A stretch of DNA of 64,000 nucleotides from Myxococcales bacterium (GTDB taxonomy: Bacteria > Myxococcota_A > Polyangia > Polyangiales > Houyiibacteriaceae). A program made the translations under genes and the position numbers. Each line of letters begins with the position of its first letter. Within the stretch, counting starts at the first letter, position 1. Under the pieces are notes generated by a model. That model made no database searches. It saw nothing but the letters and a program-made list of their open reading frames with translations, and was not told the DNA's origin. The stretch lies in assembly GCA_029861865.1 (NCBI GenBank), contig JAOTYL010000001.1:320066-384065 (forward strand), written 5' to 3'. Below are positions 1 through 64,000 of the stretch, piece by piece.

Positions 1-783
1 ACCCATTTTTACTATCCACAAACCAAACTCTCGCTAAACGAAAACGCGAACCTAGTTCTTTCCGGGACGAAGTGCTTTGTCACAAACGGCGGATACGCGA
101 ATTCGTATGTGGTCTCGACGGTGTCCGCAGATCCAGATGCGCCACCCGGGCACTTCTCCTGTGTCGTCTTGCCAGCTGGCACGAAGGGAATGCAATGGGG
201 CCCGTCGTGGTCCGGCGTGGGGATGCGCGGGAATTCCTCGCGTTCCTTGGAGCTCAACGACGTTCAGATCCCTAGGGCGAACCTACTCGGAAACGAAGGA
301 GACCAAATATGGTACGTCTTCAACGTCATCACACCCTACTTCCTCGTGGCAATGGCGGGGACCTACTTGGGGGTTGCTAGCGCTGCACTCGATGAGGCAC
401 GGAAGAACGTGAAGGAGCGGCGTCATCGGCACAGCGGTGCGTCATTGGCCGACAACCAAGTCATCCAGCACCGGTTGGGATCGATTTGGGCAAACGTCGA
501 GCGCACACGTGCTCTGCTCTATCTCGCGGCGTCCAAAGGCGACACAGGAGACCCAGACGCATTGCTAGGGCTATTCTCAGCGAAGGCCGAGGTGGCGGAG
601 TGTGCCGTCGGCGTCGTTGGAGACGCGATGACCCTCAGCGGTGGACGAGGGTACCGCGATGGTTCGACGCTTCATCGAATGCTTCGAGATGTTCAAGCGT
701 CACATATCATGGCGCCTGCGACCGACACGCTTCGCACATGGACAGGCCGCGCTTTGCTCAGCCTCCCAATTCTGAGCGAGTAG
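1..783 (+). CDS. acyl-CoA dehydrogenase, C-terminal part (5' end outside window)
   Basis: Frame open from base 1 (THFYYPQTKLSLNENANLVLSGTKCFVTNGGYANSYVVST...), ending ...LSGGRGYRDGSTLHRMLRDVQASHIMAPATDTLRTW; typical ACAD substrate/FAD motifs. Confidence 0.85.
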   Translation, partial: THFYYPQTKLSLNENANLVLSGTKCFVTNGGYANSYVVSTVSADPDAPPGHFSCVVLPAGTKGMQWGPSWSGVGMRGNSSRSLELNDVQIPRANLLGNEGDQIWYVFNVITPYFLVAMAGTYLGVASAALDEARKNVKERRHRHSGASLADNQVIQHRLGSIWANVERTRALLYLAASKGDTGDPDALLGLFSAKAEVAECAVGVVGDAMTLSGGRGYRDGSTLHRMLRDVQASHIMAPATDTLRTWTGRALLSLPILSE

Positions 784-791
784 GAGGCAAT

Positions 792-2804
792 ATGGGCGAA
801 GTCCTCTTAGTCAACGTGGAGCCCAACACAGTCGAACTGCTTTTCGCTCTTCAGCCCATACCCGAGCTCCGCAACGTGCACGATCCGGAAATGGTGAAAG
901 AGGAACTGGCCCGGCGACCTCAGGCCGTCGACCTCCTCGTCCTTGGCGCGAGTCGAGGCGACCCCATTCGCGTTGCGGAGGCCGCGCGTGGCGTCGACGA
1001 AGATCTGTCGATCGTGATCCTCGCCGAGCCGTCACGGCTCGAGCAGCTGGAACGACGGGTGATGTATGCGACGTTCTTGAGCGGAGATGTGACCTGTCAA
1101 GCAATCGTCGAGAACGGCTCCATCGGACCCCTACTGAACCAAGCAATGACGAGGACGCGACAACGCCGCAAACACCATGACGATGTCGTAGCCAGTCTGC
1201 GCAAGCTCAAAACCCCGAAGGTTTGGCAGCCCAACCCCAAACAGTATCTCGATCGACTCCTCGACCATGCGCCAATCGGCGTTGCAGTGCTCGACCACTC
1301 GGGAGAGATCCGCGCCTGGAACCGCCGTGCCGCGACGGTATTCGGCGTTCCGGAGGAAACCGTGATCGGAACGCGATTGACCGAGCTCTTTCTTGCGTCG
1401 GATAGACAACCGTTGGAGGATTTTGTTTCGGAATCGGCAGCGAACGGCGACGAGCTTCCACCGCAAATCTTTGGGGCCTACAGGGCTCGCGACGACGACC
1501 CGCGACAGCTCGAGGTGACCGCTGCAGCGATCTCCAGCCGATCCGGTGAGCCGGGGGCTTTGGTGCTCTTCAAAGACGTCACCGAAGAGAAGGAGCAAGA
1601 GGCCGAGCGCCAGCGAATTGAGACTCAAATGCAACGCGCACAAAAACTCGAGAGTCTAGGTGTGCTCGCAGGTGGCATCGCTCACGATTTCAATAATCTA
1701 TTGGTAGGTATCGTGGGCAATGCCGATCTTGCGCTCCTGCTCGCGCCCGCCGGCTCGCCTATTCAGCAGGCCCTGATCAAGATCAAGATGGCCGGTGGAC
1801 GAGCCGCAGAGCTCACCCGGCAACTCCTCGCGTACTCAGGCAAGAAGGAGGGGGTGCAGATCGAAGCCGTAGACCTCAATCCGCTCATCTCCGAGCTGAA
1901 GAACCTGCTCGAAGTTTCGATTTCGAACTATGTGTCGCTCGATATGGACCTTTCCGTTGACCTACCACTCGTTCGGGGCGATTTGTCGCAGGTCACCCAA
2001 GTACTGATGAATCTCATCACCAATGCGTCGGAAGCCATCGGCGAACGCCCGGGAAGCATCATGATTGCAACGGGAACGGTTGTGCTAGACAGCGATGAGT
2101 GCGCTCGGTGGAGGAGGAGCTGGGACGTTTCCGAAGGCGTCTACGTATTCATCGATGTTTCCGATACCGGATGCGGAATGTCTGCGTCGACCTGCGAACA
2201 GATATTCGAACCTTTCTTCACGACAAAAGCAACAGGGCGAGGCCTTGGGTTAGCGGCAGTGGCGGGCATCATCCGTAGTCACCGCGGCGCGATCGAAGTG
2301 CACTCGGAGCTCCACACCGGCACGACCTTTCGAGTTCTGCTTCCTGCCGCACCAGGAGCTCGCTTAGACGCCTCTCCGACGGACACTATCAACCCGAATG
2401 TCGAGGGGTGTGCCGCGGGTAAGATCCTCGTCGTCGACGATGAACAACATGTTCGTGACGTGCTCTCGGACATGCTTGAGACGTTTGGTTTTGAGGTCGA
2501 GACAGCTGCCGATGGCACCGAGGCGATCGATATCTTCCGCGAGTCGCCCGACTCGTTCTGTGCGGTGATCCTCGATATGGCCATGCCCAAGATGGGAGGC
2601 GCCGAGACTCTTCGAGCACTTCGGGAAATCAGTTCCGATATCCCCATCATCATTTGTACGGGTTACAACGAAGACCAGACGTTCGAAGGCACCGGCCCAT
2701 CTGCGTTCCTCCAAAAACCCTTCAGGCTCGCGACTCTGATCAGCACGTTGGAGGGCGCGCTCGGTCGCTCCCCTAACGTTACCGAATGCGACGCAGCTTT
2801 CTAG
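792..2804 (+). CDS. PAS-containing hybrid sensor histidine kinase with C-terminal receiver domain
   Basis: ATG at 792 after AGGAGG; H-box LGVLAGGIAHDFNNLL, N/G boxes (LMNLITNASEAI, DTGCGM, GRGLGLAAV), receiver ILVVDDEQHVRDVL...VILDMAMPKMGG. Confidence 0.9.
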   Translation: MGEVLLVNVEPNTVELLFALQPIPELRNVHDPEMVKEELARRPQAVDLLVLGASRGDPIRVAEAARGVDEDLSIVILAEPSRLEQLERRVMYATFLSGDVTCQAIVENGSIGPLLNQAMTRTRQRRKHHDDVVASLRKLKTPKVWQPNPKQYLDRLLDHAPIGVAVLDHSGEIRAWNRRAATVFGVPEETVIGTRLTELFLASDRQPLEDFVSESAANGDELPPQIFGAYRARDDDPRQLEVTAAAISSRSGEPGALVLFKDVTEEKEQEAERQRIETQMQRAQKLESLGVLAGGIAHDFNNLLVGIVGNADLALLLAPAGSPIQQALIKIKMAGGRAAELTRQLLAYSGKKEGVQIEAVDLNPLISELKNLLEVSISNYVSLDMDLSVDLPLVRGDLSQVTQVLMNLITNASEAIGERPGSIMIATGTVVLDSDECARWRRSWDVSEGVYVFIDVSDTGCGMSASTCEQIFEPFFTTKATGRGLGLAAVAGIIRSHRGAIEVHSELHTGTTFRVLLPAAPGARLDASPTDTINPNVEGCAAGKILVVDDEQHVRDVLSDMLETFGFEVETAADGTEAIDIFRESPDSFCAVILDMAMPKMGGAETLRALREISSDIPIIICTGYNEDQTFEGTGPSAFLQKPFRLATLISTLEGALGRSPNVTECDAAF

Positions 2805-2806
2805 GC

Positions 2807-4969
2807 TTATCGCATGGCGGCTTTGACTCGCGCGGGGGTCATGGGCATGCGCCGCAGGCGGGCGCCGGTTGCGTCGTGGATCGCGTTGGCGATAACCGCG
2901 CCCATGACGACGATGGTCGGCTCTCCGCCGCCCTGCGGCGAAATGTCGTTGGCTTCGAGGATGACCGTCTCGATCTTTGGCAGTCGCGAAAAGCGCGGTA
3001 TCTCGTAGTGTTTGAAATTCATATCGAGAATCTGCCCGCCTTTGAAGTGGATCTCTTCGGAGAGGGCGTAACCGAGGCCCATCGTGATGCAGCCTTCCAT
3101 CTGGATGGTCGCGCCCTGGGGATTGATCACGATGCCCATCTCCTGCGCGCAGAGGACTCGCCTGACCTCGACCTCTCCAGTGCGCGCATCGACGGTAACC
3201 TCGGCGATGGCGGCCACGTAGGTTCCCGCATCGATGCCGCATGCCACACCGAGGCCGCGCTTGCTCGGCGACTTAGCGGGCGTCCAACCAAAGCGTTTGG
3301 CCGCGGCTCTTAGCACGCGGATCATCCGGGGATCGCCGAGATGTTTCAGGCGGAACTCGACCGGGTCCATGCCCGCCGCCGTTGCCATGATGTCGATCTG
3401 CGATTCGCGTGCAAAGGTGTTGGTGTTGTTCGCAGGTGCCCGCCACGCTCCGGTGGCGAAGGGATGCGTTCCCCGGCCGCCTCTCCAGCCCCGCGGCCGC
3501 GCGGTCGTGCGATGATGCGGGATGTTGTAGAAGTGCTCCGAACCCCGCTGCCCGGCGAAGAGCACCTCGTACTCCCAGAGCGTCATCCGGCCGGAGTCGT
3601 CGATGCCGGAGCGGATCTTGACGATCGCGGCCGGCCGGAACGTGTCGTAAAAGAACTCTTCCTCACGGGTGCGCATCACCTGGACGGGTCGGCCGACGGC
3701 CTTGGCAAGCCGTGCAGCTTCGACCGCTTGCAAGTTGCCGGTCTTGCCGCCGAATCCGCCGCCGACAAAGGGCGTGATGACCCGCACTCTCTCGCCGGGA
3801 AACCCGATCGCACGCGCAATCTGGTCGCGTGCCCCGAACGGGTTCTGCGTCGAGGCCCATACCGTGCACTTACCGGCTTCGATGTTAGCGAGGGCTGCAT
3901 GCGTCTCGATCGGTGCGTGCGCGACATAGCCATCGAAAAAGGTCGTCTCGAACGTGCGCGTCGCGAGCTTGCGTCCTTTCGCGAGGTTGCCGCCCCCGGC
4001 TGCAACATCGCCCCTGGGAGCTACTTGGATCAGATGCTCGTGAATGTTCTCGTCGGTCACCGGCGCCCGGGGCACGTCGAACTTTGCCTTCATTCGGCCA
4101 AGCGCCTCCTGGGCCACGTCGGGAAGCTCGTGGAGCACCGCGATGAAGTTCCCGTCCTCGACCACCGTCACGCCGGCCACTTTGCGGGCGCCTGATGTGT
4201 CGATGTGCTTCAACTTCGCCCCGTGCGCGGGCGGCCGCAGGATGCTCGCATAGAGCATGCCCGGTAGACGAATGTCGGCAGCGTACTTGGCCTTGCCGGT
4301 GACCTTCTCGAGTGCGTCGCGGCGGAGCTTCGGCTGACCCATGATGCGAAACTCGGACACGTTCTTGAGCTCTGGCTTCACGGTCAAGTGTCGCGCGATC
4401 GGCTTTCCCTTGGCGAGCGCACCGTAGGTGACCCGTTTCTTCTGGTTCTTGCGGTCAAAGATCACCCCATCTTTGGCCTGAAGCCGCGAAATGGGCACGC
4501 CGAGTGTTTCAGATGCGAGCTCGAGGAGAACGCCACGGGCTTCGGCGGCGGCGGCACGTAGCAGCGGGCCGAACGCACGCGTCGTCAACGAACCCCAAGT
4601 GCCCATGTCCCACGGACAGAGATCCGTGTCGCCCATGATTATGTCCACCTTCTCGTAGGGCGCATCGAGCTCGTCGGCCAGCATCTGAACGAGCGAGGTG
4701 ATCGGCCCTTGCCCCATCTCGATCTTGCCGGTCAAACAGCTTACGCGCCCGTCCTCGGCGATTCGCAAGAACGCATTGAAGTCGTTTGGAACACCGCGCT
4801 GGCCAAAGCGCGCATCGGCCTCGGCCAGCTTCCCGCCGAACCCGACGAAGACGACGATCCCGCCACCGAAACGCTTGAGAAACTCGCGGCGCGAGTGGAG
4901 ATCAGCTGGCAAAGCCCGCACGCGATCGTTCTCCTGGGAATCCAAAGGCAGATCGTTATTCGTGTTCAT
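2807..4969 (-). CDS. xanthine dehydrogenase/isoquinoline 1-oxidoreductase-type molybdopterin-binding large subunit
   Basis: Start MNTNNDLPLD with Tat-like RREFLKRF; motifs EMGQGPITSL, TGKAKYAADI, FVGGGFGGKTG, INPQGATIQMEGCITMGLGYALSEE; overlaps upstream 2Fe-2S subunit by 4 nt. Confidence 0.9.
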   Translation of the reverse strand: MNTNNDLPLDSQENDRVRALPADLHSRREFLKRFGGGIVVFVGFGGKLAEADARFGQRGVPNDFNAFLRIAEDGRVSCLTGKIEMGQGPITSLVQMLADELDAPYEKVDIIMGDTDLCPWDMGTWGSLTTRAFGPLLRAAAAEARGVLLELASETLGVPISRLQAKDGVIFDRKNQKKRVTYGALAKGKPIARHLTVKPELKNVSEFRIMGQPKLRRDALEKVTGKAKYAADIRLPGMLYASILRPPAHGAKLKHIDTSGARKVAGVTVVEDGNFIAVLHELPDVAQEALGRMKAKFDVPRAPVTDENIHEHLIQVAPRGDVAAGGGNLAKGRKLATRTFETTFFDGYVAHAPIETHAALANIEAGKCTVWASTQNPFGARDQIARAIGFPGERVRVITPFVGGGFGGKTGNLQAVEAARLAKAVGRPVQVMRTREEEFFYDTFRPAAIVKIRSGIDDSGRMTLWEYEVLFAGQRGSEHFYNIPHHRTTARPRGWRGGRGTHPFATGAWRAPANNTNTFARESQIDIMATAAGMDPVEFRLKHLGDPRMIRVLRAAAKRFGWTPAKSPSKRGLGVACGIDAGTYVAAIAEVTVDARTGEVEVRRVLCAQEMGIVINPQGATIQMEGCITMGLGYALSEEIHFKGGQILDMNFKHYEIPRFSRLPKIETVILEANDISPQGGGEPTIVVMGAVIANAIHDATGARLRRMPMTPARVKAAMR

Positions 4970-5442
4970 GTGCCCTGCTTCACTTCCTCCGCAGCAGACT
5001 GGATCGCATCGACGATGCGCGTGTGAGCGCCACAGCGGCACAAGTTGTCGTCCATGCCCTGGATGATCTCATCACGCGATGGCTTGCGTTTCGATCGGAG
5101 CAAGCCGTAGGCGGTCAGAATCATGCCGGGCGTGCAGAAACCGCACTGCAGAGCGTCGTTCTCCACGAATGCCTTTTGTAGGGGGTGCAGGCCACCGTTC
5201 TTCGCCAGCCCTTCGATCGTGACGACCTTTTTGCCGGCGACGCTGGCGACCTGCGCCATGCACGCGCGAACTGGGCGGTCGTCGACAAGCACTGCGCACG
5301 CGCCGCACACACCGTGTCCGCAACCGAACTTCGTGCCGGTCAGTTCCAGCTCCGTCCGAAGCACCCACAACAGTTTGCGGTTTCCGTCCACCTGGAGGCG
5401 GACTGGCTTACCGTTGAGCCTGAAGGAAATCGTGTTGGGCAT
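4966..5442 (-). CDS. 2Fe-2S small subunit of molybdenum hydroxylase (IorA/CoxS-like)
   Basis: GTKFGCGHGVCGACAVLVDDRPVRAC ... CGFCTPGMILTAYGLL ... DDNLCRCGAHTRIVDAI. Confidence 0.92.
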   Translation of the reverse strand: MPNTISFRLNGKPVRLQVDGNRKLLWVLRTELELTGTKFGCGHGVCGACAVLVDDRPVRACMAQVASVAGKKVVTIEGLAKNGGLHPLQKAFVENDALQCGFCTPGMILTAYGLLRSKRKPSRDEIIQGMDDNLCRCGAHTRIVDAIQSAAEEVKQGT

Positions 5443-5491
5443 CGTATCCTCCCGCCGAACAGTGGATTAGGGGATGCGTATGGCTCGAGTA

Positions 5492-5992
5492 CTATAGCTT
5501 CTTACGGGCGCGATCGCGCGACTCGCGTGACGTGCCCGCATATGGCTCGCGGGTGCCCATCCAGTGATCGAACCAAGGTCGTGTGACACACCAGTTGGCT
5601 TCCTGATTAGGTCCCATGTGGTGGTCGTAATGCCAGGGTAAATGCTCCCGCGCCCAGTCGGGATCGAGGTGTGCGCGCTTGTGTGCCCGGTGATACCGGA
5701 TCGCGCCGTAACAGACGGTTGCGGTGAAGAAGGGTGCAATGGGCAAGAGTGGCAGATGAGCGGCAGCAAGCATGGTGACGCCCAACGCCTCTTTGCCTTG
5801 AGCATGCCAGCCCCAGACGGAACGCTCGTAGTTGGGATCTCGAAAACCATGACGACGTGTTAGCCGATGGTGCTCGTGCCAATGAAAGCTCCAAGCGCTT
5901 CCCTTCTTGCGCCCCTGCCCATGAAGCACATGGCGATGAATGAACCACTCGCACGCATTCGAGTAGACAAGACCTATTGGAATTCCGATCAT
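5492..5992 (-). CDS. fatty acid hydroxylase/sterol desaturase-like membrane protein
   Basis: His-box motifs EWFIHRHVLHG, FHWHEHHR, RYHRAHKRAHLDP, HYDHHMG. Confidence 0.75.
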   Translation of the reverse strand: MIGIPIGLVYSNACEWFIHRHVLHGQGRKKGSAWSFHWHEHHRLTRRHGFRDPNYERSVWGWHAQGKEALGVTMLAAAHLPLLPIAPFFTATVCYGAIRYHRAHKRAHLDPDWAREHLPWHYDHHMGPNQEANWCVTRPWFDHWMGTREPYAGTSRESRDRARKKL

Positions 5993-6088
5993 CGTGGTTG
6001 TCTTGGCAAGAACGCGACTAAACGGTCACGTCATCAACAAGATGACTGATCGGACGCGAATCTGCAAAGGAGGCGCATCCCCGGGACG

Positions 6089-7678
6089 CTACCGTGCCCG
6101 CTGGAGCCTGCTGTAGGGTGCCGGTCGTTGTCGTGCGGCGCTCGGTTTGCTCAGCAAGCCACGGACGGCAGCGACGTCAAGCACCGAGCGAATCTGCAAT
6201 GGTGAGCGCCAGAGCCCACCATGATTGGCACCGCTCATGAATAGCTCGAGCGGATTGGCGAGGGGTGTGTCGGGGTTGGCCACGGAGCTATCGCAACACA
6301 GGTCATGCACGAGCAATGCACCCATCAGCGCGTTAGTGGTCTCCGGCGCGAAAATCTCCGCTCCGTAGTGCCGCGCGCCAGCATAAGCCGCTGCGAATGC
6401 GCGATTGCTGATCACTGAACCGGTCATGCTGGCCGGAGCCACGTTGGCTGAGGCTCGATGGCCCGTGGCCCGCGCCATCAGTGCCCGCCACTTTTGGATT
6501 CGTTTCGCCAGCGCGTAGTTCGGTCCCTGTCGAACGACGAGCCCATCATACATCCCGTACCGCTGGCCCGTATCCGAAGTGACCCAGTCTGGAATGTTTG
6601 GAGCATACAGGCGCTCGCGCGTCATCCAGCGGACCGGCGATTGCCAAAGTCCGACGAGGCCCCGGCCGCCGTACCGCTCATGGGCGCAGCGGGCAGCCTC
6701 TTCGGGCACTGCAAAAGCATCCGTCGCGCTGGCCAAGTAGGCGAAAGCTGCGGGTGAGCCTTTCGCGTGGAGCCGCTGCACGAGCGCGTCCATGGCAACC
6801 GACACGCGGACGTGATCCTTGCCATGCAGGTAGGCGTAACAGCCCACAGCCGCGGGGTTCTCGAAGCTCTCGAGCCATGCCCCGAGCTCGGGCGTTTCCC
6901 GCAAGAGGTCAGCACCGGCGCGCTGCGCAAGCTCACTATCCGAAATCTCGGCTCCGCTGGGCTCTCGCACCGGGACGTGCAGCACACACGGTGATCGCGC
7001 AACGAGCTCTAGGACGCGCGCCCATACCTGCGGCCGGCCTACATCCGCGGCCACGATGTTCGCGCGATGGGCGGCAAGAAAAGCGAGTGGCCCAATTTCG
7101 GCGGCAGCGCCGAGCAATATGAAGGTCCGCTCGGAAAGATCCAGCCACTCCGTGTTGCGCATGACCGTACGGATCGCCTCGGCATGGGAGGGCTCCATGA
7201 TGCCACGACCGGACCACTGGTTGAGTTGTCGCAAGAGCTTGTCTCCCGAGAGGCGTTCACCTCGATACGGGATTTGCAGGCGTGGCCCGGCGAACTGCAA
7301 CTTGCCGCGAACCGTTACGGTCTGAAGGCGCGGCTCCGCAAGCTCGTCCATGGCCTCCCCGAGGGGCAGAACCATGTCGTCGCGTGCGAACTCGAAATTA
7401 CTGTGAACCGCCTTGAGCCCGTCTGCTGCGATGTTGGTCGCCGCCGCAGCCTCACGCGCTGCGAGCTTCTCTTGGTGAACCAGGTGTGCCGGATAGCGTT
7501 GCCGCCAGTTCCGCTCGGCAAGGAGAGCCTCAGCGGCTTGCGCGTCCGTGCGCCTCACCGCCTCAGCGAGGATATGCTTCCCGGCATCGGTCGAGCTGCG
7601 CTTTCCCTCGGTTGATTCCGGGAATGACACCCCGGCTGCAGGCTCCGCGCTGATGTTTGCGTTTTGCACCGCCCTCAT
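6089..7678 (-). CDS. uncharacterised protein with Rossmann-like glycine-rich segment
   Basis: 529-aa ORF; segment FILLGAAAEIGPLAFLAAHRANIVAADV resembles a nucleotide-binding fold; no family confidently recognised. Confidence 0.6.
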   Translation of the reverse strand: MRAVQNANISAEPAAGVSFPESTEGKRSSTDAGKHILAEAVRRTDAQAAEALLAERNWRQRYPAHLVHQEKLAAREAAAATNIAADGLKAVHSNFEFARDDMVLPLGEAMDELAEPRLQTVTVRGKLQFAGPRLQIPYRGERLSGDKLLRQLNQWSGRGIMEPSHAEAIRTVMRNTEWLDLSERTFILLGAAAEIGPLAFLAAHRANIVAADVGRPQVWARVLELVARSPCVLHVPVREPSGAEISDSELAQRAGADLLRETPELGAWLESFENPAAVGCYAYLHGKDHVRVSVAMDALVQRLHAKGSPAAFAYLASATDAFAVPEEAARCAHERYGGRGLVGLWQSPVRWMTRERLYAPNIPDWVTSDTGQRYGMYDGLVVRQGPNYALAKRIQKWRALMARATGHRASANVAPASMTGSVISNRAFAAAYAGARHYGAEIFAPETTNALMGALLVHDLCCDSSVANPDTPLANPLELFMSGANHGGLWRSPLQIRSVLDVAAVRGLLSKPSAARQRPAPYSRLQRAR

Positions 7679-7888
7679 GGGTGTTGTGCTGCACTTGGAC
7701 GTCTCGTGTCAACACGCAAATTTGGGCCAAAAGTGAGACAGAGCGCGTAGAATATGCGCCACGTACTCGGGGAGAATTTCACGAAGAGAAAACGAGGGTT
7801 GCGATGGTCCTCCTCTTCTTAGGACACCATTCGGGGGTGGGCTGGAGGATGCCTAGATCGTTTTGGCGCGTCACGCGTCAGAACCAAC

Positions 7889-8407
7889 ATGCCGACAGAT
7901 TCCAAGTTTCAGCTTCGTGTTGCGAGCCCTTGCAAGGCGCCGTGGGAGGCCATGGACGGCGACGAGCGAGTCCGGTTCTGTCGGGAGTGCAATCGCAACG
8001 TCTACAATCTATCCGTGATGACGGAAACCGAGGCGCGGCGCGTCGTCGCAGAGCGGGAAGGGCGTTTATGCATCCGCTTCTACCAGCGACGCGACGGCAC
8101 CGTGCTCACTTCAGACTGTCCTGTGGGCAAAAAGCGGTCGTTTCTTTGGGCGGGAGCCCGCACCGTGGTGGCCATCGCAGGCGTCGCCGCGGGGCTCACG
8201 AAGCTCTCGGCATGCGGCCCGGCTGAGGACGAGCCGATGCCCATGGGACAACCGCTCATGGGCACACCGCCCATCGATCCCGATTGGGACGCCGGCGCTA
8301 CAGAAGACGACGACCCACGACACCCCGACGAGCTCATCATGGGCGAAATCGAGATCTCGCCCCAACCCTTAATGGGAAGGCTCACCGCTCCGACCGACGG
8401 CGAATAG
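7889..8407 (+). CDS. Cys-rich N-terminal (zinc-ribbon-like) protein with internal hydrophobic segment and acidic tail
   Basis: SPCKAPWEAMDGDERVRFCRECNRNVYNLSVMTETEARRVVAEREGRLCIRFYQRRDGTVLTSDCPVG, then hydrophobic segment and low-complexity tail. Confidence 0.75.
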   Translation: MPTDSKFQLRVASPCKAPWEAMDGDERVRFCRECNRNVYNLSVMTETEARRVVAEREGRLCIRFYQRRDGTVLTSDCPVGKKRSFLWAGARTVVAIAGVAAGLTKLSACGPAEDEPMPMGQPLMGTPPIDPDWDAGATEDDDPRHPDELIMGEIEISPQPLMGRLTAPTDGE

Positions 8408-8432
8408 CCGGGCGGCCGGTTTCGATTGCAGT

Positions 8433-10232
8433 TTAGATGACGTCCCACCGATAGCCTTCGGCTTCGAAAGCGTCGTCGGCCAGTGCTTTGGCTAGCTCGT
8501 CATCGTTGTCGTCGATCCGGCGAAAGTTGTGCTTCATGCGCGATCGCGCTTTGTCTGTGAACATGCATACGATGTCGATTTCTCGTTGGGCACCTTCTTC
8601 GCCCTGGGTCTCGATCGAGTTGTTCACACGGCTCAACATGCATGCCAAGACAAAGAGGTCGATCATGATCTCGGCCAGCCGGTTACTTGCGAATTGCTTG
8701 CCGATGATTCCCTTGCCGTGCTTGCGTAGGATCCGGTCCACAGCGGTCGCCAAGTACCGCGTTTCCCTTTCGAAGAACGCAGCTTGATCCTTGAGCGCAG
8801 GGTGAAGCTTGGTGAACTTGTTCTTGTCGCCTCCAAATCCCGACACTAGGGTCGCTTGCTTTCGGGCGTAGTCAGACATTACGCCGAAGCCCTTGATCGG
8901 ATGATTGAAGATTCCTTTCATGGTGTGGCTGAGCTCTTGCAGCTGACTGGCCACATCATTCATTGCGGTGAGCGCGATGAACAGCCGCAGGACCTCGTTG
9001 GTGCCCTCAAAGATCCGATAGATGCGGCAATCGCGCACAATTCGCTCGTACGGGAACTCACGCATATAGCCGTTGCCACCCGCGATCTGCAAAGCCTCGT
9101 CCGCGGTGCGCCATGAGGATTCACTGGCAAAGACTTTGCTGATCGCTGCCTCGACCGCGTACTCCTTGCTTCCTTGGTCGATCAGGCCGGCGACCATATG
9201 GACCACGGACTCGGCCGCGTAGCAGTCGACGACCATTTGGGCGACTTTTTTCTTGATCAGGCCGAATTCGGAGATCGTCCTTCCGAATTGCTTGCGCTCG
9301 GTGGCGTGTTGCGTCGCGAGGTGGATCAACTGCTTCATCAATCCAACCGAGCTACCGCCGAGACCCGTCCGACCGTTGTTGAGGATCATCATGGCAACTT
9401 TGAAGCCTTGGCCGACCTCGCCAAGTACGTTCTCATGGGGTACGGCCACGCCGTCCAAATGAACCGTGGTTGTGGGATTTGATCTGAGACCCATCTTGTC
9501 TTCATGCGGTCCGATGCTGACGCCTTGCATATCGCGCGTGACGAGGAAGGCCGTCATCTTTCCGCGCCCGTCTTCCTGTTCTGTCTTGGCGAATATCGTG
9601 AAGAAGTCTGCGATGCCCCCATTGGTGATCCACAACTTACTCCCGTTGAGCACCCAGTGGTCGCCTTGTCGGACCGCGGTGGTCTGGATCGAAGCGGCGT
9701 CTGATCCTGCACCCGGCTCGGTCAGGCAGAATGCCGCGATCATCTCGCCAGTCACGAGCTTCGGGTAAAAGCGCTTCCTCTGCTCGTCGGTGCCGAAGAG
9801 CAAGAGTCCTCGCATTCCGATCGAACAGTGGGCACCGATGGTCACGGCGAGAGAGGCATCGTACTTCGAAACCTCCTGAAGCGCGCGGGAGTAGGCCATG
9901 CTTTTTAAACCCATCCCGCCGTGTTCCTCTGGAATCACCAGGCCGAACATGCCGAACTCGCCAAGCTCTTGGAGAAATGCCTGAGGCAGATCAGCCTCCC
10001 GATCCCACGTTCGGAAATCTTCCCGTCGAGGGGCCAATAAGCCTTCCAGCGCGCCCCCGACATCGTGCAAGGTATCCTTTTCGCCGGCCGCCATTTGCGG
10101 GAAGGGCAAGATCAGATCCTCTTCGATCTGGCCCATACAAAGCGAGCGCATAAAGCTGATGGTGCTCCGGTCTTCCACGTGCATGGCCGATGCAAGGCGA
10201 GTGCCAGGTTCGAGGGCTCTCCCAGGCTCCAT
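8433..10232 (-). CDS. acyl-CoA dehydrogenase (full length; exact start uncertain)
   Basis: GGMGLKSMAYSRALQEVSKYDASLAVTIGAH, CLTEPGAGSDAASIQT, ALQIAGGNGYMREFPYERIVRDCRIYRIFEGTNEVLR. Confidence 0.9.
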   Translation of the reverse strand: MEPGRALEPGTRLASAMHVEDRSTISFMRSLCMGQIEEDLILPFPQMAAGEKDTLHDVGGALEGLLAPRREDFRTWDREADLPQAFLQELGEFGMFGLVIPEEHGGMGLKSMAYSRALQEVSKYDASLAVTIGAHCSIGMRGLLLFGTDEQRKRFYPKLVTGEMIAAFCLTEPGAGSDAASIQTTAVRQGDHWVLNGSKLWITNGGIADFFTIFAKTEQEDGRGKMTAFLVTRDMQGVSIGPHEDKMGLRSNPTTTVHLDGVAVPHENVLGEVGQGFKVAMMILNNGRTGLGGSSVGLMKQLIHLATQHATERKQFGRTISEFGLIKKKVAQMVVDCYAAESVVHMVAGLIDQGSKEYAVEAAISKVFASESSWRTADEALQIAGGNGYMREFPYERIVRDCRIYRIFEGTNEVLRLFIALTAMNDVASQLQELSHTMKGIFNHPIKGFGVMSDYARKQATLVSGFGGDKNKFTKLHPALKDQAAFFERETRYLATAVDRILRKHGKGIIGKQFASNRLAEIMIDLFVLACMLSRVNNSIETQGEEGAQREIDIVCMFTDKARSRMKHNFRRIDDNDDELAKALADDAFEAEGYRWDVI

Positions 10233-10549
10233 TTCTTAGGTCATCGTATTGAGAAAGGTCGCACGGATTGCGTCGCCAACGACGACTCGGTGCACCTTTT
10301 TCGCATGACCGCAGGCCGGCATTGCAGCCAAGCTCGCGCGCGTCGCAGTCGAGGACGCATATCCTTCCGCCGGACCTCGATTCTACTGATTGGGTGCGGT
10401 GGTGCTTCGCCGGATGAAGGGGATGTAATCTCGAAATGCACATGATCCTCTGACTTCTTTGCCCAGGCAAGGCGCAACGCATCGGTGTTTACGGGAATGA
10501 CCACAGTGCTCGTGCTGACCGGACCTCCCGAGCAGGCTAAATAGGAGGC

Positions 10550-12259
10550 GTGGATGTAGTTGGCAGGGCTGAGCGGTGGTTGGCGGACGACCCAGATCCG
10601 GTGACGCGTCGCGAGCTCAAAGAGCTGCTCGACCGCAACGACATCGACGGCTTGCACGATCGCTTCGAGACTTCGCTCGCGTTTGGCACCGTCAGTTTCT
10701 GCGGGCCGCTCGGTCCGGGGCCGAACCGAATGAATCGCGTCACCGTCATCCGCGCGACCGCCGGTCTGTGTGCTTGGCTTCGCCAACAGCTTCCTAACGC
10801 TCTAGAGCGAGGCATTTGCGTGGGCTTCGGCGCACGCCGGATGAGTCGTGAGCTTGCAACCGACGCGGCAGGCGTGATCGCGGGCGCTGGCTTCCAAGTC
10901 TGGATGCTCGACGAGATACCCACTCCGCTCCTGGGCTTTTCGGTGTTGGAAACCGGCGCTGCGGCAGGCGTGATGATCACCGCGGATTATGGTCCTCCAG
11001 CCTACAACGGCTACAAGGTGTTTTGGGAGAACGGTGCGCAGATCGTCTCCCCGCACGACGAGGGGATCGTGCAAGAGATCGCTCGGATCGACAGCGTCAG
11101 TAGCATCCCCCGGTGGACGCGCCACGAAGCGATCTCTCAAGGACGCATGCAGGCCTTGACTGACCTAGTGGAGCGGTATCGCGAACGGGTCGGTGCACTG
11201 GTAGGTCCCCCCTCTGAAGCTCGCCGGCTTCCGATCGCCTACACGGCACTTCACGGCGTTGGAGATCGCCTGGTCCGGACGATCCTTGGCGCTGCCGGGT
11301 TTTCCGGTCTCCAAAGCGTGGCCTCGCAGGCGGAACCCGACGGCCGGTTTCCAACCGTCGACTTCCCCGATCCCGAAGAGCCCGCTGCCATGGCGAAGGT
11401 TTTCGCGCTGGCCAAACGAATCGGCGCGGAGCTCGTGCTCGCCAACGACCCCGACGCCGGTCGTCTGGCTGTCGCTGCCGCATCTGACGGGGGCTACGAA
11501 GTCCTCTCGGGAAACGATGTCGGCTGCATGCTAGCCGACGACCTGCTCGAGAAGACCGAAAGCCAGCCAAAGCGCCTCGTCATCTCCTCGATTCTAAGCC
11601 CGCCGCTGCTCGGAAAGATCGCAGAAGCTCACGGGGCACGGTGGGAGCAAACCCTCGTTGGCCACGGCTGGATCAATCATCGAGCGATCGAGGTCGAAGA
11701 GGAGGGCTACCGGTACATCATCGGTTACGACGACGCACTCGGGTATGGCGCAACAACGTTCGTTCGAGACAAGGACGGCATCAGTGCCGCGCTATTGGTT
11801 GCGGACTTTGCTGCTCGATGCAAAGCGCGAGGGAGCACGTTGCTCGGCCGGCGCGAGGCGATGTGGCGGCGGTATGGCCTCTATGTGAGCCGACAGATCC
11901 CGGAGAGCTTTGGGGGGGCTGATCCGAACGAGAAGATCGCCGCCGTGATGAGTCGTTACCGAGACGGGCTTCCCTCTCAGATCGCCGGTCTCGAAGTGGA
12001 AGCCTGCCTCGACGCGCTGAAGGGTGTTCGCATCTTGCCGGATAAGAGCGAGGCTCCGCTCGAGTTACCCGAAACCGACCTACTCATCTTCGAGCTCGAA
12101 GGAGGGCATCGCGTCATGCTGCGCCCGAGCGGAACCGAGCCAAAGCTTGAGTACCTGGTCGATGTCCGCATCGAGATCGCTCCCGAAGAAGAGGTAGACG
12201 CTGCCAGACAACGAGGCAACGCCCTGATCGACGAGATCGCTGCTGCTATTCGTGCGTGA
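10550..12259 (+). CDS. phosphohexomutase (phosphoglucomutase/phosphomannomutase superfamily)
   Basis: GTG start after TAGGAGGC; CVGFGARRMSRELA, AGVMITADYGPPAYNGYKV, ANDPDAGRLAV, RPSGTEPKLEYLVDV. Confidence 0.88.
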   Translation: MDVVGRAERWLADDPDPVTRRELKELLDRNDIDGLHDRFETSLAFGTVSFCGPLGPGPNRMNRVTVIRATAGLCAWLRQQLPNALERGICVGFGARRMSRELATDAAGVIAGAGFQVWMLDEIPTPLLGFSVLETGAAAGVMITADYGPPAYNGYKVFWENGAQIVSPHDEGIVQEIARIDSVSSIPRWTRHEAISQGRMQALTDLVERYRERVGALVGPPSEARRLPIAYTALHGVGDRLVRTILGAAGFSGLQSVASQAEPDGRFPTVDFPDPEEPAAMAKVFALAKRIGAELVLANDPDAGRLAVAAASDGGYEVLSGNDVGCMLADDLLEKTESQPKRLVISSILSPPLLGKIAEAHGARWEQTLVGHGWINHRAIEVEEEGYRYIIGYDDALGYGATTFVRDKDGISAALLVADFAARCKARGSTLLGRREAMWRRYGLYVSRQIPESFGGADPNEKIAAVMSRYRDGLPSQIAGLEVEACLDALKGVRILPDKSEAPLELPETDLLIFELEGGHRVMLRPSGTEPKLEYLVDVRIEIAPEEEVDAARQRGNALIDEIAAAIRA

Positions 12260-12338
12260 GCGGCCCTGCCCGGGATGGCGCCCCCTCGTTGGCCTCATCG
12301 CGATAGACTCCCACTCAACGACCAGGTAGGTTCACGAA

Positions 12339-13856
12339 ATGTCACGCAGAGTTCGTACCGCAATCGTGGGGGCCGGGTTTGGTGGTGTGGCTGCCGCCCA
12401 TGCACTCCTGAAACACGGACAGGATGACTTCGTGATGTTAGAGCGAGGTGACCGCGCTGGAGGGGTGTGGCGCGCCAACACCTATCCGGGGATCACGTGC
12501 GACGTGCCATCCCATGTCTACTCGCTTTCGTTCGCTCCGAATCCGCGCTGGACGCGGCGATTTTCGTCCGGCGAAGAGATTCAGGCGTACCTGCTGGATG
12601 TCATGCGTCAGTTTGACCTAGACAAGCACCTTCGACTGAATGCAGATGTCGTCCGTGCGACCTTCGATGATGCATCAGGGAGGTGGCGACTAGAGCTTGG
12701 CGACGGAGACACCATTGACGCCGAAGTCTTAATTAGTGCATGCGGTCAGCTTACGCGCCCCAGCGTTCCCAAGCTGCCCGGCCTCGACACGTTTCGAGGC
12801 GAGTGGTTTCACTCCGCCAACTGGCCACCACGAAAGGAACTCGACGGGACCCGGGTTGCGGTCGTGGGCACCGGGGCAAGTGCCATTCAGTTCGCGCCGG
12901 CGATCGCGCCGGTGGTAGAGCACATGACGATCTTCCAGCGCTCGGCTCCGTGGGTGGTGGCCAAGCTCGATACGGAATATGGGCGAGCGATTCGGTGGCT
13001 CTACGCGCGTTTCCCGCGGCTTCAGCGGTTCGCGCGGTGGTTCTGGCAGGCGCAGCTCGAAGCTCTGGTCCCTGTGTTTACGCGCCAACCGCCGCTGCGA
13101 GCCAGGATCATAAGCGCGGTCTTTCGCCGGCTGGCCGCGTTCCAGCGGTTCGTACAGCTTCGCGGCAACCGCCAGTTGATCAAAGTAGCCACGCCGGACT
13201 ATCCACTCGGCTGCAAACGCGCCCTCCTCACCTCGAACTGGTATCCGACCCTGCTTCGAAAGAACGTCGATCTATGCACGTCACCGATCCAGGAGATCGT
13301 GCCCGATGGAGTGGTCACCAAGGACGGCAGGCATCACGAGGTCGATACGATCGTCTTCGGCACGGGATTTACGGCCACGGAATTCCTCGCGCCAATGCAA
13401 GTGTTCGGCCGTGGCGGCGTGTCGATTCGAGACGTGTGGAAGGATGGCGCCGAGGCGTTTCTGGGTATCACCGTGCCCGAGTTTCCAAACCTCTTCATGT
13501 TGTATGGCCCAAACACCAATCACGGCACCGGCTCGGCCGTCGAGCTGATCGAGGTGCAGGCGAGATACACGGCGCAAGCGGTCAGTCTGCTCGCGAACGA
13601 TCAGGCGAAACAACTCGAGGTTCGGCGCGAGGCGCACGACACATTCAAGCAAGAGCTCGAGGGACGCCTCAAAGACAGCGTTTGGGCGGGCTGCACCAGT
13701 TGGTACGTCACCGAAACAGGTCGCATCACCAACAACTGGCCGGGCACTCCCGAGGAGTACCGCCAACGCGCCGGCCAGTTGAACGTGGCGGACTATTGGA
13801 CCGAGGCGCCCGTCCGACGAGCTGCGCCAGAGCCCATGACGGCGACCGTACTGTAA
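12339..13856 (+). CDS. flavin-containing (Baeyer-Villiger-type) monooxygenase
   Basis: N-terminal IVGAGFGGVAAAH, GVWRANTYPGITCDVPSHVYSLSF, VVGTGASAIQFAP, GTGFTATEFL. Confidence 0.88.
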   Translation: MSRRVRTAIVGAGFGGVAAAHALLKHGQDDFVMLERGDRAGGVWRANTYPGITCDVPSHVYSLSFAPNPRWTRRFSSGEEIQAYLLDVMRQFDLDKHLRLNADVVRATFDDASGRWRLELGDGDTIDAEVLISACGQLTRPSVPKLPGLDTFRGEWFHSANWPPRKELDGTRVAVVGTGASAIQFAPAIAPVVEHMTIFQRSAPWVVAKLDTEYGRAIRWLYARFPRLQRFARWFWQAQLEALVPVFTRQPPLRARIISAVFRRLAAFQRFVQLRGNRQLIKVATPDYPLGCKRALLTSNWYPTLLRKNVDLCTSPIQEIVPDGVVTKDGRHHEVDTIVFGTGFTATEFLAPMQVFGRGGVSIRDVWKDGAEAFLGITVPEFPNLFMLYGPNTNHGTGSAVELIEVQARYTAQAVSLLANDQAKQLEVRREAHDTFKQELEGRLKDSVWAGCTSWYVTETGRITNNWPGTPEEYRQRAGQLNVADYWTEAPVRRAAPEPMTATVL

Positions 13857-13881
13857 TGCGCGCCCATACCCTCAAGTATTG

Positions 13882-15084
13882 CTAGCCGGAACCGTCTGGA
13901 AAAAAGCCGAGGATCTCGTGCTCGCGAGCAAGTGCATCGCGCTTTCCGAGCTCGATGAGCTGACTCGCGTGCTCGCCATCAAACATGATGAAAGAAAGCA
14001 AGTCCGCCTCGACGGTCGTTCGGGCTGACGCGCTCATCCTGAACAACAAGCGTGGCAAGGACGTTCGCGGAAGCTTCTTCACATGGGCAGATGTGATGTC
14101 CCCGATGTTTTCCGACGGATGAAAGACCAGCGTGCGCAGGTGCCGATACGTTTGTCCCCGCGTTTCCTGCAACACGTGCACGACGCGGTCCATTTCTGCT
14201 TGGTCGAGCGATGATTCGAGGGTGGTCCAAAGGCGATTCAGCCGATCCAGAACGCCAAGGTCGTAATCGAGTGGGTCGAGCAGCAACGCATTGAGCACTT
14301 TGCCGGCCAGGAAGACGACGTTCGGATACGCCTGTGCCGGCGGCAGAGAGACTCGGTTGTCGCGGGACACGAAATCTCCCCCACGGTAAAGGGCAGAAAT
14401 GACCACCAGGCGAGTGGCTCCCGTCCGAATTGCGGGTGCGAGTGGCGTATTGAAGCGCAAGCCTCCATCACAATAATAGGCATCCTCCACCTTGCGCGCC
14501 GGAAACAAGATTGGAAGGGCCGCCGACGCGAGGACGTGTGAGCAATCGATCTGGGTCACGCGCGCGCGGCGCCTCGGGTCGCGTGACGGTTTGAAATTCG
14601 CCTCGGGGGAAAGCTCGGCAAACATGGTCGTGCGGCCGGTGGCGATTTGCAGCGCGGCTACCACCAAGGCGTGAACGATATCCTGCTGCACATTGGTATG
14701 CAGTCGTGCGAACGGAATCTCGCGCTCTACGAGATCTTCCAGCGCCTTAGGATCCAGGAGAGAGCGACCCCATTCATCACCGTCGCGCCTGGAGCGCAAC
14801 AAGCGAGGGGGACGAATCCGTAGGTGGTCGTGCAGATTGAGTGCGCGCCACTTCGCCAAAAGCCCCTGGACCTTCATATCCGCCTGATCGGCATGTGCTG
14901 CAAGCCAGGTTGCGTTGATCGCTCCAACCGAGGTGCCCGTGAAGATCGAAAACGGTGCATGCTCGCCGTGGCGTCCCGCGAGCACCTCTACGATACCGGC
15001 AACGACCCCTGCCTCGTAGGCACCGCGTGCGCCACCTCCCGAAAGAACCACTGCCGTTCGCGGCGGATGATCGTTGGTCGCCAT
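13882..15084 (-). CDS. patatin-like phospholipase
   Basis: VLSGGGARGAYEAGV, FTGTSVGAINA (GxSxG), CDGGLRFNTPLAPAI. Confidence 0.9.
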   Translation of the reverse strand: MATNDHPPRTAVVLSGGGARGAYEAGVVAGIVEVLAGRHGEHAPFSIFTGTSVGAINATWLAAHADQADMKVQGLLAKWRALNLHDHLRIRPPRLLRSRRDGDEWGRSLLDPKALEDLVEREIPFARLHTNVQQDIVHALVVAALQIATGRTTMFAELSPEANFKPSRDPRRRARVTQIDCSHVLASAALPILFPARKVEDAYYCDGGLRFNTPLAPAIRTGATRLVVISALYRGGDFVSRDNRVSLPPAQAYPNVVFLAGKVLNALLLDPLDYDLGVLDRLNRLWTTLESSLDQAEMDRVVHVLQETRGQTYRHLRTLVFHPSENIGDITSAHVKKLPRTSLPRLLFRMSASARTTVEADLLSFIMFDGEHASQLIELGKRDALAREHEILGFFPDGSG

Positions 15085-15196
15085 TTCGACTACTGTGGAT
15101 TAAGTCCGGGTCGAAAGTCGAGATATTGCGTTTGCAGCTGCGTTGTCGAACCCGATTGCAACCTGTAGGAGACTCGCGAGCACAGGTTCTAGATGT

Positions 15197-15652
15197 TCAT
15201 GACGTTTCTGACTCGCGTTTCTGCTCGCGCGAGACCAGTTGTGCGAGGTCGGTGAGCTCTTGGGCCATCCACTCTACCATGTCGTCGAACGCAATGATCC
15301 CCTGCAGCCGACCCTCGGCGTCGACCACTGGGATGCGCCGCACTCCTCGTGCGCGCATCTTTTTGCGCACGTCGTACATCCATTCGGTATCGCGTGCCGT
15401 CACCAGCCCTTCACTCATGACTTGACTCACCTGCATGGTCTCGAGGTCGCTGGGAGCTTCGGCCATGCCTTTCACGACCAGGTCTCGGTCGGTGACCAAC
15501 GCAATGGGAACCCGATCGGTGCCCCGCTCCTCCACGACCACGAGGCAACCCACGTGATGCTTCTTCATCAAACGAGCCGCCTCCAAGACGGTCTCGTCTG
15601 GACGGATGATGTAGACGGTTCGGTTACAAAGCTCGCCAGCGGTCATGGTCAA
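15197..15652 (-). CDS. CBS domain protein
   Basis: Paired CBS repeats: VLEAARLMKKHHVGCLVVVE...VTDRDLVVKG and MYDVRKKMRARGVRRIPVVDAEGRLQGIIAFDD. Confidence 0.85.
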   Translation of the reverse strand: MTMTAGELCNRTVYIIRPDETVLEAARLMKKHHVGCLVVVEERGTDRVPIALVTDRDLVVKGMAEAPSDLETMQVSQVMSEGLVTARDTEWMYDVRKKMRARGVRRIPVVDAEGRLQGIIAFDDMVEWMAQELTDLAQLVSREQKRESETS

Positions 15653-15711
15653 TTCTTTCTAGTCGAGTCTTGCGAGTCTAACATCCTGCGCTACTTCTTG
15701 GCCATGCCGCG

Positions 15712-16356
15712 GTGGTGCAAACAGTGAACGAGACGCAAGCAGCCGCTACTGCAGACCGAAAAGGAACCTCGCGGTGGTTTCGGATCGGATTATGGCTCGT
15801 CGTGATCACGATGGCCTACAACGTGATGGAGGCGGCTATCGCTCTGTGGGTCGGAACGGAGTCCGAAAGCATTGCATTAGTTGGCTTCGGCCTCGATAGC
15901 ATCATCGAAACCATCGCCGCCGGGTTGCTGTTGTGGCGACTCGCGGTGGAAACGCGTGGAGCAGACAGCGAAACAATCGAACGCACAGAACATCGAGTAC
16001 ACCAGTTCGTAGGCGTCACGTTTATCGCGCTTGCCGTCTACGTCACGTTTCAAGCAAGCTGGACACTTTGGAAACTGGAGCCTCCGAGCGAAAGCGTCAT
16101 CGGAATCGTACTTGCGTTGGCTTCGCTCGTGATCATGCCACTCGTTGCGTGGGGCAAGCTCCGTGCGGCTCGTGAGATCGGCAGCGCAGCTCTACGCGCA
16201 GAAGCGAAAGAAACCCTTGCGTGCTCGTACCTCTCGTTCACGCTTCTGCTGGGGCTCACGGCCAACGCCATCGCCGGTTGGTGGTGGGCCGATCCGATCG
16301 CCGCGCTTCTCATGGTGCCGTGGCTCGTGAAAGAGGGCCGCGAGGCACTCGTTTAG
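15712..16356 (+). CDS. cation transporter (CDF-like, short)
   Basis: IALVGFGLDSIIETIAAGLLLWRL ... LRAEAKETLACSYLSFTLLLGLTANAIAGWWWADPIAALLMVPWLVKEGREAL. Confidence 0.75.
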   Translation: MVQTVNETQAAATADRKGTSRWFRIGLWLVVITMAYNVMEAAIALWVGTESESIALVGFGLDSIIETIAAGLLLWRLAVETRGADSETIERTEHRVHQFVGVTFIALAVYVTFQASWTLWKLEPPSESVIGIVLALASLVIMPLVAWGKLRAAREIGSAALRAEAKETLACSYLSFTLLLGLTANAIAGWWWADPIAALLMVPWLVKEGREALV

Positions 16357-16541
16357 CGTGAGGCGCCGCGGCGCCTCCCCAAGAACCGGGGCACCCGTTG
16401 GCAGTATGCATCGTACGCCTCTCCGTACTGCTTGCGAAGCCAAGGTTCCTCGGTGAATGGCGTGAGCGCGAACCATGCCATCGCGGGAATGCAAAGGATC
16501 CACGCACGAAGAGAGTTGCGTCCTGGCGCCCAGTCGACGAC
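16353..16541 (-). pseudogene. remnant of isoprenylcysteine carboxyl methyltransferase (ICMT)-like protein, C-terminus only
   Basis: Below the ORF-track cut-off; reverse strand reads VVDWAPGRNSLRAWILCIPAMAWFALTPFTEEPWLRKQYGEAYDAYCQRVPRFLGRRRGASR*, in frame immediately after the TAA of the 16542 gene; EEPWLRKQYGEAYDAYCQRVPRFL is a hallmark ICMT-family C-terminus. Confidence 0.65.
16360..16377. repeat. 18-bp perfect palindrome at a convergent gene end
   Basis: GAGGCGCCGCGGCGCCTC. Confidence 0.6.
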
Positions 16542-17432
16542 TTAGCGGGAGACGGAACGAAGCATTTGCTTCCGTGATATCTTGATCCGGGCGGGCCTGG
16601 TGGATTCGATGAACTCCGTGAGCGAGGCGACGAAGCGATCAGGAGCTTCGCAATGCGGATAATGTCCAACCCCATCGATGATTTCGAGCCAGCTCCCTGG
16701 GATTGCCTCATGGGCTGCATACGCGTGCTCCACCGGGATGATTCGATCTTCCTCGCCCCAGATGATGAGCGTAGGCATCTGTGCCGCTAGGTGCAGCTTG
16801 CTGATTGCACTCACAGCTTGGCCGCGCGGGTCGATCACTGCGCGCAAGGTTCGCAAAAACGCGCGACGCGTCTCGACCTCGCCGAGCGAGGAGTAACTCC
16901 GCCAGAGCTCGGCGACTACAGGCGCGTTCTCGAGCTTCTTCCGTAGCGCCAGGCGACCGATCGATTCGACGATGCTTCGAACGGGTGGTGCGCAGGCCAA
17001 TAACAGTGCTGCTTCGGACCCGGGAAGAGTGAGCAGCCGTAGGAGTGGGTTGACTTCGGGCCCAAGTCCGCCCGCATCGACCAACACCATCCGCTCACAG
17101 CGCTCCGGATACTGATAAGCAAACTGCATCGCGATCCCACCGCCATAAGACTGACCGACCACGGTGGCCCTTTTGTATCCCAGCGCAACCATCAGATCGC
17201 GTAGCATCGATGCGAACGCCCCAAGCGAGTAGTCTCCTTGTGATTTGTCGGACGCGCCGTGACCCAGTAGATCCGGAGCCAACACGGTGAAGCGCTCGCT
17301 CAACGCGGGCATGACCTGCTTCCAAGTCGTTGCGCTGCCGGCCATACCGTGAATCAGAAGCACCAGTGGGCCTTTGCCTCCGAGTCGATACTTTACGCTC
17401 CTACCGTGGATGATGAGCTCTTGCCGTTCCAT
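16542..17432 (-). CDS. alpha/beta hydrolase
   Basis: VLLIHGMAGSATTWK, VVGQSYGGGIAMQFAYQYPERCERMVLVD, IIWGEEDRIIPVEHA, GVGHYPHCEAPDRF; start MERQELIIHG preferred over 17471. Confidence 0.88.
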   Translation of the reverse strand: MERQELIIHGRSVKYRLGGKGPLVLLIHGMAGSATTWKQVMPALSERFTVLAPDLLGHGASDKSQGDYSLGAFASMLRDLMVALGYKRATVVGQSYGGGIAMQFAYQYPERCERMVLVDAGGLGPEVNPLLRLLTLPGSEAALLLACAPPVRSIVESIGRLALRKKLENAPVVAELWRSYSSLGEVETRRAFLRTLRAVIDPRGQAVSAISKLHLAAQMPTLIIWGEEDRIIPVEHAYAAHEAIPGSWLEIIDGVGHYPHCEAPDRFVASLTEFIESTRPARIKISRKQMLRSVSR

Positions 17433-17474
17433 CGCAAACAGGTTTGTGTCACACGGGGCCTGGCCATTCAACTA

Positions 17475-17512
17475 GACTGATACCATTCTCGACTGTCGGC
17501 TTAGTATCAGTC
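17475..17512. promoter_or_regulatory. inverted repeat in the divergent region upstream of the ABM-like gene
   Basis: GACTGATAC (17475-17483) ... GTATCAGTC (17504-17512), 9-bp perfect arms, 20-nt spacer, ending just before AAGGAGGT. Confidence 0.45.
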
Positions 17513-17526
17513 AAGGAGGTGCACCC

Positions 17527-17910
17527 ATGTCGTTCATGCTCAAAATCCAGTGGGATATCAAGCAGGGCGCAGAGTCCGACTTCAGAAAAAATCAGGAAGC
17601 GCTCTGCAAGGTGATGCTCGAGCATCCCGGCGTAATCTGCTACCACGTCGACTATCCGTCCGAGCGCATCAGCCAGTGGACAGAGGTCTACGCTACCGAC
17701 GAAGCCTTCGCTTCCCACCTCGCCAACGAGAAGGCTAAAGCCCCCCTCGGCGCCGTCGTCGAAGCCTGCGACAAAGTTACGTGTCGTTGTTGGGGTAACC
17801 CCAATGCCGCGTCGAAAGAGCTCCTCGCGGGATTCGGTACCACGTACCATGCAAGTGGTGAGAGCTCGTTCGTGTTACACCCTAAAGCGGACAAAGATTC
17901 CCTAGTCTAG
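17527..17910 (+). CDS. antibiotic biosynthesis monooxygenase (ABM)-like small protein
   Basis: AAGGAGGT RBS; MSFMLKIQWDIKQGAESDFRKNQEALCKVMLEHPGVICYHVDYPSERISQWTEVYATDEAFASHL. Confidence 0.6.
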   Translation: MSFMLKIQWDIKQGAESDFRKNQEALCKVMLEHPGVICYHVDYPSERISQWTEVYATDEAFASHLANEKAKAPLGAVVEACDKVTCRCWGNPNAASKELLAGFGTTYHASGESSFVLHPKADKDSLV

Positions 17911-17937
17911 GGGTGGCTCTACCTCCGCGCCTAGACT
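17904..17937. terminator. inverted repeat covering both stop codons of convergent genes
   Basis: AGTCTAGG (17904-17911) ... CCTAGACT (17930-17937), 8-bp perfect arms. Confidence 0.5.
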
Positions 17938-19157
17938 CCGAAGCGTTGACGGTAGTCTGTGAAGGTGTCCTGAATCTGATCCTCGGTGAGCCCATAGTCT
18001 GCAATGTCGTAGTCGTGCTCGCCGTACTGGGCCGTCGGCTCTTCTGCGATGCGGGCGCGGAGTCGGTCGGCCAGGGCGCCGTCGAAGGGTAGGTCGAACC
18101 GGGTGTAGATGTCCTCGATCACCTCGAGCGGGCTGTCGCGAAGCTCTTTGAGGCGCACGTCGTAGACTTGCGACCTCGGAAGCGCGGTCTTCGCTTGCAG
18201 ACCGCGCTCCATTCCAACGCGCGAGTAGTCGAGCCAGAACCGTCCGACGTCGTGCAGGTCCAGGGTACGCTGAAACTTTGCGGCAATGCGGGTGCTCAGG
18301 CTGCACTGTGAACCAATGGCATCGACGAGCCCTCGATGGGTCTGAACCACCTGCGCGTCGGGGTACACGGTCAGAAGTGCTTGCAAGTTCCACAGGTGCC
18401 ATGGGCACTTCAAGAGCCAGCGTTTCGTCGACCGCTGTTCCCACAGGATCTGAAGTTGCCGCTTATGCCAGCGGTAGGGCTCGACCATGTCCCATTCGAG
18501 CATGCGTCGCGCGTACGCGAAGTCGCCAAGCCCGACGAAGAACTTCATGATGGCCATGTCATTCTCCAGCAGAAAGAAGTCCTCTTCGTAAGCGTCGATC
18601 GTGACGAGGTGCGCTTCTGCCTGCTCGGGGATCATGCTGTGATTCATGGCGACCACGTGTCCGGCACGCCAACGTCGCCACTTCGCGTCACCGAGCAAGT
18701 TACGCTTGCGCCCCACCGGATGAGCAAGTTCCCACATACGCGCAACGCGACTATTCGGATCAGCTGCCAAGACGTTGTGCAGAAACGTCGTTCCGGTGCG
18801 AAACAAGCCCGTGATGACGAGCGGACGTTCGACCTCGATCTCTTGGATATCGGGGCGCTGCTTGAGCAACTCGACGATGCGGAGACGGTTGCTCAAGTGC
18901 CAATGCAGGACGTAGCGAATCCCGAAGCGACCAAGCGTGTTCCAGTCGGTCCGAAGGACGGTCTCTATCGTCTCGTCCAATCGCCTTCGAAAACCACCGT
19001 CGCCGTCACCGTAGTCATGAAGCCCCGTCAGGCGTTCGGCGAGCTTCATCACGCGTTCTGCATCGACCGGGAACAGCTGCTTGCGCAAAGGGTCACCAAG
19101 CAACGTGACCATCGAGAGCGGAAAAGAAGGCCCGAGTGATGTCGGCGCTTGGCTCAT
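17931..19157 (-). CDS. sulfotransferase family protein
   Basis: VITGLFRTGTTFLHNVLAADPN (5'-PSB loop), MWELAHPVGRK, WLLKCPWHLWNLQALLTVYPDAQVVQTHR. Confidence 0.88.
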   Translation of the reverse strand: MSQAPTSLGPSFPLSMVTLLGDPLRKQLFPVDAERVMKLAERLTGLHDYGDGDGGFRRRLDETIETVLRTDWNTLGRFGIRYVLHWHLSNRLRIVELLKQRPDIQEIEVERPLVITGLFRTGTTFLHNVLAADPNSRVARMWELAHPVGRKRNLLGDAKWRRWRAGHVVAMNHSMIPEQAEAHLVTIDAYEEDFFLLENDMAIMKFFVGLGDFAYARRMLEWDMVEPYRWHKRQLQILWEQRSTKRWLLKCPWHLWNLQALLTVYPDAQVVQTHRGLVDAIGSQCSLSTRIAAKFQRTLDLHDVGRFWLDYSRVGMERGLQAKTALPRSQVYDVRLKELRDSPLEVIEDIYTRFDLPFDGALADRLRARIAEEPTAQYGEHDYDIADYGLTEDQIQDTFTDYRQRFGV

Positions 19158-19171
19158 AGCTCGCTAGCGGG

Positions 19172-19825
19172 TCATTTCGAACGCTTTCCGCGGGCGATCT
19201 TTACCTTCTTGGGACTGTACTGTAAATCGGCCTGAATGAGCGCGCCGTCGCCGGTGAAGTTGCGTGTGCGCCCGGTCGGCACGGCGATTTGATACTCGTC
19301 CCAGGTGATGTGGAAGCTTGCACGAACGCGGATCCGGGAGTCTTCTTCACTCTTGGAATCGGCGGGCACCCACTTCACCGTCGCAGGGACGCTAACTTTT
19401 CTGATGATCCCGTGCAGCATGAAGCGCCCCTCGAGCGTTACGGGGACCCACGCGCCCCGCTTGAGCCGCTTCGCTCCGCGCACCTCTTCGACCACGAACC
19501 GACTTTTCGGGTGGTCGTCGATTTCCAGGAAACCCGCGCGGCGGAACATCGTGTCCCAGGCGGCGTCATCGGTTCGAACCGATACCATGTAGACATCGAT
19601 GTTTCCCGATGCCTTGCGCAAGTCGAGCGGATCGACTGAGAGCGCACCTTCAACCGTGCCAAACTGACCCCACGCCGGCACGGTGACCTCCGGCCCCTCG
19701 CAGACAAAGCGGATCTTTCCTTCCACGAGCTCATAGCTCTCCGGAGGCGCATCTGCGTGCGCGAACGAAGCGATTGACGAGATGGCAAGCGCCAGAAGCA
19801 TCAAGTGGTTTCGATGTCTAATCAT
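19172..19825 (-). CDS. YceI-like periplasmic protein
   Basis: Signal peptide; FGTVEGALSVDPLDLRKASGNIDVYMVSVRTDDAAWDTMFRRAGFLEIDDHPKSRFVVEEV. Confidence 0.75.
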   Translation of the reverse strand: MIRHRNHLMLLALAISSIASFAHADAPPESYELVEGKIRFVCEGPEVTVPAWGQFGTVEGALSVDPLDLRKASGNIDVYMVSVRTDDAAWDTMFRRAGFLEIDDHPKSRFVVEEVRGAKRLKRGAWVPVTLEGRFMLHGIIRKVSVPATVKWVPADSKSEEDSRIRVRASFHITWDEYQIAVPTGRTRNFTGDGALIQADLQYSPKKVKIARGKRSK

Positions 19826-19931
19826 GTAACCCCCCAGACATCATTACTAACGCATCACGCGAGGGGGTCCAAACTCGTTTCGGCTAGACCCCAGAAACAC
19901 TAGGGAGCTACGATAGGCGCGGGAGCGCAGA

Positions 19932-20348
19932 ATGCGAAACATCTTTATCGTCGTGGGCTTGCTCGGAATCCTTGCGATGGGCTGCGAAAAGCAGGGTGGG
20001 GCAGCCACCGACGAAGGCATTGCAGCAAGCGCCGCCTGGCTCGAAATCGTAGACGCCCAGCGCTACGGCGACAGCTGGCAGCAGGCGTGCGCATACTTCA
20101 GGGGCTTGGTGCCTAAGGAACGTTGGGAGAAACAGTTGGCTGGTGTCCGTGGTCCGCTCGGGCCGGTACTGAGCCGCGAACTCACCTCTGCTGAGTACGC
20201 GACGAAGCTTCCCGGTGCGCCGGATGGCGAGTACGTCGTCATCCAGTACCGGACAAAGTTCCAAAACAAGACAGATGCCGTCGAGACGGTCACCCCCATG
20301 CGCGACCCCGATGGCGTCTTCCGCGTCTCGGGCTACTACATTCGCTAA
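19932..20348 (+). CDS. DUF4019-type lipoprotein
   Basis: Lipobox LAMGC; AAWLEIVDAQRYGDSWQQACAYFRGLVPKERWEKQLAGVRGPLG...YVVIQYRTKFQNKTDAVETVTP. Confidence 0.75.
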   Translation: MRNIFIVVGLLGILAMGCEKQGGAATDEGIAASAAWLEIVDAQRYGDSWQQACAYFRGLVPKERWEKQLAGVRGPLGPVLSRELTSAEYATKLPGAPDGEYVVIQYRTKFQNKTDAVETVTPMRDPDGVFRVSGYYIR

Positions 20349-20355
20349 TCATCAA

Positions 20356-20805
20356 ATGACCAACGTCCTCTTAATCGCTCAGGCTGTGACCACGTTTGCT
20401 CTGACTGGGCTGATCTGGCTCGTGCAGCTGGTGCACTATCCGGGGTTTGCGAGCGTCGACTCCGACCAGTTCGATTCCTTCCATGCGATGCATTCGACGC
20501 GAATCACGCTGATCGTCGCGCCGCTCATGATGGTGGAGCTCCTGGCTTCGGTGGCGTGGTGCTTCGACGATCCGCGCCGCGTCACCGCATTCATCGGCCT
20601 TGCGCTCCTGGCGATCATTTGGGCGTCAACCGCTTTCCTTCAGGTGCCCCTTCACAATCAGCTGGCGAGCGGCTTGTCAGCCAGCCTGATCGACCGACTG
20701 GTCCGCACAAACTGGGTCAGGACGTTAGCCTGGTCTGCGCGCTCCGTTCTCGTCGTGACGTGGTTGCTCGCTGCGCTCCAGGCCCATGGGCTGGAGCAAG
20801 GATGA
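20356..20805 (+). CDS. small multi-pass membrane protein
   Basis: ATG at 20356 (MTNVLLIAQAVTTFALTGLIWLVQLVHYPGF...); four predicted hydrophobic helices. Confidence 0.7.
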   Translation: MTNVLLIAQAVTTFALTGLIWLVQLVHYPGFASVDSDQFDSFHAMHSTRITLIVAPLMMVELLASVAWCFDDPRRVTAFIGLALLAIIWASTAFLQVPLHNQLASGLSASLIDRLVRTNWVRTLAWSARSVLVVTWLLAALQAHGLEQG

Positions 20806-20808
20806 ATC

Positions 20809-21563
20809 GTGAGCGCCGATCGCATCGCGTTTGTCCAGGGAGCGAGCCGCGGTATCGGGCTCGAGCTCGTCCGGAAGTTGCTGGAGACGGGGATGGCGTC
20901 ACGCGTCATCGCCTCATGCCGAGACCCGGACCGCGCCGATGAGCTTCGTTCGATCTCAGCCAAGTACACGCCAAGACTCACCACGCTTGTTGTCGACGTC
21001 TCCGACGAGCCACGATCGCCGAGGCTGCAACGCGCGTCGGAGAGGTCACCGACAAGCTCCACTTGATCATCAATGTCGCAGGCGTCCTTCACGGAGAGGA
21101 CTTCGGCCCCGAGAAACGACTCTCGCAGATCCGTCCCGAAGTGCTCAAGACCGTGTTCGAGGTCAACGCTTTTGGCCCTCTGATTGTCGCGAAGCATTTC
21201 TCTTCCTTCCTCCGTCACGATGAGCGCTCGGTGTTCGCGAGCCTTTCCGCGCGCGTGGGCAGCATCTCCGACAACCGACTCGGCGGTTGGTATGCGTACC
21301 GGGGCTCCAAAGCGGCGCAGAACATGTTCACTAAGACCCTGTCGATCGAGCTCGGTCGTTTGGCACCGAACGCCATCGTTGTCGGGCTTCATCCAGGCAC
21401 CGTCGACACGGGGTTGTCAAAGCCGTTTCAGGGGAGCGTCCCGAGAGACAAGCTATTTTCGACGGAGCAGTCGGTTGGACACCTTCTCGCGGTGATCGAT
21501 GGCCTGACAGCTCAAGATAGCGGCAAGGTTTTCGCCTGGGATGGCTCCGAAATCCCTCCGTAG
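20809..21563 (+). pseudogene. short-chain dehydrogenase interrupted by a single frameshift near 21010
   Basis: First part MSADRIAFVQGASRGIGLELVRKLLETG...VVDVSDE; the other frame continues TIAEAATRVGEVTDKLHLIINVAGVLHGEDFGPEK...YAYRGSKAAQNMFTKTLSIELGRLAPNAIVVGLHPGTVDTGL. Confidence 0.8.
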
Positions 21564-21608
21564 CCCGAGATCCTTTCCGTCGCTCGAAAGAAAAAGTACC
21601 TTTGGCGA

Positions 21609-22361
21609 ATGGAGACGACAGGTGATGCGCGAGCGGGGCTCGATCCCACGCAGCTTCTAAATATGGCGCTGGAGGACGCGATTCGCACGCAGCGTTCAAT
21701 CCGTCGCCTCAAACCCGACCCGGTCGACGACTCGGTGCTCCTGCACTTGCTCGAGCTCGCGATGAAGGCGCCCACCGGCGGCAACCGTCAAAATGCCGAG
21801 TTCTTGGTGATCCGGGACCGCGCCACCAAACGCAAGCTCGCACAGCTCAATCGAGCTGCCTGGAATACGTACGGTCGCGTGTGGAGATTCTTCGCCCGCA
21901 ACGACGAGAAGACCCTTCGCGCGATGAAAGCGGTCGATTGGCAGGCGGACCACTATGAAGACATTCCGGTCATCATCGTCGCCTGTTTGCGATGGAGCAC
22001 CTATGGCCCGATCGTGAGCGGCATACGACCGCCGTTTCCGCCGTTTCTGGCGAGCATCTACTATGGGTCGATTTTTCCCGCCGTTCAGAACCTTCTCCTC
22101 AGCGCGCGGGCTGCGGGGCTTGGCGCGTCTCTCACGGTCATGCCGCTCTGGAGCGTTTCCCTCGCTCGGCGCGCCCTTGGATTACCACTTTGGGTTTCGC
22201 CAGTCGCCGTCATTCCGCTCGGATGGCCGCGTGGGCGCTACGGTCCGACAACGCGCAAGCCTGTCGGCGACATTGCCCATTTCGATTCCTATGGCAACAA
22301 GCCATACGAGGGCATGACGACCGAGACGACGGCGCAGACTGAGCGCATCAAGACCCGCTAG
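21609..22361 (+). CDS. nitroreductase family protein
   Basis: LEDAIRTQRSIRRLKPDPVDDSVLLHLLELAMKAPTGGNRQNAEFLVIRD; GLGASLTVMPLW. Confidence 0.85.
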   Translation: METTGDARAGLDPTQLLNMALEDAIRTQRSIRRLKPDPVDDSVLLHLLELAMKAPTGGNRQNAEFLVIRDRATKRKLAQLNRAAWNTYGRVWRFFARNDEKTLRAMKAVDWQADHYEDIPVIIVACLRWSTYGPIVSGIRPPFPPFLASIYYGSIFPAVQNLLLSARAAGLGASLTVMPLWSVSLARRALGLPLWVSPVAVIPLGWPRGRYGPTTRKPVGDIAHFDSYGNKPYEGMTTETTAQTERIKTR

Positions 22362-22501
22362 TCAGTCGTCGCGGCCTCTTGGGTCTCGCGGAGCTCTTCC
22401 TCGAGCTCGGTTACCCGAGCTTCCAGCGCTTCGACCCGCTTCCTCAGCGCTACCAGTTCACTATGCAGCGCCGGCCCTTCGTGTTCTTCATGTTCTGACA
22501 T
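22358..22501 (-). CDS. 47-aa coiled-coil small protein
   Basis: Not in the ORF track; MSEHEEHEGPALHSELVALRKRVEALEARVTELEEELRETQEAATTD; AGGAGT upstream of the ATG; heptad pattern. Confidence 0.65.
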   Translation of the reverse strand: MSEHEEHEGPALHSELVALRKRVEALEARVTELEEELRETQEAATTD

Positions 22502-22527
22502 GGGACTCCTTTTATCATCAAAGCGCC

Positions 22528-24249
22528 TCAACGCCGCGCCAAGAGTTTCTTAAGCTCGCGCCAAGGTCGGGTGTTCAGCACGTCCTCGGGCTCGAGCCAT
22601 CCCCGGCGGCCTTGGTCCACGCCAAAGCGCATGTGCTCCAAGTTGCTCGTGGTGTGGGCGTCGGTCGAGATGGCGAGCTTGAGGCCCATATCCTTCGCCA
22701 TGCGGCAGTGGAGGTCGTTCAGATCGAGCCGGTCGGGGTGCCCGTTCAGCTCTAGATAGCAGCCTCGCTCCAAGGCTGCATTCATGACGCGCTCCATGTC
22801 GATCTCGTACGCATCCCGTTGGTTGATCAGACGCCCCGTCGGATGGGCCAAGATGTTGAAGTATGGATTGTCCATCGCACGAATGATCCGTTCGGTTTGC
22901 TTGGTGCGGCTCAAGCCGAAATGACTGTGGATGGCACCGACGGTGACGTCCAGTTGCTTCAAGACGCTGTCGCTCAAGTCGAGCGAACCATCTCCCAGAA
23001 TGTCGACTTCGATGCCTTTGAGCACCTGAATCCCCTCTAGCTGCGCGTTGAGGCGATCGATCGCACCGAGCTGCTTCCGAAGGCGCTTTTCGTCGATGCC
23101 ATGAGCGATGGCGAGGCTCTTCGAATGGTCGGTGATCGCTAGATACGCATAGCCGAGCTTCTTGGCCCCCTCAGCCATTTCTCGGAGCGAGTGGTGGCCG
23201 TCCGTTGCATTCGTGTGCGCGTGAAGGTCTCCACGGATCTCGCTTAACGAAACGAGGCGGGGCAACCGGTTTTTCTTGGCAGCTTCGATCTCGCCCCGGT
23301 TCTCCCGCAGCTCGGGTTCGATGTAGCGAAGCCCGACTGCCTTGAAGACCTCCTTCTCGGTCCTGCCCGCAACCCGGCGTTCCCCTTTGAACACGCCGTA
23401 TTCGTTGATCTTCAGCTTCTTTTTCACCGCAATCGTTCGGACCGCGATGTTGTGCGCTTTGGAGCCCGTGAAATAGTACAAAGCGGCTCCGTAAGAGACC
23501 TGCGCCACGACACGCAGGTCGACTTGAAGGCCCGACCGCAACGTGACGGTAGACCGGGTCGTGCCTCGCGAGATCACCGCGTCCACTTCGTCGTACTCGA
23601 CAAAGCCTTTCATCACGGGCGAGCCCTTCTTGCAGGTGACAAGGATGTCCAGGTCTCCGACGGTTTCCTTCCGACGACGATAGCTTCCGGCGACGATCAC
23701 CTCCATCACGCCGGGAATCGCCCGTAGATAGCCAACGTATGCGCTCGCGATCTCCTCGACATCGGCAAGCTTGGTTCGTCGCTCTTCTCGAGCATGCCGT
23801 GACAGCGCATCTAAAACTCGTTGTTCCGTCTTCGCCCCAAAACCTGCGAGCTCGCGAATGCGACGTTTTCTAACAGCACGTTCCAGCCCAGCGAGGTCGC
23901 GGATTCCCAGCTCCTCGTGCAGGATCTTGACGCGCTTGGGGCCCAACCCGGGCAACCGAGTCAAATCGACGAGCCCCGCGGGCACCTCCTTTTCGACTTC
24001 CTCGAGCGCAGTGAGATGCCCCGTATCCACGATCTCGGCGATCTTGCTCGCCAGGTCCTTTCCGATGCCTGGTAGCTTCGAGAGGTCTTCTTCCTCTGCG
24101 AGCATGTCGCCGACGCTTCGCGGCAGGTCGCGCACCGTTCGGGCAGCGTTCCGATACGCGCGCACCCGGAATAGATTCGCCCCCTGAATCTCCAGCAGGG
24201 CGGCCATCCGATCAAAGATGTCGGCGATTTCGGCGTTGCGAACGGACAT
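22528..24249 (-). CDS. polX: family X DNA polymerase/PHP exonuclease (PolX)
   Basis: Start MSVRNAEIADIFDRMAALLEIQGANLFRVRAYRNAARTVRDL; HhH LPGIGKDLASKI; nucleotidyltransferase VAGSYRRRKETVGDLDILV; PHP GDLHAHTNATDGHHSL. Confidence 0.92.
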   Translation of the reverse strand: MSVRNAEIADIFDRMAALLEIQGANLFRVRAYRNAARTVRDLPRSVGDMLAEEEDLSKLPGIGKDLASKIAEIVDTGHLTALEEVEKEVPAGLVDLTRLPGLGPKRVKILHEELGIRDLAGLERAVRKRRIRELAGFGAKTEQRVLDALSRHAREERRTKLADVEEIASAYVGYLRAIPGVMEVIVAGSYRRRKETVGDLDILVTCKKGSPVMKGFVEYDEVDAVISRGTTRSTVTLRSGLQVDLRVVAQVSYGAALYYFTGSKAHNIAVRTIAVKKKLKINEYGVFKGERRVAGRTEKEVFKAVGLRYIEPELRENRGEIEAAKKNRLPRLVSLSEIRGDLHAHTNATDGHHSLREMAEGAKKLGYAYLAITDHSKSLAIAHGIDEKRLRKQLGAIDRLNAQLEGIQVLKGIEVDILGDGSLDLSDSVLKQLDVTVGAIHSHFGLSRTKQTERIIRAMDNPYFNILAHPTGRLINQRDAYEIDMERVMNAALERGCYLELNGHPDRLDLNDLHCRMAKDMGLKLAISTDAHTTSNLEHMRFGVDQGRRGWLEPEDVLNTRPWRELKKLLARR

Positions 24250-24295
24250 GCCCGCGACCGAGGCAATCTTAGCAGCACTGAGGTAAGGTTCACCC

Positions 24296-24712
24296 ATGCC
24301 CAGCTGGGAGCACTTCCCTCACGAGGCGGACATCGGCGTGCGCGGCCAAGGGGACTCGCCGGAGGTCGCCTTCGAGCAGGCAGCGCTTGGGCTGACGGCA
24401 GTGATCACCGAACCGGGCTCGGTGCGCGCCGAGGAGGCAGTCACGATCACCTGCGAGGCGCCGAGCCTGGATGTGCTTTTCGTCGATTGGCTCAATGCGC
24501 TCATCTACGAAATGACGACGCGATCGATGTTGTTCGGCCGTTTCCAGGTCAAAATCGATGGGCTCCGGCTGTCCGGCCAGGCGGAAGGTGAACCGGTCGA
24601 TCGGCAGCGGCACGAGCCCGTGGTAGAACCCAAAGGCGCAACGTTCACCGAGCTCCAAGTCGACCAAAACGACGAAGGGCAGTGGGTCGCGCAATGCGTG
24701 GTCGACGTGTGA
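24296..24712 (+). CDS. archease
   Basis: HEADIGVRGQGDSPEVAFEQAALGLTAVI...LDVLFVDWLNALIYEMTTRSMLFGRFQVKI...KGATFTELQV. Confidence 0.85.
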   Translation: MPSWEHFPHEADIGVRGQGDSPEVAFEQAALGLTAVITEPGSVRAEEAVTITCEAPSLDVLFVDWLNALIYEMTTRSMLFGRFQVKIDGLRLSGQAEGEPVDRQRHEPVVEPKGATFTELQVDQNDEGQWVAQCVVDV

Positions 24713-26163
24713 GTGAGGCGCCAGGACTCATGATGGACATCACTTCGCTCAAGCAGACCTCCGAAGACCAGTGGGAGCTCCCTGCCACCGGCAAGATGCG
24801 TGCTCCGGTGATCTTCTACGCCGACCGGGCGTTGCTCGAGGGCATGGACGACAAGGTGCGCGAGCAGGCAACCAACGTCGCAACGCTCCCAGGGATCGTG
24901 AAAGCAAGCTACGTCATGCCTGATGGGCATTGGGGTTATGGCTTTCCGATCGGTGGTGTCGCCGCCTTCGACGCAGACGAGGGTGGGGTGGTATCCGCCG
25001 GGGGCGTCGGTTTCGATATCTCGTGCGGTGTCCGCTGCTTGCTGACCGGATTGCAGGCCGAGGACATCGAGCCGGTGAAAGAGCAGCTCGCCGATGCGCT
25101 CTTTGCAAACATTCCAGCGGGCGTGGGAAGCACCGGCCGTATCCACCTCGATGACGACGAGATGACGGCAATGCTTCGCGGCGGCGCCCGCTGGGCAGTC
25201 GATCGAGGCTGGGGCTCACGAGAAGACCTCGAGCGAATCGAGGAGCACGGTTCGATGCAGGGAGCGGAGCCCGAGCATGTCTCTCAAAAGGCGCGCCACC
25301 GCCAGCGAAATGAGATGGGCACCCTCGGCTCGGGAAACCACTATCTCGAAGTGCAGCGCGTGGCGGAGATCTTCGATCCTGACATTGCCGCTCAGTTATC
25401 GCTCGCCGAGGGGGATGTGGTCGTCAGCATTCATTGCGGCTCGAGGGGGCTCGGACATCAGATCGGCACCGAGTATCTTCGCGAGATGGCGATCGCCGCG
25501 GCTGAACATGGCATCGACCTTCCCGATCGCGAGCTTGCTTGTGCGCCGCTGCGCTCCGAGGTGGGTCATCGATATCTCGGTGCCATGCGCGCCGGGATCA
25601 ACTGCGCGCTAGCAAACCGCCAGATCATCACGCATCTGACCCGCGAGGTGTTCAGCGACGTCTTGCCAAAGGCCGAGCTTCCGCTCCTCTACGATGTCTC
25701 CCACAACACCTGCAAAGAGGAAGAGCACATCGTCGATGGAGCAAAGAGGCGGCTGTTCATCCATCGAAAGGGGGCCACCCGCGCATTCGGGCCTGGGCAC
25801 CCAGAGCTACCCGGGCAACTCCGCGATGTCGGCCAACCCGTGCTGATCGGGGGCAGCATGGGGACCGAATCGTGGGTGCTCATCGGAACAAAAGAGGGCA
25901 TGGCCCGTTCCTTCGGGTCGGCCTGCCACGGCGCGGGGCGACGAATGAGCCGTCACCGTGCCAAGAAGCAATGGCGCGGCAGCAAGCTGATCAAGAATCT
26001 CGCGCACCGCGGCATCATCGTTCGATCGGTCAGCATGCGCGGTGTCGCCGAGGAAGCACCGGGCGCCTACAAAGACGTTCGGGCCGTGGTCGACTCAGCT
26101 GATCGAGCTGGGCTCGCCCGTAAGGTGGCGCGCCTCGAGCCTAGGGTATGCATCAAGGGCTAG
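24709..26163 (+). CDS. rtcB: RNA-splicing ligase RtcB
   Basis: ASYVMPDGHWGYGFPIGGVAAFD, VGFDISCGVRCL, HRQRNEMGTLGSGNHYLEVQ, SIHCGSRGLGHQIG, YDVSHNTCKEEEH; GTG at 24709 gives a GTGA overlap with archease (alternative ATG 24730/24733). Confidence 0.92.
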   Translation: MSEAPGLMMDITSLKQTSEDQWELPATGKMRAPVIFYADRALLEGMDDKVREQATNVATLPGIVKASYVMPDGHWGYGFPIGGVAAFDADEGGVVSAGGVGFDISCGVRCLLTGLQAEDIEPVKEQLADALFANIPAGVGSTGRIHLDDDEMTAMLRGGARWAVDRGWGSREDLERIEEHGSMQGAEPEHVSQKARHRQRNEMGTLGSGNHYLEVQRVAEIFDPDIAAQLSLAEGDVVVSIHCGSRGLGHQIGTEYLREMAIAAAEHGIDLPDRELACAPLRSEVGHRYLGAMRAGINCALANRQIITHLTREVFSDVLPKAELPLLYDVSHNTCKEEEHIVDGAKRRLFIHRKGATRAFGPGHPELPGQLRDVGQPVLIGGSMGTESWVLIGTKEGMARSFGSACHGAGRRMSRHRAKKQWRGSKLIKNLAHRGIIVRSVSMRGVAEEAPGAYKDVRAVVDSADRAGLARKVARLEPRVCIKG

Positions 26164-26167
26164 ATGC

Positions 26168-26869
26168 ATGAGCGAGAGAAAGGACGACGCAATGACTCGA
26201 GCCACACATGACATCCGTTTTCCTCGAGAATCGGGCGAGTACAGGGCGGCCCGAAACGAGCTCTTGCAGGCCGAGGCGGAGCTCCGAGACAAGCTCGAAG
26301 CGGTGGCTGCACTTCGAAGAAAGCTCCCCTTTGGTGGCCCAGCCGAGGACTACGTGTTCGACGAGCTGGTCAACGGCGATGTGCGCCAGGTGAAGCTTTC
26401 CGAGCTGTTTGAAGACGGCAAAGACTCGTTAATTCTCTACAGCTTCATGTATGGGCCAGAGATGGAGAAGCCTTGCCCATTATGTAATTCGTTCCTCGAC
26501 GGGCTCGATGGATACGCGCCGCACATCTCGCAACGTGTCAATCTTGCGGTGGTGGCAAAGTCGCCCATCGATCGCACAGAGCAATGGGCGGGCTTGCGCG
26601 GTTGGAACAACTTGCGGCTGCTCTCGTCGAATCGAAACAGCTACCATGCCGACTACTTCAACGAAGGGCCCGATGGGTCGCAGTGGCCGGTCTGCCATGT
26701 CTTCGTAAAGACCGATGAGGGCGTGCGCCATTTTTGGGCGTCCGAGCTCTTGTATGCACCCAGCGAAGGGCACGCTCGGCACATCGACTCGCTCTGGCCG
26801 ATTTGGAGCTTTTTCGACCTCACGCCGGAGGGCCGAGGCAAAACCTGGCTTCCAAAGCTCCGCTATTGA
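26168..26869 (+). CDS. DUF899 family thioredoxin-like protein
   Basis: LRRKLPFGGPAEDYVFDE...SELFEDGKDSLILYSFMYGPEMEKPCPLCNSFLDGLDGYAPHISQRVNLAVVAKSPI...LLSSNRNSYHADYF. Confidence 0.85.
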   Translation: MSERKDDAMTRATHDIRFPRESGEYRAARNELLQAEAELRDKLEAVAALRRKLPFGGPAEDYVFDELVNGDVRQVKLSELFEDGKDSLILYSFMYGPEMEKPCPLCNSFLDGLDGYAPHISQRVNLAVVAKSPIDRTEQWAGLRGWNNLRLLSSNRNSYHADYFNEGPDGSQWPVCHVFVKTDEGVRHFWASELLYAPSEGHARHIDSLWPIWSFFDLTPEGRGKTWLPKLRY

Positions 26870-26919
26870 GTGTCGCCCAGAGCTACCACGTACGGCCAAC
26901 CCAACGACTGCAAGCTGCG

Positions 26920-27516
26920 ATGTTAATGAATAAGGCCGAGAAGCTCTTGATGAACAATCCCGTCCGCGCGGCGGTGCAGCGCCACTATGAAGCCAGACGC
27001 CTTCGCAACATGGGCGGCGTGATGGCTGGGGGCCGGGCACTCGAAATCGGATGCGGTCGCGGCGTTGGCACGGAGATTATCCTCAAGCAATTCGGTGCGG
27101 ACACCGTTGATGCCTTTGACCTCGATGCAGACATGGTTCGCCGCGCGCAAGCCCGTCTGAAGCGCTTCGGTGATCGGGTTCGCCTGTGGACCGGCGACGC
27201 TACCAACATCCAAGCAGACGATGAAACTTACGACGCCGTCTTCGATTTTGGGGTCATTCACCACATTCCGGATTGGAGAGCTGCGCTTCGAGAAGTTCAT
27301 CGTGTCCTGAAGCCAGGGGGGCGTTTCTACTTAGACGAGGTCTACGAGAAGTTCATCATGCATCCCGTGGTTCGTGCACTCCTAGACCATCCGATGCAAG
27401 ACCGATTTGATCACACGCGATTCGCCGAGGCACTCGAAGGGGCAGGGCTGCACGTCGAGGAATCGTATGACGAGGGCCATTTCGGTTTCTTCGTGGCAAG
27501 AAAAGCCTCGGGTTGA
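26920..27516 (+). CDS. class I SAM-dependent methyltransferase
   Basis: GGRALEIGCGRGVGTEIILKQFGADTVDAFDLDADMVRRAQARL...FDFGVIHHIPDWRAALREVHRVLKPGGRFYLDEVY. Confidence 0.88.
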   Translation: MLMNKAEKLLMNNPVRAAVQRHYEARRLRNMGGVMAGGRALEIGCGRGVGTEIILKQFGADTVDAFDLDADMVRRAQARLKRFGDRVRLWTGDATNIQADDETYDAVFDFGVIHHIPDWRAALREVHRVLKPGGRFYLDEVYEKFIMHPVVRALLDHPMQDRFDHTRFAEALEGAGLHVEESYDEGHFGFFVARKASG

Positions 27517-27522
27517 GATCGA

Positions 27523-28311
27523 GTGAAGGATCCCGATTGCATCGCGTTTCTGCAGTGGGCACTGCCACGCCTGCAGCTCCGTTGGCCAGGCTATCGGAAG
27601 GTCCGTCGTCAGGTTTGCAAGCGAGTCGACCGTCGCATGCGAGCCCTCGGCTTGGACGGCGTAGAAGCCTACCGGGCCCATTTGGAAGCAGACCCGGCGG
27701 AATGGGTCGTTCTGGACGACCTGACGCGGATTACGATCTCACGCTTTTTTCGCGAGCGCGACGCCTTTACCTATCTATGCGAGGTGGCCCTGCCGGAGCT
27801 CCATCAGCGGGTCGCTCAAAAGCCGATTCGGATCTGGAGCGCAGGTTGTGCCGCAGGTGAAGAAGCCTACACGCTCGCGATCGCCGCTCATCAACAAAAC
27901 ATCCCGCTACGGATCGTAGCCACCGATTCGGACGAGCATCAGCTCGTGAGAGCGCGCGAGGCCCGTTATTCGGCTGGGTGTCTCAAGGAGCTCCCGCCCC
28001 ACTGGCGGATGTCCGCCTTTGAGCAAAAGGGCGAGGAGTTTGTGCTGCGAGACGAGCTTCGGGCCGATGTCGAGTTCCTTCGGCAGGACATTCGGCGAGA
28101 CATGCCCGCTGGGCCGTTTCATCTCATCCTTTGCCGCTATCTCACGTTCACGTATTTCGATGCGCGATTGCAGCGCCAGATTGCGGAGCGCCTACTCACG
28201 CGCACAATCCCAAACGGGTTCATCGCGTTAGGCAAGCACGAATCGTGGCCGGAAGATGTCCCTGGCCTCGTCGAAGCGAAGCCAGGGCTCCGTGTCTATC
28301 GCAAGCTTTGA
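27523..28311 (+). CDS. CheR-type protein methyltransferase
   Basis: LTRITISRFFRERDAFTYL, IRIWSAGCAAGEEAYTLAI, IVATDSDEHQLVRAREARY, FHLILCRYLTFTYFD. Confidence 0.88.
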   Translation: MKDPDCIAFLQWALPRLQLRWPGYRKVRRQVCKRVDRRMRALGLDGVEAYRAHLEADPAEWVVLDDLTRITISRFFRERDAFTYLCEVALPELHQRVAQKPIRIWSAGCAAGEEAYTLAIAAHQQNIPLRIVATDSDEHQLVRAREARYSAGCLKELPPHWRMSAFEQKGEEFVLRDELRADVEFLRQDIRRDMPAGPFHLILCRYLTFTYFDARLQRQIAERLLTRTIPNGFIALGKHESWPEDVPGLVEAKPGLRVYRKL

Positions 28312-30026
28312 CGACGTTTGATCAGCAAGCCGAGGAGAGCCAACCCGATCCACCACGCGGCATCCTGCCGGCCTTCGGCGAGCGCACATCCGCCGCTGCC
28401 CGCAACCGTCCAGCCGCTGGGGGAAGGGACCGTCGCGTTGTGTTCATCCAAGGCTCGTTCAATCGCGTCGCGGTTGTCGGTCACGATCTCACCGGAGCCG
28501 CTTGTCGAGAGCTGCGCCACGATCGCGTTGGCAGGCGGCGCGTCGGCGTCACCTGGCACAAAGGGCCAAGGGCTGTTCGGCAACAAACGAACGACCCGGC
28601 CATCTTCGAGCTCGATGCGTGATGGAGCCTCCCATGGATAGATCGTAGGGTCGCATTCGATCACGCGGCGCGCGTTGTGGAGGTTCGGTGCATCTTCGAG
28701 GTCGGGGTTGAAGTCGAAGAGCGGATCGACATCCATCTCGGGTGCCGACAAGGTCGTGTAAAGCCGCGTCACGTAGGGTCGCGAGCTCATGAGCGCCTGA
28801 GTTGCGATCATGGGATCGACGACCTCGAAATCGAGTGCGTCGATGAATGCCTGGTTGTCGATCGGCACCAAGGCGTGGCCGCATAAAGGACATCCAAGGA
28901 AGTCATCGACATCCACCGATCCTGGTAGAAAACGTTCGATCAGGCTTCGATACCCATCCCAACCGCCGAACAGTTGCGCACTCTCGATCAGGAGATCCTC
29001 TGATGAGAGCGCCGCGGCACGAGCGCGAATCGAGTCCCAGGCTTGTTGCTCGAAGTCCAGCAGAACCACATTGTCGTAGTCAGCGCTCAGTCCCGCGCGT
29101 TCGGTCACGAATCCCTGACCCCCGGCCTCATTTGCGGCAGCGATGACGACTTGGTTGTAGTTGCTGCCTCCTGTCGTCCAGTCGATGAGCGCCTCGTTGA
29201 GCTCGAGCGATCTGTAGTTGACCGGCACGGCTCTACTTTGCCCGAGCACCCAAACCATCACGCCCATGTCGTCGTTTGCGGCAACCGCCGTCGGTCGAAT
29301 CGGAATCATCGGCTGCGACGACGCATAAGTGATCCAAATTGGGCGGATGGTCCCTGTGTCGTTGCCCTTGGTGAGCCGGAATGCGAGCAGGTTCATGGCC
29401 TCTTGCAAGTAGCTGCCGAGCAGCTCCGAGATGTCGCTCGGATCGCCGCCCGGAGGCACCACGTCGTAGCCCTCGTTGGTCAGCCACTCGACGGCCACGT
29501 CACCGATCTGATCAAATGACGCCTGTGGCTCGATCACGACGTAGTCGTAGGGGCCGACGGTTCCCGATGCGAGCACGTTGACACCCCCACCACCCCCTGC
29601 ACCTCCGGTGCCACCGGTGCCGGAGCCCTGATCCGGACCGAAGGATGCGCTGTCATTGAGCTCATCTTGACGACAATCGCCCTCGACCTCGGTCGTCAGG
29701 ACATACTGTGGGTTACTCGCCTGCTGAAGGCGGGTGAAAGCCAAGTCCGAGGATACATTGACGTCTGGAATCCCTGGCACCGGGAGGACCCAAGCAAACT
29801 CCTCCGATGGGCCGGAGTATTGGATCTGAACGACCGCCGTGACCGTGCCGTCTCCGTTCTTCGAGAAGATGATCCGCTCGGCCGCTTGGTTGACCGGGGC
29901 CGCGGCGGAACAGAAAAGCCCGCCGCAGGCGCTGACGGATTGAGGGTGGAGGGCGACGGCGCAAATCAGCGCAGATCCGAGCCCGATGGCGTAGAGTGAG
30001 AAGCGAATTCCGGACATTGATGACAT
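28296..30026 (-). CDS. DUF2330 secreted/outer-surface protein with MYXO-CTERM-like tail
   Basis: SACGGLFCSAAAPVNQAAERIIFSKNGDGTVTAVVQIQYSGPSEEFAWVLPVPGIPDV; C-term GGCALAEGRQDAAWWIGLALLGLLIKRRQSLR. Confidence 0.85.
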   Translation of the reverse strand: MSSMSGIRFSLYAIGLGSALICAVALHPQSVSACGGLFCSAAAPVNQAAERIIFSKNGDGTVTAVVQIQYSGPSEEFAWVLPVPGIPDVNVSSDLAFTRLQQASNPQYVLTTEVEGDCRQDELNDSASFGPDQGSGTGGTGGAGGGGGVNVLASGTVGPYDYVVIEPQASFDQIGDVAVEWLTNEGYDVVPPGGDPSDISELLGSYLQEAMNLLAFRLTKGNDTGTIRPIWITYASSQPMIPIRPTAVAANDDMGVMVWVLGQSRAVPVNYRSLELNEALIDWTTGGSNYNQVVIAAANEAGGQGFVTERAGLSADYDNVVLLDFEQQAWDSIRARAAALSSEDLLIESAQLFGGWDGYRSLIERFLPGSVDVDDFLGCPLCGHALVPIDNQAFIDALDFEVVDPMIATQALMSSRPYVTRLYTTLSAPEMDVDPLFDFNPDLEDAPNLHNARRVIECDPTIYPWEAPSRIELEDGRVVRLLPNSPWPFVPGDADAPPANAIVAQLSTSGSGEIVTDNRDAIERALDEHNATVPSPSGWTVAGSGGCALAEGRQDAAWWIGLALLGLLIKRRQSLR

Positions 30027-30163
30027 CCTTTCAGAGCGAAGGCACAGCTTGGCACAGAGGATCGGTAATCCTCCACTAAGTGCAGCAAGTGCCGTGCCAA
30101 AGCGCAAACGAACGGATGAAAGCGCTCGGCGGCTCAGGGATAGTCGGCTTGATCCGTCCCTAG

Positions 30164-31525
30164 CTAGTATGTTTGCGTGAGTTGACGACGTTTCAGTATT
30201 TGGATGTGCTGGACGACGTCCGGGCGCCTGAGTAGAAGCTCGGCAAACCGCGCAGCGGACATGCGGAGCACGAGCACGTCGCTCTTGGCTTCGACGGTGA
30301 TCGGCGACGGTTGGCGGGTCAGCAGCGACTCTTCGCCGAGTGCGTGCCCAAGCTCCATGTCGCCGATGCGCGTCCCGTCGCGCTTATTGGCTACGATGCG
30401 ACCGTGAAGTGGAAGGTACATCGCGTCCGCGCTCTTGCCGGCTTCGAGAATTTTGGTTCCGGCAGGGGCTCGACGCACTTCGAACAAGCCCCCGATGTTC
30501 TTTCGAGTGCGCTCGTCGAATGCCGTGAAGATCCGATTCGTGCGCAAGAGAGTTGCCACGAGTCGACGACTCAGGATCTCGAGGAGCACGTCGTCGAGGG
30601 GGGGATGTTGCTCGACCAGCCGGTCGAGAAGCAGCTTGCTGATGCGAAGTGCGCGAACTCGACCGCACGCGATGACGTCCTCGCCATAGTTCACGTTGGA
30701 GAGCAAGGACGAAACCCCGGCCACGTCTCCTTCGCCGAGAAGCAAGCTCTGAAGATCGGTGCCCCGTTGTCCGACTGCATTGCCTTCGATGAGCACGTAC
30801 AGAGCATCCGCGGTGGTGCCCGCGGTAACCAGGCGCTGTCCGTCTTCCACGTCGACCAGCGTGGATTCCCTGACCAAGGTTTCCAGAATGTTCCGCGGAA
30901 CTTCGGCGAATAGCGGCATCGCGGGAAGTTGGGCGAGTGTTGCGGCGCTCGGACGCAGGCTCATCAGAGATTCCCGCGGCGCTGGCCTTTCGACGAGCTC
31001 GACATCGGTGAGGTCGAGCTTTAGGTCTTCAGTCTTTTCAGGCTTCGTGAAGCGAGTTTCCCCGGGAGGTGCAGTCTGATCGGTGATCAAAGGCAGCGCA
31101 TCTGTGATTAGACTGTGCGTCTCCGTCGTCGGCCCGTCCGAGTCCGGGGAGGGCGGCGTGTCCGCCGTGACGATGACGCTCCTGTTCTGACGGTGGAGCC
31201 TGCGTGCTGCTTCCGGATCTACCCGGTCGAGCACCTCGCCCTTGCTCGGGTCGATCGCCAAGATCACTTTCGCCATCGCGGCGGCACGGGCGACGAAGCC
31301 CTTGGTCGCATAGCCGTCCACTGCGCGCTCATAAGCGAGGGCCGCGTCTTCCTTACGGCCCATGCGTTGCAAGAGATCGCCCTTGCGGTGAGACCAGCGC
31401 GGCTCGCCCGGCTCCTTTTTTTCGATCCGCTCGTAGAGCGCGAGTGCTTGGTCTAGGCGGTCGGTTTTTATTGCCTTGGCCAGTTGGGCACGAAGATTGG
31501 TGGTCTTGCTATTGCGTCTCGGCAT
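30164..31525 (-). CDS. TPR N-terminus with two cyclic-nucleotide-binding-like domains
   Basis: LYERIEKKEPGEPRWSHRKGDLLQRMGRKEDAALAYERAVDGY; cNMP-like ESTLVDVEDGQRLVTAGTTADALYVLIEGNAV and RRAPAGTKILEAGKSADAMYLPLHGRIV. Confidence 0.8.
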   Translation of the reverse strand: MPRRNSKTTNLRAQLAKAIKTDRLDQALALYERIEKKEPGEPRWSHRKGDLLQRMGRKEDAALAYERAVDGYATKGFVARAAAMAKVILAIDPSKGEVLDRVDPEAARRLHRQNRSVIVTADTPPSPDSDGPTTETHSLITDALPLITDQTAPPGETRFTKPEKTEDLKLDLTDVELVERPAPRESLMSLRPSAATLAQLPAMPLFAEVPRNILETLVRESTLVDVEDGQRLVTAGTTADALYVLIEGNAVGQRGTDLQSLLLGEGDVAGVSSLLSNVNYGEDVIACGRVRALRISKLLLDRLVEQHPPLDDVLLEILSRRLVATLLRTNRIFTAFDERTRKNIGGLFEVRRAPAGTKILEAGKSADAMYLPLHGRIVANKRDGTRIGDMELGHALGEESLLTRQPSPITVEAKSDVLVLRMSAARFAELLLRRPDVVQHIQILKRRQLTQTY

Positions 31526-31754
31526 CCTTCCCCCCAGAAGGCGTATCCAAGGTCAACCTAGCGGTTCATTCCGTGGACCCCAAATCGCGGCTTAAACCTG
31601 AAAGAAATCAACGATGTGTCTGGTTCGGCCTTGCCTTCCTCCCGGGCAGTAGGCTATGGACTGCGCCCAAGGGGGCCGCATCGAGTCGAAAGGGCGAGCT
31701 CGGCGCATCATTACACCGACACAGTGAGTGTCGGCTCGACGAATGGAGGGACCA

Positions 31755-32357
31755 GTGAAGTTCAAGCAAGCATTTCTACCCTGTGTGATCGCACTGGCGG
31801 TGTCAGCCGGCCTGACCGGATGTGAAGACAGCACCGCGGTCAAAGCTCTACAAGATCTGACGACAGAGCTCTCAGACCAGGTTGCCGAAGCAAACGAAGA
31901 GCTGACCAATCTGGCGGACCAGCTCCAAACGTGCATGAAGGACCTGGCCGAAACCAAAGGCGAGGCGGCGGTGATCACGTCGAAGGACCCGACCGTGGAA
32001 AGTCCCAGCCTAGAAGGCGAGGTCAACCTCGCTGGCTTGGAGGAGCTCAAAAAGGCGCTGAACGAGACGATCGATAAGCAAAAGGTCGCGATGACCGAGC
32101 TCAAGACAAAGGTCGAAGGGTGCATGAAGGACCTCGACGCCGCCAAGGCTGAAGCCGAGGAAGCCGCTGCAGCGGAAGCCGAAGCTGCCGCCGCCGCCGA
32201 AGCGGAGGCTGCGGCCGCAGCGGAAGCCGAAGCGGCCAAGAAAAAGACGGCCGCAAAGAAGCGCAAGGCCGAAGAGAAGCCTGCGATCGTCAAGCAGCGA
32301 GAAGCCGAAGGTCGACCCACGACGGGCACCGGAAGCCGCTATGAAAAGCGTCAGTGA
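31755..32357 (+). CDS. lipoprotein with coiled coil and Ala/Glu low-complexity tract
   Basis: GGAGGG-N4-GTG at 31755; signal VKFKQAFLPCVIALAVSAGLTGC; EEAAAAEAEAAAAAEAEAAAAAEAEAAKKK. Confidence 0.75.
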   Translation: MKFKQAFLPCVIALAVSAGLTGCEDSTAVKALQDLTTELSDQVAEANEELTNLADQLQTCMKDLAETKGEAAVITSKDPTVESPSLEGEVNLAGLEELKKALNETIDKQKVAMTELKTKVEGCMKDLDAAKAEAEEAAAAEAEAAAAAEAEAAAAAEAEAAKKKTAAKKRKAEEKPAIVKQREAEGRPTTGTGSRYEKRQ

Positions 32358-32385
32358 TTCAGCTTTAAGAGGGAGGAACAGATCA

Positions 32386-32952
32386 ATGAAGAGAATATTC
32401 CTAGTATGCGTGCTGGTCGCCGGTCTCGGTGTCGGGTGCGGTGAAGATGTACTCGGGGGAACCGGCGGGTCCGGGGGAACCGGGATCATCGGACCGCTCA
32501 CGTGGGACGTTTCAAATTATGCTGTGGACACTGACGAGTGCCAGTCCGCTTCGCCCACGGATCCCCTCATCGCCTTCGACATCACGATCGATGGCAGCAC
32601 GGCTACACTCGAGTCTTTGGATCTCATGGTGCCTGGCACCGGAGAGCCGCTAGGCGGCGTGACGATGACGTACGATCCGGCAGCCGGCACTGTCGTTTTC
32701 ACGACGAGCTTTATGGACAGTGCCGTCAAGTTTCCCGACTGCGTCGTCGATGCGACGGACACATTTACCGTCTCGCTCGACAATCCAACCGTCAGTCTCG
32801 ACCAGAATACGACTGCGGAAGTGACTTGGGTTCATGCTGAAGAGGAAAGCGCGGCGAGCGCGATGCCGGGCGCGTGCATCGGCAACTGGTTCGTTGATCC
32901 TCCATGCACGTCGCAGTCGACCTTCACGCTGACACAGCAGCAGACGCAGTAA
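32386..32952 (+). CDS. lipoprotein with Gly/Thr linker
   Basis: MKRIFLVCVLVAGLGVGCGEDVLGGTGGSGGTGIIGPLTWDVSNYAVDTDEC. Confidence 0.75.
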   Translation: MKRIFLVCVLVAGLGVGCGEDVLGGTGGSGGTGIIGPLTWDVSNYAVDTDECQSASPTDPLIAFDITIDGSTATLESLDLMVPGTGEPLGGVTMTYDPAAGTVVFTTSFMDSAVKFPDCVVDATDTFTVSLDNPTVSLDQNTTAEVTWVHAEEESAASAMPGACIGNWFVDPPCTSQSTFTLTQQQTQ

Positions 32953-32956
32953 GCGA

Positions 32957-33005
32957 CCTGACCTTTGAGGTCAGGCGCACAGAGCTCAGTAGTGGGCTCT
33001 GTGCG
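32957..33005 (+). terminator. two directly abutting hairpins between a lipoprotein gene and an M48 protease gene (terminator or attenuator)
   Basis: CCTGACC-TTTGA-GGTCAGG (32957-32975) followed with no spacer by CGCACAGAGC-N10-GCTCTGTGCG (32976-33005); both stems perfect. Confidence 0.65.
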
Positions 33006-33032
33006 GCCTTCACTCTACGAGGAAGAATCTCC

Positions 33033-33881
33033 ATGATGGGAACTCACCTGCGGGCGCAGTGCGGTTCAGCTGCGATGTTGGCGCTGCTGATCGCGGCATG
33101 CTCGACCACCATGACCGGTCGCAAGCAGCTCACGCTGATCGACGACGCCAAGATGGATGCGCTCGGGGTAGCGGCCTTCACCGACATCAAGCAACAGGGC
33201 AAAGTCGAGAAGGACCCTGCCGCAAACGCATACATACGCTGTGTGGCAGATCCAATCCTGGCCGTCATTCCCAAAGGGGGCGCGGCGCCCAAGGATGGCA
33301 ACTGGGAGGTCATCGTCTTCGACGATTCAACGCCCAACGCCTTTGCGCTTCCCGGCGGCAAGATCGGCGTCCACACGGGCATGCTCACAGTAGCGACGAC
33401 ACCTGGCCAGCTCGCAGCAGTGATCGGCCACGAAATCGGGCACGTTCTTCTCCGTCATGGCAACGAGCGGATGTCGCAAACCATCGTCGCGCAAAGCACA
33501 ATGGAAGCGGGTTCGATCGCCCTCAGCCAGACGAAACCCGCGTACCGCGATGCCGTCGTCGGCGGTCTCGGGGTGGGTGCTCAATATGGCGTGCTCTTGC
33601 CCTACAGTCGGAAGCACGAAAGCGAAGCCGACGTCGTGGGGCAGCGGTTCATGGCCGAAGCGGGCTTCGACCCCGCAGAGGCGATCAAGCTCTGGCAAAA
33701 GATGGCCAAGCTGAGCCAAGGCCAGCAGCCGCCTGAGTGGATGTCGACCCATCCGGCACACGAAACGCGAATCGAGAACCTCCAGGCGAACCTCCCAACG
33801 GCGAGGGATCTCTATCGAGGAGCGCGCGCTAGGGGTAAGCGTCCAAAGTGCGTACCCCCACCGACTCGGCCAGGGAATTAG
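33033..33881 (+). CDS. M48 family metalloprotease lipoprotein
   Basis: Lipobox LLIAAC; NAFALPGGKIGVHTGML, AAVIGHEIGHVLLRHGNERMSQ (HExxH), ESEADVVGQRFMAEAGFDP. Confidence 0.9.
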   Translation: MMGTHLRAQCGSAAMLALLIAACSTTMTGRKQLTLIDDAKMDALGVAAFTDIKQQGKVEKDPAANAYIRCVADPILAVIPKGGAAPKDGNWEVIVFDDSTPNAFALPGGKIGVHTGMLTVATTPGQLAAVIGHEIGHVLLRHGNERMSQTIVAQSTMEAGSIALSQTKPAYRDAVVGGLGVGAQYGVLLPYSRKHESEADVVGQRFMAEAGFDPAEAIKLWQKMAKLSQGQQPPEWMSTHPAHETRIENLQANLPTARDLYRGARARGKRPKCVPPPTRPGN

Positions 33882-34660
33882 CCGCCATGCCACCCGCGCT
33901 GCGCCGGGTCTTGCCCGCATTGCTGACGGTCGGGGCGCTCGGTTGCGCCGGGCTTGGATTCGGAAGCGGGGGGAAAGCTCTCAACATCAAGCCGCCCAAC
34001 GTCTCGATTGCGGAGGTTCGTTTGGCGCAAATGCCGTCGAACAAGGAGCTTGCGAGCTATTACTGCGCGCAATATCTAGGTCCGCTCGTCTGTCGCGTAT
34101 TTGGGCCGGTCTCTTCGATCTCCGACATCAACTTTGCATTCGACATAGAGCTCGAGTTTGAAAATCCGAATCTGGTGCCTCTGCCTGTCGTGCAGTCGCT
34201 GTTCGCCTTCACTGCGTTCCCAGGGCAGAGCGCTGCCTCGAACTTGGGCACTGTGTGCTTGAGCTTCTGCGAAGACCCGGATCGCTGCACCCAGAACGCA
34301 AATGCCTGCACGTCCGACGACCCCGAAATACGTGATGCGAAAGACTTCGCAAGCGCCGCGAAAGACTTCTTGTTTGCGGTTGCGCTCGGCGAACGGAATT
34401 TCCGCGATCTTCGCGTGCGTACCGTCGCACCCAACGACCGAACCCGCATGGTGGTCAGACTGGGCGTCGATCCCACGCAGATGGTCGACCTGATCGCAAA
34501 GCTCGCCAAAGGAGACATCGATCGGGTCAAGCAAGGCAGGGTGCCGCAATTCTCAATCCCGTACCGGATCGAGGGCACGGCCTGGGTAGCGGTAGAATCG
34601 TTTGGCCGGCTCGCGACTGGCTTTGGGCCAGCGACCGGTGAGTGGATGCTGCGACGCTAA
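33848..34660 (+). CDS. lipoprotein, possibly LEA14/WHy-like
   Basis: VGALGCAGLGFGSGGKALNIKPPNVSIAEVRLA...FDIELEFENPNLVPLPVVQ; start uncertain (33848 or 33887). Confidence 0.65.
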   Translation: MRTPTDSARELAAMPPALRRVLPALLTVGALGCAGLGFGSGGKALNIKPPNVSIAEVRLAQMPSNKELASYYCAQYLGPLVCRVFGPVSSISDINFAFDIELEFENPNLVPLPVVQSLFAFTAFPGQSAASNLGTVCLSFCEDPDRCTQNANACTSDDPEIRDAKDFASAAKDFLFAVALGERNFRDLRVRTVAPNDRTRMVVRLGVDPTQMVDLIAKLAKGDIDRVKQGRVPQFSIPYRIEGTAWVAVESFGRLATGFGPATGEWMLRR

Positions 34661-34690
34661 AGAAGCGGAGCTGGAAAAAAGGAGAACGAG

Positions 34691-35101
34691 ATGTTGAAGG
34701 ACTTCAAAGATTTTGCGCTCAAGGGCAACATGATGGACATGGCGGTCGGCATCATCATCGGTGCGGCCTTCGGAAAGATCATTGCCTCGCTAGTTGGTGA
34801 CGTGATTATGCCCGTGGTCGGGCTGTTCACCGGCGGCGTCGATGTGAGTCAGGCCTACGTCTTGCTGGGCGAAGGCAGTTATGAGTCGCTTGCCGCTGCC
34901 GAGGAGGCGGGCGCAGCGGTTCTGAAATACGGGGCCTTCTCCATGGCGATCTTCGACTTCATTATCATCGCGTTCGTGATCTTCATGATGATCAAGTGGA
35001 TGAACTCGCTACGCAAGAAGGAAGAGGCTGGACCGCCGCCACCTCCCCCCAAAGAGGAAGTGCTCCTCGGAGAGATTCGCGACCTTTTGGCGAAGCGGTA
35101 G
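34691..35101 (+). CDS. mscL: large-conductance mechanosensitive channel
   Basis: [51 protein letters not shown]. Confidence 0.95.
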
Positions 35102-35125
35102 TCGAGCCAGTCGGTGTAGAACGCT

Positions 35126-35154
35126 CGGTTCCCTCGAAGACCTCGAGGGAACCG
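35126..35154. terminator. bidirectional hairpin between convergent mscL and DUF481 gene
   Basis: Perfect 12-bp stem CGGTTCCCTCGA-AGACC-TCGAGGGAACCG. Confidence 0.75.
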
Positions 35155-35161
35155 GCGCCGA

Positions 35162-36118
35162 CTACATGATCGTGTACACCAAGCTGAAGATGGTCGTCGT
35201 GTCTGTCTTTTCGAGCGCCGCGGGGATGCGGTCGTAGAGCATCAAGAACCTCGCCTCGAAGGCGAGCTTGTCGTTGAGCTTCGATAGAAGCGCCGCGGTG
35301 AGATAGATGCGGATGTCTTGGAACGGGCTCGCGTTCTGGACGTCGATATTATTCAGGTTGTAGATCGTCACGATGCTCGCGAGAAACTCGACGTGCTCGT
35401 TGAGCCGGTTCTCGTAGTCGAGGGCGGCTAGCAAGCCGTGGATATTGGAGTTCTCGGTGAAGATCGAGGTCGACGTGTCGTAGTTCTCATACGTATAGCT
35501 GTAACCGATGCGCCCGGCGAAGTAGTGCTTGTCGGTCTTGATGAACGCGCGAAGGTAACCGCCGTTCACGAGCAGCTGCGCCGTGAAGCCCGCAAACGGG
35601 TCCCATCGATAGCCGAGCGCGCCCCAAATGGCATCCATGTCGCTAAGAAAGTAGTCGTACCGTGAATCGAAGAAAAACTGCTTCGCCACGGTGGAATAGC
35701 TGGTCGTGGGATCTGCCGGCGCGACATCGGCTCTGCCATAGTTGAAAAGCGCGCCCATCGTCAGCCTATGGTCGGTTTTCACGAGCTGGAAATCCGAGCC
35801 GGCATAGAGGTTCCACGACTTCGTGTTACCGGTGTTGACCGCCCCGCCTAGGTTGAGGCTCCAGTCTATCTCGGCTTTCACCTCTTCCTCGGCCGCTGCC
35901 TCGGCGGCCTCCGAAGCCGTGTCTCTGTCGTCTGCCGGAGGCGCGGCAAAGGTCGCTTCTCCTGCAGCTTCGGTCGCGCTTGCTGGGACATCGGCTGCGA
36001 CACTATCGGGAATCGCTTCCTCTTGCGCACCCGCGTGGCCCGCCCACGTCGAGAAAGCCACCACTATGAGCAGGAGGCTCAACTTTGCGGACGCCCGCCT
36101 CAAACACACCCTCGTCAT
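35162..36118 (-). CDS. DUF481 outer-membrane protein
   Basis: Signal peptide; WSLNLGGAVNTGNTKSWNLYAGSDFQLVKTDHRLTMGALFNYGRADV; beta-strand-rich C-term. Confidence 0.8.
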   Translation of the reverse strand: MTRVCLRRASAKLSLLLIVVAFSTWAGHAGAQEEAIPDSVAADVPASATEAAGEATFAAPPADDRDTASEAAEAAAEEEVKAEIDWSLNLGGAVNTGNTKSWNLYAGSDFQLVKTDHRLTMGALFNYGRADVAPADPTTSYSTVAKQFFFDSRYDYFLSDMDAIWGALGYRWDPFAGFTAQLLVNGGYLRAFIKTDKHYFAGRIGYSYTYENYDTSTSIFTENSNIHGLLAALDYENRLNEHVEFLASIVTIYNLNNIDVQNASPFQDIRIYLTAALLSKLNDKLAFEARFLMLYDRIPAALEKTDTTTIFSLVYTIM

Positions 36119-36268
36119 GCTATCCCTCCTGGTACGATCCGTGAGTTGGCCGACTATACACACGTAGGTGCCGGGGCCGCCAAGTTTCGACCGCTGGACC
36201 GGGCATCTGAGGACGTGGACCACGGATCGTGTCATTGTCGATCCGCGCTGATGCTCTAGGTACTGTGC

Positions 36269-37219
36269 GTGCTCGATCGATTTCTAGACAAGTCTCTGCT
36301 CGGATACACGTCGCTTGGCTATCGTTGGCGGGCTCATCCGAGCATTGATGTGGACCTCACGGGTAGGGTCGCCGTCGTCACCGGAGCCACCTCTGGCTTA
36401 GGCAAGTACACCGCCACAGAGCTCGCGCGCCTCGGTGCAACCGTGCAGCTGGTCGGCCGAAACCCAGGCAAGACAGAGGAGGTAGCGAAAGCGATCGCCG
36501 AAGAAACCGGAAACCGCGCCATTCAAGCCGAGATCGCCGATCTCAGTTTGATGGCCGAGGTTCGTTCGCTCGCCGATCGACTGGAGACCCCGATTCACAT
36601 CTTGGTGAACAATGCGGGTGTGCTGCTGCCAACTCGCACCGAGACCGCCGAGGGCATCGAGACCACATTCGCGACGAATCTGCTCGGACACTTCTTGCTC
36701 ACGAATCTGCTGGTGCCGAAACTTGCCGCGTCGGCGCCCGCGCGCATCGTGAATGTGTCCTCTGGTGGAATGTACACTCAGCGCATATCGGTCAACGACC
36801 TGCAGAACGCACGCGGAAGATATGACGGAGCAAAGGCGTACGCCCGCACGAAGCGCGGCCAGGTCATCCTGACCGAGCTGTGGGCCGAGGCGCTCGCCCC
36901 TTGGGGGATCGTCGTCCACGCCATGCATCCGGGTTGGGCGGATACGCCTGGGGTCTCGACATCTCTCCCGCGCTTCTACAAGTTGACGAAGCCGCTTCTG
37001 CGCACTCCTGCGCAAGGAGCTGACACAATCGTCTGGCTCTGCGCGTCCGACGAGGCGGCTCGAAGCACCGGGCTGTTTTGGCATGACCGCACTCCGCGCC
37101 CGACGCATCGGTTCGCCGGAACTCGCGAAAGCGCTGAGGAGAGGCGCGCATTTTGGTCGGAGCTCTGCCGCTACAGTGGCTGGTCGGGTACCCTCGATTC
37201 GCTTGCAGCCGAGCGATGA
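36269..37219 (+). CDS. short-chain dehydrogenase/reductase
   Basis: GRVAVVTGATSGLGKYTATELARLGATVQLVGRNPGK, ILVNNAGVLLPTRTETAEGIETTFATNLLGHFLLTNLL. Confidence 0.9.
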   Translation: MLDRFLDKSLLGYTSLGYRWRAHPSIDVDLTGRVAVVTGATSGLGKYTATELARLGATVQLVGRNPGKTEEVAKAIAEETGNRAIQAEIADLSLMAEVRSLADRLETPIHILVNNAGVLLPTRTETAEGIETTFATNLLGHFLLTNLLVPKLAASAPARIVNVSSGGMYTQRISVNDLQNARGRYDGAKAYARTKRGQVILTELWAEALAPWGIVVHAMHPGWADTPGVSTSLPRFYKLTKPLLRTPAQGADTIVWLCASDEAARSTGLFWHDRTPRPTHRFAGTRESAEERRAFWSELCRYSGWSGTLDSLAAER

Positions 37220-37228
37220 GCATATGAA

Positions 37229-38218
37229 GTGGTGAAGCCTCCAAAAGAACGCCCGGTTCGGCGTCGGCTGATGACGATTTCCCTCTACGTAACAGCCTGG
37301 GTGCTGCTGACCGTCCTGGCGCCGGCTTGGCTCGTGGCGGGGGTCGTGATCGGCGCCATTCGGCGTCGGTCGTTCGTGACGTTGCGGCTTCTAATCTTTG
37401 CATGGTTCTTCTTTGGCATCGCGATGATTGCGCTGCTGCGGCTCGCAGTGGTGTTCCCTTGGCTACGCGGAAAACCGGACGAGCTTCACACTCGTCTGTT
37501 CAAGCTGCAGCAGTGGTGGAGCGCCACGCTTCTCAAACTTGCCGGTGCGCTACTTCGGCTCGACATTCGAATTGAGCATGCGGATGAAGCCTGGCCTGGG
37601 CCCACAATCCTGCTCGTGCGGCACGCGAGCATCCTCGACACGCTCCTCACCAGCGTCTACATCCAGGGTCCGAGACAGTGGCATGTCCGGTACATCCTCA
37701 AGCAAGAATTGCTTTTCGACCCCTGCCTCGACATCGTCGGGAACGCGCTCCCGAACTACTTTGTGGATCGCACTGGGAACCGCCAGCGTGAGTTCGACGG
37801 GATCCGCGCGCTCTGCCGAGACTTGGGCGACGAGGGCATTCTGATCTATCCGGAAGGAACCCGGTTTTCCCTGGCCAAGCTGGCCCGAGCACGAGAGCGC
37901 GTGCGAGAACAAACCCCAGAGCTTACCGAGGCTGCGGCGGCGCTGACCCACGTTCTACCCCCACGACCAGGCGGCGTGCTGACCCTGCTCGACGCTCTGC
38001 CCGAGGTCGATTGTGCCTTTTTCGCCCATCGTGGTCTCGAGGGACTCGGGAAAATCAAAGACATTTTCAGTGGTTCCGTGGTTGGTTCGAGCGTTCGGGG
38101 GAAGATTTGGCGGGTGCGACGCTCGGAAATACCCGCGACCGACCGAGAGCAGATCGAATGGCTCTATGAGCAATGGGCGCTGGTCGACGCATTCGTCAAA
38201 GACACGGAGATAGAATGA
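37229..38218 (+). CDS. 1-acylglycerol-3-phosphate acyltransferase-like protein
   Basis: VRHASILDTLL (HxxxxD-like), ILIYPEGTRFS. Confidence 0.8.
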   Translation: MVKPPKERPVRRRLMTISLYVTAWVLLTVLAPAWLVAGVVIGAIRRRSFVTLRLLIFAWFFFGIAMIALLRLAVVFPWLRGKPDELHTRLFKLQQWWSATLLKLAGALLRLDIRIEHADEAWPGPTILLVRHASILDTLLTSVYIQGPRQWHVRYILKQELLFDPCLDIVGNALPNYFVDRTGNRQREFDGIRALCRDLGDEGILIYPEGTRFSLAKLARARERVREQTPELTEAAAALTHVLPPRPGGVLTLLDALPEVDCAFFAHRGLEGLGKIKDIFSGSVVGSSVRGKIWRVRRSEIPATDREQIEWLYEQWALVDAFVKDTEIE

Positions 38219-38751
38219 TGGATTCACAAAAGAAGAGATGGGTCGCGATCAACGTTGTCGGCGGCATTGCGGTGTTGGGTAGCTACGCGCACGGGCTGAT
38301 CACGCATCCACAAACGCGCGAGATGCTTTGGGGCAGCATGCCCGATCCGCTCAAGAGCATCTACGGCGTGACGATGTGGCTCGCGGCAGCCGGCTACCTC
38401 GTGTTCATGCAGCACGTCTTTTTTCGAATCGACACGGCGGCGGCCCGGGTGGGGCAGCGTTTCGGGTTCGGCATCGTGAACGCATGCTGCGCGGCAGTGG
38501 TGTTTGCGTCTGCTCTGTGGATGCCGCTGACGTTCGCGTATCTGGATCAGCCTTCGACGGCGCTCTGGGTGCTGATCCGCGCGGACCTGCTGATCGTAGG
38601 CATCGGCGCGGTAGGTTTGATCGTTGCGCTTTTCAATCTCAGCCCTCGCCCAATCGGATGGGCCGGCTCAATCGTCATCTTCGCTCTATTGCCGTTTGCC
38701 TTACAAACCGCATTCCTCGACGCGTTCGTCTGGCCCGCATTCTTCCAATAA
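38215..38751 (+). CDS. multi-pass membrane protein
   Basis: ATGA overlap with upstream acyltransferase; MMDSQKKRWVAINVVGGIAVLGSYAHGLITHPQTREMLWG. Confidence 0.7.
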   Translation: MMDSQKKRWVAINVVGGIAVLGSYAHGLITHPQTREMLWGSMPDPLKSIYGVTMWLAAAGYLVFMQHVFFRIDTAAARVGQRFGFGIVNACCAAVVFASALWMPLTFAYLDQPSTALWVLIRADLLIVGIGAVGLIVALFNLSPRPIGWAGSIVIFALLPFALQTAFLDAFVWPAFFQ

Positions 38752-38757
38752 GAAAAC

Positions 38758-38786
38758 GGGGCCGCCCACTTGAAATGGACGGCCCC
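38758..38786. terminator. hairpin between convergent genes
   Basis: GGGGCCGCCCA-CTTGAAA-TGGACGGCCCC (one mismatch), preceded by AAGAAAAC. Confidence 0.65.
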
Positions 38787-38821
38787 ACACGTTTGCGGAA
38801 TGTGACAGTGTTTGGAAGAGA

Positions 38822-39643
38822 CTACGGAGCCGAAAGGGTAGTGATTGCCCCTTCAGTCGTCGGCAACAGCGCGTAAATCGCAGGTACCAACTCTGCGCTC
38901 GTGTCGGTGTCGACGGCGACGAGAAGCGTCACGACGCCGGCTGTCACGGGAGCTGCGAGCGGCCCCACGTCGAGATCGTCATTGGCATCGGTGCCTCCGC
39001 CTGACGCCGCGGTATCGACGTCAAAGCCGATGTTGACCGTACCCTCCGCAAGGTCGAGCGGACCCGCGGTTGCACCGAATGCGAGCTCGTCGACGACCAC
39101 AGCGCTGGCATCGGTCACGATGTCGACGGGATCAACAGCTGCCGCGTCGGCACCATGGCCTACGAGCACCCGACCATTGCCCGCTGCCAAACCCATGAGA
39201 CTTTCGTCGAAGAGTAGGACATTGACCGGCACAGCGACCGCGCTATCGCGATACGCGACGACCGTGAATATCCCGCCAGCTGGCAGAGTGGCGGGCACGT
39301 CGAGGAGAGAGGTCGTGGTCCCCGTGGCCGCAACCCCGAAAACGTAGTCACCTGCAGGCAGGCTCACATAGCCCGTACTGTTTCCGAATTGCAGGTTCTC
39401 GATTCCCGACGCCGCACCATCGAGCAGGATATCGACGCCGGTGTTGCCGGCCGACGGAACCTCGGGCGCCAAATGGGCTACACGAACCATTGCCATCCCG
39501 TCGCTGCCGCCTGAGCCGCCGGTTCCACCGGTTGCGCCAGCGCCTCCGGTACCGCCGGTACCGTCCACGGCGTCGTCCCCACAGCCAACCAGGGCGAAAC
39601 CAAGCGCCGCCAAGATTGCCACACCAAATGTTGCTTTGTTCAT
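38822..39643 (-). CDS. DUF4397 lipoprotein with Gly/Thr linker
   Basis: LVGCGDDAVDGTGGTGGAGATGGTGGSGGSDGMAMVRVAHLAPEVPSAGNTGVDILLDG. Confidence 0.82.
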   Translation of the reverse strand: MNKATFGVAILAALGFALVGCGDDAVDGTGGTGGAGATGGTGGSGGSDGMAMVRVAHLAPEVPSAGNTGVDILLDGAASGIENLQFGNSTGYVSLPAGDYVFGVAATGTTTSLLDVPATLPAGGIFTVVAYRDSAVAVPVNVLLFDESLMGLAAGNGRVLVGHGADAAAVDPVDIVTDASAVVVDELAFGATAGPLDLAEGTVNIGFDVDTAASGGGTDANDDLDVGPLAAPVTAGVVTLLVAVDTDTSAELVPAIYALLPTTEGAITTLSAP

Positions 39644-39662
39644 CTTCTTTTCCCTCCGACCC

Positions 39663-39695
39663 GTCTAAGTTATGTCTAGGTCTTGTCGAGCTATC
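39663..39695 (-). promoter_or_regulatory. candidate CarH/LitR operator array A (three 11-bp repeats, oriented to the DUF4397 gene)
   Basis: Plus strand GTCTAAGTTAT|GTCTAGGTCTT|GTCGAGCTATC; core GTCTA/GTCTA/GTCGA at exactly 11-bp spacing. Confidence 0.55.
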
Positions 39696-39772
39696 TACGG
39701 CAGAGTCAGGAGCGTGTCAAGCAGGTGCTTCTGATTTTCTTGCCTCTTCGCTTGATCGGAAGGATCACTGGG

Positions 39773-39805
39773 TATAGACAACTATTAGACAGGTTTTATA
39801 CGGAA
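39773..39805 (+). promoter_or_regulatory. candidate CarH/LitR operator array B (three 11-bp repeats, oriented to the MerR-B12 gene)
   Basis: TATAGACAACT|ATTAGACAGGT|TTTATACGGAA; core TAGAC/TAGAC/TATAC at exactly 11-bp spacing. Confidence 0.6.
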
Positions 39806-39830
39806 ACTTTCTTTAGATCGACAGACCGAG

Positions 39831-40718
39831 ATGGCGGATGAGGCGAAATATCGGGTCGGGATGGTCTCGAAGATGACGGGCCTCTCGACCCATACGCTCC
39901 GAATGTGGGAGAAGCGCTACGCTGCCGTGCTGCCAAAGCGCACCGAGGCGGGGGGCCGCCTCTACACAGACGCCGACGTCGAGAGGCTTCGCCTCCTCCA
40001 CAAGCTGGTCGGGAGTGGTCATTCGATTGGCGGCATTGCAAAGCTGCCTGATGGGGACCTCAGGCACATGGCCGCTGCTTTTCCAGCACCCTCGACCCAG
40101 CCGGCCTTGCGACACCTTCCCGAAGTCCGTGAGCGCGTCCTTGCGGCCATCGAGCACCTTCGAACCGACGAGGCCGAGCAGATATTGTCGCGGGCTGCCC
40201 TGAGCACCGAGCCGACCGATTTTTTAAAGGAGGTCGTCGGTCCGATTCTCGTCGAGGTCGGTGACCGCTGGGAGCGGGGTGAGCTTCGCATCGCACACGA
40301 GCACGCCTGTTCGACGGTGATGCGCGGCCTCCTTTTTTCGCTGATGCGCCTTTACCCAACTAACGACGCCAGGCGCCGCGTCGTGGTGGCAACGCCAGCC
40401 AAGGAGGATCACGAGCTTGGTGCGCTCATGGTCGCCATGCTCGCAGCGATGCATGGCTGGAACGTGCTCTATCTTGGCCCAAATCTGCCGGCCAAAGAGA
40501 TCGCCTACGCGGTCACCGACACCGACGCGCAGCTCCTGATGCTCTCGATCACAAACCTGAAGCCTAAGGACTCCGAACGAGAGATCGCCGCGATCGAGAG
40601 CGCGCTATCCGAACGCGTGAGGATCCTGGTGGGCGGGCGGGCAGCCACGGCGCCTCGCGACAGCCGAGTGCAGATCCAGCAGGACCTCGCGCTCGTGGAA
40701 GCCGCCCTCAGCGGTTAG
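39831..40718 (+). CDS. MerR-type regulator with cobalamin-binding (CarH/LitR-like) photosensory domain
   Basis: MerR HTH VGMVSKMTGLSTHTLRMWEKRYAAVLPKRTEAGGRLYTDADVERL; Wx9EH motif W-ERGELRIAH-EH; B12-binding EDHELG. Confidence 0.88.
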   Translation: MADEAKYRVGMVSKMTGLSTHTLRMWEKRYAAVLPKRTEAGGRLYTDADVERLRLLHKLVGSGHSIGGIAKLPDGDLRHMAAAFPAPSTQPALRHLPEVRERVLAAIEHLRTDEAEQILSRAALSTEPTDFLKEVVGPILVEVGDRWERGELRIAHEHACSTVMRGLLFSLMRLYPTNDARRRVVVATPAKEDHELGALMVAMLAAMHGWNVLYLGPNLPAKEIAYAVTDTDAQLLMLSITNLKPKDSEREIAAIESALSERVRILVGGRAATAPRDSRVQIQQDLALVEAALSG

Positions 40719-40724
40719 TCCGGA

Positions 40725-42215
40725 TTAACTGTCAAAGAGGTCGGGCTGGCCCCCAAAGCGGTCGAGATAACCCGCCATTCGCAGCTTTCGCTTGGTGTTG
40801 TCCGAGCTCATGTACCGAATCTTGCCGAAGATCGGCCTCTCGGGCCCCCACGCGCGGTCGTAGCGACCGAGGACCCAGAAGATACCGGAGTAACTGTTCG
40901 GGTCGCGGCCGTCCAATGCGTACTTGTTGTTGAGCTCGACCATGGTGGCAAGCGCATCCCTGGGGGTAGCAGACCACTCTAAGATCTTCTTGCCCCATAG
41001 CATCCGCATATAGTTTTGAAGCCGTCCGGTTTCGCGAAGCTCGGTTTGGGCGGCGTTCCAGATCGGATCGTGTGTTTCTGACGACTCGAACTGCTCGAGT
41101 GAATAGAGATGATCGCGTGCGTCCTCTTCATGCTCGGCGAGAGTTTCGCGCGCCCAGTTGGGCAGTGACTCATATTGGTCGTAATCCGACCGATGAGCGC
41201 ACATATTGAAACCAACCTCTCTCCACGTGACCAGCTCGTCGAGAAACGCCTCCGCATTCGCGCTCATTCCCCACCAGCCCTCGCGTGCGCCGTTGACTTT
41301 CTCCGACACGCTGTCCTCAGCCCAACCTTCGTTCTTGGTGAGCTCGTCAAAAATCTGATGCGTCGACACGTGGCCAAAATGGAGCCAGGGGGAAAGACCG
41401 CTGGCGGCGTCGGCATCGGGGTGGTTTCGCTCTTCCGCATATCGATCGATGCCGCTGCTCAAGAATTCGTGCATGCGCTTTTCGCCAGCCTCGAACCCGC
41501 CCTCGAGGTCCACTGCTGGCACGGAGTGATCGATCGGCAAAGAGCCTAGCGTCGACCCGCCAAGCGTGTCCTTTGAAGCGACACCCCACTTCTTGCGCGC
41601 TTCACCAAGGAGCGCGTCGGCTTTTTTGCTAGAGATCTTCGAGAGACCCTTCAGAGGATCAACAAGTGGCATGGCCTCGAAGTGTCTTGGGAGCTCGCGC
41701 TGCAGGTGGCGACGGAAATCGAATGCTCTGCTAAAGACCTTCTCGTTCGCCCTCATCGGAAGAAGACCGTTACTGTCCACGACCTCGAACCGCACGTTGA
41801 TTCGAGATGCTGCCGCCTCTTGCATCTTCGGAATGAAAAACGTTGGATAATCGTCGCTCACCACGACGCATGCATCCTTCACGAGCGCTGCCAAAAGTCC
41901 GCTTCCGTCTCCCTCGGCCAATTCGACGTACGGGAAGTAGAGGACATTTTTGCTCGCAAAGTGTTTGGCGTGAGCGCGCATCCCGTCGAGGATGAATTGA
42001 TGCAGACGATCGCTCGCCCACGGATATCCGACGCGGAGCGCTTCCAAAATCAAGAGCGGCTTCCCGAGCTCGGCTGCATGCGCTGCCGCGTGTTGAAGGG
42101 CGAAGTTCCAGCGCGGCCTGCGAAACCCAACCATCCAATAAACGACGTGCGTGCCATCGGTCCGGATCGGCCGGTCGGTAAGGTCGCGAACACGGACGGT
42201 AGGAGCGGCGATCAC
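40725..42215 (-). CDS. class II deoxyribodipyrimidine photolyase
   Basis: VVYWMVGFRRPRWNFALQHAAAHAAELGKPLLILEALRVGYPWASDRLHQFILDGM; SPWLHFGHVSTHQI; MRMLWGKKILEWSATP. Confidence 0.9.
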   Translation of the reverse strand: MIAAPTVRVRDLTDRPIRTDGTHVVYWMVGFRRPRWNFALQHAAAHAAELGKPLLILEALRVGYPWASDRLHQFILDGMRAHAKHFASKNVLYFPYVELAEGDGSGLLAALVKDACVVVSDDYPTFFIPKMQEAAASRINVRFEVVDSNGLLPMRANEKVFSRAFDFRRHLQRELPRHFEAMPLVDPLKGLSKISSKKADALLGEARKKWGVASKDTLGGSTLGSLPIDHSVPAVDLEGGFEAGEKRMHEFLSSGIDRYAEERNHPDADAASGLSPWLHFGHVSTHQIFDELTKNEGWAEDSVSEKVNGAREGWWGMSANAEAFLDELVTWREVGFNMCAHRSDYDQYESLPNWARETLAEHEEDARDHLYSLEQFESSETHDPIWNAAQTELRETGRLQNYMRMLWGKKILEWSATPRDALATMVELNNKYALDGRDPNSYSGIFWVLGRYDRAWGPERPIFGKIRYMSSDNTKRKLRMAGYLDRFGGQPDLFDS

Positions 42216-43711
42216 GACCCGATAGCCTTCGCACAGAAGGTGTTGCGCGAAGCGATCGACTCGGCGGTGCGGACACCCCCAAGCGCTACTGCAAGCGTGC
42301 TTTGCCCGAGTAGAACCGAGTCGCCGACCAAGTAGAGATCACGCATGGCCTCACGCGGCCAGAGCGCCCGCGGGCGGTAGTGGTTCCACCCGACGCGCCT
42401 TGGTACCCCTCCCACGTATCCCAAGTGGCGTCCGGTGAATCGGGCGAAGGTGCGAGGGCTCGCGGTCATTTCAAAGGTCATATGCTCGAGAAGCTCGGGC
42501 GCTCGACGACCGATGGTTCGTCGCATTCGGCTCTGAGTCGCCGCGACGTACGCTCCCTGATCTTCGGGCTTCATTTGGCGCAGCTTCTTCATCGGGATGT
42601 GTGTCGACACCGTCACAGTCCGCTGTCCGTTGGGAGCGCGTTCGTGCTCGTCGGCCGCGCTGATCGAGCAAAACACGTGATTCCCCTCGACAAACGGCGC
42701 AGTTTCGTCGTCGACGAGTTGCAAGTGACGGGCCTCCGGTCCTCGTACCGCATCGGAGTCGACCACGAGGTACAACATCGCGGCGCCCCGGCCCGACTCG
42801 ACCGACGCTTCGACATCATGGAGCTCCCCGTTCATCTGGGGCTCCGTCATGCCTGCCAGCGAATGTGGCAGCACGTTGGCTACGACAATCTGCGCTTCGA
42901 GCTCGCCTTTCCGAGTATCCACATGCCATCTGCCGGCCTCGCGGCGGATTCCACGAACGCGATTGGCAAGCAAGACCTTGCCACCGGCCTTCTCAATCGC
43001 GCCGGCCATAGCCCAAGCGAGGCTTCCAATACCTCCGTGTACGTGCCCAGTGCCCCGGAAGAAGTAGTCAAGAGCGGCCATGGCAAAAGGCGCCTCAGCT
43101 TCGGCGGAGCTGGTCTGCACGGTGATCTGACTCACCGCATCGAGGTATACACGGAGCGGTTCCCATCCCGCAAGACCGTGTTTCGATACCACATCGGAAA
43201 GAGGCCGTCCCATCCACCGTACGATCGGCACATACGAGAGCGAGCGGCCGAGATGGCGAACGACAGAGGTACCGCTCAGCGGTGGAAGCAGACTCGGATC
43301 TTCGAAGAGTGTCCAAAGTGCGTCCGCGACGCGCCGTTGCGTACCAAAGAAACCACGCACTGCTTCGGGATCGGCACCAGGGAGGGCGCTGAACCGTTCG
43401 AGGAACGAGTTTCGGTCCGACGAGACAGCAAGAGACCAGCGTCCGGTCCGAAGCTCGACCAGTGGGTCGAGCGGATCGAAGCGGACGCCTAGATCCCATG
43501 TGTCATTCCAGTTCGAAAACAGCTGCCCGTCGCCAAGCCCGGAAAACAATGTCGCGCCGGCTTCGAATTGATAGCCGCTTCGCGTAAACGTACTTGCGCA
43601 GCCCCCGGGGTAGCGAAGCGTTTCGACGTCAGCGCCAAGCTCCGCAAGCCTCAATGCTGCCGAGAGCCCTCCAAAGCCGGCCCCGATGACGACGACGTCG
43701 GGTTTTCGCAT
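42212..43711 (-). CDS. FAD-dependent carotenoid isomerase/desaturase-like oxidoreductase (CrtISO/CrtI superfamily)
   Basis: MRKPDVVVIGAGFGGLSAALRLAELGADV...FEAGATLFSGLGDGQLF; C-term LYLVGDSVLLGQSTLAVALGGVRTAESI; 4-nt overlap with photolyase gene. Confidence 0.82.
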   Translation of the reverse strand: MRKPDVVVIGAGFGGLSAALRLAELGADVETLRYPGGCASTFTRSGYQFEAGATLFSGLGDGQLFSNWNDTWDLGVRFDPLDPLVELRTGRWSLAVSSDRNSFLERFSALPGADPEAVRGFFGTQRRVADALWTLFEDPSLLPPLSGTSVVRHLGRSLSYVPIVRWMGRPLSDVVSKHGLAGWEPLRVYLDAVSQITVQTSSAEAEAPFAMAALDYFFRGTGHVHGGIGSLAWAMAGAIEKAGGKVLLANRVRGIRREAGRWHVDTRKGELEAQIVVANVLPHSLAGMTEPQMNGELHDVEASVESGRGAAMLYLVVDSDAVRGPEARHLQLVDDETAPFVEGNHVFCSISAADEHERAPNGQRTVTVSTHIPMKKLRQMKPEDQGAYVAATQSRMRRTIGRRAPELLEHMTFEMTASPRTFARFTGRHLGYVGGVPRRVGWNHYRPRALWPREAMRDLYLVGDSVLLGQSTLAVALGGVRTAESIASRNTFCAKAIGS

Positions 43712-43784
43712 CGCGGGGTATCTAGGGCTGAGGGTTTCGACCGACACCCCCGGATGCTCTCGTGCTAGCCTAACTCCGCGCAAG

Positions 43785-44300
43785 ATGATGTCTTATCATG
43801 TGAGAGACAGGGTTTTTCGCTCCTCTGCGACCACGCTGAAACGCAAACCATTTCACGTGTGTATCCTTGCGGTCACCGCGTTGGGTCTCGCTGCCCCCGC
43901 AGCGGCCGATAGCGAGACAGCGAACGCCAATGGCACTCTGACCGTGGAAATCTCGAACATCCAGAACGGCAAGGGCCAGATCGGCTGCTCCCTGTTCGCG
44001 AAGAAGGATGGATTCCCGTCGAAGTCCGAAAAAGCGAGTGCAACCTTGTTTGTAAAGCAGAAAGCCGGGAAGGCGACCTGCGTGTTCAAGGATGTGAAAC
44101 CTGGCAAGTACGCGGTCTCCGTCATGCACGATGCCGACAAGGATGGAGAGCTCAAGACGAACATCGTGGGCCGTCCGAAGGAATGGTGGGGGGTGTCCAA
44201 TAACGTTCCACCAGAGCGGTTTGGCCCTCCAAAGTACGACGCGGCCACGTTTGCCTATACCGGCGACCCGAAGACGATCAAAGTGAAGCTCCGACTCTAA
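43785..44300 (+). CDS. DUF2141 secreted protein
   Basis: LTVEISNIQNGKGQIGCSLFAKKDGFPSKSEKASATL...CVFKDVKPGKYAVSVMHDADKDGELKTNIVGRPKEWWGVSNN. Confidence 0.85.
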   Translation: MMSYHVRDRVFRSSATTLKRKPFHVCILAVTALGLAAPAAADSETANANGTLTVEISNIQNGKGQIGCSLFAKKDGFPSKSEKASATLFVKQKAGKATCVFKDVKPGKYAVSVMHDADKDGELKTNIVGRPKEWWGVSNNVPPERFGPPKYDAATFAYTGDPKTIKVKLRL

Positions 44301-44349
44301 AAAAATACGGTGGCATTCGGCCCCTCTTGCCCCATAACGGCAAACGAAG

Positions 44350-45909
44350 ATGTACGACCGACGGTACTTGGTAGACGACCTGCGGGCAGGCGTTGTTGTA
44401 TTTCTGGTAGCGCTCCCGCTGTGTCTCGGGATCGCCCTAGCTTCGGGCGCGCCCCTGTTCAGCGGGCTCATCTCGGGGATTTCGGGTGGCATCGTCGTTA
44501 CCCTCTTCAGTCGCTCGCGGCTTGGGGTGAGCGGGCCCGCGGCCGGGCTGGCCGTCGTGGTGGCCGTAGGGATCGAGAGCCTGGGATTCGAGGCTTATCT
44601 TTTGGCTGTCATCGTTTGCGGGATCGTGCAGGTCCTCGCCGCTTTCCTCAAAGCGGGCGTCATCGCGCACTACTTCCCGTCGAGTGTCATCAAAGGAATG
44701 CTCGCGGGTATTGGAATCATTCTCATTCTCAAGCAGATCCCCCATGCGCTCGGGTATGACCAATCCTGGGAGGGCGAGCTCTCCTTTTTTCAGCTCGATG
44801 GCCGCAACACATTCAGCGAAATCGGTTACGCCCTTTCGGCGCTGAGCCCGGGCGCGATCATCGTCACGGTGGCCTCGTTGACCATCATTATTCTATGGCA
44901 GAGTCCGAGCTTCAAAACGCGGGGCGTCGCGAGGGCTCTGCCGGCTCCGCTTCTCGTCGTTCTGCTGGGCATCGTCCTCAACCGCGCCTTCAACGCGTTT
45001 GCACCTGACCTCGTCATTTCCCCGGAGCACCTCGTTGCGGTTCCAGTGTCTTCCTCGGTAGGGGAGTTCCTGTCGCACTTCATTCGGCCCGACTTTTCTC
45101 AGGTCACGAACCCCGAGGTGTACTTGACCGGGCTGACCCTTGCCCTGATTGCCAGCATCGAGACACTCCTATCGGTCGAAGCCACCGACAATCTCGATCC
45201 TGAAAAGCGCGTCACTCCGACCAACAAGGAGTTGAAGGCGCAGGGTATTGGCAACATCGTTTCCGGGCTTTGCGGCGGTATCCCGCTCACGCAGGTCATC
45301 ATTCGAAGCTCGGCCAACGTGGATGCCGGAGGAAGGACGCGCTTCGCTTCCTTCTTTCATGGCGTCTTGCTGCTGGTGTGTGTTGCGGCGATTCCGGGCT
45401 TGCTCAATGAGATTCCGCTCGCCAGCCTCGCCGCGATCCTTTTGGTGATCGGCTATCGGCTCGCCAGAATCCCGCTCTTCCAGTCGATGTGGAAGGAAGG
45501 GTTGTGGCAGTTCCTGCCTTTCATCGTCACAATCGTCGCCCTGGTATTCACCGATCTCTTGACGGGCGTCCTGCTCGGGATGCTCGTCGCCTTCTTCGAG
45601 ATCCTGGTCTACAACTATCAGCTCGACTTCTACCGAGAGGAGACCGCGAAGGGCTGCTTCACGATTCGTCTGACCGAGCACATGACCTTCCTCAACAAGG
45701 CGGCGCTCAAGCGCATCCTCCGAGATCTGCCCCCAGGCTGCACCGTAACGATCGACATGACGAGCACCCGAATTCTCGATCACGACGTCGGCGAGGTCAT
45801 CGAGGATTTCGCCACTCATGCCGAAAGTGACGGCATCACGCTCACGATAGAGGGCGCGACCGGCCCCATGATCGCCTTGAGCGACGGTGTTGGAGATCCT
45901 GGAACCTAA
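44350..45909 (+). CDS. SulP family inorganic anion transporter with STAS domain
   Basis: DLRAGVVVFLVALPLCLGIALASGAPLFSGLISGISGGIVV...SIETLLSVEATDNLDPEKRVTPTNKELKAQGIGNIVSGLCGGIPLTQVIIRSSANVDAGGRTRFASFFHG. Confidence 0.9.
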   Translation: MYDRRYLVDDLRAGVVVFLVALPLCLGIALASGAPLFSGLISGISGGIVVTLFSRSRLGVSGPAAGLAVVVAVGIESLGFEAYLLAVIVCGIVQVLAAFLKAGVIAHYFPSSVIKGMLAGIGIILILKQIPHALGYDQSWEGELSFFQLDGRNTFSEIGYALSALSPGAIIVTVASLTIIILWQSPSFKTRGVARALPAPLLVVLLGIVLNRAFNAFAPDLVISPEHLVAVPVSSSVGEFLSHFIRPDFSQVTNPEVYLTGLTLALIASIETLLSVEATDNLDPEKRVTPTNKELKAQGIGNIVSGLCGGIPLTQVIIRSSANVDAGGRTRFASFFHGVLLLVCVAAIPGLLNEIPLASLAAILLVIGYRLARIPLFQSMWKEGLWQFLPFIVTIVALVFTDLLTGVLLGMLVAFFEILVYNYQLDFYREETAKGCFTIRLTEHMTFLNKAALKRILRDLPPGCTVTIDMTSTRILDHDVGEVIEDFATHAESDGITLTIEGATGPMIALSDGVGDPGT

Positions 45910-45918
45910 GCTCGCCCG

Positions 45919-46995
45919 ATGACAAGATCTTCATTTCAAGCTGCGGCCATGCTTCGCCATGCTCCGCTCAAGCTCGTGCTGCGGATGGCAGAGGCCGGTG
46001 TGTTTCCGGACGGGCTTCTCAGGTGGGGCACCCGGCATCTGCTGAGACGGCGCCTACGAGAGAGCGTGTGGGGCGATTCGGAGCCTCGGAAACAACAGGA
46101 GAATGATCTCATCGATCGCCTCGCTGCCGGACCGATTGCGATCGCTGCGTATGCAGCGAACGAGCAACACTACGAGGTGCCGGCTCCCTTCTTCGAGCGC
46201 GTGCTCGGGCCGCGACTGAAATACAGCTGTTGCTACTGGGACGCCGACACGCGAGATCTGGCGGCTGCGGAAGAGGCGATGTTGGATTTGACCGCGTCGC
46301 GGGCCAGCATCGAAGATGGCATGCGCATTCTCGATCTTGGCTGCGGATGGGGCTCCTTCTCGCTATGGGCGGCGGAGCGCTTTCCGAAAGCTCGAATCCT
46401 GGCCATGTCCAATTCTCGCCTGCAGCGCGACTTCATCCAGGGGCGGGCCGCCGCGCAAAGGCTCGGAAACGTTCGCGTGCAGACGGCGAACATCAACGAT
46501 TTCGACCCAGGCGAAGAGTTCGACGTCGTGGTGTCTATCGAGATGATGGAGCACGTGCGCAACCATCGGGCGCTGTTCGAACGCATCGCCAGTTGGCTAG
46601 CGCCCGGCGGCTCGGCGTTTGCCCACATCTTCTGTCATCGGTCCCACGCCTATACCTATGAAATCGAGGACACGACCGACTGGATGGCAAGGAACTTTTT
46701 CACCGGCGGCATGATGCCGTCCGAGTCGCTCTTCCACCACTACCAGGACCATCTCGTCTTGCGCGAGCAGTGGCGCGTCGATGGGAAGCACTACCACAAG
46801 ACATGCGATGCGTGGCTCGAAAGGCTAGACAGAAGTCGAGACTCGGTCCTACGTATCCTCGCGGACGGATATGGAGGGGAAGGCGTGCGCTGGTTTCATC
46901 GGTGGCGACTCTTCTTCATCGCGTGCTCCGAGCTCTTCGCGTACAGAGGCGGCACCGAGTGGTTTGTGGCCCACTACCGTTGGGAGCTGCGATGA
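45919..46995 (+). CDS. cyclopropane-fatty-acyl-phospholipid synthase-like methyltransferase
   Basis: KYSCCYWDADTRDLAAAEEAMLDLTASRASIEDGMRILDLGCGWGSFSLWAAERFPKARILAMSNSRLQRDFI; SIEMMEHVRNHRALFERI. Confidence 0.88.
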   Translation: MTRSSFQAAAMLRHAPLKLVLRMAEAGVFPDGLLRWGTRHLLRRRLRESVWGDSEPRKQQENDLIDRLAAGPIAIAAYAANEQHYEVPAPFFERVLGPRLKYSCCYWDADTRDLAAAEEAMLDLTASRASIEDGMRILDLGCGWGSFSLWAAERFPKARILAMSNSRLQRDFIQGRAAAQRLGNVRVQTANINDFDPGEEFDVVVSIEMMEHVRNHRALFERIASWLAPGGSAFAHIFCHRSHAYTYEIEDTTDWMARNFFTGGMMPSESLFHHYQDHLVLREQWRVDGKHYHKTCDAWLERLDRSRDSVLRILADGYGGEGVRWFHRWRLFFIACSELFAYRGGTEWFVAHYRWELR

Positions 46996-48608
46996 ATCGT
47001 CTGCTGGTGCTCCTCGGCAACCAGTTGTTTCCAAACGAGCTCATTGAGCAGACCGAGCCGGACGTCGTCTTCATGGCGGAGTCTGACAAGATCTGCCGCC
47101 AGTACAGGGCTCACCAGCACAAGCTCGTCCTTGTCCTTAGCTCCATGCGTTCAAAAGCCGAAGCGCTTCGCGAGGCTGGACACGAAGTGGTCTACACACG
47201 ACTGGAAGATGCGGGAGGCGAGTCCTTCTCGTCGATGCTGTCGCAACACCTCTCGAAGCAATCGTACGAAGAGGTCGCCTGTTTCGAGACTGAATCGCCT
47301 CGCATGGATCAGCGGCTGGAAGCGGTATGTTCCGCGCACGGCCTGAAGCGGGCTCTCCTGCCGAGTCCTATGTTCGTCACGAGCCGTGAAGCATTCGACC
47401 GGTATCGTGAGAGCCATAAGCGGCTCTTCATGGCCGATTTTTATCGTTGGCAGCGAAAGCGGATGGATATCCTGCTCGATGACCAAGGCAAGCCGGTGGG
47501 AGGCCGTTGGAGCTACGCGGACTTTTCGCGTTTTGGGGAAATGCTGCGAATCGTCCCGGACTTGGTCAGGCTTCGTGCCTACAAGAGTCTCTACAATCTA
47601 GTGTCGCACTACATCGAGGACGATGCGCTCCGGCAGGTGTTCAGCTTCCAGCCCTTGCTCATAGGCGGGAACCCCTTCCGAGTGCCAGCGATTTATCTAC
47701 TGATTCACTGGCTGGAACGGAAATGGGGCATCCACTTCGCGCTAGGGGGCACCGCTGCCATCGTGCGAGGATTGACGCGTTTGCTCGAGGAGGTCGGAGT
47801 CGATCTACGGCTCAACGCGCCTGTGGAGCGGATCGAAGTCGTGAACGGCCGGAGCAAGGGCGTGCTGCTCGATGATCAAACGTTCCTCGAAGCGGACATC
47901 ATCGTCTCAAACGCCGACCCGGCGATGGTCTATACGAAGTTGATTCATTCCTCGGCGCGCCGAAAGCATTCTGACGCTTCGGTTGCTCGCAGGCGCTATT
48001 CGATGAGCCTTTTCGTCGGCTACTTCGGTACGAAAAAGACCTATCCAGACGTTGCGCACCACTCGATCTTGCTTGGCCCGCGGTATCGCGAGCTCCTCAC
48101 CGACATCTTCGACCGCAAGAAGCTTGCCGACGATTTCTCGCTTTATCTGCACGCCCCCACGCGCACTGATCCAAGCCTCGCGCCGTCGGGCGGAGAGAGC
48201 TTCTATGTGCTGTCTCCGGTTCCGAATCAGGAAAGCGGTATCGATTGGGAGATTGAAGGCGCACGTTACATGGACCGCATCCTCGATGCCCTCGACAGGC
48301 ATCACCTTCCGGGCCTCCGCGACAACCTGGTCACGCAGTTCCACGTCGATCCGACGTACTTCGAGACCGAGCTTCGTTCGTACCAAGGGGCGGCGTTTGG
48401 TCTGGAGCCCACGTTGCGGCAGTCGGCCTACTTTCGTTTTCACAACATGTCCGAGGACATCGAAGGGCTCTACTTCGTCGGCGCAGGGGTGCATCCAGGC
48501 GCGGGCCTTCCCGGCGTGCTCTCGTCCGCGAAGGTGTTGGAAAGGGTCGTCCCGCAACGCGCGACCGAGGGTCGGTCGGTCTCGGTACCCGAGGCGGTGG
48601 CGGTATGA
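46992..48608 (+). CDS. chimeric protein: photolyase/cryptochrome-related (DPRP) N-terminus fused in frame to C-terminal part of phytoene desaturase CrtI
   Basis: aa 1-~175 MNRLLVLLGNQLFPNELIEQTEPDVVFMAES...LFMADFYRWQRKRMDILLDDQGKPVGGRWSY; aa ~178-538 FSRFGEMLRIVPDLVRLRAYKSLYNLVSHYIEDDALRQVFSFQPLLIGGNPF...GLYFVGAGVHPGAGLPGVLSSAKV; 4-nt overlaps with both neighbours. Confidence 0.82.
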   Translation: MNRLLVLLGNQLFPNELIEQTEPDVVFMAESDKICRQYRAHQHKLVLVLSSMRSKAEALREAGHEVVYTRLEDAGGESFSSMLSQHLSKQSYEEVACFETESPRMDQRLEAVCSAHGLKRALLPSPMFVTSREAFDRYRESHKRLFMADFYRWQRKRMDILLDDQGKPVGGRWSYADFSRFGEMLRIVPDLVRLRAYKSLYNLVSHYIEDDALRQVFSFQPLLIGGNPFRVPAIYLLIHWLERKWGIHFALGGTAAIVRGLTRLLEEVGVDLRLNAPVERIEVVNGRSKGVLLDDQTFLEADIIVSNADPAMVYTKLIHSSARRKHSDASVARRRYSMSLFVGYFGTKKTYPDVAHHSILLGPRYRELLTDIFDRKKLADDFSLYLHAPTRTDPSLAPSGGESFYVLSPVPNQESGIDWEIEGARYMDRILDALDRHHLPGLRDNLVTQFHVDPTYFETELRSYQGAAFGLEPTLRQSAYFRFHNMSEDIEGLYFVGAGVHPGAGLPGVLSSAKVLERVVPQRATEGRSVSVPEAVAV

Positions 48609-49549
48609 TCACGAGGGAGGAGCAGGCACGCCAAGTCGCGCATTGGCAGGTTCTGGCTGTGCGCGCGCGTTCGTTTCGGTGGGCATCGGTCTTTTTGAAC
48701 CGCGCCCAGCGCCGAAGGGTCGCGACTTTGTACGCGTTTTGCCGGACGGTCGACGACCTCGCGGACGCGGAGTGGGTAACGCCGGACGCGCGGGAGGATC
48801 TATCCAAGCTTCAAGCAGCGCTAGAGGCAGAGCCGGACGGTGGGCGGTTGTGGCCCGAGAGGTTTTCCTGGTTTCGCGAGCTTTGTCTCGAGTGCGGCAT
48901 CGATTTCCGCGTCGTCCAAGAGCTGCTCGCGGGGATGGCGTCGGACCTGGGCGTCGTTCGACTCGAGTCCGACCGAGACTTGGTGCGCTACTGTTATCGT
49001 GCCGCGGGGACGGTGGGGCTGATGATGTGCTGCGTGCTCGGAGTCCGCGACCCGCGAGCGTGGCGTCACGCGATCGATCTCGGTATTGCGATGCAGCTGA
49101 CGAACATCGCCCGCGACGTGCTGGAGGACGCCGAGGCGTCGCGGGTATATCTCCCTGGCGAGCGGCTCCGCACATACGGTGTTGCCTCTGAAGATCTGGC
49201 GCGAGGAACAGCCGATCCGCGGGCGGTCAGCTTGGTCGTAGGCGACCTTCTCGAGATGGCGGAGCATTACTACCGGAGTGGCGACGAAGGAATGCGGTTC
49301 TTGTCGTCGCGTGCGCGGTGGGCAGTCCTCGTTGCAAGCCGGTTATATCGAGGCATCGGTCGACGACTGCGGCGCCGATACCAGAGCAATCCAATGGTTG
49401 GCCGCGTCGTCGTTCCGTGGTCCGAAAAAGTGGCTCTAGTCTTGCGCGCGTCCGCAGTGTGGGTGCGGCTCACCTTCCGGTTGCCTCGGACGCGTCGAAC
49501 GCAGCAGCTTCGCGACTACCTCGACGGCCTTCCCTATGCGGGCGGCTGA
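48605..49549 (+). CDS. crtB: phytoene synthase
   Basis: RRRVATLYAFCRTVDDLADAE, YCYRAAGTVGLMMCCVLGV, AMQLTNIARDVLEDAEASRVYLP. Confidence 0.9.
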   Translation: MITREEQARQVAHWQVLAVRARSFRWASVFLNRAQRRRVATLYAFCRTVDDLADAEWVTPDAREDLSKLQAALEAEPDGGRLWPERFSWFRELCLECGIDFRVVQELLAGMASDLGVVRLESDRDLVRYCYRAAGTVGLMMCCVLGVRDPRAWRHAIDLGIAMQLTNIARDVLEDAEASRVYLPGERLRTYGVASEDLARGTADPRAVSLVVGDLLEMAEHYYRSGDEGMRFLSSRARWAVLVASRLYRGIGRRLRRRYQSNPMVGRVVVPWSEKVALVLRASAVWVRLTFRLPRTRRTQQLRDYLDGLPYAGG

Positions 49550-49558
49550 CTGCCATAG

Positions 49559-49577
49559 GGGTTCTCATCAGGAACCC
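49559..49577. terminator. short hairpin between convergent crtB and corA
   Basis: GGGTTC-TCATCAG-GAACCC, overlapping the 3' end of corA. Confidence 0.45.
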
Positions 49578-50518
49578 TTGCCAAGCCACCCTTTCGAACG
49601 GAAGAAAAACACGAGCCCGATCGCCGTGAGCCCCATCACGCCTAGGGCAAACGGATAGCCATAGCGCCACCGGAGCTCCGGCATGTTCCAGGGCGAAACA
49701 TCTACCTCGAAGTTCATCCCGTAAAGCCCAGCGAGAAAACCAAGCGGGATGAAGATCGTCGCAATGATGGTCAGGACCTTCATCACCTCGTTCATCCGCA
49801 TGCTCACGTTCGAGAGGTGAAGCTCCATCAGACTCGAGGCTAGCTCGCGATTGGTGTCGAGCGCCTCGAGGAGCTGCACCGTATGGTCGTGGCAGTCACG
49901 GAGGAAAATGTGGGTGTTGTCCTGTGGGTCACTGGCCTCTACTCGAGCCATGGAGCTCAAGACCTCGCGGGTCGGGGCGACGGCCCGCCTCAGCGCACGC
50001 AAATCGTGACGAATTGCGTGAATCTCCGGGACGACATTTTCTGTCGCATTTGCGAGCACTCGGGTTTCGAGCTCTTCCAACTGGTCACCGTAGTGCTCGA
50101 TTACGGGGTAGAACGTCTCGACGATTGCGTCGAGCACCGAGTAGGCGAGGTAGGCGCTGCCACGTCGACGAACTTGGCCCTTGTTCTTCCTTATTCGATC
50201 GCGCAACGCCTCGAAGCAATCGCCTGGTCTTTCTTGGATGGTGATCAAGAAGCCGTCGCCGACGAACATGCTCACTTGCTCCAGGTCCAGATGCGGAGTC
50301 ATCAACGGCATACGCAGCACGACGAAGTCGGTCTCGCCGTAGTCCTCGAATTTAGGCCTTTGGTGAAGGTTCATCACGTCTTCCAACGCAAGTGCATGCA
50401 GGCCGAAAATCTCACCCATTTGCGAGAAAGTCTCTTGGTCGCCGTGGCCATCGACATTGACCCAAGTGACCTTGGCACTCTCTTCACGAAATGATTTCAG
50501 CTCCGAAACGTGCTTCAC
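49568..50518 (-). CDS. corA: CorA-type magnesium/cobalt transporter (N-terminus likely extends upstream; see findings)
   Basis: VTWVNVDGHGDQETFSQMGEIFGLHALALEDVMNLHQRPKFEDYG; signature LYGMNFEVDVSPWNMPEL. Confidence 0.92.
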   Translation of the reverse strand: MKHVSELKSFREESAKVTWVNVDGHGDQETFSQMGEIFGLHALALEDVMNLHQRPKFEDYGETDFVVLRMPLMTPHLDLEQVSMFVGDGFLITIQERPGDCFEALRDRIRKNKGQVRRRGSAYLAYSVLDAIVETFYPVIEHYGDQLEELETRVLANATENVVPEIHAIRHDLRALRRAVAPTREVLSSMARVEASDPQDNTHIFLRDCHDHTVQLLEALDTNRELASSLMELHLSNVSMRMNEVMKVLTIIATIFIPLGFLAGLYGMNFEVDVSPWNMPELRWRYGYPFALGVMGLTAIGLVFFFRSKGWLGKGS

Positions 50519-50835
50519 CGAATGCTCATCGACGCGATCCGCGTCATAAGTGATGACACGAATGACCGGAGGCGGCTGACCGGTGACGGGTACGATGCTT
50601 CCAGGAGGCAGCCCAAGGGTCTGAGGCCGCCGCTTGCGTAAAGCCGCTCGTCTTCGCCTGTGGTGTGCCTTCTTCGCGATGGGAGCCTCTCCTTGGTCCT
50701 CAATCCCATCTGACGTAGCTGAACTCGGATTGTCAAGATCGCCGCCCGGCTCGATGAGCCAGCGCGAGCCTCACTCTTGGTCGCAGAACTATTTCGACGG
50801 AAGCCGAGCGGGCCCTATACTGCCCGCCGGATGGA

Positions 50836-53800
50836 ATGACCGCCGCCAGACACCGACAGTGGATCTGCATGTTCGTGATGGCGTGGTGCTTGGCCGCTCC
50901 CGCAAACGGTCAACCACGTGGGGCCGATACCGGTGCGAGTACGACGCCCGTTCCGATCGAGTCCAAGGCTGCCGAGGCTCGGGTCATCAAGCAGCTGCGA
51001 CAGCAAACCAAGCAGATTAAGGACCTAATCGACGGACGATTAGATGTGTCCATTGATCCAGCGACGCTCCTGGCGGTCGATCTCAGTGCTTCTCAGGCGG
51101 GCCGAGATCTCGAGCTCTTGCTGCAAGAGCTGGAGCGAGGAGCCGATCAGAGCAGCCGTCGAACGGATCGCAAACGAAATGCTCGTGCTCCAAGAGCTGG
51201 GAACGCGCTCGAACGAGCACGTCTGGCGCTAGTCGAGGCGAGGGCGGCGTTCTTGTCACTGCCGCCCGCGCAGCGCGAGGAGGTTCTCTCCAAGCACGAC
51301 GCTCGGCGCCGAAAAGCCACGGTTGAGGCAGCCTCGCAACGCGCCAGAACCGAGGTGCTTGCCGCGCTGGTGTCGCAAGCTGACCAGCTCGAGGCGTTTC
51401 TACGAGGAGAGCTAGACCCGGCGATCGATCCGCGGCCGCTTCTAGAGATCGACCTCGCAGACCTCGGGGACCTCGCCTCGAGCTCGGTGCGCCGCCAAGG
51501 TTTCTTCGGCCCGGACACGGCTGAGGAGGCGCCTGCCGAGCCTGGAGAAGGTGGCCTGGACGCTCAAATCGACGCCGCAAAACGACGGCGCGATTCATTG
51601 TGGCGTCGGTTTCTCGCGCTCGATGAGGGCGATCGTCGCGCACTCTTCGCCAACCACGTACAGGCTATCGACACCACTTCAGGACCGTTCGCGGAGCAGA
51701 TCGCGGAGGCCGAAGACGCGGCGAAGCAAGCCTCGGAGCAACGCGAGAAGGCGCTCATCGATTCGCAGCTCGCACAAAGTGAAGCGCTTCGCCTCATCGC
51801 CGAACGTCGTGCCCGGCTCTTGCGCTTGAAAGAGGCGCAGGCCCGGTTCGAAGCCGAGCTTGCAAGTCGGCGGGCGCAGACCCAGGCCGCGATGGAATCG
51901 GCGCTCGCTTGGAACCGTCGAGTGCGAGAGCTGCAAGATGCACTCCCCTCCGGAACGGCGAGGGCAAAAGAAGCCGACGGACTCTACAAACTGCTCACTC
52001 AAGATCTCAGCGATGCACGACGCAGCCTGAGTCTGGCGCTCGATGCGGTGACCTCGGAGCCAAGCGGGGTCCCGATGCCGCCTGAGGGTGATCCCGAGTC
52101 GATCCCGGGCGACATCGACGACGGCACGATACGCGAGCTCCGAACCGAGCTGGCAAGCGCGGGGCTCAAGCTGCAAGCTGCCGAGACTGAGCTCACGTGG
52201 GATCGCGCGGCCAGCCTTCGCGATGCCGTCGTCATCATGAACCAATCCCGCCTTCGCCTGTTCGAAATGCTCAGCGAGTCACGCCGCGACAGCGTCGAAG
52301 GCTTTGGGCCCGAGGGCGTCGCGCAGGTCAAGCGCGAACTGAAGCAAATCATTCTCGAATCTCGTTTTCACTTGCTGTCTTTGCCGCGCGAAGCGGCCCG
52401 CCAGTATCACCAGCTGCGATCGGCTCCAGGACCAGCTTTCATGGGCCTGTCTCAACTCGCTCTTCTAATCGTGCTCTTTCGGTGGTGGAGAAAGAGGGCC
52501 GACTTCACGCTCGAGCAAATGCGAAGAAGCTGGCTGCAAAAAAGGCCGCAGACCCAAATGACTCGGGGAGTCTCGACTTTCGCCTGGTACCTGCGCCGAG
52601 TTCGAAAACCGCTCGAATGGTTCGCCTTCTTTGGCTTGTTGGCCTGGTTGATCGGCAAGGCAGGTCAAATTGCCGCGACCAACTATGCTGAGATAATCAT
52701 TCTGTGGCTCCTGGCGGGCGCGTTCGTGGTCGAGTTGATCGACGCAACCGCCAGCCGGCAGGGATTCTCGAGCGAATCTTCCGCCAAGCTCCGCTTTCGC
52801 TCGTTGCGGATGGTCGGGGTGAGCGTGGTCGCGGTCGGGCTGATTTTGTCACTGACCGTGACCACCGTTGGCAAGGGCGCGATCTACGCTTGGGTCATCA
52901 GCACGTTTTGGTTTCTGGCGATTCCGATCTTCCTGGTCCTTGTGTTTTGGTGGAAGGATACGATCTTCGAACGCGCCAAGGGTCGCGAGTCGTCCGGACT
53001 CTTGCGTTGGGTGGCTGCCCGCGAGGGAGGGTTTCTGAAGTACCCGGCCGCGGCGATCGGCGGCGGCTATCTTCTCATCGAAGGCGTAGCCGGTTTTTTC
53101 GTTCGCCGCGTGAGCGAGTTGGCGCCGTTGCGTCGGTTCTTCGCTTATCTGTTTCGGCGCGGTGTGCAAAAGAGCACGGCTGCGACGCCCGCGGAATACG
53201 GGACCGAGCCAATCCCGCCAAAGGCTTACGACGCTCTCGCACCTCGCCCATCGGAAACCCCTGAGTTGGTCACCGGGTACATGTCGGATCGGGTTCACGC
53301 CATGCGCGCGCTCGTTCGGTCCGACAATCACGCGATCGTCGCGGTGGTCGGCGAACGAGGCCTTGGAAAAACGACCTTTCTCAACCGTGTCACGAGTGAC
53401 CTGGAGCCCGGTAGCCTTTGCGCGGTGCAGTGCCAGCCCGGCGGCTTCTCGACGCTGTTGCGCGAATTTGCACGTGCGCTCGAGCTATCTGACTCTGCGA
53501 CCGAAAAAGAGATCCTCGCAACCCTCCGCGAACGCGCGCCGAGCGTCATCTGCATCGATGATGCTCAGAGGCTTGTTCGGCCGCTCATCGGTGGATTGGA
53601 GGACATCGATCACCTCGTCGAGTTCACGCGGCTCGTCAGCCCCCAGACCTCGTGGCTGATCGCGATCGGCATGCCAGCCTGGCAGTACCTCCGTCGAGCC
53701 CGCGGAGACCGCGCCGCGTTCGACCAAGTGATCGAGCTCGACCCTTGGGCAGAAGCACAAATTGCAACCCTCGTCGAGCAGCGCACAACAGCTGCAGGGA

Positions 53801-54258
53801 TCGTCCCCAGTTTCGAACGGCTCGTGGTTCCGCGGCAGGTACAGACATCTCCGGTCTCCGATGAAGAGCGCACCAAGCGAGACTTCTACCGGATTCTCTG
53901 GGACTACTCCAATGGCAATCCGGAGGTTGCGCTCCACTTCTGGAGAGAGTCTCTGTATCGCCGACCCCCGGACGAGACCGTGCACGTTCGACTGTTTGCG
54001 GGACCAACGGCCGGCCAACTCGATGAGCTTCCAAGCACGTTCTACTTCGTGCTTCGCACGATCGTTCAGCTCGAGCTCGCCGTCGAAGAGGACGTGGTCA
54101 CCTGTACTGATCTGAGTCCCGCTGAAGTAGCGGACGCGCTGCGTGCGGCCCGAGTTCAGGGCTACGTCCGAGAGCACGACCAACTTTTCGAGATCGACAT
54201 TCAATGGTATCGCGCGGTGACCAGCATGCTTCGCAGAAAACATCTGCTGCTACTTTGA
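50836..54258 (+). CDS. membrane-anchored P-loop ATPase with N-terminal signal, duplicated coiled-coil periplasmic modules, TM region and C-terminal AAA-like/winged-helix part
   Basis: 1140 aa; signal-like MFVMAWCLAAPANG; TM cluster about aa 530-780; Walker A VVGERGLGKTTFL, Walker B SVICIDDAQRL. Confidence 0.8.
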   Translation: MTAARHRQWICMFVMAWCLAAPANGQPRGADTGASTTPVPIESKAAEARVIKQLRQQTKQIKDLIDGRLDVSIDPATLLAVDLSASQAGRDLELLLQELERGADQSSRRTDRKRNARAPRAGNALERARLALVEARAAFLSLPPAQREEVLSKHDARRRKATVEAASQRARTEVLAALVSQADQLEAFLRGELDPAIDPRPLLEIDLADLGDLASSSVRRQGFFGPDTAEEAPAEPGEGGLDAQIDAAKRRRDSLWRRFLALDEGDRRALFANHVQAIDTTSGPFAEQIAEAEDAAKQASEQREKALIDSQLAQSEALRLIAERRARLLRLKEAQARFEAELASRRAQTQAAMESALAWNRRVRELQDALPSGTARAKEADGLYKLLTQDLSDARRSLSLALDAVTSEPSGVPMPPEGDPESIPGDIDDGTIRELRTELASAGLKLQAAETELTWDRAASLRDAVVIMNQSRLRLFEMLSESRRDSVEGFGPEGVAQVKRELKQIILESRFHLLSLPREAARQYHQLRSAPGPAFMGLSQLALLIVLFRWWRKRADFTLEQMRRSWLQKRPQTQMTRGVSTFAWYLRRVRKPLEWFAFFGLLAWLIGKAGQIAATNYAEIIILWLLAGAFVVELIDATASRQGFSSESSAKLRFRSLRMVGVSVVAVGLILSLTVTTVGKGAIYAWVISTFWFLAIPIFLVLVFWWKDTIFERAKGRESSGLLRWVAAREGGFLKYPAAAIGGGYLLIEGVAGFFVRRVSELAPLRRFFAYLFRRGVQKSTAATPAEYGTEPIPPKAYDALAPRPSETPELVTGYMSDRVHAMRALVRSDNHAIVAVVGERGLGKTTFLNRVTSDLEPGSLCAVQCQPGGFSTLLREFARALELSDSATEKEILATLRERAPSVICIDDAQRLVRPLIGGLEDIDHLVEFTRLVSPQTSWLIAIGMPAWQYLRRARGDRAAFDQVIELDPWAEAQIATLVEQRTTAAGIVPSFERLVVPRQVQTSPVSDEERTKRDFYRILWDYSNGNPEVALHFWRESLYRRPPDETVHVRLFAGPTAGQLDELPSTFYFVLRTIVQLELAVEEDVVTCTDLSPAEVADALRAARVQGYVREHDQLFEIDIQWYRAVTSMLRRKHLLLL

Positions 54259-54268
54259 GGCGTTTGAT

Positions 54269-55198
54269 ATGAAAACACGAAAAACGACCATTCTGATCGC
54301 GGTTCTCCTCGGCCAATGGCTCGTGCCCGCGCTGGTTCTCGCGCAGGATGCGACGACCGACGAAGAAGTGGTTTCGTATATCAAACAATCGATTCGCTGG
54401 GGCGGCGTGGTCACTTCGCTTTTCGTCATCCTCGGCGTATGGATAGCGCTTCGGTTCTTCAACAACTTCGTAGATAATCTCGGCAATCAGTTTACGGCTC
54501 GCCGAATGCTCTTTCAGAGAATCGGAACGGTTGTCCAATTCTTCGTTTACATCATCACCATCGTCACCGTCGTCGCGCTGAGCATTCGAATCGACAACAA
54601 GGTGCTTGCTCTACTCGGCGGCACTGCAGCCGTCGCGATCGGCTTTGCTGTTCGCGATCTCGTCGCTTCCTTCATCGCAGGCGTCATGATCATGATCGAT
54701 CAACCCTTCCAGGTTGGAGACCGCGTCGCTTTTGGAGGAGAATACGGGGACATCACCGCAATCGGGCTGCGTTCCGTGCGCCTGCAAACCTTGGATGACA
54801 ACACCGTAACGATCCCCAACAACAAGTTCCTGACCGACATCACATCGTGCGGAAACTACGGCGCCCTCGACATGCAAGTCGTCATGGACTTCTACATCGG
54901 TGTCGATCAAGACATCATGAGAGCGCGTGATATCGTCACCGAGGCCGGGCTGACCAGTCGCTACGTGCATCTTCCCAAGCCCGTAGTCGTACTGGTGAAC
55001 CAAGTCATGCAGGATAACTACATTGCAGTGCGGCTCCGACTCAAGGCTTACGTTCTCGATACCCAATACGAAAACGCTTTCGAGACCGACGTCCATCTCA
55101 GGGTCATGCATGCCTTCGAGAGCTATGCCATCGGTCCACCCGCCATCCTTCACCGCACGGTCCCCGCGGGCGGCGCTTCAATGCCGCAGCCGGCATGA
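54269..55198 (+). CDS. MscS family mechanosensitive ion channel
   Basis: LLGGTAAVAIGFAVRDLVASFIAGVMIMIDQPFQVGDRVAFGGEYGDITAIGLRSVRLQTLDDNTVTIPNNKFLTD. Confidence 0.93.
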   Translation: MKTRKTTILIAVLLGQWLVPALVLAQDATTDEEVVSYIKQSIRWGGVVTSLFVILGVWIALRFFNNFVDNLGNQFTARRMLFQRIGTVVQFFVYIITIVTVVALSIRIDNKVLALLGGTAAVAIGFAVRDLVASFIAGVMIMIDQPFQVGDRVAFGGEYGDITAIGLRSVRLQTLDDNTVTIPNNKFLTDITSCGNYGALDMQVVMDFYIGVDQDIMRARDIVTEAGLTSRYVHLPKPVVVLVNQVMQDNYIAVRLRLKAYVLDTQYENAFETDVHLRVMHAFESYAIGPPAILHRTVPAGGASMPQPA

Positions 55199-55974
55199 TG
55201 GTGTCCGCGGCGCGCAAGCCTTCCAGCGCCGTTCGACGACACAGGTCGAGACCATCGTTGTTGGTTGCGGCCTTCGCTTGCGCAATGACGCTTCCGAACG
55301 GGGCGGAGGCAACCGAGCAGGGCCCTGCGGTCTGGATAACGACGGCTGTTCGGGTGCCCTTCGCGGACCGATATGCCTTCCGCTTGATCACCCAGCCGAG
55401 GTTCATCGACAACGTCGCGAAGTTTCGGATTCTTCTGGTGCGACCTTGGTTCGAAGTCGCGATCCCAAAGGGCTTCAGCGTCGGCCTCGGCTACGATGCT
55501 CTGATCTTCTTTCAACCGATCTCACGGACGGAGCATCGAATATGGGAGCAGCTCTCGCATCGTCACGCCTGGGAGCATTTTCGGTTGGACTCTCGATTTC
55601 GCCTCGAGCAGCGCTTTTTCAGCGATGAGAGCTCCGTCTCGGTTCGAGGCCGTTTTCTGTTGGGGGCGGCGGTCCCCTTGGTGGCTGCGATCGATCTCGT
55701 GGTGAACAACGAGTTCTTCGTCAACTTCAATGAAGTCCCCATCGTCGGTGAGAAGGGGTACCACGAGAATCGCTTGTTTGGCGGCTTCAGTCGACGCTTC
55801 GGGCCCTGGGTTCAGGTCTCGGTAGGCTACCAAATGCAATGGTTAGACCCCGCGGGCACAAACCTCATCAACCATACGGTCATGCTGGGCGCAGCCTTCG
55901 ATACGCCCGCGATCAAGCGGCGATCGCAGAGGACGGCGACCACCGCTGGATTGCGCACGCCACCAAACTTCTAG
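55195..55974 (+). CDS. DUF2490-like outer-membrane protein
   Basis: ATGA overlap with mscS-like gene; VWITTAVRVPFADRYAFRLITQPRFIDN...RPWFEVAIPKGFSVGLGYDAL...RIWEQLSHRHAWEHFRLDSRFRLEQRF. Confidence 0.72.
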   Translation: MMVSAARKPSSAVRRHRSRPSLLVAAFACAMTLPNGAEATEQGPAVWITTAVRVPFADRYAFRLITQPRFIDNVAKFRILLVRPWFEVAIPKGFSVGLGYDALIFFQPISRTEHRIWEQLSHRHAWEHFRLDSRFRLEQRFFSDESSVSVRGRFLLGAAVPLVAAIDLVVNNEFFVNFNEVPIVGEKGYHENRLFGGFSRRFGPWVQVSVGYQMQWLDPAGTNLINHTVMLGAAFDTPAIKRRSQRTATTAGLRTPPNF

Positions 55975-57953
55975 TCGAGAAGCTCGTATACATTCAGCCC
56001 CCGACGAACGAGCTCGAGACGCTCCTGGCACGCTTCCCTGCCAACGAAGCGCGGCAAGAACTTCGGTGCATCGAGCACTTTGCGGCTCTGGAGCTCGCGC
56101 ACGATAGGAATGTGCTTGGCAGCGATCTTTCCGACGAAGAGCGGCTCGAATTCACCGCCTTTGCGCAGGTACTCGAGGACCGTGAGAAGGCCCCGAAGAT
56201 AAATGCAGTCTTTGACGAGGCCGCCGCCCCGATAGATGCGGATCGTGATGTTGAATGCTTGCTGTCGAGAAAAGCCGTACCGACACAAGAGGCGGAACAC
56301 GTCGACGAACGACGCCCCTTTGATCGCGGCGTCGACGCCGACCACGCGTGCGGCGAGGGTACGTAACCTCGCAGGCGTCATCCCGCCGGCCAGGTACTCG
56401 GCCAAGACGGCGATTCCCTCTTGAAGCTCTTCATACCCCGCGAAGCCGCTTCGGAGCTGAGTGAAACGCTGCGCCTTGCCATTGAAGTAAGTGACCAAAT
56501 GTGTCCCGATCTCGTGCTGAATCAGCGCGTCGACGCGGTTCACCGAAATCCTAGACCGCGAAGGAATCAATAGACGGCCTTTGGATACCATTAGGCCCGA
56601 GCTCATGCCGGGTATCACCTCGACGGTCGCATCGACGCCGTCCCAGATACGACGATAGTGGGCGATCTCTTCTCTGGCTCGCTCTGCGAATTCCTCGACC
56701 GGGATCGTCCCGCCCCCGCTCGGAGCCCGTGCCGTGCTCGAAATCTGTTCGAGAATTTCTTCTGCGGAGCGCAAGAGTTGCTTCGAAACCCGCCCGTACA
56801 CCTGGATGCTTCCGAGCAAGAATCGCGGCGTGCCACGATCGTGCAGCATCGTTAGTTGTCGATCGAGCTCGTCTTGCTTCTGGCTGAACAAGAAGGAAAT
56901 CGTGGGGTCCTCAATTCTCTCCAGTGGAATCGAATAGAGCTTGCGCTTCGCTAGGACGGGATCGATCGAAAGAGGGCGATATCGAAACGGGGGCACCTTT
57001 TCGAAGCCGCTCCGGCGAAAACCGTTCCAAACCGCCTCGGTATTGATTGGATTGACCTCGAGCAACAGGTCGAAGCCCGATGCGACCTCATCCAGTCGAG
57101 CGTCGACGTCCCAAACTGCCTTTACGACTGCACGGCGTCCGAGAGAGTGGAAGTCTTTGGGGTGAAGGCTCGTGTCGCGCTCGGCAAAGTGAAAGAACGC
57201 ATGCTTGAGCGCCCGGCCGAGTTGGCGCCGGAGACTCTTCAGGACGGCCGGATACACGTCGTTCCCGCCGGCCTTTTGATAGATCGGCTCGACTTCAATC
57301 GTGATTTGCGCACAGCCGAGCTCACGCAACACCGCATTCTTCAAAAGCGGGCGATCTCGGTGAGGAAACTCGCCGCTGTTCTGAACGACTTCAACAGCCG
57401 CGCGGCGTTCACTGATTTCGACCGCCTTTAGATGCCGTTCGAGGACTTCGATGATGGAGTCGATGTCGTAATCCGGTGCCGAGCTGAACAATCGAAACGC
57501 GGGAGCCGGATGCTCTAGGGAGCTTTCGACAATGGGAGGATGCTCCGGTGGGCGAGAACACACTGCGACGATCAAGAACTGGTTGCCAAAGCTCGGACGA
57601 ACCGTCTCGGCCAGCACACGAACCAGCGTTGCGGCCCTCTTGCGGCTACCTTTTGCTGCAGAGGTATAGAGATAGGAAGCTTCGGTGGTCACCAGTTGGT
57701 TGGTGCCGGGGTCTGATCGGTCGTCCGGCTCCACATAGATGGCGATGAAAGGAAGGGGTCGGTCGACGTGCAGCCTTCCGCGGCCGGGGAGCCTTCGCCG
57801 CACTGGCGCGCCTTCCGCAACCCGTTGTCGGATAGCGTCAGCGATCGCTTCAGTCGTCGTCGTCAGGCCGTTCGTCGGCAAGCTCGTGCCCTTTTGATCA
57901 GATCGTGTGCCGGATCTCTTGGGGCTTGCCGCTCGCGATCCGTTATGGTCCAT
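55971..57953 (-). CDS. DUF1704 / QEGLA-motif metallopeptidase-like protein
   Basis: HEIGTHLVTYFNGKAQRFTQLRSGFAGYEELQEGIAVLAEYLAGGMTPARLRTLAARVV. Confidence 0.85.
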   Translation of the reverse strand: MDHNGSRAASPKRSGTRSDQKGTSLPTNGLTTTTEAIADAIRQRVAEGAPVRRRLPGRGRLHVDRPLPFIAIYVEPDDRSDPGTNQLVTTEASYLYTSAAKGSRKRAATLVRVLAETVRPSFGNQFLIVAVCSRPPEHPPIVESSLEHPAPAFRLFSSAPDYDIDSIIEVLERHLKAVEISERRAAVEVVQNSGEFPHRDRPLLKNAVLRELGCAQITIEVEPIYQKAGGNDVYPAVLKSLRRQLGRALKHAFFHFAERDTSLHPKDFHSLGRRAVVKAVWDVDARLDEVASGFDLLLEVNPINTEAVWNGFRRSGFEKVPPFRYRPLSIDPVLAKRKLYSIPLERIEDPTISFLFSQKQDELDRQLTMLHDRGTPRFLLGSIQVYGRVSKQLLRSAEEILEQISSTARAPSGGGTIPVEEFAERAREEIAHYRRIWDGVDATVEVIPGMSSGLMVSKGRLLIPSRSRISVNRVDALIQHEIGTHLVTYFNGKAQRFTQLRSGFAGYEELQEGIAVLAEYLAGGMTPARLRTLAARVVGVDAAIKGASFVDVFRLLCRYGFSRQQAFNITIRIYRGGGLVKDCIYLRGLLTVLEYLRKGGEFEPLFVGKIAAKHIPIVRELQSRKVLDAPKFLPRFVGREACQERLELVRRGLNVYELLD

Positions 57954-57957
57954 CCCG

Positions 57958-59874
57958 TTAGATGATCGCCATTGCGACGTTGTCGAACTGCCGCCGGTAG
58001 TAGTCCATCGCTCGGGTCTTGCGTTCGAGGGCCCGCATTACCGCCTCGGAGAAGTTGACGCCCTCGAACTTCTGCGCGCTGCCGAGCCCACCCGGGCTGA
58101 AGACATTGATCTCCATCAGCTTGTTGCCAACGATGTCGAGGCCGACCAGGAACATTCCGTCACGCATCAGCTTTGGCCTCACGATCTCGACGAGCTCGAG
58201 CGCTTCGGGACCGATCTCGGCGCGCGCCAAGCTCCCACCAGCGTGAATGTTCGACCGCATATCGCCACCCTGACGAATGCGACGGAAGGCGGCGTACTTC
58301 CCTCGATGACGAAGGGCCTCACCATTCATGACGAACAACCTGGTATCGCCCTTCGCAGCTTCAGGCAGGTACTCCTGGGCGATCATGAAACCGTCACGCG
58401 AGACAGAATCGATCATTTGATTCAAGTTGGGTACGTCGTCCGGGCGCACGAGAAAGACGCCTTGTCCACCTGAACCTTGAAGAGGCTTGAGCACGATCGT
58501 TCCGCGCTCTTTGGCAAAGGCTTTGATGTCGGCTCGGTCTCGAGAAATGACCGTCATCGGACGCACCTCTGCGGGAAAGGTCTGGAAGTACATCTTGCTC
58601 GTCGCCTTGGCCAGCCCCTCGGGATCATTCAGAACGACCACCCCGTGACGCATCGCTACGCGGCCGAACTGGATTCCGATGTTGGCTGCCCAGGGTCGAG
58701 CGATCGCATCGATCGACGGGTCGTTGCGAAGCAAGAGGATGTCCAGGTCATCCACAGTGACTCGCTCCTCAATCGCGGCTTTCCCTTGAAGGTCTTTCAG
58801 AAATGAGGCGCCATTTTTGTAGATGTGCTTTGGCACCGACCTCCCTTTGGCGCGGACCTTTTCGTCGCTATCATAAGCAAGATCGCCCACGCTGATGATC
58901 GACACCTCGTGTCCCATCTGTCGCGCGCGCATCGCGAGACGAGTGGTCGTATATCCTGCCTCCTCGGTCATCACGTCGTTGACGACGAAACCGATCCGCA
59001 TTGCCCTGTGGAGCGCACTGGTGCCCTTTTTCGGCTTTCGTTTCCCCTTCTTGCTCGCCTTGAGCGCAGCCAGCACTGGCTCCACCGTAGATGCTAGCGC
59101 TCTTTTGACCTCGTCCATGGCCTCACGATTGACCTCGCCGGTCCACTCATCCATGAAGAATTTCTTCATTTCGATCGCTAGAACACACCCACTGTCCGGG
59201 AAGTTCTCGTGAACCCACTTCGGCAGCTGCCGGCCAACGAACTTCACATTCTCTCGGACGTCGAGTCGCCGGCCTTGAAAGTCGTAGTTGGAGAGGGTGT
59301 CGATGAATGCGTCGACGACGCGGGCCCAGCGCTCACGCTTCATCGTGCCTGTGCCAACATTCACCTCAGGGTTCTTCTCCGGACCTGCCGCGGGACCATC
59401 CGGACCTTCTCGTAGGTGGTTGTAGCTGTGTAGGTCGAAGACTACGAAGGCGCCGTACTCTCGTTCGAGGCCGACGAGCACCTCGCGCAGTGCTGTGTAG
59501 TACGCATCGTACTCGGCGAGGGACCGAGCGACGATATCCTGACTGAGAGGCTCCTTCCAAAGATCGAGGCCCCACGCATCGTCTGGCCCGAGATAGACCG
59601 CTTCGTGCCGTGCGCGATTGAGGTCGACTTCGAAGCGCGAGCGTTGCGCCACAAATCGAGTCGGTGCGATCACGGCCCACTCATCCGTGAATGGATCCTC
59701 CTCGCGGAGACGATCTGCGTCCGGCAGCTTCATCAGGTCACGTACCTCGGGGCGAAGGTGATGACCATTGTGAGACGCAACCGCCACAAATGGGCCCTCA
59801 CCCAATACCTGCGTCCACACGCGTTCAAGACCTTCTTCCAAGTGTCCTTCCTTGTTTCCTGTAGGCCAGAACAT
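57958..59874 (-). CDS. N-formylglutamate amidohydrolase-like domain fused to glutathione-synthetase-like ATP-grasp
   Basis: N-half VFDLHSYNHLREGPDGPAAGPEKNPEVNVGTGTM, CVLAIEMKKFFMDEWTGEV; C-half IVLKPLQGSGGQGVFLVRPDDV, FMIAQEYLPEAAKGDTRLFVMNGEAL, GLDIVGNKLMEINVFSPGGLG; start uncertain. Confidence 0.82.
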   Translation of the reverse strand: MFWPTGNKEGHLEEGLERVWTQVLGEGPFVAVASHNGHHLRPEVRDLMKLPDADRLREEDPFTDEWAVIAPTRFVAQRSRFEVDLNRARHEAVYLGPDDAWGLDLWKEPLSQDIVARSLAEYDAYYTALREVLVGLEREYGAFVVFDLHSYNHLREGPDGPAAGPEKNPEVNVGTGTMKRERWARVVDAFIDTLSNYDFQGRRLDVRENVKFVGRQLPKWVHENFPDSGCVLAIEMKKFFMDEWTGEVNREAMDEVKRALASTVEPVLAALKASKKGKRKPKKGTSALHRAMRIGFVVNDVMTEEAGYTTTRLAMRARQMGHEVSIISVGDLAYDSDEKVRAKGRSVPKHIYKNGASFLKDLQGKAAIEERVTVDDLDILLLRNDPSIDAIARPWAANIGIQFGRVAMRHGVVVLNDPEGLAKATSKMYFQTFPAEVRPMTVISRDRADIKAFAKERGTIVLKPLQGSGGQGVFLVRPDDVPNLNQMIDSVSRDGFMIAQEYLPEAAKGDTRLFVMNGEALRHRGKYAAFRRIRQGGDMRSNIHAGGSLARAEIGPEALELVEIVRPKLMRDGMFLVGLDIVGNKLMEINVFSPGGLGSAQKFEGVNFSEAVMRALERKTRAMDYYRRQFDNVAMAII

Positions 59875-59936
59875 TGTTGTCCTCGATTTCAAGGGACTTC
59901 GCAAGAGGGCTTCGCTGTGCGAACCTCCCAGCGAAC

Positions 59937-61238
59937 ATGAGCGAGCCTTCCGAAGTCGGAACCAGCGACCATGTAATTGAAGCTGAGCTCACCCGGGACC
60001 TCGGCCTGGTTTCGGTGCTGGCGATCGGCGTCGGCACGATGGGTGCTCGTCGTCGTCGCGGCGAACCTCAGCGAGTACACCGAATCGGCGATGGGCACGG
60101 CGGCCAAAGAGTTCTTGGGACCCGTCGGCGGGATGGTGATCGTGGGCGGAGCGCTGTTTTCGATGGTGTCCGCGTCGAACGCGTCCATCTTAGCCGGCTC
60201 CCGCGTTGCGCTCTCGATGAGCCGGCTTGGCCATCTGCCCAAAGAGTTCGGGTCGATCAACCCGCGCACGCGCACGCCCATCGTTGCACTGCTGCTCGTC
60301 GGCGCGGGGATTGCAACGTTCGCCACTTTGCTTCCCCTCGAGGAGCATCGCGGGTCGCTCTCGAGCAAACCGACGCAGCAGAGGCAGACTTCCGCATCTT
60401 GGTCCCCCTTGCTCACCCGGCAAACGTCGACTCATTGATCGATATTGCCGCGTCGATCGCTCATGCCCGCAATGGGCACATCATTGCTCTGCGAGTCGTA
60501 GTGGTGCCTGAGCAGCTTCCCCCCCGCCTCGAGAGCTTCTACGTCGAGCGCGAGCGGGCCATTTTGGATGCCGCGCGTCGGCGAGGACGCAAGCATGACG
60601 TCCCGATGACGTCGCTCGTGCGCATCGGCCACAACCCGGCCCGTGCCATCCTCGAGACCAGCCGAGAACGCGAATGCGATCTGATGGTTCTCGGGTGGAA
60701 GGGCCATACCTCGACGGCGCGCCACATTCTCGGGGAAGTCACCGATGCGGTCGTCCTCAATGCGCGGACGGACATCATGCTCGTGAAGCTCACGGACGAG
60801 CCCCTGCCAAAACGCTTGTTGCTGCCGACACATGGCGGCGTCCATGCACAGCAAGCCGAAAACTATGCGGCAGAGATTGCTGGTTCGCAGAATGGCGCTG
60901 TTACCCTGTGCACCATCGTCCCCGTGGACGCTCAAGAGGAGCTCATCCAATCCGAAAACGAACGCCTCAACGCGGCCTGAGATAGGATTGTCGAAGCGAC
61001 GAAACTCGAGCAAGTGGACATCAAAATCATCCAGAACCGCTCGGTAACAGATGGCATCGTCGAAGAGCTCAAAAATCACGACGGCGTCATCGTCGGCGCC
61101 GCCCGACAGAGCTTTTCGAAGCAAATCTTGTTTGGCAACATCCCTGAAGAGATCGCGCGTCTTTCAGACAAGCCGGTCATCGTCTGCAAGCGCCAAGACA
61201 CCGTCAAAGCGCTCTTTGGCCGCGTGATGAACGAGTAG
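59937..61238 (+). pseudogene. decayed APC-family amino-acid permease with C-terminal universal stress protein (USP) domains
   Basis: LTRDLGLVSVLAIGVGTM, then another frame VAANLSEYTESAMGTAAKEFLGPVGGMVIVGGALFSMVSASNASILAGSRVALSMSRLGHLPKEF, then original frame FRILVPLAHPANVDSLIDIAASIAHARNGHIIALRVV..., in-frame TGA at 60978, then DRIVEATKLEQVDIKIIQNRSVTDGIVEELKNHDGVIVGAARQSF. Confidence 0.8.
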
Positions 61239-61259
61239 GGAGCGTGGTCCGACGGACCC

Positions 61260-62633
61260 CTAGGACTCAGCCGTCGTGCCGACTTCTGTTTCGTCGGGCG
61301 CGCGCTCGAGGCGGACGCGGCGGACGCGACGCCGGCCCACCTCCAACACGGTCGCCAAGTAAGGGCCGACCAAAACCTGATCACCGGGCTTGGCCAACCG
61401 TCCCAAGCGCGCGGTCACATGACCGCCAATCGTGTCTTCGTCTTCGGACTCGTCGGCGCCCAGCTCGAAATCCAACCTATCGCAAGCCTCCGGGACCGAC
61501 ATGCGCCCCCTGAGCTCGTATACACCGTCTTGCACCTCTTCGAACTCTCGCTCGCTTTCGTCGAACTCGTCACCGAGCGGTCCAACGATTTCCTCGAGCG
61601 CGTCTTCACGGAAAGCCAAGCCGATCACGGTGCCCCGCTCATCGACGACCGCCGCGCAATGCTGTTGCGCCGACTGCAGCTCTATTAGAAAGTCCGAAAG
61701 CGACATCGTATCGGGCACGAACACTGCGTCTCTAGCCAACGGCTTGAGGTCGAGCGGCTTGCCTTCGAGAACCTGCTGGAGCAAGTCCTTCGTGTGGACG
61801 AACCCGATAATTGTATCCAAGCTGATGTCGCACAGGGGCAGCCGGCTGTGCCCGCTGTCTCGAATGACCGCCATGTTTTCTTCGTCGGGTCGGCCGAGAG
61901 ACACGTACTCCACGTCCACCCGCGGAACGACGATATGGCGCACTTCGAGCTCCATAATCCGAAATACGTTCTCCGTGACCTCGTGCTCAAGCTTCGAGAT
62001 ATGCCCCGCTGCCCATGAAAGCGCGAGCATCGAGCGGATCTCCTCGGAAGTGTGCGTGACTTCGTCGCCATGATGCACCGGGAGGCCCACCAGCCGCAGC
62101 ATCCAGTTGGAAATGCTGTTGATCGCAGCGATGAATGGCCCGAAGACCCAGGTGAACACTCTAAGCGTGAACGCAGTGTGCAAGGCGGTCGTTTCCGCAC
62201 GACGAAGCGCCCACATCTTTGGTGCCTGCTCCCCCAACGTCATGTGCAGCACCGTGATCACGGTGAACGCCAAACCGATCGACACGACGGGCACCCAGGC
62301 CGCATCAGCCGCGACCTCGACCCCGAGCCCACCCAACCCCGCAACGATCAACACCGAGACGGCCGGCTCGCCCAATGCGCCAAGGATCAGGCTGGCGAAA
62401 GTGATGCCTAGTTGACAGGCAGACAGGTAGCGATCGAGATGACTGAGGATGTGCTTAACGGCCCGTGCACGACGGCTTCCCCCTTTGGCCAAGGTTTCGA
62501 TGCGGGTCATGCGAACCTTCACCAGGGCAAACTCAGTGGCAACGAAGAAGCCGTTCAGCACGACGAAGAACAGCGTCGCACCCAGTCGCCAGGCGATCCC
62601 GAAAGCGTCGAGATGAGCATGCGCTTCGTCCAA
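61260..62633 (-). CDS. hemolysin C/CorC-like CNNM+CBS membrane protein
   Basis: FFVVLNGFFVATEFALVKVRMTRIETLAKGG, LDRYLSACQLGITFASLILGALGEPAV, GHSRLPLCDISLDTIIGFVHTKDLL, transporter-associated C-term; TTG 62633 suggested as start (track ORF begins 62819). Confidence 0.85.
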   Translation of the reverse strand: MDEAHAHLDAFGIAWRLGATLFFVVLNGFFVATEFALVKVRMTRIETLAKGGSRRARAVKHILSHLDRYLSACQLGITFASLILGALGEPAVSVLIVAGLGGLGVEVAADAAWVPVVSIGLAFTVITVLHMTLGEQAPKMWALRRAETTALHTAFTLRVFTWVFGPFIAAINSISNWMLRLVGLPVHHGDEVTHTSEEIRSMLALSWAAGHISKLEHEVTENVFRIMELEVRHIVVPRVDVEYVSLGRPDEENMAVIRDSGHSRLPLCDISLDTIIGFVHTKDLLQQVLEGKPLDLKPLARDAVFVPDTMSLSDFLIELQSAQQHCAAVVDERGTVIGLAFREDALEEIVGPLGDEFDESEREFEEVQDGVYELRGRMSVPEACDRLDFELGADESEDEDTIGGHVTARLGRLAKPGDQVLVGPYLATVLEVGRRRVRRVRLERAPDETEVGTTAES

Positions 62634-62818
62634 CTTAGATCCAACCCTTTCGCCCCGAACTAGTACAGCATCTCCGGCGCGGCGAAAACCGTTCCGTTCG
62701 AAGGCCGGGCATTGTGGGCGGGATGTGTTATGAGGACAAGAAGGAAAGCGACCGCTGGGATGAAGTAAGCTGAAATCTTGGGGGCCGAAAGCTACGGTCG
62801 CCCGCTGGAGGGTGAGCA

Positions 62819-63028
62819 ATGCGCCAGTTGCGCTTGATCGGTATCTGGACCCTAGTCATTTTCATCTTGCTCTTCGTTCTTTCGAATTGGGACACGGTCC
62901 GCGTCAGCATGGTGGGTATGCAGATCTTCGAAGCCCCGGCCAGTCTCGTGATCTTGGTCTCGGTGGGTCTCGGTATGGCGCTGGGGATCCTCGTCTTGGC
63001 GCTCAGACGCGCTCGTCGTAAGACCTAG
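62819..63028 (+). CDS. LapA family small membrane protein
   Basis: MRQLRLIGIWTLVIFILLFVLSNWDTVRVSMVGMQIFEAPASLVILVSVGLGMALGILVLALRRARRKT. Confidence 0.75.
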   Translation: MRQLRLIGIWTLVIFILLFVLSNWDTVRVSMVGMQIFEAPASLVILVSVGLGMALGILVLALRRARRKT

Positions 63029-63070
63029 CCGGGCTGAGATGGCGAGGCCCAGTTTCTCAAGCGAACTGAG

Positions 63071-64000
63071 ATGACAACAGAACCACACTCGGCTTCCTCG
63101 AATGCGCTTCCTTCTCGGCCCGTCGTGCGGCTCACGCAGCCACTCGTGCGCTTCTTGCACGTGGAGTCCGCGAGCGGGCTGCTCCTCGCCATGTGCACCG
63201 TAGTCGCATTGGTGCTCGCCAACTCTCGATGGGCCGCAGCATACGAGCAACTCTGGAACCAGAACGTTCGCATCGGCGCTGGTTCGTTCGAGCTCTCCTA
63301 TCCAGTTTGGTACTGGATCAATGATGCGCTGATGGCGGTGTTCTTCTTCGTCATCGGGTTGGAAATCAAGCGAGAGCTCGTCAGCGGAGAGCTTCGGGAT
63401 CCGCGTCGTGTGGTGCTTCCCGTTGCGGCGGCTTGCGGTGGAGTAGTCGTCCCGGTCCTCGTGTTTTTGGCTATTCACTCCGAGGGACCGGGTCGTGCGG
63501 GATGGGCAATTCCGATGGCGACCGACATTGCGTTCGTGGTTGGCTGCCTCGCGTTGCTTGGAAAGCGTGTTCCGCACGGTCTCAAGGTTTTCGTGCTCTC
63601 CTTGGCCATCGTCGACGACATCATGGCTGTTGGCGTCATTGCGTTGTTTTACACGGACTCGATCAACGTGTACTGGCTCCTCGCTGCGTTGGGCGGCTTT
63701 GGCGTCACTGTGCTTGCTGTTGGGATCGGCGTGCGCGGAATCTCCGTGTACTTTCTGATCGGCGCGGGGGTGTGGCTCTGCACGCTCAAGTCGGGCGTTC
63801 ACCCTACCATTGCCGGGGTCGTGTTAGGGCTGCTCACGCCCACCAAGGCTTGGCTCGCCGATCGCACGTTCTTGGATCACTTGGACCGGGCGGTCTCTGT
63901 GCTCAAGATGCAATCCATCGACGAGATCTCGCGACGCCAGACGTTGAACGATCTCGCATTTGCTGCCCGCGAGTCCATGTCACCGTTGGTCCGACTCGAG
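63071..64000 (+). CDS. nhaA: Na+/H+ antiporter NhaA (3' end outside window)
   Basis: Open frame to window end, not in the ORF track: MTTEPHSASSNALPSRPVVRL...NDALMAVFFFVIGLEIKRELVSGELRDPRRVVLPVAAACGGVVVPVLVFL...GWAIPMATDIAFVVGCLALLGKRVPHGLKVFVLSLAIVDDIMAV. Confidence 0.93.
   Translation, partial: MTTEPHSASSNALPSRPVVRLTQPLVRFLHVESASGLLLAMCTVVALVLANSRWAAAYEQLWNQNVRIGAGSFELSYPVWYWINDALMAVFFFVIGLEIKRELVSGELRDPRRVVLPVAAACGGVVVPVLVFLAIHSEGPGRAGWAIPMATDIAFVVGCLALLGKRVPHGLKVFVLSLAIVDDIMAVGVIALFYTDSINVYWLLAALGGFGVTVLAVGIGVRGISVYFLIGAGVWLCTLKSGVHPTIAGVVLGLLTPTKAWLADRTFLDHLDRAVSVLKMQSIDEISRRQTLNDLAFAARESMSPLVRLE

What the first reader, a model, noticed from the sequence alone, without database searches (positions are those of the whole stretch)
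39663..39805. Two oppositely oriented arrays of three 11-bp repeats: candidate light-controlled operators
In the 187-bp divergent gap between the DUF4397 lipoprotein gene and the MerR-B12 gene there are two arrays, each with three repeats at exact 11-bp period. Array A (minus orientation) has cores TAGAC/TAGAC/TCGAC; array B (plus orientation) has TAGAC/TAGAC/TATAC. Each array points toward its own gene. CarH from Thermus is known to bind tandem 11-bp repeats as a tetramer, one repeat per contacting DNA-binding domain. Array B also fits TAGACA-N16-TATACG as a promoter, so repressor and RNA polymerase would compete. This would make the DUF4397 lipoprotein a light-regulated gene.
Basis: partly seen in the sequence, partly recalled or inferred. 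Interest (0 to 1): 0.75.

Follow-up and report, generated by a model that had tools for sequence, protein, structure and literature searches.

The report
Paired CarH light-switch operators, myxobacterial genus
Two short DNA repeat arrays between a vitamin-B12 light-sensor gene and a lipoprotein gene match the known landing sites of the sensor, recur at light-protection genes across related bacteria, and are absent where the sensor is absent, so they are very probably real light-switch sites and mostly a new instance of a known system.

Summary
Array A (39662-39689, minus strand) reads TCGACA/TAGACA/TAGACG and array B (39775-39802, plus strand) reads TAGACA/TAGACA/TATACG, both at exact 11-bp period. 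Each is two full copies plus one degenerate copy of the published CarH repeat (TnnACA). They are the two best sites in the window by far (score 27.2 each; next 8.9). The strict triple pattern occurs at only one other place in the 4.2-Mb genome.

Array B fronts carH in 10/10 genus orthologues. Array A fronts the DUF4397 lipoprotein gene in nine genomes, also where that gene lies away from carH. The same repeats front an RpoH-like sigma gene in 12/13 carH-bearing genomes and 0/5 carH-less ones. In the nearest relative they front the carotenoid operon, the canonical CarH target. TAGACA-N5-TAGACA occurs 29 times in 13 carH+ genomes and never in 6 carH- genomes.

Best explanation: AdoCbl-CarH represses carH, DUF4397 and the sigma gene in the dark, and light releases it. 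Binding and light response are inferred. The proposed TATACG -10 element is not conserved. The window genome apparently lost the carotenoid promoter by a 7.5-kb deletion. New member of a known kind; the sigma and lipoprotein targets look new.

The parts
39662..39689 (-). Array A: three 11-bp-period repeats TCGACA/TAGACA/TAGACG, candidate CarH operator of the DUF4397 gene, placed just downstream of its presumed -10 element
   Evidence: conserved in nine genomes before DUF4397
39775..39802 (+). Array B: three 11-bp-period repeats TAGACA/TAGACA/TATACG, candidate autoregulatory operator of carH; repeat 1 coincides with the presumed -10 position
   Evidence: first two repeats present in 10/10 genus orthologues
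39692..39720 (-). Candidate DUF4397 promoter TTGACA-N17-TAGATA
   Evidence: TTGAC at similar distance before the array in relatives; the strict consensus scan did not flag it
39752..39757 (+). Candidate carH -35 element TTGATC, 17 nt before repeat B1
   Evidence: TTGAT[CT] at the same spacing in most orthologues, TTGCCC in L037; not flagged by the strict scan
39831..40718 (+). carH: MerR DNA-binding domain plus B12-binding domains, 295 aa, the presumed cognate repressor and photoreceptor
   Evidence: motifs W-x9-EH and EDHELG-x41-SIT-x26-GG read from the sequence
38822..39643 (-). DUF4397 lipoprotein gene (273 aa, lipobox LVGC), divergent target of array A

Best explanation
Arrays A and B are operators of the CarH-type repressor encoded at 39831-40718. 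In the dark, AdoCbl-bound CarH oligomerises and places one DNA-binding domain on each of two or three 11-bp repeats. On array B it covers the -10 region of its own promoter (autoregulation). On array A it covers the start site of the DUF4397 lipoprotein gene, just downstream of TTGACA-N17-TAGATA. Light breaks the Co-C bond, the oligomer falls apart and both promoters are released. The same repressor holds down a third promoter, that of an RpoH-like sigma gene about 165 kb away on the same contig (G000:C6:194104-194937), so light would also raise a sigma factor. Shown here: the repeats, their spacing, conservation, placement and co-occurrence with carH. Inferred: binding, AdoCbl-dependence, light release and derepression.
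For: (1) The repeats fit the footprinted CarH consensus nnnnTnnACAn, and operators of two full plus degenerate repeats are bound by myxobacterial CarH (PMC9304148). (2) Uniqueness in window and genome. (3) Array B in 10/10 orthologues; array A in nine genomes, including DUF4397 genes not beside the orthologous carH (G005:C135, G006:C701, G011:C89, G013:C124), although DUF4397 identity falls to about 43-47%. (4) TAGACA-N5-TAGACA: 29 sites in 13 carH+ genomes, 0 in 6 carH- genomes; the background form TAGACG-N5-TAGACG gives 5 and 6. (5) A two-repeat array 73-78 nt before the sigma start in 12/13 carH+ and 0/5 carH- genomes, Fisher p = 7e-4. (6) In the nearest relative the best array (29.4) lies between lycopene cyclase-crtE-crtI-crtB and a divergent FAD oxidoreductase, the canonical kind of CarH target; similar sites front lycopene cyclase/FAD oxidoreductase, SDR and cyclopropane-synthase-family genes in other relatives. 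(7) CarH carries Wx9EH and the full B12 motif and matches T. thermophilus CarH. It is the only full-length MerR-B12 match listed for the window genome.
Against: No binding, footprint or light data exist for this protein. It has Glu where T. thermophilus CarH has His132 and RMWEKRY for RxWERRY, so photochemistry or base preference may differ. It scores below the NCBIfam CarH equivalog cut-off (131 vs 400 bits). G008 has carH but no sigma array. Genomes are related, and the carH- set represents perhaps two independent losses (tree with few well-supported forks). Most relatives are draft assemblies. The strict sigma-70 scan finds no promoter in the gap.
Confidence: 0.83

Rival explanations
1. The arrays are CarH operators, but the protein works here mainly as an AdoCbl (B12-status) switch with weak or altered light response, because the residue equivalent to His132 is Glu.
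For: Alignment to T. thermophilus CarH shows WERGELRIAHEH against WHRGEIGVAEEH.
Against: W and EH of Wx9EH and the lower-ligand histidine motif are intact. The locus and regulon are light-protection genes: class II photolyase and crtD-like genes beside carH, and the crt operon in the nearest relative. The literature says many, not all, CarH proteins carry that His.
Confidence: 0.1
2. The sites belong to another DNA-binding protein, such as a second MerR-B12 paralogue or an unrelated factor lost together with carH.
For: Some relatives carry a second MerR-B12 gene beside FAS1 lipoprotein and Rieske oxygenase genes with a similar array, and in G005 DUF4397 is divergent from a paralogue of about 32% identity.
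Against: The window genome has no second full-length MerR-B12 gene among the listed matches, yet keeps both arrays. Array B sits before carH in every orthologue examined, and the repeat matches the known CarH consensus.
Confidence: 0.05
3. Array A is conserved because it is the transcribed leader of DUF4397 mRNA (an RNA element), not an operator.
For: It lies downstream of the likely -10 element, and its spacers (AAGACC, TRACT) are more conserved than those of other arrays.
Against: The leader folds no better than shuffles (z = -0.17). The same 11-bp repeats occur at non-homologous promoters, including that of carH on the other strand.
Confidence: 0.02

Closest known systems
CarH of Myxococcales (Sorangium cellulosum, Haliangium ochraceum, Cystobacter) and its Pcrt operators (PMC9304148)
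   Same: 11-bp TnnACA repeats, two full plus degenerate copies, overlap with -35/-10, carH in a divergent intergenic region, AdoCbl-dependent repression of carotenoid genes
   Different: Two separate opposed arrays, one per divergent gene, rather than one shared site. Predicted targets include a DUF4397 lipoprotein and an RpoH-like sigma gene; the paper deals with carotenogenesis targets.
Thermus thermophilus CarH (PDB 5C8D/5C8E) and Bacillus megaterium CarH
   Same: MerR domain plus B12 domains, Wx9EH, D/ExHxxG, three or four tandem 11-bp repeats
   Different: Glu instead of His132; repeats mostly TnGACA rather than TnTACA (the latter from general knowledge); oligomeric state here unknown
Class II LitR/PplR of Pseudomonas and MerR/ChrR of Vibrio cholerae
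   Same: Light-inducible set with photolyase, SDR, FAD oxidoreductase and fatty-acid-modifying enzymes such as UfaM or CFA synthase (PMC9758184, PMC5241685)
   Different: Class II LitR uses TGTACA-N12-TGTACA sites and a LOV partner rather than direct AdoCbl sensing
LitR-LitS of Streptomyces (from general knowledge, not checked here)
   Same: B12-type repressor controlling a sigma factor gene
   Different: LitS is an ECF sigma; here the predicted target is an RpoH-like sigma

Membership tests
CarH photoreceptor/repressor | MerR DNA-binding domain followed by B12-binding four-helix and Rossmann domains | tested here: met
   Pfam PF13411, PF02607, PF02310 above cut-off
CarH photoreceptor/repressor | Wx9EH motif that contacts the adenosyl group | tested here: met
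   WERGELRIAHEH in the translation, aligned to T. thermophilus CarH
CarH photoreceptor/repressor | D/ExHx2G-x41-SxT/V-x22-27-GG B12-binding motif | tested here: met
   EDHELG-x41-SIT-x26-GG counted in the translation; definition
CarH photoreceptor/repressor | RxWERRY recognition helix | tested here: inconclusive
   RMWEKRY, one conservative change
CarH photoreceptor/repressor | His following the Trp (bis-His photoproduct); present in many CarH, not all | tested here: not met
   Glu at that place; the source says many, so it is not strictly defining
CarH photoreceptor/repressor | NCBIfam NF052513 CarH equivalog cut-off | tested here: not met
   131 bits against a cut-off of 400, E 4.9e-38, best hit by far; a model cut-off, not a biochemical defining feature
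CarH operator | Tandem 11-bp direct repeats nnnnTnnACAn, at least one or two full copies with flanking degenerate copies | tested here: met
   Two full plus one degenerate copy in each array
CarH operator | Overlap with promoter elements | tested here: inconclusive
   Array B overlaps the presumed -10; array A begins 2 nt downstream of the presumed -10; promoters are not mapped and the strict scan found none
CarH operator | AdoCbl- and dark-dependent CarH binding | not testable with these tools
   Needs purified protein

The most novel reading that the evidence does not exclude
In this myxobacterial genus CarH is not just a carotenoid repressor. It is the master switch of a photo-oxidative stress regulon that directly gates an RpoH-like sigma factor, and so a second tier of genes, together with an envelope DUF4397 lipoprotein whose operator is among the most conserved in the genus. 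It kept this role in the window genome after the carotenoid promoter itself was deleted.
Probability: 0.45. Interest if true: 0.62.

Novelty: new member of a known kind. Interest (0 to 1): 0.45.

Why it matters
CarH operators were described around carotenoid genes. Here comparative genomics of one genus predicts direct CarH control of an alternative sigma factor and of a lipoprotein of unknown function, with a natural control: genomes without carH also lack the sites, the photolyase and the DUF4397 gene. That gives DUF4397 a testable context (envelope protection against light) and suggests a B12-photoreceptor to sigma-factor cascade in Myxococcota, parallel in outline to the singlet-oxygen cascades of other bacteria. 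It also shows that the DUF4397 operator is under selection independently of the neighbouring carH.

Tried and rejected
Chance: rejected by the weight-matrix null and genome-wide pattern counts. RNA leader hairpin for array A: rejected, z = -0.17. Arrays before the photolyase/crtD operon or other window genes: none found. The TGTACA triple at G000:C13:92759 as a CarH site: not pursued; it is palindromic and lies before a sigma-54-type regulator gene. Extra two-repeat TNGACA sites in the own genome (C8, C9, C15): at control level, not claimed. Family-level relatives outside the genus (G019-G021): only degenerate two-repeat matches or none found, not informative. One family scan was called with a stretch that was not an open frame and returned nothing. 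A search for DUF4397 with light in the paper library gave nothing relevant.

Full report
OBSERVATION. The 187-bp gap between the DUF4397 lipoprotein gene (38822-39643, minus) and the MerR-B12 gene (39831-40718, plus) holds two arrays with exact 11-bp period. Array A on the minus strand is TCGACA-AGACC-TAGACA-TAACT-TAGACG (39689 down to 39662). Array B on the plus strand is TAGACA-ACTAT-TAGACA-GGTTT-TATACG (39775-39802).

CHANCE. A weight matrix made from relatives' repeats (one training array equals the window's array A core, because the nearest relative shares it) scores each array 27.2. The next best non-overlapping site in the window scores 8.9, and the highest of 30 random 64-kb sequences with the window's trinucleotide statistics scores 16.4. 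In the whole 4.23-Mb genome the strict triple pattern TNKACR at 11 bp occurs at arrays A and B and at one palindromic TGTACA triple on another contig; the reversed-pattern control gives none. Exact TAGAC-N6-TAGAC occurs three times: twice here and once before a sigma-factor gene.

THE REGULATOR. The 295-aa protein has MerR, B12-binding_2 and B12-binding domains. Its best functional match is CarH in NCBIfam (E 4.9e-38, below that model's strict cut-off) and T. thermophilus CarH in the PDB (E about 1e-26). By direct reading it has WERGELRIAHEH (the Wx9EH motif) and EDHELG-x41-SIT-x26-GG (the B12 motif), which PMC9304148 uses to assign CarH. Two departures are RMWEKRY for RxWERRY and Glu in the place of T. 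thermophilus His132.

CONSERVATION OF ARRAY B. In ten orthologous loci of the genus with upstream sequence, the first two repeats of array B are present at a similar place (33-66 nt before the start). A TTGAT[CT] element 17 bp before repeat 1 is kept in most, whereas the third repeat drifts (TACACC, TGAACA, TAAACA, TGCACG, TGGGCA).

CONSERVATION OF ARRAY A. The sequence TNGACAAGACCTAGACATRACTTAGA (one base differs in G003) is found just before the start of DUF4397 in nine genomes, even though the protein falls to about 43-47% identity; in G003 (L041) the array and start are present but the gene itself lies in a masked stretch. In L032-L035 and L040, where no array A lies upstream of carH, the neighbouring sequence is different. 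In G005, G006, G011 and G013 the DUF4397 gene with its array lies away from the orthologous carH; in G005 it is divergent from a second MerR-B12 paralogue. More distant DUF4397 copies (38-46% identity) lack it. Array A therefore belongs to DUF4397, not to carH. TTGACA-N17-TAGATA (39720-39692) precedes it and relatives have TTGAC at similar spacing, so the array would cover the start site. The leader RNA does not fold better than shuffles.

A REGULON. Across 19 genomes of the genus, TAGACA-N5-TAGACA occurs 29 times in 13 genomes with a carH orthologue and 0 times in six without one. The background form TAGACG-N5-TAGACG is even (5 and 6). Sites precede carH, DUF4397, an RpoH-like sigma gene, a FAD oxidoreductase divergent from lycopene cyclase, SDR genes, a cyclopropane-synthase-family gene (a TAGACA/TAGACG site), FAS1 lipoproteins and an epimerase-like gene. 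The sigma gene carries a two-repeat array 73-78 nt before its start in 12/13 carH+ genomes and in 0/5 carH- genomes in which it was found (Fisher p = 7e-4). The genomes are not independent: a sigma-gene tree with few well-supported forks places G009 (no carH, no array) with G000/G018, apart from the other carH- genomes, suggesting about two losses. G008, with carH but no sigma array, is an exception and groups with carH- genomes. Class II photolyase is found in 11/13 carH+ and 0/6 carH- genomes.

WHERE THE CAROTENOID TARGET WENT. In the nearest relative (G018, CarH 91% identical) the strongest array (29.4) lies between lycopene cyclase-crtE-crtI-crtB and a divergent FAD oxidoreductase. In the window this stretch is missing. 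The ORF at 46770-48608 joins the first ~250 residues of a DPRP photolyase-related protein in frame to the last two thirds of CrtI, at about 47,515. Relative to G018 about 7.5 kb is deleted, including lycopene cyclase, crtE and the array. No lycopene cyclase match was found elsewhere in the genome (without a positive control). So the canonical CarH target appears to be gone here, while carH, DUF4397 and the sigma gene keep their sites. This may be a true deletion or an assembly error.

MECHANISM. Established for other CarH proteins (PMC9304148): AdoCbl-CarH binds tandem 11-bp repeats in the dark, blocks RNA polymerase and is released by light. The sequence evidence fits that here for three promoters: carH (autoregulation), DUF4397 and the sigma gene. 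Binding, light release and the downstream role of the sigma factor are inferred. The opposed arrays, 85 bp apart, could let the divergent promoters be set separately, unlike the shared sites reported in S. cellulosum.

VERDICT. The finding is real and the interpretation largely supported. It is a new instance of the CarH operator kind; the sigma factor and DUF4397 targets are, as far as the held literature shows, not described before.

Noticed in passing
window 46770-48608 (junction near 47515): In-frame fusion of the N-terminal part of a DPRP photolyase-related protein to the C-terminal two thirds of CrtI, caused by a ~7.5-kb deletion relative to G018:C24 (about 71640-79143) that removes FAD oxidoreductase, lycopene cyclase, crtE and a CarH-type array; real deletion or misassembly.
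   Followed up: partly
L001 about 1455-1480; L084-L094; L095, L096, L099: A palindromic GTAACGTTACGTAAC-type element close upstream of the RpoH-like sigma start is kept across the genus, also in carH-less genomes, and in other families of the order; probably the site of an unknown regulator.
   Followed up: no
L082 1501-1528 (G000:C13:92759-92786): Three TGTACA palindromes at exact 11-bp period at the start of a sigma-54-type activator gene; possibly that regulator's own operator.
   Followed up: no
L151 4667-5608, L156 3262-4233: Several relatives carry a second MerR-B12 regulator (about 38-40% identical) with FAS1 lipoprotein or epimerase-like and Rieske oxygenase genes and a similar 11-bp array; a full-length paralogue was not among the listed matches in the window genome.
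   Followed up: partly
window 39831-40718, W-x9-EH region: The CarH here has Glu instead of the His (His132 in T. thermophilus) that forms the bis-His photoproduct.
   Followed up: partly
L146 (G015), L150 (G014), L086 (G010): In several relatives the sigma promoter is flanked by a second, oppositely oriented array around or upstream of its -35, so two opposed arrays embrace one promoter.
   Followed up: partly
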